Positions 1 to 35,361 of a stretch of 35,361 bases of DNA are shown here, piece after piece. Location of the stretch: positions 11,614 to 46,974 of the forward strand of contig WRLB01000003.1 of assembly GCA_009777815.1 (NCBI GenBank), read 5' to 3'. The translations under genes were made by a program, and so were the position numbers. Origin of the DNA: Bacteroidota bacterium. Its GTDB lineage: Bacteria; Bacteroidota; Ignavibacteria; Kapaibacteriales; UBA2268. Under the pieces are notes generated by a model, which saw only the letters and a program-made list of their open reading frames with translations, ran no database searches and was not told where the DNA came from. The first letter of the stretch is position 1, and each line of letters begins with the position of its first letter.

Positions 1-1199
1 TCGGGGCTTTCGCTAAATACTTTTAATTGAGGATAAAGGGATTGTATTAAAGTTGCTCCTTCTACATAAGTCCAATCAATATCGCCGAGCAAAGATGCTA
101 ACTTTCTGCCGACCATATTTCTTGTTATATGACCAGAAACGCCCGGAACATCTGCTCCATTTACTCCCTTATAAATGCAAAATTGCTTATCATAATGGCA
201 GTTGGTGATGGTTAATCCTCCTAACATTTTCCCTACTATAGCCCCTGCACTGCCTGTTCCTTCTATCACACCAGTATTAATACAGTCAGACAAATTAAAG
301 AAAAGATAATCTGGAGTATGATATAAAACTCCAATAATTCCAGCCACATCAATTCCTTTAATAAACCCTGCATTAATACAATTATAGATATTTATATGCT
401 CTTCAGCCATAACATAAATATACCCAATAATTCCAGCCGCAATATTTTCTCCAACTATTATTCCAATATTAATACAGTTTTCAATATATGAATAACTTGA
501 ATCAAGATTCTTCGATAACCTACCAGCAATGCCTCCCACATTAGATGTCACACCACCGGTTCCAACTATGGTAGCAGCATTTATGCATCCAACAATTGTT
601 TTTGAATTTATACCAGCAATTCCTCCTACATATAAATTACCTATAATTTCTCCGTAGTTAATGCAGTTTTGAACTACGCTAGAATTCATTCCTACAATGC
701 CACCTGTATTTGATATAAGCGGAGAATGGATTGATGCATAATTAGTGCAGTTTTGAATTATACCATAATTATCTCCTGCAATACCACCTACTTTTCCTGT
801 TGAAGATATAATATTGCCATCTACAGTCAAGTTTTTAACAACGCCATAATTCTCTATATATCCAAATAGTGCTGAATATTGTGGGTTGCTATTTATTGAA
901 ACTGTAATTTTATACCCATTTCCATCAAAAACATTATTAAATCTATGTGAGATATTAGGATTGTTATGCCCAATTCTAAAATTAAGAGGTGTAACAATAT
1001 CTGCCATTAGTTTGAAATGTAGATTTCCTGTTTGAAATGCTAAATAATATTTTGAAGTAGTATTAACAGTATCGGCAAGCAATTGCAAATCATCCATATC
1101 CCATATTTGATAAGGACTTATTTCCGTGCCATCGCCTATCCACGCATAAGAAGGAAAGTTACACAAAAGAATAGCGAGAAATGTTAAATATCTTTTCAT
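1..1199 (-). CDS. GLUG-repeat surface protein, N-terminal part (runs off the window)
   Basis: The reading frame is open from an ATG at 1199 to the left edge of the window, so about 399 residues are visible and the C-terminus is missing. The protein begins with a clear signal peptide (MKRYLTFLAILLCNFPSYA). After it come repeated glycine-rich units of the type GGIAGxNxGxIxNCxNxGxI, from about residue 140 to 330. These match the GLUG motif found in secreted adhesins and IgA-protease-like surface proteins. The regularly placed NC(I/T)N turns suggest a right-handed beta-helix. By analogy it is a secreted or surface-attached protein. Its binding partner is unknown, and no catalytic motif is visible in this part. 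It is transcribed away from sufU, across a 242-base divergent spacer. Confidence 0.8.
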   Translation of the reverse strand, partial: MKRYLTFLAILLCNFPSYAWIGDGTEISPYQIWDMDDLQLLADTVNTTSKYYLAFQTGNLHFKLMADIVTPLNFRIGHNNPNISHRFNNVFDGNGYKITVSINSNPQYSALFGYIENYGVVKNLTVDGNIISSTGKVGGIAGDNYGIIQNCTNYASIHSPLISNTGGIVGMNSSVVQNCINYGEIIGNLYVGGIAGINSKTIVGCINAATIVGTGGVTSNVGGIAGRLSKNLDSSYSYIENCINIGIIVGENIAAGIIGYIYVMAEEHINIYNCINAGFIKGIDVAGIIGVLYHTPDYLFFNLSDCINTGVIEGTGSAGAIVGKMLGGLTITNCHYDKQFCIYKGVNGADVPGVSGHITRNMVGRKLASLLGDIDWTYVEGATLIQSLYPQLKVFSESP

Positions 1200-1412
1200 A
1201 ATTATAAATTTGTTAATTATTAAAATACAAAAATACATTTTTTTTGTTAAAAAAATGTTATGCAATATCAAACGAAGTATCGCAAAATATGAAAAATTTT
1301 ATTTTGATTTTGCTTATTATATTTGATATCGGAATTTATGTAATGAGGTTGGAGAATCGCATTATTCAATAGACATTACACTGCATTTTTTCCCTAATAA
1401 ACAAAAAAAACG

Positions 1413-1420
1413 TATATTTG
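1413..1420 (+). promoter_or_regulatory. Putative -7 promoter element of sufU
   Basis: TATATTTG matches the Bacteroidota -7 consensus TAnnTTTG and lies 21 bases before the sufU start codon. No convincing -33 TTTG is visible, so the assignment rests on the -7 box and its position. Confidence 0.5.
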
Positions 1421-1441
1421 TAAATTATTAAATGTTAAAAA

Positions 1442-1900
1442 ATGATAAACAACGAACTAGCAGAATTGTATCAAGAAGTAATTTTAGACCATAACAAAAA
1501 TCCACGCAACTTCGGAAAATTAGAACACTATAACCATTATGCAAAAGGTAATAACCCATTGTGTGGTGATAATATGGAATTGTTTTTAGAAATAGAAAAT
1601 GGCATTATTAAAGATATTAAATTTAATGGGTCGGGATGTGCTATTTCTAAAGCATCTGCATCTGTAATGACAACGCTTCTAAAAAATAAAACTATTGAAG
1701 AAACAAAAAAATTGTTTAATGATTTTCACAATTTAGTCACTTCAAATGTTAATACATCGTATGATGACTTAAATCTTGGTAAATTGAGTGTTTTCTGTGG
1801 CGTTAGAGAGTTTCCTGCAAGAGTAAAATGTGCTTCATTATCTTGGCATACACTATTAAATGCTATTGATAATGTTACTGAAACTGCAATAACAGAATGA
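1442..1900 (+). CDS. sufU: SufU-type iron-sulfur cluster assembly protein
   Basis: This 152-residue protein belongs to the IscU/SufU family, which accepts sulfur from a SufS-type cysteine desulfurase during Fe-S cluster assembly in the cytoplasm. The zinc-site residues of SufU are in place: Cys41 and Asp43 in PLCGD, Cys66 in GSGCAIS and Cys130 in RVKCASLSW. The spacing between the second and third cysteines is the wide one typical of SufU rather than IscU. Length is normal for the family. No sufS, sufB, sufC or sufD is in the window, so it is not in a local suf operon here. A second Fe-S carrier, nfu, lies at 22965-23207. Confidence 0.93.
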   Translation: MINNELAELYQEVILDHNKNPRNFGKLEHYNHYAKGNNPLCGDNMELFLEIENGIIKDIKFNGSGCAISKASASVMTTLLKNKTIEETKKLFNDFHNLVTSNVNTSYDDLNLGKLSVFCGVREFPARVKCASLSWHTLLNAIDNVTETAITE

Positions 1901-1987
1901 AAAATATTTTGTATGTTAGGAAAAATATACAAACTTTTCTTATTATAAAATAAAATTTCAAATTACAACCGTCAAATAAAATTAGAT

Positions 1988-2013
1988 GATTCCGAAACAA
2001 GTTCGGAATGACA
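1988..2013. repeat. Dispersed palindromic repeat (CCGAAAcaaGTTCGG type)
   Basis: The palindrome TTCCGAAACAAGTTCGGAA is followed by TGACA. It belongs to the same family as copies at 3265, 12768, 19802 and 22321. It lies in the spacer between sufU and the isomerase gene. A diverged half-copy (GTTCGGCATAAC) follows at once. Confidence 0.75.
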
Positions 2014-2066
2014 GAGTTGGAGTTCGGCATAACGTTTTTAAAAGTAATAATTTATTTGCTATTTAG

Positions 2067-2074
2067 TATTTTTG
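2067..2074 (+). promoter_or_regulatory. Putative -7 promoter element of the isomerase gene
   Basis: TATTTTTG matches TAnnTTTG and lies 20 bases before the start codon at 2095. It is downstream of the palindromic repeat, so the repeat would not be in the isomerase transcript. Confidence 0.5.
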
Positions 2075-2094
2075 TATAAACATTTTGTAAAATT

Positions 2095-3234
2095 ATGTCA
2101 CATATAAAAGAAATTATAGGACATCTGCCTAATGAAATAGGAAAAATTAACTACCAAGGCAAACTTAATATAGAAAAAATTAAAGAAATAGATACTGCAA
2201 ATATGTACCAACTGCTAACCAATTATGGCAAACTTATTAAAGATGCTATTGATAATGCTATTTCTTTAGAAATTGATAAAAACTATTATTTAGATAGCAA
2301 AATTAAAAGAATATTTATATTAGGAATTGGCGGTTCAGCAATGGCAGGCGAATTATTAAAAAGTTATTTAGAATATATATGCCGTTCTAATCGGCTTGAA
2401 ATTAATGTAATTAGAGGAACATCTATTCCTTCTGACATTAATAAGGATGTTTTAGTATTTTGCTGTTCTTATTCGGGTAATACTGATGAAACATTGGAAG
2501 CATTAGAATATGTAAAACAATTTAATACTAATATAATAGCAATTACATCGGGGGGTAAATTATCTGAAATTGCAGAAAAAGAAGGTTTTAAATTGTTAAA
2601 ACTACCTACAGGTTTTATGCCAAGATGTGCAATGTTTTATTCTTTTTTTCATTTATTACATACATTAGCGGCGTTAAATTTAATAGAAGAATCTACTGAA
2701 AATATAATAAAACATTCAATAAAAAGCATAGTAACTACTGAATTTTGCAATTCTTTGGATTATTCTGCTATAAATAATAATAACATCGCACTTGTGCTTG
2801 CTCGTTTATGTGAAAGAAAAATACCTATAATTTATACAGGCGATGAACGACTAAAAGCAGTTAATTTAAGATGGCGAGCACAAATACAAGAAAACGCAAA
2901 TCAATTATGCTTCGGCAATTATTTCCCTGAATTAAATCATAATGAGATTAATAGTTGGATGCTTCCTGCTAATTTGCTAAATGAATTCATTATTATTGCT
3001 ATGAAAGATATAGAGGACTCTAACAATTTAAATATAGCAATAGATAAAGGATTAAATATACTTCGCAAAAAAGAAATTCAAGTAGTAGAAGTTGTTGTAG
3101 CAGGTGATACACTATTAGAAAGAATTATTAGATTAATATGTATAGCCGATTGGTTTAGTTTCTATTTAGCAATAATTAATAACATAGACCCAACTCCCAT
3201 TCCTCTAATAACAGAATTAAAAAAAATAAAATAA
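2095..3234 (+). CDS. Bifunctional phosphoglucose/phosphomannose isomerase
   Basis: The 379-residue protein contains SIS sugar-isomerase domains. The phosphosugar-binding loops are clear: GIGGSAMAGELL near residue 76 and CSYSGNTDETLEAL near residue 123, followed by ITSGGKLSEIA. Near the C-terminus ELNHNEI supplies the His and Glu expected of the active site. This is the pattern of the PGI/PMI family first described in archaea, which interconverts fructose-6-phosphate with glucose-6-phosphate and mannose-6-phosphate. It may replace a classical Pgi in glycolysis or feed mannose into glycan synthesis. Length fits the family. The gene stands alone with its own promoter. Substrate preference cannot be read from the sequence. 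Confidence 0.88.
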   Translation: MSHIKEIIGHLPNEIGKINYQGKLNIEKIKEIDTANMYQLLTNYGKLIKDAIDNAISLEIDKNYYLDSKIKRIFILGIGGSAMAGELLKSYLEYICRSNRLEINVIRGTSIPSDINKDVLVFCCSYSGNTDETLEALEYVKQFNTNIIAITSGGKLSEIAEKEGFKLLKLPTGFMPRCAMFYSFFHLLHTLAALNLIEESTENIIKHSIKSIVTTEFCNSLDYSAINNNNIALVLARLCERKIPIIYTGDERLKAVNLRWRAQIQENANQLCFGNYFPELNHNEINSWMLPANLLNEFIIIAMKDIEDSNNLNIAIDKGLNILRKKEIQVVEVVVAGDTLLERIIRLICIADWFSFYLAIINNIDPTPIPLITELKKIK

Positions 3235-3264
3235 AAGGTAACTCTAAAAACTTCAGCATTAAGA

Positions 3265-3289
3265 TATACCGAAATGGGTTCGGTATAAC
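3265..3289. repeat. Dispersed palindromic repeat
   Basis: ATACCGAAATGGGTTCGGTAT is a near-perfect palindrome of the dispersed family, here in the convergent spacer between the isomerase gene and the zinc-ribbon gene. It could form a hairpin in either transcript, but no T-run follows it directly. Confidence 0.65.
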
Positions 3290-3369
3290 CTGTAAAAGAA
3301 ATTACGCAATACCTAACCTCTTTCTGCATAACAAAATATGCAAAACTTTAATTTTAGATGTAACTTATT

Positions 3370-3591
3370 TTAAACTAATACTTCTATATCAATGTCGCTG
3401 TCATCAAGGTCTTCTACTTCTATACCTGTAGGCAGTATTTTAACAGAAAAATTTTTATAACAGACGGGACAAACTACTTCAAGTAAAGTTTCGTTTGAAG
3501 GCACATCTGCTTCAGTGGTAACATCTACACCACAAAGATCACAATTAAAAGTGATTTTTATTTTTTTTGCTTCTATTGGAAAAGATTTCAT
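3370..3591 (-). CDS. Small zinc-ribbon protein
   Basis: A 73-residue protein with two CxxC knuckles: CDLCG near residues 18-22 and CPVC near residues 41-44. The pair would bind one zinc ion as a zinc ribbon. The C-terminus is strongly acidic (EVEDLDDSDIDIEVLV). There is no signal peptide, so it is probably cytoplasmic. Its function is unknown. Two tandem TAnnTTTG-like boxes upstream on the - strand, near 3616-3635, give it a plausible promoter and support it as a real gene. Confidence 0.75.
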   Translation of the reverse strand: MKSFPIEAKKIKITFNCDLCGVDVTTEADVPSNETLLEVVCPVCYKNFSVKILPTGIEVEDLDDSDIDIEVLV

Positions 3592-3853
3592 AATACTAAA
3601 ATATTAAATTGTTTTTCAAAAATACAAAAATACGTTTTTTAAATTTAATTTATATATTTAATAATTTTTTCAAACATAAAACGTTATTTTTACAAAAACA
3701 GTTTCGGATTTAGCAACTCTGAAGTTAGAAGATTATAGGAAATATTTTTCTTATAATTTTCATTATTTTTGTAATTTATGATAAACTTAAAAAGAAAAGT
3801 ATTAAGATAGTTAAATTAAAAATACTTTTTTAATATTATAGTTATAAATTATT

Positions 3854-4240
3854 ATGCAAAGAACATTCTTAAAATCAAAAATACATCGCGCCACAGTTAC
3901 AGATGCTAATCTAAATTATGAAGGCAGTTTAACCGTAGATATAGAATTGTTAGAACGCGCAAAAATGAATAAATTAGAACTCGTTTCTGTTATGAATACC
4001 AATAACGGTGAACGATTTGAAACATACTTAATAGAAGGACAAAGAGGAAAAAGAGATATTTGTCTGAACGGTGCAGCTGCCCGAAAGGTGCAAATCGGAG
4101 ATAAAATTATTATAATGACTTATTGTTTATTAGACGAAAGTGAAATAGAAAGCCACCTGCCAACAATAATTTTACTTGACGAAAACAATAATATCAAGCA
4201 ACAAACTAATAAAATTATACCAAAAACTATTGTAGTATAA
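3854..4240 (+). CDS. panD: Aspartate 1-decarboxylase (pyruvoyl-dependent)
   Basis: This 128-residue protein matches PanD, which decarboxylates aspartate to beta-alanine for pantothenate and coenzyme A synthesis. The self-cleavage site is intact: Tyr22-Glu23-Gly24-Ser25, with Ser25 becoming the pyruvoyl group. Lys9 in the N-terminal SKIHRATVT segment and the NGAAAR segment are also conserved. Length is typical. coaBC (19932-21137) works later in the same route but is 15 kb away. A TATTTTTG promoter box lies near 3768, well upstream of the start. Confidence 0.95.
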   Translation: MQRTFLKSKIHRATVTDANLNYEGSLTVDIELLERAKMNKLELVSVMNTNNGERFETYLIEGQRGKRDICLNGAAARKVQIGDKIIIMTYCLLDESEIESHLPTIILLDENNNIKQQTNKIIPKTIVV

Positions 4241-4279
4241 TTATTTTTATTATTTTTGTAATACAAATTAAGAAAAGAT

Positions 4280-5014
4280 ATGAAAAATGTAAAATCATTA
4301 TACTATATTCAGCGATTGCAAGCATTTTCAAAGAAAATGTATGGCAATATTATATGCAAGGGAATTTCCACGCCAAAAAGTCGGCTCGCAATGACAATAT
4401 TTATATTTGCAATATTATTTGCTACAAGTTTTATTGCGAAAAGCAATACAGATGTATATGTTTCTATTACAAAGGGAAAAGTATTAAATACTGCTACGGC
4501 ACAGTATCATAGCGATGATTTTAATGGCAGTAATACAATAGATATTACTTCAGACGGACAATACAAACTGATATTTGACAGCAATATTAAAGAAATATCT
4601 GTAGATTTTTTCCGTAATAATAACAATATTATAGAAGTAATTGGCAGTAATGTAGAGGTTATTAAAAGTTACGCTTTTGAAAGATGTTTTGCATTAGAAA
4701 TTGTAGATTTCCCTGAAATAAAACATATTGAAAGGCACGCATTTGCTAATTGTATTGCATTAAACAGTGCGACACTTACAAAAGCAAGAAGTATTGGCGA
4801 TTTAGCATTTCGAAATTGTAACAAATTATCTAGTTTAACATTAGGTCTAATGCCTCCAACTTTGGGAAGAGATATATTTGAAGGAACAAATTTATTAGAA
4901 GTAACTAATTTTAGTTTAAATGTTCCAGGTCAATCTCTTAATGCCTACCAAGATTGGATAAAGTCAAACTCACTTCCATTTAGAATGGGTTGGATAAAAG
5001 GCAGAAGTAAGTAA
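4280..5014 (+). CDS. BspA-like leucine-rich repeat surface protein
   Basis: The 244-residue protein has a hydrophobic segment (IFIFAILFATSFIA, about residues 40-53) that looks like a signal-peptide core. After it come LRR_5/BspA-type units such as VEVIKSYAFERC, IKHIERHAFANC and ARSIGDLAFRNC (residues 125-185). Such proteins are extracellular solenoids often involved in adhesion. The unusual point is the 38-residue region before the hydrophobic core. Part of it is a translated palindromic repeat (4361-4396), and an ATG at 4391 at the end of that repeat would give a normal short signal peptide. The true start is therefore uncertain. The C-terminus ends in a compact domain often seen in BspA-like proteins. 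It lacks the basic tail shared by the three surface proteins at 12594-18984. Confidence 0.72.
   Translation: MKNVKSLYYIQRLQAFSKKMYGNIICKGISTPKSRLAMTIFIFAILFATSFIAKSNTDVYVSITKGKVLNTATAQYHSDDFNGSNTIDITSDGQYKLIFDSNIKEISVDFFRNNNNIIEVIGSNVEVIKSYAFERCFALEIVDFPEIKHIERHAFANCIALNSATLTKARSIGDLAFRNCNKLSSLTLGLMPPTLGRDIFEGTNLLEVTNFSLNVPGQSLNAYQDWIKSNSLPFRMGWIKGRSK
4361..4396. repeat. Palindromic-repeat relative embedded in a leader
   Basis: GGAATTTCCACGCC and TCGGCTCGCAATGACA form a unit like the dispersed repeats that end in (A/C)ATGACA. It is translated in frame as GISTPKSRLAMT, just before the signal-peptide core of the BspA-like gene. Confidence 0.5.
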
Positions 5015-5027
5015 AAATATTAATTAA

Positions 5028-5080
5028 GAGATGCTAAAATAAATTCGGCATGACAGAAAAAACAAGCACGGCATAACATT
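5028..5080. repeat. Degenerate dispersed-repeat copies
   Basis: The segments ATGCTAAAATAAATTCGGCATGACA and ACAAGCACGGCATAACA resemble degraded halves of the dispersed palindromic family. They occupy the spacer before ftsK. Confidence 0.4.
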
Positions 5081-5144
5081 TTTAGATGTCATCAATTATA
5101 TTCTTATAAAAAATCTTATTTTTGCAATACACCTTCAGAAAAAA

Positions 5145-8009
5145 ATGAAAGATAATAAATCTAATAGCGGTGTAATTATTATAAATAAAAATAATACATC
5201 TAAAACGCAAAATAATACTACCAAAAAAGAAATAATTACTATCGGAATGCAAACAAAGATTTTTGCTGTTCTTATAATGATTTTTGCTGTTTTTTTGTTT
5301 ATATCTTTAATTACTTATACTTCAAAAGATGAACCTAATTTGCAAATTACTTTTACAGAATTATTTAATCTTTTCTCTGACAATCCCGAAATTAGGACTA
5401 AATTAGATACAACAATCAATAGTGTTGGTTTATTAGGGGCAGTTATTGCTAATTTGTTAATAAATGATTTTATAGGGATATGGATTATTGGTCTTCCGAT
5501 TATGTTGTTTATTTGGGGATTGCGAGCATTTAAGGATGGTGAAGTTAATGATAGTGTTATTAAGTATTCATACATTTACATTATAATCGCTGTTATTATT
5601 TCGTGTTTATTTGGCTCAATATCTTGTTTTCAAGCTTTTTTAGATATGCCATTATATTTATATGGTGTTGTGGGTGCGTTATTTGGAACTATAATATCTA
5701 ATGTTATTTCGCCGATAGGAAGTTCTATTTTGTTTGCTGGTTTATTAGTTTTGGTGTGTATTAAACTTCTAAAAATTAAATTACTAATTAAAAAAACAGC
5801 AGATAAAATAAATAAATTTGATATAAAATTGTTTTACAATAAAATAAATAATTTCTTTACAAATATTAGTTATGAGCAGCAAGAAAGCATTAAAGAACCT
5901 AATATCATTATAGAAAATTACGCAGAAAATAATGTTACTAAAAACGATGTAGATGCAACAAGTATTACTATTGAAGAAGAACAAAAAGAGATAATAAAGC
6001 CGAATATATTTAATGAAAGTTCAGATGAGCCGATTGATATATTAAACTTAACGCCAATAAATTATAATAAAAATGATATAGATAGTATATATGATTGGAA
6101 TGATTTACAGTTTAATAAACTGCTATCAAGCGACATCGTTACTGATGAAAAAACTATTATTGGTGAGGCAATGTTTACTTTTAATCCGCCAAAAGATATT
6201 GATTTACCTGAACAAACTATTATACCCGCAAAGTATAGCAATAATAAACAGGAAGTTAAAAATACTGACTTAAAGAACGATGAAAACAAAAATAATTTAA
6301 CAACTTTAAACAATTTAACTAACACTGAAATAGGGGATATATTTGATAATAGTAATGAAAATTCGGATACAGAAGAAGACGAAGAAATTATTCTTACTCC
6401 AAAGAACAAACCAATTAAAATTGAACTAAATAAACAAAAAAAATATGAAGAGTATGAAACACACCAAACTCCAAATAACGAACATAAAAAATCATTTAAA
6501 AATCCGCTTAGTGTTGGAATGCATGATGAAAAAATTGACTACCAACCACCTAAATTTGATATATTAGAACCACCCGCAAACGAATATTTTGCCGATGACG
6601 AAGAACTACAAAGAAACGGAAGAATACTACAAGAAAAATTAGAAACATTTAAGATAAACATATCTAATTTAGAAGTTACAAGAGGACCTGTAGTTACTCA
6701 ATATGAATTCATTCCTGCCGATGGAGTAAAGATAAACAAAATAGAAGGACTAGCAGATGACCTCGCAATGGCACTAAAAGCTAAATCGGTTCACATAATT
6801 GCTCCCGTCCCCGAAAAAGGAACTGTCGGAATTCAAATACCTAATTCTAATCCTTCTATAGTAAGATTCAGAAGTGTTATTGCTACACAAGAGTTTGCAC
6901 ATTCTAAATACGATTTGCCATTAGCATTAGGTAAAACGGTATCGGGCGACCCTTTTGTTGCCGATTTAACAAAGATGCCACATTTACTTATTGCGGGTTC
7001 TACGGGTTCAGGAAAATCGGTAGGTGTTAATACAATTATTGCATCGCTTTTATATAAAAAACATCCAAGCCAATTGAAGTTTATTATTATTGACCCGAAA
7101 AAGGTGGAACTTACTCCTTACGTCAGATTAAGCAATCATTTTCTTGCTATTTCGCCCGACTTAAATACTGAAATAGTTACCGAACCACAAGATGCTATAT
7201 CTGTTCTCAAATCTGCTGTCTTGGAAATGGAAAAGAGATATACTTTGCTTGAAATAGCAAAACAAAGAAATATCAAGGACTATAATGAAAAAGTTAGAAG
7301 TGGAGCATTCAAAGATGATGTCACAATAGACCACCGCGAACTCCCTTATATAGTTGTTATTGTGGACGAATTAGCGGACTTAATGCTAACTGCGGGAAAG
7401 GAAATAGAACTACCAATAGTTCGTTTAGCACAAATGGCGAGAGCAGTCGGTATTCACTTAATTATTGCTACACAGCGTCCTTCCGTTAATATCATTACGG
7501 GAATTATCAAAGCGAACTTTCCTTCGCGTATTGCATATCTTGTTGCTTCAAAAATTGATTCTCGCACCATTCTTGATGCTTCGGGGGCTGAAGCATTATT
7601 AGGGAATGGCGATATGCTGTTTAGTGCTGCCAACCAAATTAAAGCAATAAGAATACAAAATCCATTTATTTCTACTGACGAAGTAGAACGTCTATGTGAT
7701 TTTATTGGCAATCAAATTGGCTATACGGAACCTTATATTTTGCCTTCTACATTTGAAAGTGCGAGTGATAGAGGCAGTTGTGATGTGTCAAGTTTTGATC
7801 CTTTGTTTCGCGAAGCAGCGGAACTAATTATAGAACAGCAGATGGCTTCTACATCTATGTTGCAGCGGCGTTTAAAGATTGGTTTTGCTCGTGCGGGTCG
7901 TCTTACGGATGAATTAGCATCAGCCAAAGTAATCGGTCCGCCACAAGGAAGCAAGCCAAGAACAGTGCTAATGGAATCAATTAGCGAGTTAGAAAAAGTA
8001 TTTATGTAG
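5145..8009 (+). CDS. ftsK: DNA translocase FtsK/SpoIIIE
   Basis: A 954-residue DNA pump that clears chromosome ends from the division septum. The N-terminus has four to five membrane segments (about residues 32-210), starting with the helix IFAVLIMIFAVFLFISLI. A long, acidic and Asn-rich linker follows (about 215-480), as is usual for FtsK. The motor domain carries Walker A GSTGSGKSV near residue 617 and Walker B VVIVDELADLM near residue 735. The C-terminal winged-helix gamma domain (about 885-954; STSMLQRRLKIGFARAGRL) would read KOPS-like sites. All domains are present and length is normal. The gene has a TATTTTTG promoter box near 5120. Confidence 0.96.
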   Translation: MKDNKSNSGVIIINKNNTSKTQNNTTKKEIITIGMQTKIFAVLIMIFAVFLFISLITYTSKDEPNLQITFTELFNLFSDNPEIRTKLDTTINSVGLLGAVIANLLINDFIGIWIIGLPIMLFIWGLRAFKDGEVNDSVIKYSYIYIIIAVIISCLFGSISCFQAFLDMPLYLYGVVGALFGTIISNVISPIGSSILFAGLLVLVCIKLLKIKLLIKKTADKINKFDIKLFYNKINNFFTNISYEQQESIKEPNIIIENYAENNVTKNDVDATSITIEEEQKEIIKPNIFNESSDEPIDILNLTPINYNKNDIDSIYDWNDLQFNKLLSSDIVTDEKTIIGEAMFTFNPPKDIDLPEQTIIPAKYSNNKQEVKNTDLKNDENKNNLTTLNNLTNTEIGDIFDNSNENSDTEEDEEIILTPKNKPIKIELNKQKKYEEYETHQTPNNEHKKSFKNPLSVGMHDEKIDYQPPKFDILEPPANEYFADDEELQRNGRILQEKLETFKINISNLEVTRGPVVTQYEFIPADGVKINKIEGLADDLAMALKAKSVHIIAPVPEKGTVGIQIPNSNPSIVRFRSVIATQEFAHSKYDLPLALGKTVSGDPFVADLTKMPHLLIAGSTGSGKSVGVNTIIASLLYKKHPSQLKFIIIDPKKVELTPYVRLSNHFLAISPDLNTEIVTEPQDAISVLKSAVLEMEKRYTLLEIAKQRNIKDYNEKVRSGAFKDDVTIDHRELPYIVVIVDELADLMLTAGKEIELPIVRLAQMARAVGIHLIIATQRPSVNIITGIIKANFPSRIAYLVASKIDSRTILDASGAEALLGNGDMLFSAANQIKAIRIQNPFISTDEVERLCDFIGNQIGYTEPYILPSTFESASDRGSCDVSSFDPLFREAAELIIEQQMASTSMLQRRLKIGFARAGRLTDELASAKVIGPPQGSKPRTVLMESISELEKVFM

Positions 8010-8062
8010 GTTTTGCTTGATACAAACAAAAAAAATAAAATTTTAAAATTATAAAAAATCCG

Positions 8063-8070
8063 TATTTTTG
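8063..8070 (+). promoter_or_regulatory. Putative -7 promoter element of the PorQ-like gene
   Basis: TATTTTTG matches TAnnTTTG and lies 25 bases before the start codon at 8096. It suggests the PorQ-like gene is transcribed separately from ftsK. Confidence 0.5.
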
Positions 8071-8095
8071 TAATTATTATTAAAGATATAATTGT

Positions 8096-9052
8096 ATGTT
8101 AAATATTTTTAGAACAAATTTATTAATATCCTGCTTGCTGATAATGTGTTTTGCTAAAGTTAGTGCAGCAGAAAAACCAACTCCTTATTCTTTTTTAAGC
8201 AACAATCTATCTGCACGAACAGCAGGATTAGCAGGGGCAACGGTGTCTTTTGAAAATGATATTGCAAGTATCTATTCTAATCCTGCACTATTAGGCGTTC
8301 AGCCCACAAATAGCATATACTTAACGTTTCTAAAACATCTTCTGGATATAAATTCGGGCAATGCGATGTATATATTTAATGATACAACTTATGGTAAAAT
8401 CGCTGCAAGTGTGATATATACGAGTTATGGAACATTTGATTATTATGATGAACTCGGTAATCCACTTGGTGGTTCGTTTTCGGGTGATTTAATAGCACTA
8501 TCGGGCAGTTATGCAAATACTATTGCCGAAAGATTATATGGAGGCGTAACTATAAAACTTATATATAATCATATAGAAAAAATGAATGGAATTGCTTTTG
8601 CTGTTGATGGAGGACTATTTTATAAATTAGATGATGAACGAACTAACATCGGTTTCTCTGTCTTAAACGCAGGAACAGAATTAAAGAAATATAATAACGA
8701 ATCATCATATATTCCACTTGATATAAAATTAGGTTTTAATCACCGACTAAAAGGTCTGCCATTGAATTTTAATTTTGGTTTCAATCATTTAGGAACGAGT
8801 GAAGATAATTTTTTTAAAAGATTGGGTAATGTTAATGTCGGAGGAGAATTATATATCGGCGAATATGTTCAATTAAGATTAGGTTTTGATAACTATATTA
8901 GAAAAAATCTTGCAACAGAACAAAATAAAGGACTATCAGGATTAGCATTTGGTGCAGGTATAATTACAAGCGTTATAAATGTAGATTACGCTATTTCTAT
9001 ATATTCCACTGATTTATATTTGCATAGATTGGGCATCTATTTTAGATTTTAG
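8096..9052 (+). CDS. PorQ/PorV-like outer-membrane protein of type IX secretion
   Basis: A 318-residue protein with a signal peptide (residues 1-24, ending KVSA). The mature N-terminus has the family signature SARTAGLAGATVSFENDIASIYSNPALL in outline: an R-T-A-x-L-(A/G)-G segment followed by D-x-x-x-x-x-x-NPA. The rest alternates polar and hydrophobic residues as in a beta-barrel and ends in Phe (GIYFRF), a normal signal for insertion by BamA. PorQ and PorV belong to the FadL-like barrels that help deliver cargo of the type IX secretion system. The window also contains a type IX cargo at 29529-31601, which fits. PorQ is preferred over PorV on length, but the two are hard to tell apart by eye. 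Confidence 0.68.
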   Translation: MLNIFRTNLLISCLLIMCFAKVSAAEKPTPYSFLSNNLSARTAGLAGATVSFENDIASIYSNPALLGVQPTNSIYLTFLKHLLDINSGNAMYIFNDTTYGKIAASVIYTSYGTFDYYDELGNPLGGSFSGDLIALSGSYANTIAERLYGGVTIKLIYNHIEKMNGIAFAVDGGLFYKLDDERTNIGFSVLNAGTELKKYNNESSYIPLDIKLGFNHRLKGLPLNFNFGFNHLGTSEDNFFKRLGNVNVGGELYIGEYVQLRLGFDNYIRKNLATEQNKGLSGLAFGAGIITSVINVDYAISIYSTDLYLHRLGIYFRF

Positions 9053-9086
9053 TTTTTGTTTTTATAGGTTACTTATTTTTAACATC

Positions 9087-10787
9087 TCATCCTATTTTCA
9101 CTTGTCCGTTTACTTTTAGGTTGGCTGTTTCAATAGTTTCTAAACCATCGTTGTCAACTATTTTTACGGCTACAGTGTATTTTCCTGCAGTGAATTTGTG
9201 AGTAACGGTGCCTGTTATTTCTCTTACTATATCTGCATCAAATCCCTCATTTTTTTCATAACTAAAATCCCAACTATAAAACTCAACATCTGAACCACTA
9301 TCTGCACTTGCTGTAAATTCAAATTCGGCAGGTTGAGATATTTTTCTGTTTTCTGCATTAATTTCTTTAATTACAAGGTTAACGTTTGGCTTTTTTGCTA
9401 TCGGAACTACTTCGTCTACAGTTACTAATTTGATAATTATATTTTCTTTTGTTTTCAAACGGGCAACTTCTTCGCTTGCTTTACTACTAAATGAAAAAGC
9501 AATAATATAGCCGACAGGTTGTTTTGCTTTTACATTTTTATCATAAAGTTTTTTATTGTAACGCCGAGCAGCCGCAAAAAAGTTATCAATTACATTACGA
9601 CCTACATCATCACTACGTTTCACTTGTATTGGAGTATTATCTGGCATTTTGCCGTCAATTCCTAAATCACCTCGCTGTTTGGTATTGCTTGTGCCACCGA
9701 ATTGTTGTATTATCCAACTTTCAAACTCAAACGCATCTTTATTACGCAATGTATCGCAATCGTATTTATGGAGTTGCACACTGAACGGCTGGCAATATAG
9801 ACCCTGTTGTTTATCTAATCTTATTTCGGACACTTTTACTGCATGCACAGATTGGTCTATACCTATCCAATTTCGTTCCAATCTATCGGCAACTGCTACC
9901 GTTGTTCCACCACCTACAAAAGGATCTAAAATTAAATCACCTTTCTGCGATGAAAGTAAAATAATTCTTTCAATTAATCTTTCGGGTTTTTGTGTAGGAT
10001 ACCCGATACTTTCTTTCGATTTAGAATAAATACGATTTATATCATTCCAAAAATTATAAATTGGATTTCCTTTGTCATTATCAGGTCGTAATTTTCTGAA
10101 AGGTCTATTATAAGATGACCAACCTAAATCTCCTTTCTCGTCTAATTCAATTAATTTTTCTTTAGATAATCGCCAACCCGAAGGTCCAGGCGTAAAACCT
10201 TTATACTCATAAACTAAATTAGGTCTTCCTCCCATTGAACCGCCACGAACAATCGGTCCACAATAATATCTTCCTTTTTCATCAAAATTCGGATATTTTT
10301 TTGCAATATCTCCATTTTGTAATATCTCTCTTGCAGATGTTTCATTGAAAAAATAATTAGAAGATTTTGAATACCAATAAATAGTATCTGTTGCAACTCC
10401 TAATTTTCTTTTTTCAAATTGTGAACCTTTTGGATTGTTTGTTCTTTGCCAAATAATTTCATTCTGAAAATTATTTCCACCAAATAATTTATCTAAAATA
10501 TCTACACGAATATTAGCATTAGCGTGCCAATCGCAGTGTAAATATATACTTCCTGTTTGTTTCAGCAAGCGATACATTTCTTCTACTCTTTCTTTTAGCC
10601 AACTGATGTAATGCAAAATACCTCCTGACCATCTATCCTGAAATGAACGTATTTCTCCTGCATCACCCCAAATTACTTCATAATTTCTATTACTAAAAAA
10701 TGGAGGGTCTAAATATATTAAGTCAATGCATTCATCAGGCATCTTTTTCATTATTTCAAGGCAATCGCCAAGTATTAACTTGTTCAT
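9087..10787 (-). CDS. DNA methyltransferase fused to an Mrr-like nuclease and a PKD domain
   Basis: A 566-residue fusion. Residues 1-325 are a beta-class amino-methyltransferase with the catalytic motif DPPF (27-30) and the AdoMet-binding motif DPFVGGGTT (288-296), preceded by the usual PTQKPERL. Residues 353-465 look like an Mrr/PD-(D/E)XK endonuclease: FESWIIQQFGG is followed by GDLGIDG and IQVKRS, giving Asp378, Gln388 and Lys390 as active-site candidates. Residues 485-560 form a PKD or Ig-like domain (YSWDFSY, HKFTAGKYTVAVKIVDNDG). The protein could modify and cleave DNA as a single-chain restriction-modification enzyme. It has no signal peptide. It starts 13 bases after dnaB ends, with a good Shine-Dalgarno (AGGAGA) before its ATG, so the two may be co-transcribed. 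The target sequence cannot be read. Confidence 0.85.
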   Translation of the reverse strand: MNKLILGDCLEIMKKMPDECIDLIYLDPPFFSNRNYEVIWGDAGEIRSFQDRWSGGILHYISWLKERVEEMYRLLKQTGSIYLHCDWHANANIRVDILDKLFGGNNFQNEIIWQRTNNPKGSQFEKRKLGVATDTIYWYSKSSNYFFNETSAREILQNGDIAKKYPNFDEKGRYYCGPIVRGGSMGGRPNLVYEYKGFTPGPSGWRLSKEKLIELDEKGDLGWSSYNRPFRKLRPDNDKGNPIYNFWNDINRIYSKSKESIGYPTQKPERLIERIILLSSQKGDLILDPFVGGGTTVAVADRLERNWIGIDQSVHAVKVSEIRLDKQQGLYCQPFSVQLHKYDCDTLRNKDAFEFESWIIQQFGGTSNTKQRGDLGIDGKMPDNTPIQVKRSDDVGRNVIDNFFAAARRYNKKLYDKNVKAKQPVGYIIAFSFSSKASEEVARLKTKENIIIKLVTVDEVVPIAKKPNVNLVIKEINAENRKISQPAEFEFTASADSGSDVEFYSWDFSYEKNEGFDADIVREITGTVTHKFTAGKYTVAVKIVDNDGLETIETANLKVNGQVKIG

Positions 10788-10800
10788 AAAATCTCCTATA

Positions 10801-12384
10801 TTAAAATGGTTTATCTTCTATATTATTTTGTGGTGGAGTATATTGTTGGTTCGTATTATTTTGATAATTATTGTTTTGTTGAATATTCGCACTATTAAAT
10901 GTGTTATCCTTGTGAGTAAATACGCCACAATCTATAAAACAATTTAAATCTACTTTCCCTGTTTCGCCATTACGATGTTTTTCTAAAACAATTTGAGCAA
11001 TGTTTTTCAAATTATGGGCTTCTATTTTAGTATCTTTATCGGGGTCGTTTTTCAAAACTGCTTCAGGTCTATGAATAAACATTACTACATCTGCATCTTG
11101 TTCTATACTACCTGATTCTCGCAAATCAGATAAAACAGGTGTCTTAAAGAAATCAATATCTTTCCCGCCATGTATTCGCGATTCAAATAGTCGGTTAAGT
11201 TGTGCTAATGCGAGAACAGGAACATCTAATTCTCTTGCTATTTGCTTTAAAGTAGATGAAATAATAGCAATTTCTCTTTCTCTTGTTTCTGCTTTAGGGC
11301 TTCTAATTAACTGCAAATAATCAACAACAATAAGTCCTACGTTTTTTTCTGCTTTCATTCTTCTACATTTTGCTCGCAACTCCATTATAGAAATAGCAGC
11401 AGTATCATCAATATATATAGGCAGTGTAGGTAATGATTTAGTTGCTGATTCAATAAATTCTTGATGTGCTTTTTTGGTGGCATCTGTTGTTTGTTTTATA
11501 ATAGATTGGACGGTTCGCATTTGAGTTTCTGCTTTAGCATAATTTATATCCAAGTTAATCAACCTAACTACAAGTTGTCTTGCACTCATCTCTAATGAAA
11601 AAAATCCCACAGGAATGCCTTTTTTGGCTGCATTATAAGTAAGTGCAAGTGCAAATGCTGTCTTTCCCATAGATGGACGAGAAGCAAGTATAATTAAATC
11701 CGATTTTTGCAAGCCGCCATTTAATTTATTATCTAAATACCTATAATTTGTTGTAACAGCACTGGTATTTTGCGGATCCGCTAATTGCTTCATTAAATCT
11801 TGATATGTTTCCTCATATATCGTATTCATATCTTTATATTTATTAGTTAATCTCGCCTCAGATATTCTAAAAATCTCTGCTTCGGCATCATCTATAGCAT
11901 CAAAAGCGTCTATTGTTTCTGCCTGCGAGTTTTCTAACATCTTGGTCGCCGCATCTATAAGACAACGCTTAAAATAATATCGCTGTATTATTTGAGAATG
12001 ATTTTGATAATAAGCATAAGTCGGAACTTTATTATTTATTGCAAGTAAATAATGCGTGCCACCTGCTTCATCTAATGTTCCATTCTGTTGTAATTGATTG
12101 CCAAGCGAAATAATATCAGAAGCAATATTTCTATTAAATAACTCTACAATACCTGTATATATTACTTTATGACGCGGGTCATAAAACACATTTGCACCGT
12201 TTGTTAATTTTTTTTCCTCATCTTTTTTAATAGTATCTTTAGCAAATTGCGAAATAATATCTGCGGTTACTTGATTACTTAAAAGCATTGCTCCAAGAAC
12301 AGCAATTTCTGATTCTATAGAATGCGGCGGAATTATTCCATCTGTAAATGATTTAATTTTTGTTAATTTTGATTCTTGTGCCAT
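10801..12384 (-). CDS. dnaB: Replicative DNA helicase DnaB
   Basis: A 527-residue hexameric replication helicase. The N-terminal domain (about residues 15-165) starts with PPHSIESEIAVLGAMLLS and includes GGTHYLLAINNKVPT. The RecA-like domain has Walker A SRPSMGKTAFAL near residue 231 and the Walker B region IVVDYLQLI. It also has the ALAQLNR and SDLRESGSIEQDADVV motifs typical of DnaB. The C-terminus ends in an Asn/Gln-rich tail (about 495-527), which is probably disordered. A TATATTTG box on the - strand about 20 bases before the start is a plausible promoter. Confidence 0.97.
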   Translation of the reverse strand: MAQESKLTKIKSFTDGIIPPHSIESEIAVLGAMLLSNQVTADIISQFAKDTIKKDEEKKLTNGANVFYDPRHKVIYTGIVELFNRNIASDIISLGNQLQQNGTLDEAGGTHYLLAINNKVPTYAYYQNHSQIIQRYYFKRCLIDAATKMLENSQAETIDAFDAIDDAEAEIFRISEARLTNKYKDMNTIYEETYQDLMKQLADPQNTSAVTTNYRYLDNKLNGGLQKSDLIILASRPSMGKTAFALALTYNAAKKGIPVGFFSLEMSARQLVVRLINLDINYAKAETQMRTVQSIIKQTTDATKKAHQEFIESATKSLPTLPIYIDDTAAISIMELRAKCRRMKAEKNVGLIVVDYLQLIRSPKAETREREIAIISSTLKQIARELDVPVLALAQLNRLFESRIHGGKDIDFFKTPVLSDLRESGSIEQDADVVMFIHRPEAVLKNDPDKDTKIEAHNLKNIAQIVLEKHRNGETGKVDLNCFIDCGVFTHKDNTFNSANIQQNNNYQNNTNQQYTPPQNNIEDKPF

Positions 12385-12445
12385 AATTTATATAGTAATT
12401 ATGCAAATATAATGTTTTTTCTTTCTTAAATTAGATATAAGATTA

Positions 12446-12476
12446 GGGGGTGCTAAAATAAGTTTAGCAAGATAAA
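12446..12476. repeat. Degenerate dispersed-repeat copy
   Basis: GGGGGTGCTAAAATAAGTTTAGCAAGA is a degraded copy of the dispersed palindrome (TGCTxAAATAAxTTxAGCA). It lies in the divergent spacer between dnaB and the surface gene at 12594. Confidence 0.45.
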
Positions 12477-12506
12477 GAAAATATTTTTTTCTAACCAAAA
12501 ATAAAA

Positions 12507-12538
12507 TTTGAAAATTATAAATAAAAAAGTTATTTTTG
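12507..12538 (+). promoter_or_regulatory. Bacteroidota-type promoter of the 12594 surface gene
   Basis: TTTG at 12507-12510 and TATTTTTG at 12531-12538 match the Bacteroidota -33 and -7 elements, with 20 bases between them. Transcription should begin near 12545, leaving about 50 untranslated bases before the ATG at 12594. This is the best-matching promoter in the window. Confidence 0.65.
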
Positions 12539-12593
12539 TATTCTAATAAAATTGATATTAACTTTTTTAAATAAATTATTAAGGATTAAAGCA

Positions 12594-13922
12594 ATGTTTA
12601 AATCAAAACATTATCAAGGGAACGGAGCCCTTATAGAACACTCCCATTACACCTCCTCCTATGCCGATGTTTGTAGTGATATTACTACAAACAATGCAGT
12701 AGAAACTACTACACGGGGGGGGGCTACTACAAAGCGTGTAGTAGAATTACTACAAGCACCACGTCCTGCTGAACTCGTTTCAGCATCCCCTGATTTAACA
12801 AGGAGATTCCGAAATAAATTCGGAATGGCATTATGTGTAACTCTACTTATCTGTGCGTTCGCAACCGCTAATTTATCTGCACAAACAACAACTATTACTT
12901 CCATCACTGGCTCTGGAACCCTCGCTTCCGCTTACACAATTAACGGCGGACCAATTACAGGTGAGACAATTATAGGTGCTATAATACTTGCTAAGGATTT
13001 AGATATACCTAATAACGCTTTTCGTGGAAATACTAAGATAACATCAGTTACAGCCGCTGGTAATATAGGAAGTATAGGTCAGTATGCATTTTATCGGAGT
13101 ACAGCCACTTTTACTTTTAATAATGTAACAACTATAAGTGGGCTGGCATTTGGTGAGAGTTTGGGTAATATTACTTTTAACGATGTAGAAAATATGTATG
13201 ATGGTGCATTTCAGCAGAGTTCAGGTAATATTACTTTTAATGATGTAGAAACTATAGGGGGGACAGCATTTTCGCAGAGTTCAGGCGTTCTTACCTTTAA
13301 TGATGTAGGAACTATAGGTCAGGGTGCATTTCGGATGAGTTCAGGTGATATTATTTTTAATGATGTAGGAACTATAAGTTTGCAGGCATTTCAGTATAGT
13401 TCAAGTGATATTACTTTTAATGATGTAGGAACTATAGGGGGTACTGCATTTCATAGTAGTTCGGGTGATATTACCTTTAATAGCGTAGGAACTATAAGTT
13501 CGGGTGCATTTTATGAGAGTGAATCACAGATTTATGTTCCTCATCGCACATCAGACGCAAAAATAGCAGAGTTCGCAGCAGCAGGTTATACAAAAACTGT
13601 ATTAAAATTGCCACCACCGCTTTACACTTTAACAATAACCACAGCAGGCAACGGCATCGCAAAAGTAGGCGGCATACCTTATGAAACGCAACGAACATTC
13701 GAAGAAGATGATAAAGTTGTGGTAGAATTTTTACCTGATGCAAATTACCGAATAAAAAGCGTAACAGTAAATGGCATTCCCGCTTCAAGGAGCAAAATCT
13801 ATACAATAAATAGTATAGAGGAAAACTACAATATATCAGTGGAATTTGAAGAAAAACCGCCTACCCGCATCAAAAAAGTAGTAGTAAAAAAAGGCAGGTT
13901 AAGAATTAAGCCAATACCATAA
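12594..13922 (+). CDS. BspA-like surface protein with G-tract leader (in frame)
   Basis: A 442-residue predicted surface protein. The ATG at 12594 is chosen over an upstream TTG at 12552 because of promoter spacing and similarity to the leader at 15500. Residues 1-79 are an unusual leader containing a nine-G run (12715-12723) and a translated palindromic repeat. A hydrophobic signal core follows (ALCVTLLICAFATA), ending before AQTTT. Residues about 105-315 are 20-residue solenoid repeats of the form xITFNDVxTIxxxAFxxSSG, a BspA/LRR_5 type. A B-repeat-like domain (about 330-415; AGNGIAKVGG, FLPDANYRIKSVTVNG) precedes a basic C-terminal tail (RIKKVVVKKGRLRIKPIP). An adhesin or cell-surface role is inferred. 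An ATG at 12826 inside the repeat could be an alternative start. Confidence 0.75.
   Translation: MFKSKHYQGNGALIEHSHYTSSYADVCSDITTNNAVETTTRGGATTKRVVELLQAPRPAELVSASPDLTRRFRNKFGMALCVTLLICAFATANLSAQTTTITSITGSGTLASAYTINGGPITGETIIGAIILAKDLDIPNNAFRGNTKITSVTAAGNIGSIGQYAFYRSTATFTFNNVTTISGLAFGESLGNITFNDVENMYDGAFQQSSGNITFNDVETIGGTAFSQSSGVLTFNDVGTIGQGAFRMSSGDIIFNDVGTISLQAFQYSSSDITFNDVGTIGGTAFHSSSGDITFNSVGTISSGAFYESESQIYVPHRTSDAKIAEFAAAGYTKTVLKLPPPLYTLTITTAGNGIAKVGGIPYETQRTFEEDDKVVVEFLPDANYRIKSVTVNGIPASRSKIYTINSIEENYNISVEFEEKPPTRIKKVVVKKGRLRIKPIP
12715..12723 (+). repeat. Nine-G homopolymer in the leader
   Basis: Nine consecutive G residues lie in a context shared with 15368-15376 (GAAACTACTACAC before the run, sense strand). 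In this gene the frame stays open through the run. Such tracts are typical sites of slipped-strand length change. Confidence 0.85.
12768..12830. repeat. Composite palindromic repeat inside the coding leader
   Basis: Two palindromic halves, CTGAACTCGTTTCAG and TTCCGAAATAAATTCGGAA, lie in tandem and are translated in frame as PAELVSAS and RRFRNKFGMA. The element sits directly before the signal-peptide core and ends in an ATG at 12826. Confidence 0.75.
13163..13520 (+). repeat. 60-bp tandem coding repeats (20-residue solenoid units)
   Basis: About six units of 60 bases encode ITFNDV(G/E)TI plus a variable stretch, AF, and xxSSGD. The units differ mostly at two short variable positions, which suggests expansion by duplication with later divergence. 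The period is a multiple of three, so copy changes would alter length but not frame. Confidence 0.85.
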
Positions 13923-14025
13923 TATTGATTGAAAAAAACTGAACTCGTTTCAGACACTATAACACGAGGGCTTGCCCCCGTGTTAAAATGTCTGAAACGA
14001 GTTCAGTTTTTTTCAATCAATATTA
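13920..14025. terminator. Large inverted repeat shared by two convergent surface genes
   Basis: Two arms of about 50 bases are near-perfect inverted copies, meeting at AACACGAGGGCTTGCCCCCGTG. The outer ends include both stop codons (TAA, 13920-13922 on + and 14023-14025 on -), followed in each direction by TATTGATTG and an A- or T-rich run. The structure should form a very stable hairpin in either transcript and act as a bidirectional terminator. The inner parts are made of the dispersed palindrome TGAACTCGTTTCAGA and the CGGGGG/CCCCCG element. Confidence 0.8.
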
Positions 14026-15336
14026 CGGCTGTGGTGTTATTATTAGCCGTCCTTTTTTAACGTTTATTTTCTTGATGCGTGTTATTTTTCGGACTTCAAA
14101 AACCGCTGTTAATTCTGTGTCTTCCACCAAATTAAAAGTAAATTCCGCACTGCTGGATACTTCAACGCCGCCTTGCATCCAATGTGAAAACTTATACCCT
14201 TCTTCAGGAGTTGCCGTTATTGTATGGCTTGAGCCACAAGCAAAAGTGCCACCACCACTCACTGTTCCCATAGTTGCATCATCGCTCGCAACCGTCAAAG
14301 TAAATGTTTGTTGGTTTTCCACTGCACCGAAGGTTACATTTCCTGTGTTTGAGCGTGAATTTCCTGCTTGGTCTTTGGCAAGATGCTGCAACACAAAAGC
14401 AGCCGTAACTCCTGTGGCGGTTTGTATTGTATTCGTCAATGCCGTTGTGGTTATACATAGCGGCTCAAATTTGTTGTTTATTGGTGTTGGAGGCGCATCC
14501 CCAAATACTGTAAGAAGCGTATTATCACCGCTTTGCACTAAATTAGTTCCCACAACATTAGTAGCGTTAAATTGGTTTGTCGCAGTCGCAGTTCCGCCAA
14601 CTGTATTACCAACAAATATACAATTATATGCTGCAAACATTGTGTTGATGGAAACCGCTACCGAACCACCCTCCGCATTCTGCACCCCCGCATTCTGCAT
14701 ATCCGCATCGTTTTCAATGAATGTGCAATGATAGAAGTATGCACGACCATTTGGTCCAACAAACACCGCTCCGCCGTCTCCAGCATTGGCTTTATTTTTA
14801 TAAAAAGTGGTGTTAATTGCTGTAAAAAAACTACCAGATCCAACACTCACCGCTCCGCCATATGAGAAGCCAAAAGTTGGAACAGCTTCATTGTTAGAAA
14901 AAGTGGTATTAATTGCGACAAAACTAGCACCACCACCAATTGTCACCGCTGATCCATACATTGCTGTTTTTGAATTTTGGAAAACCAAACCATCTCCATT
15001 TACAGTAAGTTTGCTATTGCTACCATCAACATTAAACACTCGGGCATATGTGCCAGCAGTAGTGTTATTATTCGTAATAGTTACTGTGCCTTTAACTTGG
15101 ATTGTTAAATCGAGATTGCTAATAATGATATGGTTTCCTGTAAGCGTGATAGCAGAAACGGTAGTGGCATCGATTGTAATAGTTTGTGGGATAGCGCCAT
15201 TATCCGAAGCGGAAATCGCTTCATCAACTGCCCATCGCAGAGTTCCATATATTGGCGTTGTATCATCATCTTGGTTGCCACTTGTTACGGAAATTGGCTG
15301 TGCGTTAGCGACAAAAGATATAAAAAGGAAAGCCAA
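14023..15336 (-). CDS. Beta-helix surface protein (main frame; leader out of frame)
   Basis: The open frame encodes a secreted beta-helix protein. Visible from the TTG at 15336 are a hydrophobic signal core (AFLFISFVANA, then QPIS) and a right-handed beta-helix region (about residues 60-300) with repeats such as AVxIGGGASFVAINTTFSNN. A B-repeat-like domain follows (about 345-415; GTVSGGGTFACGSSHTITATPEEGYKFSHW). The protein ends in the basic tail RIKKINVKKGRLIITPQP. The frame is open further upstream, giving the more complete signal peptide LLHAAVTLFLAFLFISFVANAQ, but has no ATG. A homologous leader starts with ATG at 15500 in another frame and hits a stop after the nine-G run. One extra G would join them. 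The gene is therefore probably phase-off here, or starts weakly at TTG. Confidence 0.72.
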   Translation of the reverse strand: MAFLFISFVANAQPISVTSGNQDDDTTPIYGTLRWAVDEAISASDNGAIPQTITIDATTVSAITLTGNHIIISNLDLTIQVKGTVTITNNNTTAGTYARVFNVDGSNSKLTVNGDGLVFQNSKTAMYGSAVTIGGGASFVAINTTFSNNEAVPTFGFSYGGAVSVGSGSFFTAINTTFYKNKANAGDGGAVFVGPNGRAYFYHCTFIENDADMQNAGVQNAEGGSVAVSINTMFAAYNCIFVGNTVGGTATATNQFNATNVVGTNLVQSGDNTLLTVFGDAPPTPINNKFEPLCITTTALTNTIQTATGVTAAFVLQHLAKDQAGNSRSNTGNVTFGAVENQQTFTLTVASDDATMGTVSGGGTFACGSSHTITATPEEGYKFSHWMQGGVEVSSSAEFTFNLVEDTELTAVFEVRKITRIKKINVKKGRLIITPQP

Positions 15337-15500
15337 AAAGAGGGTTACAGCGGCGTGTAGTAGGAATCCCCCCCCCGTGTAGTAGTTTCCACTACATTGC
15401 TTGTGGTAATAGCACTACAAACGCTATTGGTGGCAGAGGAGATATTATTGATGTTTTCTACAAGGGTTCTGTTCCCTTGATTAATTTTTACATCTTGCAT
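15337..15500 (-). other. Out-of-frame leader of the beta-helix gene
   Basis: From the ATG at 15500 the frame encodes a leader similar to residues 1-41 of the 12594 protein: QGNRTLVE, then SVCSAITTSNVVETTTRGG. It stops about 8 codons after the nine-G run. The similarity covers DNA and protein, including an AAGGG/CCCTT hairpin and GTAGT/ACTAC pairs. A -7 box (caaaata type, 15557-15564, - strand) and a possible -33 TTTG (15587-15590) lie upstream, as in the paralogue. Confidence 0.7.
15368..15376 (-). repeat. Nine-G homopolymer (C run on + strand)
   Basis: Nine C residues on the + strand are nine G on the coding strand. Length is the same as in the tract at 12715-12723, but here it puts the leader and the signal peptide in different frames. 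Ten (or seven) G would join them. Confidence 0.85.
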
Positions 15501-15625
15501 TTTAAAAATCCTATATATTGTAAAAAATTTACGTAGTTAATAATTCATAAGAAATACAAAAATAACTTTTTTTAATGAAATAAAAACAAAAATTTTTTTA
15601 TAAAAAATATTTTTATCAATCTGTC

Positions 15626-15660
15626 ATACTGAACTTGTTTTGGTATCTTCTAATGTTATA
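15626..15660. repeat. Half copy of the dispersed palindromic repeat
   Basis: TGTCATACTGAACTTGTTTTGG resembles the left half of the intact element at 19802-19871 (TGTCATACCGAACTTATTTCGG). It lies in the divergent spacer before lpxA. Confidence 0.55.
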
Positions 15661-15717
15661 TAATTTTCAAAAAAAATGTTATTTTGAAGTCCACTATAAT
15701 GAAATTAAGTAATAATT

Positions 15718-16494
15718 ATGGCAAATATACATCCAACTGCTATTGTAAGTCCTTCTGCTATATTAGGAGATAATGTCCATATCGGAGCGTATTCTATTGT
15801 TGAAGATAATGTAACAATAGGCAATAATACTAAAATCGGTTATCATTGTGTTATCGGTAAAAGAACGACAATAGGTAAAAACAATAAAATATATAACTCC
15901 GCAATATTAGGAACTGACCCGCAGGATATGAAATATAACGGGGAACTTACAACTACTATAATAGGTGATAATAATATTATTCGGGAGTTTGTTACAATCA
16001 ATAATGGCACAAATGAAAATAAATATACTATCGTGGGCAACAATAATGTTCTCTTGTCTTATGTTCATATAGCACACGATAATCGTATAGGAAATAATAT
16101 AATTATGTCTAATATAGTTCAACTTGGAGGACACGTTGTAGTAGAAGACAATGCTGTTATTGGAGGGTGTGCGGCTGTGCATCAGTTCTGCACTGTCGGT
16201 AAATTTGCAATGATAGGAGCGGGTGCAATAATTACGCAAGATGCTCCGCCGTTTTCTTTGATTGATAGAGTTCCTAAATTTAGTAGTATCAATAGGACTG
16301 GGCTAGCAAGGAATGGTTTTTCGGAAGAATTAAGAAGAGAAATAAGTAATTTTTACCAATTAGTTTTTAAATCAGGATACAATAATACTGCAGGAATTAA
16401 AGCATATTTAGAATCTAATAATGGCAATATTGCTCCCGAAATACAATATATTATTGATTTTATTAATAAATCACAGCGAGGAGTTATTAGATAA
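15718..16494 (+). CDS. lpxA: UDP-N-acetylglucosamine acyltransferase LpxA
   Basis: A 258-residue enzyme that transfers a 3-hydroxyacyl group from acyl carrier protein to UDP-GlcNAc, the first step of lipid A synthesis in the cytoplasm. The protein starts with IHPTAIVSPSAILGDNVHIG and continues in left-handed beta-helix hexapeptide repeats through about residue 185. The catalytic His is in VHIAHDNRIGNN (near residue 122), followed by GGHVVVEDNAVIGG. The helical C-terminal domain (about 195-258; GLARNGFSEELRREI) is typical. Length is normal. Other lipid A genes are absent, so lpxA is separated from the usual cluster and sits among surface-protein genes. Confidence 0.95.
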   Translation: MANIHPTAIVSPSAILGDNVHIGAYSIVEDNVTIGNNTKIGYHCVIGKRTTIGKNNKIYNSAILGTDPQDMKYNGELTTTIIGDNNIIREFVTINNGTNENKYTIVGNNNVLLSYVHIAHDNRIGNNIIMSNIVQLGGHVVVEDNAVIGGCAAVHQFCTVGKFAMIGAGAIITQDAPPFSLIDRVPKFSSINRTGLARNGFSEELRREISNFYQLVFKSGYNNTAGIKAYLESNNGNIAPEIQYIIDFINKSQRGVIR

Positions 16495-16557
16495 ATCAAT
16501 AGCAAATGGCAACCTAAATTGCAAATAAAACATTTCGGATTTTAAATATATATGTAA

Positions 16558-17667
16558 ATGGAAAAACTTTTTAACCGTAGAAACTTTTTAGGAATTATAG
16601 GAACACTACCTTTCTTAAAAACAACAGCATTCTCACAAGAATTAGAAGAAAACAATATCAAAAATATAAAAGAAGAAACAGAAGTATTTCCAGCCGAAAT
16701 AGTTCCAACCACAAGCAAAACAACACCTAATTTAATAATTCCGCCAATACTAAAAAAAGGTGATACAGTAGCATTTACTGCTCCTGCCAGTCCAATAGGA
16801 AAAGGGCAAATTGCTAATTATACAAGATATTTTAAAGAAAAAGGATGCGAAATAATTATCGGCAATACCATCGCTAAACAAAAAAATAATTATAGATATT
16901 TTTCAGATTCAGATGAAAATAGAGCAGAAGAGTTTAATCAATTTATCGCTGACGAAAAAATTAAAGCAATTATTTGCGGGAGAGGTGGCTACGGAAGTAT
17001 GCGTATATTAAGATTTTTAGATTACGAAACATTAAAGAAAAATCCGAAAATTGTTATGGGATATAGCGATATTACTGCACTTTTGCTTGCTATATATAAG
17101 CAAACAGGAATCACAGCATACCACGGACCTGTTGCTTGTAGTAGATTGACAGCCGAGCATAAAAAGAACATTGACCAACTATTTTTTTCTGAAGAAGACA
17201 TAGAATATAAAATTCCTGATATGAAGTTTTTATCTTCCGATTCTAATGATTTGCAAATAAAAGGTCGCTTGCAAGGTGGCAATTTAACATTAGTAACTAC
17301 ATCGCTTGGCACTCCTTATGCAATAGATTTGTCGGATTCGCTATTTTTTATAGAAGATACTTCCGAGTTAGCACACAATATAGACAGAATGCTTGCTTCA
17401 TTACTAAATGCAGGCGAATTAGAAAAATGCAAAGCAATTTTAGTCGGCAAGATGAAAAACTTTTTTCAACGTGGAAATTTCAGCCCTAACAGGGCATTTA
17501 CTATTAGCGAGGTAATTGAGCAATATGCTGAAAAAGTAAATGTTCCTTGCATATACAATTTGCCTTTTGGTCACGTAGAATCACATTGTATTTTTCCGAT
17601 AGGAATGGAAGCAGAAATAGATACGAAATTAAAAAAAATAAATGTTTTTAGGAAAAAAAATAATTAA
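16558..17667 (+). CDS. S66-family LD-carboxypeptidase with Tat-like signal
   Basis: A 369-residue protein of the LdcA family (peptidase S66), which removes the terminal D-Ala from murein tetrapeptides during cell-wall recycling. Conserved segments are the N-terminal KKGDTVAFTAPASP, then ICGRGGYGSMRIL, and the nucleophile elbow GYSDITALL (near residue 166). ALLVG-like and FGH segments near the C-terminus (ILVGKMKNF, LPFGHVESH) should supply the catalytic Glu and His. The N-terminus NRRNFLGIIGTLPFLKTTAFSQ resembles a Tat signal with twin arginines, so this enzyme may act in the periplasm, while the well-known LdcA is cytoplasmic. A low-complexity linker (about 25-60) follows the signal. It begins 63 bases after lpxA and may be read with it. 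Confidence 0.87.
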   Translation: MEKLFNRRNFLGIIGTLPFLKTTAFSQELEENNIKNIKEETEVFPAEIVPTTSKTTPNLIIPPILKKGDTVAFTAPASPIGKGQIANYTRYFKEKGCEIIIGNTIAKQKNNYRYFSDSDENRAEEFNQFIADEKIKAIICGRGGYGSMRILRFLDYETLKKNPKIVMGYSDITALLLAIYKQTGITAYHGPVACSRLTAEHKKNIDQLFFSEEDIEYKIPDMKFLSSDSNDLQIKGRLQGGNLTLVTTSLGTPYAIDLSDSLFFIEDTSELAHNIDRMLASLLNAGELEKCKAILVGKMKNFFQRGNFSPNRAFTISEVIEQYAEKVNVPCIYNLPFGHVESHCIFPIGMEAEIDTKLKKINVFRKKNN

Positions 17668-17690
17668 AAAAAATGTATATGTTATCTCGC

Positions 17691-17706
17691 TAAAAACGTT
17701 ACTAAT
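17691..17706 (+). repeat. 16-base direct repeat, copy 1
   Basis: TAAAAACGTTACTAAT occurs here and again, in the same orientation, at 18916-18931, flanking most of the - strand surface gene between them. Confidence 0.6.
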
Positions 17707-17745
17707 CTGTCCTCCCGCACTCGTTTCAGCATCTCTACAAAACAA

Positions 17746-17835
17746 AACACGGGGGCAATCCCCCGTGTTAATTTACCACCCCTGCCCCTCCACAGGAGGG
17801 GAACTGTTCCACTCCCGTGGAGGGGCAGGGGTGGT
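17746..17835. repeat. Two GC-rich hairpins after LD-carboxypeptidase
   Basis: The first hairpin is AACACGGGGG-CAAT-CCCCCGTGTT (17746-17769). The second has 19-base perfect arms, ACCACCCCTGCCCCTCCAC (17775-17793) and its complement (17817-17835). Both are far richer in GC than the surrounding DNA. They lie in the convergent spacer and could stop transcription from both sides. The 216-base spacer also has a CTCGTTTCAGCATC half repeat near 17720. No gene is visible in it. Confidence 0.8.
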
Positions 17836-17883
17836 TATATATCTTGCCCTGCCAAATTTACTTCAGCATCACTTATTTACACC

Positions 17884-18984
17884 TTACTCTTGTGGCTTAA
17901 TTATTAGTCGCCCTTTCTTTATATTTACTTTGTTGATGTGAGTTGTATTACGGGGTATTATTTCTAATGTTCCTTGATAACCGCCTATGGAATAAAACTC
18001 TTGCATCTTTTCCTCTGTCATTTTGCGTGAAACATAAATCTTTGATGAACTCCCATTAAATGCATCCGCTTCTATAGTTTCTACGCTATTAAATGTAATA
18101 TCACCCGAACTCCCATTAAATGCCCCCGTTTGTATAGTTTCTACATCATTAAAAGTAATAGCACCCGAACTATTCTCAAATGCCCCCGTTTGTATAGTTT
18201 CTACATTATTAATAGTAATAGCACCCGAACTATTCTCAAATGCCCCCGTTCGTATAGTTCCTATATTATTAATAGTAATAGTACCCGAAGTCCCATTTCT
18301 TCCGGATATACTTATTACATTATTAATAGTAATATCACCTGAAGCATTCTCAAATACAGCCGCAGGTATATAATCTAAATTATTAAAGGTAATATTACCT
18401 GAACTATTCTCAAATGCGAACGATTCTATTAAATATACATCCTTAAAAGTAATATTACATACAGTCCCAGCAAATGCATAATTTCTTATATAAGTTATAT
18501 TACCAGCGGCTGTCACTGATGTTATACTAATATTATTCCTAAAAGCAGCATAAGGCAAAGGAACAGGAGGAACATCAATAGGTATATCTAATATGTCAGC
18601 AATTATTATCTCGCCTGAAATTGACGCTCCTGTCTCCGGTCCGCCGTTAATTAGGCAAGAACCAGCGGTGGTTCCATTTTGAGTGAAGGAAGTTATAATT
18701 GTTTCTGCATTAGCGTAAAAAAGCGGCGAAAAGCAAAAAATTAGGGCAAATAGCAAAAATTTGAGGCATTTCGCGTTAAATTTACGCGTTTCGCGTTGAT
18801 TTGAGGCGTTCCGCGTTGATTTGACGCGTTCCGCGTTGATTTGACGCGTTTCGCGTTGATTTGACGCGTTTCGCGTTAATTTGACGCGTTTCGCGTTAAT
18901 TTGACGCGTTTCGCGTAAAAACGTTACTAATTGAGAAATTTTCATTAGTCCCGTAAAATCTAATCTGTAATTTAAATACATCAT
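17884..18984 (-). CDS. BspA-like surface protein with 20-bp repeat leader
   Basis: A 366-residue predicted surface protein, paralogous to the 12594 gene. Shared text includes LINGGPETGASI versus TINGGPITGETI and ITSVTAAGNI. The N-terminal 73 residues are mostly encoded by a 20-base tandem repeat and read as basic 20-residue units (RETRQINAKRVKLTRNASNQ). They precede a hydrophobic core (FLLFALIFCFSPLFYANA). Solenoid repeats (about 175-320; AITINNVETIQTGAFENSSG) follow, then a short linker and the basic tail HINKVNIKKGRLIIKPQE. There is no B-repeat domain. Starts at 18984, 18981 or 18945 are all possible; the last would begin MKISQLVTFL. A TATTTTTG box on the - strand (19026-19033) lies upstream. 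Confidence 0.75.
   Translation of the reverse strand: MMYLNYRLDFTGLMKISQLVTFLRETRQINAKRVKLTRNASNQRETRQINAERVKSTRNASNQRETRKFNAKCLKFLLFALIFCFSPLFYANAETIITSFTQNGTTAGSCLINGGPETGASISGEIIIADILDIPIDVPPVPLPYAAFRNNISITSVTAAGNITYIRNYAFAGTVCNITFKDVYLIESFAFENSSGNITFNNLDYIPAAVFENASGDITINNVISISGRNGTSGTITINNIGTIRTGAFENSSGAITINNVETIQTGAFENSSGAITFNDVETIQTGAFNGSSGDITFNSVETIEADAFNGSSSKIYVSRKMTEEKMQEFYSIGGYQGTLEIIPRNTTHINKVNIKKGRLIIKPQE
18761..18916 (-). repeat. 20-bp tandem repeat in a surface-protein leader
   Basis: Nearly eight units of 20 bases, consensus TTGACGCGTTTCGCGTTGAT on the + strand. The five units nearest the start codon are almost identical, and those farther in are more diverged. Each unit contains ACGCG-TTT-CGCGT, a short inverted repeat. 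The repeat is open in the coding frame. Because 20 is not a multiple of three, gain or loss of one unit shifts the frame of the signal peptide. Confidence 0.9.
18916..18931 (+). repeat. 16-base direct repeat, copy 2
   Basis: Second copy of TAAAAACGTTACTAAT, directly next to the 20-bp tandem array and within the coding leader of the surface gene. The first copy is at 17691-17706. Confidence 0.6.
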
Positions 18985-19059
18985 TGTTATATCTTATTTT
19001 ATTATAGAAATCGTTTTAATAATTACAAAAATAACTTTTTTAAATGAAAAAAAAAATTT

Positions 19060-19725
19060 CTAATATATTCTTATTCCTTCTGTAAAATATTCTACATTTT
19101 CGGTAGTCACTTTAATTACAGCGATGCCCTTCGCTTTTGCTTCTTTCTCTGCTTCGGCATCAAAAAAAATGCCACCGACTCCTAAAATTATATTATAATT
19201 CTCGTATTCTTTAAAAAGTTTTCTAAAGTTTTCTAATTGTGTTGTTATAAGTTTTAATATATCTTTTTTTCGGACTTGGTATTTTGTTTCTATTATTCCA
19301 ATGGTATCCCCATTCGTTAGAACTATATCATATTCGCCTTCTAAATTAAGTAATTTTATTTTTCTTTTTTTATTCCTCTCTATATAGTAAAATTCTATTC
19401 CTGCGAATTTCATATCTCTTTCTAATGAATTATATATCATTTGCTCTGCCATTTTGCCATTACCTTCGGCTATTCCACCGATATTGCGAGTAAGTTCTTT
19501 TATTTTTTTATCGGTCTCGGCGGACCTTTTATCTGCAGCATCAGAATTTTTTTTAATTTGTTCAGAAACCTCTTTAATTTGTTTGTCGGTTTCGGCGGAC
19601 CTTCTATCTGCAGCATCAGAATTTTTTTTAATTTGTTCAGAAACCTCTTTTATTTTTTCATCAGTTTCTGCGAACATTTGCAATATGATTTCTGGGGTGT
19701 ATTTGATTTCTTCCATAATATACAT
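19060..19725 (-). CDS. Coiled-coil protein with PD-(D/E)XK nuclease-like domain
   Basis: A 221-residue protein. The first half is a coiled coil containing two near-identical 25-residue units (AETDKQIKEVSEQIKKNSDA plus ADRRS). The second half resembles the PD-(D/E)XK fold of DUF3782-type proteins: GEYDIVLTNGD is followed by IGIIETKYQVRKKD, giving Asp, Glu and Lys in the order D...ExK. Such proteins are common in cyanobacteria and Bacteroidota and are often inactive or of unknown role. There is no signal peptide, so it should be cytoplasmic. Two start codons, 19725 and 19716, are equally plausible. It is not next to a methyltransferase, so a restriction role is not supported by context. Confidence 0.7.
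   Translation of the reverse strand: MYIMEEIKYTPEIILQMFAETDEKIKEVSEQIKKNSDAADRRSAETDKQIKEVSEQIKKNSDAADKRSAETDKKIKELTRNIGGIAEGNGKMAEQMIYNSLERDMKFAGIEFYYIERNKKRKIKLLNLEGEYDIVLTNGDTIGIIETKYQVRKKDILKLITTQLENFRKLFKEYENYNIILGVGGIFFDAEAEKEAKAKGIAVIKVTTENVEYFTEGIRIY
19517..19666 (-). repeat. 75-bp tandem duplication in the coiled coil
   Basis: Two copies of a 75-base unit, nearly identical at DNA level, encode the 25-residue coiled-coil repeat. The conserved DNA (TCGGCGGACCTT, then TCTGCAGCATCAGAA) points to a recent duplication. Confidence 0.8.
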
Positions 19726-19801
19726 TTAATTTTTTACGAAAATAAGAAAAATAACAGAAATAAAACAATTTTTATTTTTTTAGAAAAAAAATATTTTTTC
19801 T

Positions 19802-19871
19802 TGTCATACCGAACTTATTTCGGAATCCCCTAATTAATATTAGTAGATGCTGAAATAAATTCAGTATGACA
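19802..19871. repeat. Near-complete dispersed element with inverted ends
   Basis: TGTCATACCGAACTTATTTCGG at the left and CTGAAATAAATTCAGTATGACA at the right are imperfect inverted copies about 25 bases long, separated by an AT-rich middle. The ends TGTCATAC/GTATGACA match exactly. This is the most complete copy of the palindromic family in the window and shows its likely full form. It lies between the nuclease-like gene and coaBC. Confidence 0.8.
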
Positions 19872-19931
19872 TATAAAACTTCCTGTGTTTTTATTATATT
19901 TGCATTTTTAATAGCAAAATTATTGAATGTA

Positions 19932-21137
19932 ATGTTAAATAAAAAAAGAATACTGCTCGGAATTACTGGTTCCATAGCAACTTATAAAACACCTATACTT
20001 GTCCGAGAACTACAAAAAAAAGGTGCTGAAGTTCATATTGTTGCCACGCCATCGGCATTAGAGTTCGCCTCAAAACTTGTATTAAGTAATCTAACACATA
20101 ATGAAATTATATCAGATATTTTTGCAAATGACTTGCAATGTAAAGGTGCGTGGCATATAGAATTAGCAAATTGGTGCGATATGATGCTAATTGCACCTTG
20201 CTCGGCTACAACTTTATCAAAACTTGCAACAGGCAATGCAGATAATCCTGTGTCGTGTTTAGCACTTGCGATGCCGACTAACAAACCTTTAATTATTGCT
20301 CCTGCGATGGATTTTGTAATGTATGAAAATCAAGCAACAAAAAACAACATTGATATTTTGAAAAACAGAAATGTAAACTTTATAGAGCCAGAAATAGGCG
20401 AACTTGCAAGTGGTTTAGTAGGAAAAGGTAGGTTGCCTGATTACGATGTAATAATTTCGCATATAGAAAATGTTTTTGATAATAAATTATCGGGATTTAA
20501 TGTGCTAATAACTGCAGGTGGGACGCATGAAAAAATAGATGATGTTAGATTTATTTCTAATAATTCGTCAGGTAAGATGGGCTATGCAATTGCAGAAGTA
20601 TGTGTTTCAATGGGAGCAAATGTTACTTTAATTTCAGCAAACGTAAATCTAAAAAAAATAAATGTCAATAATTTTATTGAAGTAAGTTCTGCAAACGAAA
20701 TGTTTGAGGCAACAAAAAAACATTATGAAAATAAAGATATAATTATTATGTGTGCTGCTATTTCAGATTACACACCTGAAAGTTATGTTCAAGGAAAAAT
20801 AAAAAAAGATTCTGAAGAATTAGTAATTAAGTTAAAACGGACAGAAGATATTTTAAAATGGTTAGGAACTAATAGAACAAATAAAAACAAGGTTATTGTT
20901 GGTTTTGCATTAGAGACAAGCAATAATGTAGAACTCGCAAAAATGAAACTAAACAATAAAAAATGTGATATGCTTGTGCTTAATTCAATTTACGGAGAGC
21001 AATCAGGTTTTGGTAGCGATTACAATACGATTACAATTTTAGATAAAAATAATAACATTAATATATACGAACCAATGCCAAAATTTAATTGTGCCAAAAT
21101 TATAATTGATAATATTGAGAAATTTTTACTGAAATGA
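19932..21137 (+). CDS. coaBC: Phosphopantothenoylcysteine decarboxylase/synthetase
   Basis: A 401-residue bifunctional enzyme that joins cysteine to 4'-phosphopantothenate and decarboxylates the product, in coenzyme A synthesis. The N-terminal flavoprotein domain (CoaC) starts KKRILLGITGSIATYK and has the His in AWHIELANWCD and the PAMDFVMYEN segment. The CoaB domain starts about residue 190 with VLITAGGTHEKIDDVRFISN and NSSGKMGYAIAE, and later has IIMCAAISDYTPE. The start at 19932 is chosen because a longer in-frame start at 19866 lies inside a dispersed repeat and would put extra sequence before the normal N-terminus. A TATATTTG box near 19895 supports this choice. Confidence 0.95.
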   Translation: MLNKKRILLGITGSIATYKTPILVRELQKKGAEVHIVATPSALEFASKLVLSNLTHNEIISDIFANDLQCKGAWHIELANWCDMMLIAPCSATTLSKLATGNADNPVSCLALAMPTNKPLIIAPAMDFVMYENQATKNNIDILKNRNVNFIEPEIGELASGLVGKGRLPDYDVIISHIENVFDNKLSGFNVLITAGGTHEKIDDVRFISNNSSGKMGYAIAEVCVSMGANVTLISANVNLKKINVNNFIEVSSANEMFEATKKHYENKDIIIMCAAISDYTPESYVQGKIKKDSEELVIKLKRTEDILKWLGTNRTNKNKVIVGFALETSNNVELAKMKLNNKKCDMLVLNSIYGEQSGFGSDYNTITILDKNNNINIYEPMPKFNCAKIIIDNIEKFLLK

Positions 21138-21196
21138 TTAAAATAATAACAAAAATGTTATTATATTTGCAAAACTTTTCTTAAATAAATAACATT

Positions 21197-22228
21197 ATGA
21201 ACGATAATTTTGATTATAAAAATGAATTTGAACGTTTACAAACTTATATAAACTCTTATTTTAATAAGTTCTTTTCTAAATATCGCAACAAAAATATAAA
21301 ACTATATGATGCATTTGAATATGCAATAAATGGTGGCGGGAAAAGAATTAGACCCATATTAACTATGATTACCGCTGCTGCAATAGGTAATGAACCCGAA
21401 AATGCTGTTACGCCTGCATTAGCAATAGAAATTCTCCACAATTTTACTTTACTACACGATGATATAATGGATAACGCTTCTATTAGACACGGACAGCCAA
21501 GTGTTCATAAAAAATGGAATTCTGATATTGCTATTTTGAGTGGCGATATGATGATTGGATATGCTTACACAATATTATATTATGATTGGTATTATAAAAC
21601 AGCGGATGATGCTCCGATGTTACACGTTAAACTTTCATTAATTAATACTTTAACCGAAGCACTAATAAAAGTATGCGAAGGACAAGAATTAGATACTAAT
21701 TTTAATACTGCAATATCGGTTTCAATGGATGATTATTTGAAAATGGTAGAATTAAAAACTTCTGCACTTTTATGTTGTGCTGTTCAGATGGGAGCAGAAA
21801 TATCTGAAGCTAATTTTGAAACACAATCTGCCTTAAACAATTATGCACTTTATCTTGGAATTGCATTTCAAATACAAGATGATATGCTTGATTTTAACGC
21901 AAATAATATTAAGTTCGGCAAAAAATTAGGACAAGATGCTTTTGAAAATAAAAAAACATTTCCTATAATTAAAGCAAAAGAATTAGCAACAGATAAGGCA
22001 GATATTGATTTTATAAACAGATATTATCAAAATAAAATTAGCATTACAGATAACGATGTAAATACATTTATTCAGATATTTAATAAACTAAATATACCTG
22101 AAATTGCAGAAAATACTATTACGTCCTACATAGAAAAATCTAAACAATACCTTTCTATACTTCCTAAAAATAATTATACTGAAATGTTATATTGGTTTTT
22201 ATATTATATATTAAAAAGAGAGTATTAG
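21197..22228 (+). CDS. Polyprenyl diphosphate synthase
   Basis: A 343-residue trans-prenyltransferase that extends allylic diphosphates with isopentenyl diphosphate. Both aspartate-rich motifs are present: DDIMD near residue 88 (LLHDDIMDNASIRHGQ) and DDMLD near residue 228 (FQIQDDMLDFNAN). GGGKRIRP near residue 38 binds substrate. Length and motifs fit the group that makes farnesyl, geranylgeranyl or longer quinone side chains. Chain length cannot be decided from the sequence by eye. It follows coaBC after 59 bases, with its own TATATTTG box near 21163. Confidence 0.9.
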   Translation: MNDNFDYKNEFERLQTYINSYFNKFFSKYRNKNIKLYDAFEYAINGGGKRIRPILTMITAAAIGNEPENAVTPALAIEILHNFTLLHDDIMDNASIRHGQPSVHKKWNSDIAILSGDMMIGYAYTILYYDWYYKTADDAPMLHVKLSLINTLTEALIKVCEGQELDTNFNTAISVSMDDYLKMVELKTSALLCCAVQMGAEISEANFETQSALNNYALYLGIAFQIQDDMLDFNANNIKFGKKLGQDAFENKKTFPIIKAKELATDKADIDFINRYYQNKISITDNDVNTFIQIFNKLNIPEIAENTITSYIEKSKQYLSILPKNNYTEMLYWFLYYILKREY

Positions 22229-22267
22229 AAATTTTACTCGCAATTAACAACTTTTTACATCTACTTT

Positions 22268-22346
22268 AACACGGGGGCTTGCCCCCGTGATAATTTTTAC
22301 TCATATTTAACTAAATAAGGTGATTCCGAAACGAGTTCGGAATGAC
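22268..22346. repeat. GC-rich hairpin followed by a dispersed palindrome
   Basis: AACACGGGGGCTTGCCCCCGTGA (22268-22290) is a perfect short hairpin, also found near 13960 and 17746. It is followed by GATTCCGAAACGAGTTCGGAATGACA (22321-22346), a copy of the dispersed family. They fill the convergent spacer after the prenyl synthase gene and may end transcription from both sides. Confidence 0.75.
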
Positions 22347-22368
22347 AAAATATGGAAATTCTAATTTT

Positions 22369-22917
22369 TTAAAGGTTAGCACACATTAGTTCGTCATATA
22401 TTTTGCATTGCCATTCGGGATAATCTTGTGATTCGCATTTAACTTTACCAACATAATTATTAAAATAAATAACTAATGTAGGAACGCGACAAACTTCATT
22501 AGGAAAATTATTTTCCCATTTTTGCATTGCGTCAAAAGGTTCTGCTTTAGTGCGATTTAATCCATAAATAATAATATCATTTTCGTTTATTCCTGCTTCT
22601 TTTAGAAATTTTATAATTTTTGGCAGTTGCGTTGCACAATCTGCGTGGCACCAATTTGAAGCATAAATTTCAAATTTTATATCAGCGTTTGAATGCTCAT
22701 CTATAAAAGTTGATAATGTTTTAACGCAAGCACTATCAGGTAAATAATCGGATGCGGAATGGTCTTTCCAACCCGATTTTTTTTGCCATTCCGTCCAGGT
22801 AAATGTCCCTACAATATCAGGATTTCCATTATCTACGGGCTTGTTACAATATATTAACATACCGAAACAAAATATTGCAACGATAATTGATAAGAAAGTT
22901 TTTTTACACATATACAT
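22369..22917 (-). CDS. Thioredoxin-fold exported protein with CxxxC motif
   Basis: A 182-residue exported protein. The N-terminus is a signal peptide that could be a lipoprotein signal (LIYCNK, Cys24), though Tyr before the Cys is not ideal. The central part has a thioredoxin-like layout: FEIYASNWCHADC, then a helix (ATQLPKIIKFL), then RVPTLVIYFNN with the expected cis-Pro. The usual CxxC is replaced by Cys-His-Ala-Asp-Cys. Three more cysteines lie in the C-terminal 25 residues. It may act in thiol exchange in the periplasm. The partner is unknown, and the changed motif makes the activity uncertain. nfu lies 47 bases upstream on the same strand, so they may be co-transcribed. Confidence 0.7.
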   Translation of the reverse strand: MYMCKKTFLSIIVAIFCFGMLIYCNKPVDNGNPDIVGTFTWTEWQKKSGWKDHSASDYLPDSACVKTLSTFIDEHSNADIKFEIYASNWCHADCATQLPKIIKFLKEAGINENDIIIYGLNRTKAEPFDAMQKWENNFPNEVCRVPTLVIYFNNYVGKVKCESQDYPEWQCKIYDELMCANL

Positions 22918-22964
22918 AATATTTTATATATTTTTCGTTCTTAAATTTTTTGTTTATAACAAAA

Positions 22965-23207
22965 TTACATTGCTAATCTAACTTCCGAAATAGCAGGAAT
23001 TTTTTCTTTTAATATCCTTTCTACTCCGCCTTTAAGAGTATGTGCAGCGCCCATACATCCTGCACACGCACCGCCTAATGTAACATAAACGATACCATTT
23101 TCATCAATGCTATCTAATTCTATATGCCCGCCATCTGCATTAATAAACGGCTTAATATCTTTTTCTATGATGTTATAAACTTGTTTAAATAATTCTTCTG
23201 AATCCAT
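22965..23207 (-). CDS. NifU C-terminal domain (Nfu) Fe-S carrier
   Basis: An 80-residue stand-alone Nfu domain that carries a labile [4Fe-4S] cluster to target proteins. The pattern is complete: IKPFINADGGHIELDS near the start and the cluster ligands CAGC in LGGACAGCMGAAHTLKGG. There are no extra domains. With sufU at 1442 it covers scaffold and carrier steps of Fe-S assembly. It is divergently transcribed from ruvB. Confidence 0.93.
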   Translation of the reverse strand: MDSEELFKQVYNIIEKDIKPFINADGGHIELDSIDENGIVYVTLGGACAGCMGAAHTLKGGVERILKEKIPAISEVRLAM

Positions 23208-23235
23208 AATTTTTAAAAAGTTAATTATAAAAATA

Positions 23236-23277
23236 CAAATATAAGAAAAAATAATAAAAAAAAATAAATTATATTTG
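23236..23277. promoter_or_regulatory. Divergent promoters of nfu and ruvB
   Basis: On the - strand TATATTTG (23236-23243) lies 28 bases before nfu. On the + strand TATATTTG (23270-23277) lies 38 bases before ruvB. The two -7 boxes are back to back in a 108-base spacer. Confidence 0.55.
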
Positions 23278-23315
23278 CAAATAAAAAATATTAATTTTAG
23301 GTTATTAACATATAT

Positions 23316-24335
23316 ATGGAACGTGCTTCTGATATAACTAATGCTGAAAAAAATAAAGATGATGTAGATATAACACTACGTCCCAATTCATTTAATGAAT
23401 TTATAGGACAAAAAGAAATTGTTGATAATCTAAATATATGGATTACTGCTGCTAAAAAACGTAATGAAGCATTAGACCATATATTATTAACAGGTCCACC
23501 AGGACTCGGCAAAACAACTTTAAGTTTAATAATTGCTAAAGAAATGAAATCAGGTATTAGCAAAACATCTGGTCCCGCTTTAGAAAAACCCGCCGACCTT
23601 GCAGGAATTTTAACTAATCTTAATGAAGGTGATATATTGTTTATTGATGAAATACATCGTCTTTCTACTAATGTTGAGGAATATTTATATTCTGCGATGG
23701 AAGATTTTCATTTAGATATAATGATTGATGCTGGACCTTCGGCAAGAACGTTGCAACTTAAACTTCCCCGATTTACTCTTGTTGGTGCTACTACGCGGAC
23801 GGGACTGCTAACAGCACCTTTGCGTAGTCGGTTCGGTATTAATGAAAGATTAGATTATTACTCGCCTGATGATTTAATGATTGTAGTTTTGCGTTCTGCG
23901 AAGATATTAAATGTTATTATTAATGATGAAGGTGCCTATGAAATTGCATCACGTAGCCGTGGAACACCAAGAATTGCTAATCGTATTCTGAATCGCACCC
24001 GCGATTACGCACAAGTAAAAGGCGATGGCACAATAGATAAAAAAATTGCAGAACTCGCTCTTCAAGCACTAAAAGTAGATAGTTATGGTTTGGATGAAAT
24101 GGATAAAAAAATATTAACTAATATAATAGAAAAATTTAATGGTGGTCCTGTTGGCTTATCTACTATTGCAACTGCTGTCGGTGAAGATACAGGAACAATA
24201 GAAGAGGTTTATGAACCATTTTTGATACAGCAAGGATTTATGATGCGAACCCCACGAGGAAGGACAGTTACTAATAAATGTCGCGAATATTTTAATTACC
24301 CTATTGATAACGACAATAAAGATTTATTTTTGTAA
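23316..24335 (+). CDS. ruvB: Holliday junction branch-migration helicase RuvB
   Basis: A 339-residue AAA+ motor that works with RuvA and RuvC to resolve recombination junctions. It has the start [19 protein letters not shown], Walker [10 protein letters not shown] (near residue 58), Walker [10 protein letters not shown] and sensor 1 GATTRTG. The arginine-finger region TAPLRSRFG follows. The C-terminal winged helix (about 255-330) includes [10 protein letters not shown] and [16 protein letters not shown]. Length is normal. ruvA and ruvC are not in the window. Confidence 0.97.
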
Positions 24336-24565
24336 GAAAAAACATAATTTATACCTGTTGTGCATTACTCTTTTTTTTAATATTTCTTTCAGATATTTAG
24401 TTAAAAATATTTTATTATTTTTTGTTAAAGATTTGCTTACATAAATGTATGTTTTACAAAAATACGTTTTTTATAATAAATATAATATTTTTGGGACTGA
24501 TATTTTATAAAGATTATAAGATAGTGGTGACATATTAGCATAAAATACAAATATAAAACAAGCAT

Positions 24566-24991
24566 TTATTTTTTGTAATATCTATGTTCGTCATCATTAT
24601 CAAGTATAAAATGCTCGCCCTTATAATCTTTAAATATTTCGTAGATAACAATGGAATATTCATCTACATTAGGGTTTTCATAAGCACTATTATATGTTAT
24701 AGAAAATATAACTTTATTTTTTTGATATATGCTATATTTTCCTTTTAGCGTGTCTGACGAGTTAATATTAGAATTATTTTTATACTCCGTCCATACAAAT
24801 TCAAATGTTCCATTTGAATTAAATATGAATGTTCTCGTATAGTTATACCCCCATTCGCTACTCTCATTTTGCCATATTCCTTTTAACGGATTAGAAATTT
24901 TAGGTTCATCATCTTTTGAGCAAGCAATAACAAACATTATTGATGCAATTAGCAAACAGAATTTAATAGTTTTTTGAAAATTTGTTTCCAT
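24566..24991 (-). CDS. Lipoprotein with lipocalin-like domain
   Basis: A 141-residue lipoprotein. The signal ends in a good lipobox (VIAC, Cys24) followed by SKDDEP, the acidic stretch often seen after the Cys of Bacteroidota surface lipoproteins. The mature part has LKGIWQNES, then TRTFIFNSNGTFEFVW and LKGKYSIYQKNKVIF. This succession of beta strands resembles the lipocalin-like domains of small Bacteroidota lipoproteins. The ligand and role are unknown. The 230-base spacer before it, after ruvB, holds no gene or clear repeat. Confidence 0.75.
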   Translation of the reverse strand: METNFQKTIKFCLLIASIMFVIACSKDDEPKISNPLKGIWQNESSEWGYNYTRTFIFNSNGTFEFVWTEYKNNSNINSSDTLKGKYSIYQKNKVIFSITYNSAYENPNVDEYSIVIYEIFKDYKGEHFILDNDDEHRYYKK

Positions 24992-25044
24992 TTTTTTTAT
25001 TTATTGTAATATAAAATGCAAAATACGTTTTTTTATTCTTAAAA

Positions 25045-25920
25045 TTAATTAATTTCACTATTTGCCCTTAAAATAGTAATTCCTATGCTATTTTTATAGT
25101 TTGTTACAAAACTGCTGATAGAACTATCTAATACTACTTCCTTATTTTTAGAAGAAGCGTGCAATAGTTTTTCGTAATATGCAAATCCTAAATGACCATA
25201 ATCCAATCCTTTATTAGAAATTGCAATACAAATAATATCGCCATCTTTAATTTTTTTAGAAATAGTTCTTATTTTATTTGTTGGAATTATATACATTTTA
25301 TTTAAATTTAATTGTTCTTCGTTGTTTTTTATTTTAGTTAATAATGTATTTGTTTTATCATTTTTTAATGCAGGATACAATTTATAGTTGTTACTCATAA
25401 AATTATAATTAAATTGATGTTCTATTCCGCCAAGTTCCCTCGTAATATCGGCAACAAGGTTATTTTTAGTATTTTCAATTATCCAATCAGAAGTATAATG
25501 CAAACGCGATGAATAATCAATAATTTTGCCATTTTTATATCTTGTTTGCATAATTAATTTTTCTAAATCGTCTATATTGTAGCGTTGCAATTTTATTTGC
25601 CTTGCCATATTAAAAGATAATTCCACTAATGTAACGCAATCTAAACCCGCAAAGTTAATAACAACCCGTTCAGGATGTTTTTCTAAACTATGGGCTAAAT
25701 ACGGAACTTTAAGAAATGATATACTTATACGAGCAATTAATTCATCAATAGGTAAATAGTGCCACCTTTCATCAATTGCTGTTTGGATAATAGAATTATA
25801 TTTTTCTCTCCCTGCAATAGTATTTTTGTTATCAGCAAAAACATTTATTTTAAGTATAGGAGAAGTTAAAACAACTCCTGCACCGATTGAAATACTTTTA
25901 ATAAAATTTCTTCTATTCAT
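25045..25920 (-). CDS. DUF1460 amidase-like exported protein
   Basis: A 291-residue exported protein. It begins with MNRRNFIKSISIGAGVVLTSP, which looks like a Tat signal (RRNFIK). The mature protein matches DUF1460, a family related to NlpC/P60 cell-wall amidases: NFAGLDCVTLVELSFNMAR near residue 92 supplies the candidate nucleophile Cys, DGDIICIAISNKG follows near 225, and DYGHLGFAYY supplies the candidate His. It probably cleaves a murein peptide bond in the periplasm. The related LD-carboxypeptidase at 16558 carries a similar twin-arginine signal. The gene lies 42 bases downstream of the glycosyltransferase gene, so the two may form an operon. Confidence 0.82.
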   Translation of the reverse strand: MNRRNFIKSISIGAGVVLTSPILKINVFADNKNTIAGREKYNSIIQTAIDERWHYLPIDELIARISISFLKVPYLAHSLEKHPERVVINFAGLDCVTLVELSFNMARQIKLQRYNIDDLEKLIMQTRYKNGKIIDYSSRLHYTSDWIIENTKNNLVADITRELGGIEHQFNYNFMSNNYKLYPALKNDKTNTLLTKIKNNEEQLNLNKMYIIPTNKIRTISKKIKDGDIICIAISNKGLDYGHLGFAYYEKLLHASSKNKEVVLDSSISSFVTNYKNSIGITILRANSEIN

Positions 25921-25962
25921 AATTTTTTGAAATTTGGATATAGATATATAAAAACTTTTCTG

Positions 25963-27102
25963 TTAAAACGTTGTATAATCCTCTTGTTCTTTTAGTTTGT
26001 CGTAAATGTCGTAAATTATAGTTGCTAATGATTCCCAAGAACGATTATATTTTATGTCTATAAGATTGTTTATAAAAGTTTTCTTTAAATCTTCATCAAA
26101 ATATTTTTTAATTGCTTCTTTTAATAATTCACTATCAACCCGTTCAATAATTAATCCAAAACTATCAAAATATTCTTTATAGCGTCCTACGTCAGTAGCA
26201 ATAACAGGCAGTTCTAAACTAAAAGAATTACTAATAATTTCTTGCGACATCTCTTTTTCTACCACCAATAGCAACAAATCCGAAGCCGCAAAGATATATG
26301 GAATCTCATTTACATTAGGATTGCGACTTATAATAGTAATTTTATTTTCTATATTTAGGTCTTTAATTTTTCTATTTTCGTATTCATAATTAGTATGTGA
26401 ATTCCCGACAATTAATAAATGAAATGTATCATCCAATTCTGTTAATGCTTTAAATATTGTATCTAAACCCTTATAATATCTTATTTCGCCATAGAAAAGT
26501 AAAAGTTTTTTATCAATCGGAATATTTAAGATTTTTCTTGCTATATTTTGTTCAACTTTATCGCCGCTTGAAGTAAAGAAAGGACGCGGATGCTCTATAC
26601 ACACAGCATCAGGTCTAATAGAAAGCAAATCATCTTTGCTCTGCTGATTTAAAACAATAAAAGCATCATAATTATTAACAAATATTTTATTTAATTTCTC
26701 TTCGAAAATAATACTATTTTCGGCACGCATAGAATCAATAATAGCAAACTTTTTTGTTTTTTTATTAATGAATTTTGCGGTTCCACCAATAGATGCACCT
26801 AAATACGGCAGCCAATATCTTGTGAGCAAAACATCAGGTTTGAACTCGTTTATACTTTGAGCAGTATAATAATAACTTGCTGGATTGGCAGTATTCAATA
26901 TACGTTTAGATTGTATAATGTCGTCATTGCTGTGGGCATCTACAAATTTTTCTTTGCCAGGATAAATAAGTTCAGGATAGAGAAGCGAGAAATTAAATGC
27001 TTTAATTTCGTTACTTCGTTCAATAGTGCGATATAGCATAGCATTTCCGACAGATATTTCACCTGCATAGGGATAAAAAGTAGATAAAAAAGCAATTTTC
27101 AT
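25963..27102 (-). CDS. Family 4-like glycosyltransferase
   Basis: A 379-residue GT-B fold glycosyltransferase. The N-terminus has MKIAFLSTFYPYAGEISVGNA, and the C-terminal nucleotide-sugar domain begins near residue 200 with KLLLFYGEIRYYKGLDTIFKAL. It continues with LLIVGNS, IPYIFAASDLLLL, and a late segment, SFSLELPVIATDVG, that matches the sugar-binding region of family GT4. No signal peptide is present, so it works in the cytoplasm or at the inner face of the membrane. The acceptor and sugar donor cannot be told. Surface polysaccharide or lipid-linked glycan synthesis is the likely setting. It is followed on the same strand by the DUF1460 gene. Confidence 0.85.
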   Translation of the reverse strand: MKIAFLSTFYPYAGEISVGNAMLYRTIERSNEIKAFNFSLLYPELIYPGKEKFVDAHSNDDIIQSKRILNTANPASYYYTAQSINEFKPDVLLTRYWLPYLGASIGGTAKFINKKTKKFAIIDSMRAENSIIFEEKLNKIFVNNYDAFIVLNQQSKDDLLSIRPDAVCIEHPRPFFTSSGDKVEQNIARKILNIPIDKKLLLFYGEIRYYKGLDTIFKALTELDDTFHLLIVGNSHTNYEYENRKIKDLNIENKITIISRNPNVNEIPYIFAASDLLLLVVEKEMSQEIISNSFSLELPVIATDVGRYKEYFDSFGLIIERVDSELLKEAIKKYFDEDLKKTFINNLIDIKYNRSWESLATIIYDIYDKLKEQEDYTTF

Positions 27103-27128
27103 ATTTTAACAATCATTACTAAAACCAG

Positions 27129-27199
27129 AGCCAAGAGGGGGAATTGAACCCCCAACGAATGTTTACGAAACATTTGTTTTACCGTTAAACTACCCTGAC
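27129..27199 (-). tRNA. tRNA-Thr (anticodon CGT)
   Basis: The 71-base - strand sequence folds as a cloverleaf. The acceptor stem is GTCAGGG with TCTTGGC (with G-U pairs), the D stem GTTT/AAAC, the anticodon stem AATGT/ACATT with loop TTCGTAA, and the T stem GGGGG/CCCCC with loop TTCAATT. The anticodon is CGT, reading ACG (threonine). CCA is not encoded. A TATTTTTG box on the - strand (27220-27227) gives a promoter about 20 bases upstream. Confidence 0.92.
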
Positions 27200-27308
27200 A
27201 AAAAAACAAATATTGTATGCAAAAATAAGGTTTTTAATTACTATTAAAAATAAAAAATTACATAAAAAAACGTATTACAAAATATGTGGTAAAGGTTTTA
27301 TATAGGGG

Positions 27309-27350
27309 ACTTCTAAAAATGTCATAATGAAATAAATTCGGTATAATATT
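27309..27350. repeat. Degenerate dispersed-repeat copy
   Basis: AATGTCATAATGAAATAAATTCGGTATAATA is a degraded copy of the dispersed palindromic family. It lies between the zinc-repeat gene and the tRNA. The rest of this 190-base spacer is AT-rich with nothing recognisable. Confidence 0.45.
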
Positions 27351-27392
27351 TTTATAGGTTACTTTTTGTAAAAGTAAAATATTTTTATTAAA

Positions 27393-28451
27393 TCATACTA
27401 AAACATTGCCTAATTTTAAAAATGTTTTATGGCAATTTGTACAGCAATATCTTTTATACTCATTTCTTGATGCAAACATTACGCCGCAAACTTCACAAGT
27501 TCTAATTTTGCGAGGTCTTGCCATATTTCCAGATTTTATACTACACTCTTTACTACAATACTTTCTTCTTGTTCCCTGTTCAGAAATAAATACTTTACCG
27601 CAGTATTCACATATTATATGTATTTTATTTGGAATAAGTTTTAAACTAGTGTGATATTCTTGTCCACACTTTATGCAACAAAACCTTTTTCTATTTTTAT
27701 GTGTTTCAAATTCTTTACCGCAATTGTCACAAATTTTAATAGTATTTTTGCCTATATTATGAATATGAATATAGCAACATTCGTGGCTACAATATTTTTT
27801 ATTTACTATACTAACTTTAAATTCTTTGCCACAATGCTTACAAAATCTATTGGGATATATTTTTTTATAAACAATTGTTGAACACTTTTTACTGCAATAT
27901 TTTTTCTTTCTAATTGTTTCAAACTCTTTACCACAAACATTACATTTTTTTACAATAATTGGTTTATTCTTACCGTAACATTGTTCGCTGCAATATTTTT
28001 TCTTTCTAATTGTTTCAAACTCTTTGCCACAAATCTTACATACTAAAATTATAGGTTTTAAAGTAGCTTTTCTTTTCATATAATCAGCACTTAGTATTTT
28101 AATTTGTGTATAAGCACATTCTTTACTACAATATTTTTTCTTTCTATTTGTCTCAAACTCTTTGCCGCAAATCTTACATATTCGTATAGCATTTGGTTTT
28201 TTATTATGTTTGCAACATTTTGGGTTGCAATATTTTTTATTTCTAATTGTTGTCTCAAACTCTTTGCCACAACACTCACATACTTTAATTATAGGTTTTA
28301 TAGCAGTTTTTCTTTTTAATACATAACTGGCATTTAGCAGTTTAATTTGTGTATAAGTACATTCTTTACTGCAATATTTTTTATTTCTAATTGTTTCAAA
28401 CTCTTTACCGCAAATCTTACATACTAATTTTTGTTTTATTTTTTCCTTCAT
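27393..28451 (-). CDS. Protein of nine tandem CxxC...CxxxC zinc-binding units
   Basis: A 352-residue protein made almost entirely of nine repeats of one small zinc-binding unit, consensus CKICGKEFETxRxKKYCSKEC, spaced 32-46 residues apart. Each unit has four cysteines (CxxC and CxxxC), so nine zinc ions are possible. Units 1-6 are close copies; units 7-9 are more diverged but keep all four cysteines. The linkers are rich in Lys and Ile and the whole protein is very basic. There is no signal peptide. Single copies of this unit are familiar at the ends of HNH nucleases and phage proteins, where they help bind nucleic acid. A protein of only these units is not one I recognise. DNA or RNA binding is inferred from charge and motif. 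Confidence 0.78.
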   Translation of the reverse strand: MKEKIKQKLVCKICGKEFETIRNKKYCSKECTYTQIKLLNASYVLKRKTAIKPIIKVCECCGKEFETTIRNKKYCNPKCCKHNKKPNAIRICKICGKEFETNRKKKYCSKECAYTQIKILSADYMKRKATLKPIILVCKICGKEFETIRKKKYCSEQCYGKNKPIIVKKCNVCGKEFETIRKKKYCSKKCSTIVYKKIYPNRFCKHCGKEFKVSIVNKKYCSHECCYIHIHNIGKNTIKICDNCGKEFETHKNRKRFCCIKCGQEYHTSLKLIPNKIHIICEYCGKVFISEQGTRRKYCSKECSIKSGNMARPRKIRTCEVCGVMFASRNEYKRYCCTNCHKTFLKLGNVLV

Positions 28452-28508
28452 AATTTTTATAAAAATTGTATTGTTAATTAAAATATAGTGATATCTAAAA
28501 ATAGTTTT

Positions 28509-29441
28509 TTATATTCTTCTTTTAAATCCTTCGCCCATAACTTCATGTATGTTATTTGTTATCATAAATGCGTCAGGGTCAGTTTTTTTAACAATATCAT
28601 TTAGTCGTGGAATTTCTTTAATAGATACAACAGTTAAAATAATTTCTTTGTCTATATTACGATAAATGCCTCTTGCTTTAATTGCTGTAGCACCGCGCGA
28701 TAATTCTTTACATATAGCATCTACTACTTCGTTGGTTTTATCTGTAATAATCAGTGCCTGCCGAGCATAATCAAAGCCCGCAATAATAGTATCTATTATA
28801 TAGCCCGTAACAAAAAGCGACAACAAAGCATATAAAATAAGTGTAATTATAGAACTCGGAAGTTGCAACCCCTTAAAATGAAATATAAAACACGCCATTA
28901 TAATAATAAAGAAATCAATATATATTATCGCTTTCCCCGGCATAATTCCATATTTTTTCTGAAATATAGCAGCAGGTATGTCTGACCCTCCTGTCGTTCC
29001 TTTAAACTTAAAAATTAGTCCCAATCCAACACCCATAAGCATTGATGCCACTAAAATAAGAAATATAAAATCATTAGTTGCTAATTCTTTAATAAATTCA
29101 GTGTCCTGTATTCTAATAAAACTAAGACCAGGCAGGGCTCCTCTAAACATATCAAGAAAAATAGACGTAGTTGTAAATCCATAAAACGTTCTCCATCCGA
29201 ACTGATTCCCTAATACAATTAGTCCCCATATAAATAACGGAATGTTAATTATCCATTTTAATAATCCTATCGGCAATGCACCATCAAAGATATAATAAAA
29301 TGCCATAGACAAGCCCGATGCCCCGCCGGGAACTATAAATACATCTACTAACATTGCTATACCCAAACTCATTACAGCAGAACCTATAGTAATTATTGTA
29401 TATTCTTTAATAGCGTTTTTTGATATTTGTATTTTTTTCAT
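28509..29441 (-). CDS. YitT-family membrane protein
   Basis: A 310-residue inner-membrane protein with five to six membrane helices (about residues 15-215) and a C-terminal soluble domain. The first helix region contains SLGIAMLVDVFIVPGGASGLS and a later one has KGTTGGSDIPAAIFQKKYG, both typical of YitT/DUF161. The tail (about 225-305; LIITDKTNEVVDAICKEL, DPDAFMITNNIHEVMGEGF) matches DUF2179. The family is broadly transporter-like, but its substrate is not established. The start at 29441 is preferred over an in-frame ATG at 29498, which would translate the promoter box. The -7 element TATTTTTG then ends only four bases before the ATG, so the mRNA may be leaderless. Confidence 0.87.
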   Translation of the reverse strand: MKKIQISKNAIKEYTIITIGSAVMSLGIAMLVDVFIVPGGASGLSMAFYYIFDGALPIGLLKWIINIPLFIWGLIVLGNQFGWRTFYGFTTTSIFLDMFRGALPGLSFIRIQDTEFIKELATNDFIFLILVASMLMGVGLGLIFKFKGTTGGSDIPAAIFQKKYGIMPGKAIIYIDFFIIIMACFIFHFKGLQLPSSIITLILYALLSLFVTGYIIDTIIAGFDYARQALIITDKTNEVVDAICKELSRGATAIKARGIYRNIDKEIILTVVSIKEIPRLNDIVKKTDPDAFMITNNIHEVMGEGFKRRI

Positions 29442-29445
29442 TTTG

Positions 29446-29453
29446 CAAAAATA
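29446..29453 (-). promoter_or_regulatory. -7 element almost at the yitT-like start codon
   Basis: On the - strand TATTTTTG ends four bases before the ATG at 29441. A transcript from this box would begin at or within a few bases of the start codon. Confidence 0.45.
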
Positions 29454-29528
29454 ATAAAAATTTACGAAAAAACAGCACTTTTGAAGAAAATTCACCACAT
29501 AACATACACCTATGTTGAATTATATAAC

Positions 29529-31601
29529 CTACTCTATTACAATTTTTTCTATCCACGTTTTTCTGTTGTATATTACTTTAATGTAATATGCACCCTTCGG
29601 AAGGGATTCTAAAGAAAATTGTTTAGTGAATGTGCCTGTATTTTCTAATGCGTTGTGTATTTCCATTATTTCTTCACCAAGCAAATTATCTAACAAAATT
29701 CTGACATTTCCGTCTGTTTCTAAATCCATACTGATTGTTGCTTTGCCTGTTGTTGGATTGGGGAATATTATAGTTTTTTGTTGTTCTATATCTTTTATGC
29801 TTGTCGTTGTATCGCTTGCTAATACTAATATATCATCTACACAACTTATTATTGGATATTGGAAATTTGCTGAATATTGTTGTCTTCCAATTATTGCAAT
29901 TTTAAGACGCAACCCTACAAGATTATCTAAATGTTCATTAACACAGAAGAATATATCTTGCCAATCTTCAGAAGCGTAGTCATATACAGAATTTGGTATT
30001 TTTTTATATACTTCTTTCCAATTATTTTGAATGCTATTTCTAACAGAAACAACAAAAGCAGGTCTTTGTGTTGCATCCATAGACAACGCATAAGATATTA
30101 ATTTAAAACTCAATGAGATATAGCATTTAGAATTTGGATTAGTATAATTTAATGGAATAACAACCATACTTGCAGTATCTATTCTTGGTGATGTATTATA
30201 ATCGGGGAAATCACTAGCAAGCCAAAAACAATTGTCGCCATTTACATCGTTATAAGGCAAGTATCCCATATAATCAAAAATATTTATAGTATCCAAATTA
30301 ATTCTTTTCCAAGTAGGTTGGGCTGTTGGTGTAATTGTATATTCTTTATCAGTAGTAGAATTATCATAAAACATTGTATCGTATCCAACAAAGAAATAAT
30401 ATCTTTTATCATCATTCATTAACTCAACATATTGATTATCAAAAGGTGAGTGTATAGAAAAGTGATAATTAACAAAAGAATAATATGGCTGTTTCGGAAT
30501 ATAAGCATAATAATCATCGCCGTCTCGTTGCATCTTTATTGAGTCCTTTACTCCAATATCTGTAGAATAATGCAAATAAACATCATCAACGGGCTTGATA
30601 TTATTAACAAAAGGAATAGTCATTTGCACAAGATACGGATTGGCTGAATCCTTTGTGCATAAAGGCATAGGGGTATGCAAATAATTATATTTCATATATA
30701 ACGCTAATGTGATATTATGATTGTCAAATGCAGTAATAATTTCATCCAAATGAGGAGTTAAATCGAGCAAATTTCCATTATCATCATCGGTAATAATCAT
30801 TTGCAACAGCCAATTAGTAAATGCGGTTCCATTAGATTCCCCGTCAGGAGTTGCAAAACGGGTATAGTGCATATATTCAGACATTAAATCAAGTGATGTA
30901 AGTTCGCCAAAATCCCACATTGCTCCACTTAATATTTGTCCATCAAAATGCACTGCACCTGTTTCATCTTCTTCTAATTTTAATTCATTTTTTAAATATC
31001 TTGCATTTCCTGCTTCCAGACTATTATCCGCAAATTCTCCTCTAAATACATCTTGATATCTAAGCATCATAGCAGAATGCACATCTGCCAAACCTTCGTG
31101 CATGGCTCCGCTAACCATTCTTTGCATTCCCATATCTTTATATATAAGATGGTTTAAGCAATGTCCGAGTTCGTGATATAAAACCCCTGCCGCCTGTCCA
31201 AATCGCATTTTTTCATTAAATGGATTAATAAATGCAACCATATTATCTTCTATCATAGCCACAGCATTTGCATAATTATTGCCAAATGGTGAGTTAATCA
31301 TAGTTTCCAAAATAATTTGAAAACTATCATTTAAGTATTTAAAATCTTTATCCATTTCCAAAAATTTATCATTCATTTTGAAAAAACTTGTATAATGTGT
31401 TGCTGCAATTCTATGTCTTAAATCATCTGTATTTGTAAGAGTATTATTGGATATAATTATTTTTTCTGCAAATGGATCAAGTTCAACTGTGGCTGAATTC
31501 GTTCCTTTAAAATCAGAAATTCCATACCAGAGTTTAAGTGGAATAATATCACTTGTGCTTTCAAAAGTCAGCAGTGCTTCTTTTCCATTTATAATACTCA
31601 T
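29529..31601 (-). CDS. M36-type metallopeptidase catalytic part with type IX sorting domain
   Basis: A 690-residue open frame that carries the catalytic part of a secreted zinc peptidase. The motif HELGHCLNHLIY lies near residue 143 and GAMHEGLADVHSAMM follows near 167, giving HExxH and the downstream Glu ligand typical of thermolysin-like and M36 (fungalysin) enzymes. A beta-rich part follows (about 300-600). The last 80 residues form a type A type IX secretion sorting domain: FPNPTTGKATISM, then VRILLDNLLGEEI, and SLPKGAYYIKV. The signal peptide and propeptide are in a separate frame at 31561-32466. The two frames overlap by 41 bases, and one surplus base would explain the break. If the frames are not joined, this part has no export signal. 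Confidence 0.85.
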   Translation of the reverse strand: MSIINGKEALLTFESTSDIIPLKLWYGISDFKGTNSATVELDPFAEKIIISNNTLTNTDDLRHRIAATHYTSFFKMNDKFLEMDKDFKYLNDSFQIILETMINSPFGNNYANAVAMIEDNMVAFINPFNEKMRFGQAAGVLYHELGHCLNHLIYKDMGMQRMVSGAMHEGLADVHSAMMLRYQDVFRGEFADNSLEAGNARYLKNELKLEEDETGAVHFDGQILSGAMWDFGELTSLDLMSEYMHYTRFATPDGESNGTAFTNWLLQMIITDDDNGNLLDLTPHLDEIITAFDNHNITLALYMKYNYLHTPMPLCTKDSANPYLVQMTIPFVNNIKPVDDVYLHYSTDIGVKDSIKMQRDGDDYYAYIPKQPYYSFVNYHFSIHSPFDNQYVELMNDDKRYYFFVGYDTMFYDNSTTDKEYTITPTAQPTWKRINLDTINIFDYMGYLPYNDVNGDNCFWLASDFPDYNTSPRIDTASMVVIPLNYTNPNSKCYISLSFKLISYALSMDATQRPAFVVSVRNSIQNNWKEVYKKIPNSVYDYASEDWQDIFFCVNEHLDNLVGLRLKIAIIGRQQYSANFQYPIISCVDDILVLASDTTTSIKDIEQQKTIIFPNPTTGKATISMDLETDGNVRILLDNLLGEEIMEIHNALENTGTFTKQFSLESLPKGAYYIKVIYNRKTWIEKIVIE

Positions 31602-32466
31602 CGGTAGAAATCACGCCGTTAGCATCGGCAGAATATGTTTTGTCATCAATAATGACATCCATATATGGAAAGTAATTTGTCTCAACTAGCGGAGCAGTCG
31701 GCTCGGGATAAATTATCTTACTTTGGATTTTATAATCCGCATTATAAACAAGATTATAACGCAATAAAAGTTTGTGGCTCTTAACATCAATGTAAGATTT
31801 ATACGCCACATTGCCAAAATTATTACGAAACTCTACCGATTGCACTAAATAAAAATCCGTTCCTTTTTTTGTAGAAACAGGAATAATATATTGCTCACCG
31901 AAGCTGAAATTAAGATGTTCTACAGAAATATTTTTAAGAGGATTATCTTTTTCAAGTCCTATTATTGATACCTGTTTCATAGCGTTAGTATCAATGTTTT
32001 CAATCTTGTGAAGGTCAATTCGGTGTGCGATTTCAGGGAAGTATTCTGTTTCGACATAAAGCAGATTTCCGTTTTCAAAAATCCGCAATTTAGTATTGGC
32101 ATCCAACAGCCGAATACCATTATGAGTTTGTGCAAAATTCACATACCATTGATTTTGTTTGAACTTTGCGGCGAGGAGTTGCATATTATTTACATCAATA
32201 TTTGCCATTGCTATAAACTGCCTGCATTTTGCTTCCACATTTGCTTCTGTTAGTATTGTATCTACAATATTTTTATTTATGAAGCGAGTAAGTGGCACTT
32301 GTGGTTTAGCAACTTGCGTCTGTTTATTCATAGAAACAGAGGCATCATTATTGATATAAGAATGCTGAAACAGGTTGTTATTATTGTATTCTGTATTATT
32401 ATATTCTGTAGCATTCAGCGAATACAATCCAACCAACAAAACAAAGATTTTAATAAAAGTTTTCAT
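31561..32466 (-). CDS. N-terminal signal and propeptide part of the same peptidase
   Basis: A 301-residue frame that carries the front half of the secreted peptidase. It has a signal peptide (MKTFIKIFVLLVGLYSLNA), a short Asn-rich stretch, and an FTP/PepSY-like propeptide region (about 60-260), with QNQ-like strands such as WYVNFAQTHNGIRLLDANTKLRIFENG in outline. The last 20 residues (about DEYYKWKRSTADF) look out of frame and end at 31561. The continuation is INGKEALLTF in the next frame. A single-base frameshift near 31600 is the simplest reading. A sequencing error, a true pseudogene or translational coupling via the ATG at 31601 are all possible. Confidence 0.78.
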   Translation of the reverse strand: MKTFIKIFVLLVGLYSLNATEYNNTEYNNNNLFQHSYINNDASVSMNKQTQVAKPQVPLTRFINKNIVDTILTEANVEAKCRQFIAMANIDVNNMQLLAAKFKQNQWYVNFAQTHNGIRLLDANTKLRIFENGNLLYVETEYFPEIAHRIDLHKIENIDTNAMKQVSIIGLEKDNPLKNISVEHLNFSFGEQYIIPVSTKKGTDFYLVQSVEFRNNFGNVAYKSYIDVKSHKLLLRYNLVYNADYKIQSKIIYPEPTAPLVETNYFPYMDVIIDDKTYSADANGVISTDEYYKWKRSTADF

Positions 32467-32494
32467 TTTTTTATAATTATTGTTACTTTAATTA

Positions 32495-32532
32495 CAAAAA
32501 TACTTTTTTATAAAATATTTTCCTTATTTTTG
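32495..32532. promoter_or_regulatory. Divergent promoters of the peptidase and tyrosine phenol-lyase genes
   Basis: TATTTTTG on the - strand (32495-32502) faces the peptidase gene, and TATTTTTG on the + strand (32525-32532) faces the lyase gene. They are 22 bases apart, in a 98-base spacer. Confidence 0.55.
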
Positions 32533-32561
32533 CATTTTGAAATAATTTTATTTGTAGGTAA

Positions 32562-33947
<1,386 letters not shown>

Positions 33948-33968
33948 ATAATATACTTACAATAACAT

Positions 33969-33996
33969 AATAGCACGGACTTAATTCCGTGCTATT
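33969..33996 (+). terminator. Intrinsic terminator of tpl
   Basis: AATAGCACGGA and TCCGTGCTATT form an 11-base perfect stem with a six-base loop, 21 bases after the stop codon, followed by ATTTAT. Confidence 0.75.
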
Positions 33997-34026
33997 ATTT
34001 ATAGTTACCTATAATAATGTTATACC

Positions 34027-34055
34027 CGTCCTAACGAAACAAGTTCAGCATCTAC
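34027..34055. repeat. Half copy of the dispersed repeat
   Basis: CTAACGAAACAAGTTCAGCATC resembles the palindromic core CGAAACAAGTTC of the dispersed family, lying between tpl and the methyltransferase tail. Confidence 0.5.
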
Positions 34056-34202
34056 TTATTTTATTATCATTTTTTCTAAAATGTTTGTTAAATCTTTATC
34101 TAAATTTCCATTATAATCTTTATGTGGAATATTTAATTTTTCAAGTGCTAATTTAAATCTTTTATAGCCATCTTTGTCTCGCAACGCTATCCAAACATTC
34201 CC
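34056..34202 (-). pseudogene. Out-of-frame C-terminal extension of the methyltransferase
   Basis: A 48-residue open frame with no ATG near its start continues straight after the methyltransferase in the -1 frame, overlapping its end. It reads GNVWIALRDKDG, then YKRFKLALEKLNIP and ILEKMIIK, which is normal-looking, mostly helical protein sequence. It is most easily read as the true C-terminus of the methyltransferase, split off by one missing base near 34200. A separate small protein is less likely. Confidence 0.5.
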
Positions 34203-35008
34203 ACAGCAGCAGAAAATTTAGTTGTTATCAGTTCTTCATTTATTAGTTCAACATCTTTATTTATCGTAGATATTTGATAATCAAACGCATTTTTATTTAC
34301 TTCAAAACCACAAGCCCGTCTCCCTAAACTTAACGCCACCTTCGCAGTTGAAAAGCTTCCCAAAAAGAAATCACAAACTAAATCATTTGGATTGCTTGAA
34401 TATAAAATTATTTTATTTAATAATGCTGTTGGAAGTTGATTTTTATTTTTTATTTGTCCTGGCTTATATTCTCTATTTATTATCCAAACATCTTCCCTAT
34501 CAGCATAATTTCTACTTCCACCATTTTCTTTTTTTGCATCATCATCAAAAAAAGCATTTTTATTAAAAGTAATTTCTCCACCCGATTTAACATAAAAAAG
34601 TATATGATAATGTGATGAAATATATTTTCTACTCGTATAAACACCAAAATTGTATTTCCAAATAATATGATTCCGTTCAGTTAATTTTGTTTCGGCAAGT
34701 GCATTCAAAATATGACGCAAATTAGAATAACCCGAAACTATATAAATACTACCACCCGGACGCAAAACTCTTTCTGCTTCTTTAATCCATTGCATAGAAA
34801 ATTCAGGATATTCACTTGCAGGAACTTCAACATAACCATCAATAACATTATTTTCATTTCGATTATAATGTTTATCTAATTTATCGCCATTAATTCCATA
34901 TGGTGGGTCAGTAATAATCAAATCCACTGAATTATCTTGCAAATATTTTTTTGCACCTTCTATGCAATCTATATTATAATACATATTATTTTTAAGTTCT
35001 GTAATCAT
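34187..35008 (-). CDS. DNA amino-methyltransferase (beta class)
   Basis: A 273-residue DNA methyltransferase that should modify adenine N6 or cytosine N4. It has the catalytic motif DPPYG (residues 33-37) in a LIITDPPYGING context, a central target-recognition stretch, and the AdoMet-binding motif DFFLGSFSTAKVAL near residue 222. In this motif the usual F-x-G-S-G is FLGSF. The order of motifs (catalytic first) marks the beta class. No restriction endonuclease gene is recognisable next to it. The C-terminus ends abruptly at SAAVGMFG and a -1 frame continues (34056-34202), so it may be frameshifted. Upstream small frames look decayed. Confidence 0.85.
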   Translation of the reverse strand: MITELKNNMYYNIDCIEGAKKYLQDNSVDLIITDPPYGINGDKLDKHYNRNENNVIDGYVEVPASEYPEFSMQWIKEAERVLRPGGSIYIVSGYSNLRHILNALAETKLTERNHIIWKYNFGVYTSRKYISSHYHILFYVKSGGEITFNKNAFFDDDAKKENGGSRNYADREDVWIINREYKPGQIKNKNQLPTALLNKIILYSSNPNDLVCDFFLGSFSTAKVALSLGRRACGFEVNKNAFDYQISTINKDVELINEELITTKFSAAVGMFG

Positions 35009-35274
35009 AAATTAATTCGTTTTTATTGTTAAAACCTTCACATAATTTTTTAATTGGACATTTTTTACACAAAGGAATATCGTGGATTTTGCTTTCCTAA
35101 TTCTGCTATTTTTAACAATAATTCTTTAAGTTTATTCATATTCATAATAATATTTTTTTACAATTTGGTCTGTTAATGTCATATTTCCACTCCTATTTTA
35201 AACTCTTCTAATGTTTGAAACTTTGTTATTTTTCCTTTATATTTTAATTCTCTTATATATTCTTTTGTTAACAT
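34992..35274 (-). other. Decayed small-gene region upstream of the methyltransferase
   Basis: Four short overlapping frames fill this stretch. A 31-residue frame (35179-35274; MLTKEYIRELKYKGKITKF) overlaps a 16-residue one (35132-35182) by ATGA. A 26-residue frame (35065-35145; MNMNKLKELLLKIAELGKQ) follows. The last, 34992-35096, has no start codon and contains LCKKCPIKKLC, matching C-x2-C-x5-C of the iron-sulfur loop of HhH-type DNA glycosylases and endonuclease III. The mix of frames suggests the remains of a small gene once linked to the methyltransferase, or tiny real ORFs. The rest up to 35361 is AT-rich with no gene visible. Confidence 0.4.
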
Positions 35275-35361
35275 ATTTTATATTTTTCGTTCAGTAACGT
35301 TTTGGCAATAAAAATTGCTTATTTAATACAAATATACATTTTTTAATGAATAATTAACATT

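Follow-up and report, generated by a model that had tools for sequence, protein, structure and literature searches.

Genes A and B, two convergent surface-protein genes in the 35,361-nucleotide stretch of DNA analyzed here (the window), very probably belong to a genome-wide family of surface or secreted proteins that, judging from their sequences, would undergo Opa-like phase variation by slipped-strand mispairing. Each member of the family begins with a shared leader that carries a run of Gs, and since the length of the run sets the reading frame, the tract would switch each protein on or off.

Equal G tracts, opposite frames

The coordinates of the two genes are given in Table 1. Their nine-G tracts are the sole runs of at least eight Gs in the window, a count that was matched by 0 of 100 dinucleotide-preserving shuffles. 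An earlier note on this DNA had described two genes with homologous leaders, each carrying nine Gs after GAAACTACTACAC; both runs and both leader ATGs were found, and each leader is about 40 codons long. By frame arithmetic, nine Gs keep gene A in an open frame, as that note had claimed, here of 442 amino acids, and put gene B in a frame that stops at 51 amino acids, seven codons 3′ of the tract. One base on, the gene B frame runs for 492 amino acids, through the signal peptide. The two equal tracts thus give opposite states because the bases 3′ of the tract differ between the genes and, with them, the required tract length modulo 3; here too the earlier reading stands. Downstream, the genes share homologous 3′ ends and a 3′ flank, TATTGATTGAAAAAAACTGAACTCG, which together make up a tail-to-tail inverted repeat. 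A phage origin was considered for gene A, and PHROGs gave no match to it. Elsewhere in the window, an LRR_5 surface gene at 4280-5014 (+) has its own start and is without the G-tract leader.

Table 1. Features of genes A and B in the window
Feature	Position	Strand	Basis
TATTTTTG promoter-like element, gene A	12531..12538	+	Alignment of upstream regions
Shared leader, gene A (MFKSKHYQGNGALIEHSHYTSSYADVCSDITTNNAVETTT)	12594..12714	+	Leader comparison across genomic copies
G9 tract, gene A, in frame (ON) as assembled	12715..12723	+	Frame arithmetic
Post-tract hairpin element CTACTACAAAGCGTGTAGTAG	12724..12760	+	Stem pairing across copies
Signal-peptide hydrophobic region, gene A (MALCVTLLICAFATANLSAQ)	12825..12882	+	Direct reading
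Gene A, BspA-type LRR surface protein, C-terminal tail KKVVVKKGRLRIKPIP	12594..13922	+	Pfam LRR_5, 1.9e-14; tail profile
TATTTTTG promoter-like element, gene B	15557..15564	-	Upstream alignment
Shared leader, gene B (MQDVKINQGNRTLVENINNISSATNSVCSAITTSNVVETTT)	15377..15500	-	Leader comparison
G9 tract, gene B, out of frame (OFF) as assembled	15368..15376	-	Frame arithmetic
Gene B body: signal peptide LLHAAVTLFLAFLFISFVANAQ, a repetitive stretch that the earlier note read as beta-helix, InlB B-repeat, tail RIKKINVKKGRLIITPQP	14023..15366	-	Pfam Flg_new_2, 1e-13
Tail-to-tail inverted repeat, terminator-like	13863..14082	.	Homology of the gene A and gene B 3′ ends and flanks

A leader family across the genome

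The genome is represented by one draft of 1.94 Mb in 121 contigs, 73% complete. The leader pattern GAAACTACTACACGGGGGG occurs at 25 places in it, compared to 0 for a reversed control, and reading all G runs in the genome brought the set to 28 leader or leader-remnant loci. A BLAST-type search of this genome with the whole leader recovered the same set and found no full-length copy without a tract; G runs of eight or more outside the leader loci are few, among them unrelated G8-G9 runs on C2, C69, and C79. The earlier note had treated the convergent pair as the unit. With the same leader and tract at about 28 places, genes A and B are ruled out as a special pair, and the unit is instead a genome-wide family.

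The leader is coding. In 21 of 22 copies, the frame leading into the tract (...ITTSNVVETTT) is open, with the other two frames closed in 22/22 and 21/22; length differences among leaders are in-frame changes, and single changes are somewhat more often synonymous than expected (0.295 versus 0.214). Alignment of the upstream regions revealed TTATTTTTGTA, conserved 5′ of most family members; within it lies TATTTTTG, which we take to fit the Bacteroidota -7 promoter element, TANNTTTG. In several genes, a REP-like repeat, read as AELVSASPDLTRRFRNKFGMT, is inserted in frame between the tract and the signal peptide (at 12760-12830 and at many other loci) and brings an ATG with it.

Beyond the leader, most mature parts match the Pfam families LRR_5 (BspA-type LRR), Flg_new_2 (divergent InlB B-repeat), or beta-helix/Chlam_PMP. 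By tail profile, most products end in ...KKINVKKGRLIITPQP or ...RIKKINVKKGRLIITPQP, a tail common across this genome. It was absent from 35 relatives, two of which (G002 and G021) were matched by internal InlB-like parts only. The exceptions are L069 (WG repeats), L070+, and L075, 3 of the 17 copies used for the frame test below, whose downstream ORFs are without the shared tail; two of these have no Pfam match. Eight products were scanned against NCBIfam at E 0.01, with no match to a type IX secretion system (T9SS) C-terminal sorting domain, and the tail (RIKKINVKKGRLIITPQP) is short. The region before the signal peptide is unusually long, and export of the products to the surface is a prediction from their sequences.

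The tract sets the frame and diverges rapidly

In the 23 leader-bearing copies, the leader ORF contains a simple repeat of the hypermutable type, a tract of 7 (two copies), 8 (three), 9 (ten), 10 (four), 11 (one), 12 (two), or 13 (one) Gs. For the frame test, we used the 17 copies in which the leader is intact and is followed by an ORF of 205 amino acids or more. In all 17, one frame of three leads to 247 to 1,110 amino acids and the other two to 43 to 91. Five of the 17 are in frame (ON) and 12 are out of frame (OFF), close to the one third that random lengths would give, and the downstream ORFs of the OFF copies are intact, at 246 to 1,068 amino acids. Depending on the copy, the required tract length modulo 3 is 0, 1, or 2. 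Where two leaders are at least 97% identical in DNA, tract length differs in every pair (7/7); for instance, the near-identical leaders of L064, L065, and L069 carry 9, 13, and 7 Gs, respectively. Thus, as compared between paralogues, the sequences indicate that the tract evolves faster than what flanks it.

One can ask whether errors of sequencing or assembly produced the tract lengths seen in the draft, with every true sequence in frame, or fixed. Some platforms are prone to errors in poly-G, and for at least 12 of the approximately 28 tracts, a contig end is no more than 160 bases away. The ends of contigs C34, C64, and C119 look chimeric, and at the end of C51 (L073), the Illumina adapter AGATCGGAAGAGCAC was assembled shortly 3′ of the tract; individual lengths may therefore be wrong. 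The contig-end position of the tracts fits length mixtures or shared repeats, but it weakens single length calls. However, no single length would fit all copies, since the required length modulo 3 varies while the leaders are alike; error does not account for a G tract kept in every copy; the in-frame share is close to the chance fraction; and both window tracts are mid-contig. We consider error quite unlikely as the explanation.

The intact OFF copies also bear on a second alternative, in which tract length does not vary and the OFF copies would be either silent cassettes for recombination or recent pseudogenes. That most of the tested copies are OFF agrees with it, and the near-identical leaders and 3′ ends of many copies would suit gene conversion. 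Nevertheless, the OFF copies have their own promoter-like element and start codon along with their long ORFs, whereas silent cassettes need neither promoter nor start and pseudogenes would gather other lesions. This alternative is highly improbable.

In L058 and L074, there is no ATG, GTG, or TTG between the tract and the mature protein; the sole start in that interval is an ATG inside the hydrophobic segment in L064 and a TTG inside the hydrophobic segment in gene B. These four genes, having no suitable start after the tract, therefore depend on the leader start. Gene A and the other carriers of the REP-like insert have an ATG immediately 5′ of the hydrophobic segment, and their expression could thus be partly independent of the tract.

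Two hairpins flank the tract, both built from TGTAGTAG/CTACTACA stems, with pairing in 96% of cells versus at most 68% when slid. We looked for covariation in these stems and found none; a conserved RNA structure is therefore unproven, clear as the stems are, and a role of the hairpins in slippage is a suggestion only. The hairpins would also be compatible with slippage during transcription or translation of the G run, giving partial, nonswitching expression of every gene. Long homopolymers can slip in RNA polymerase, and ribosomal frameshifting for the gonococcal P.II (Opa) genes in E. coli is mentioned, as a citation, in PMC3960869. The fast divergence in tract length from copy to copy is not something that such slippage would predict. 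It might operate alongside phase variation, but as the explanation it is very unlikely.

Slipped-strand ON/OFF switching, as the earlier note had proposed for the two window genes, is at the level of sequence strongly supported by the approximately 28 tract-bearing copies, the differences within all near-identical pairs, the in-frame share, and the several genes with no other usable start. In this reading, each gene has its own promoter-like element, a start in the shared leader, and 7 to 13 Gs, followed by a signal peptide and then by a repeat domain that varies among the genes (LRR, InlB B-repeat, or beta-helix). Gs would be gained or lost through slipped-strand mispairing, presumably occurring within the population; one length in three would place leader and signal peptide in a single frame, and the protein would be made, while the other two would end translation within about 43 to 91 codons. 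ON and OFF copies coexist in the genome under one shared leader. With a tract and spacer of its own at each locus, the loci should therefore switch independently, and a clonal population would display many combinations of proteins. The benefit might be adhesion, antigenic variation, or escape from phage.

Comparison with known switches

The earlier note had called a variable tract within a shared leader an unfamiliar arrangement. That does not hold, given the opa genes of Neisseria, in which CTCTT repeats in the region encoding the leader peptide set the frame, with up to 11 loci in gonococci and independent, random ON/OFF states (PMC3960869). As with opa, we see a multigene surface family with a variable, frame-setting tract in the leader region of each locus. 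Unlike opa, the tract here is mononucleotide, lies between hairpins and ahead of the signal peptide, and is found at about 28 loci. The mature folds are mixed (LRR, InlB B-repeat, and beta-helix) and the phylum is Bacteroidota, in contrast to the one beta-barrel of opa; homology to that outer-membrane barrel was not found in the products, which match LRR_5, Flg_new_2, and beta-helix families. The leader family would work like opa and is not opa.

A second precedent is “Candidatus Mycoplasma girerdii,” which has many BspA-like LRR genes, several of them with repeat-length variants predicted to switch them; the repeats are mainly dinucleotide, and the variants were counted in metagenome reads (PMC5476646). 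Both cases involve BspA-like LRR genes with a putative repeat switch in an uncultured organism. They differ in that the leader with its G tract is shared here, and in that our lengths come from one assembly. With these two precedents, the mechanism is therefore known.

In Campylobacter and Helicobacter, phase-variable poly-G tracts are scattered in unrelated genes, unlike the arrangement here, in which many genes receive their tract with a single leader. The usual switch known in Bacteroidota is DNA inversion. For Campylobacter and Helicobacter, frame switching by poly-G or homopolymer tracts within coding sequence is described in PMC6321876 and PMC2823697. No published description of the present leader was found in the literature searched, and as far as that literature shows, a G-tract leader common to a surface family of mixed folds in Bacteroidota is new. 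A family of such size could yield very many surface combinations and would point to strong pressure from immunity, a host, or phage on this uncultured organism.

Distribution among relatives and a related leader

In a RuvB tree, this genome falls beside the goat-omasum Bacteroidetes genome RGIG2709. The exact leader was absent from 59 related genomes, with one chance match (G008, C20:16014); the G008 genome has a leader family of its own that sits elsewhere. The exact gapped leader pattern retrieved nothing from 84,980 species genomes or from viral contigs, a search from which entries for this genome or its closest neighbors may be missing. No second genome of the species was found among the related genomes or in the species-wide collection.

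Another genus of the same family, g9 (genomes G069 and G008), has its own multicopy leader ORF with a G tract (L214-L222 and L248-L260). G069, a single 2.66-Mb contig, contains about 14 leader copies, with 6 to 12 Gs where the tract was read and the tract lost in two copies (L251 and L252); G008 contains at least 7 copies, with 4 to 12 Gs. The g9 leader mostly lies 170 to 250 nt 5′ of genes for secreted proteins that have their own ATG, and its posttract frame (TEHCYNSIDSVRIPFHHCSRCRGPPDV) is coding, as judged by an excess of synonymous changes (0.377 versus 0.225). Like the leader of our genome, it is a multicopy ORF with YACAC-Gn ahead of secreted proteins; unlike it, the g9 leader is mostly a separate upstream ORF and has lost its tract in some copies. 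The shared sequence context, YACAC-Gn-TACANAGC, suggests, and does not prove, a common origin of the two.

The g9 arrangement speaks for reading the leader as a regulatory leader peptide, an attenuator whose frame would act through coupling or Rho-type polarity and not through fusion: a comparable leader stands apart from genes with their own start, has 4 to 12 Gs in the copies that retain the tract, and shows the synonymous excess just noted. In our genome, however, the leader continues straight into the signal peptide, and for some of the genes it provides the sole start codon, so an attenuator seems unlikely there. For this bacterial family, one can tentatively envision a portable “switch leader,” made up of a promoter-like element, a start, and a G tract between hairpins, that may have been copied before many different surface genes; in one genus it would be fused to the signal peptide, and in another it would act as an upstream leader ORF. 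If true, it would be a lineage-wide device making almost any surface gene phase variable.

A possible second frame switch and a further repeat gene

One further gene in the window, 17884-18984, encodes an LRR protein with the same type of tail and has about eight tandem 20-base units at 18758-18916 (-), between its start and the signal peptide. As 20 is not a multiple of 3, gain or loss of a unit would shift the frame, and the array may be a second frame switch. Arrays of the 20-base unit on contigs C42, C1, C17, and C37 look intergenic. The unit also occurs in leaders on C96, C56, and C88, the C56 copy being out of frame as assembled. Separately, an ORF at 27393-28451 (-) consists of tandem CxxCGKEFET zinc-ribbon-like repeats with a 243-base period.
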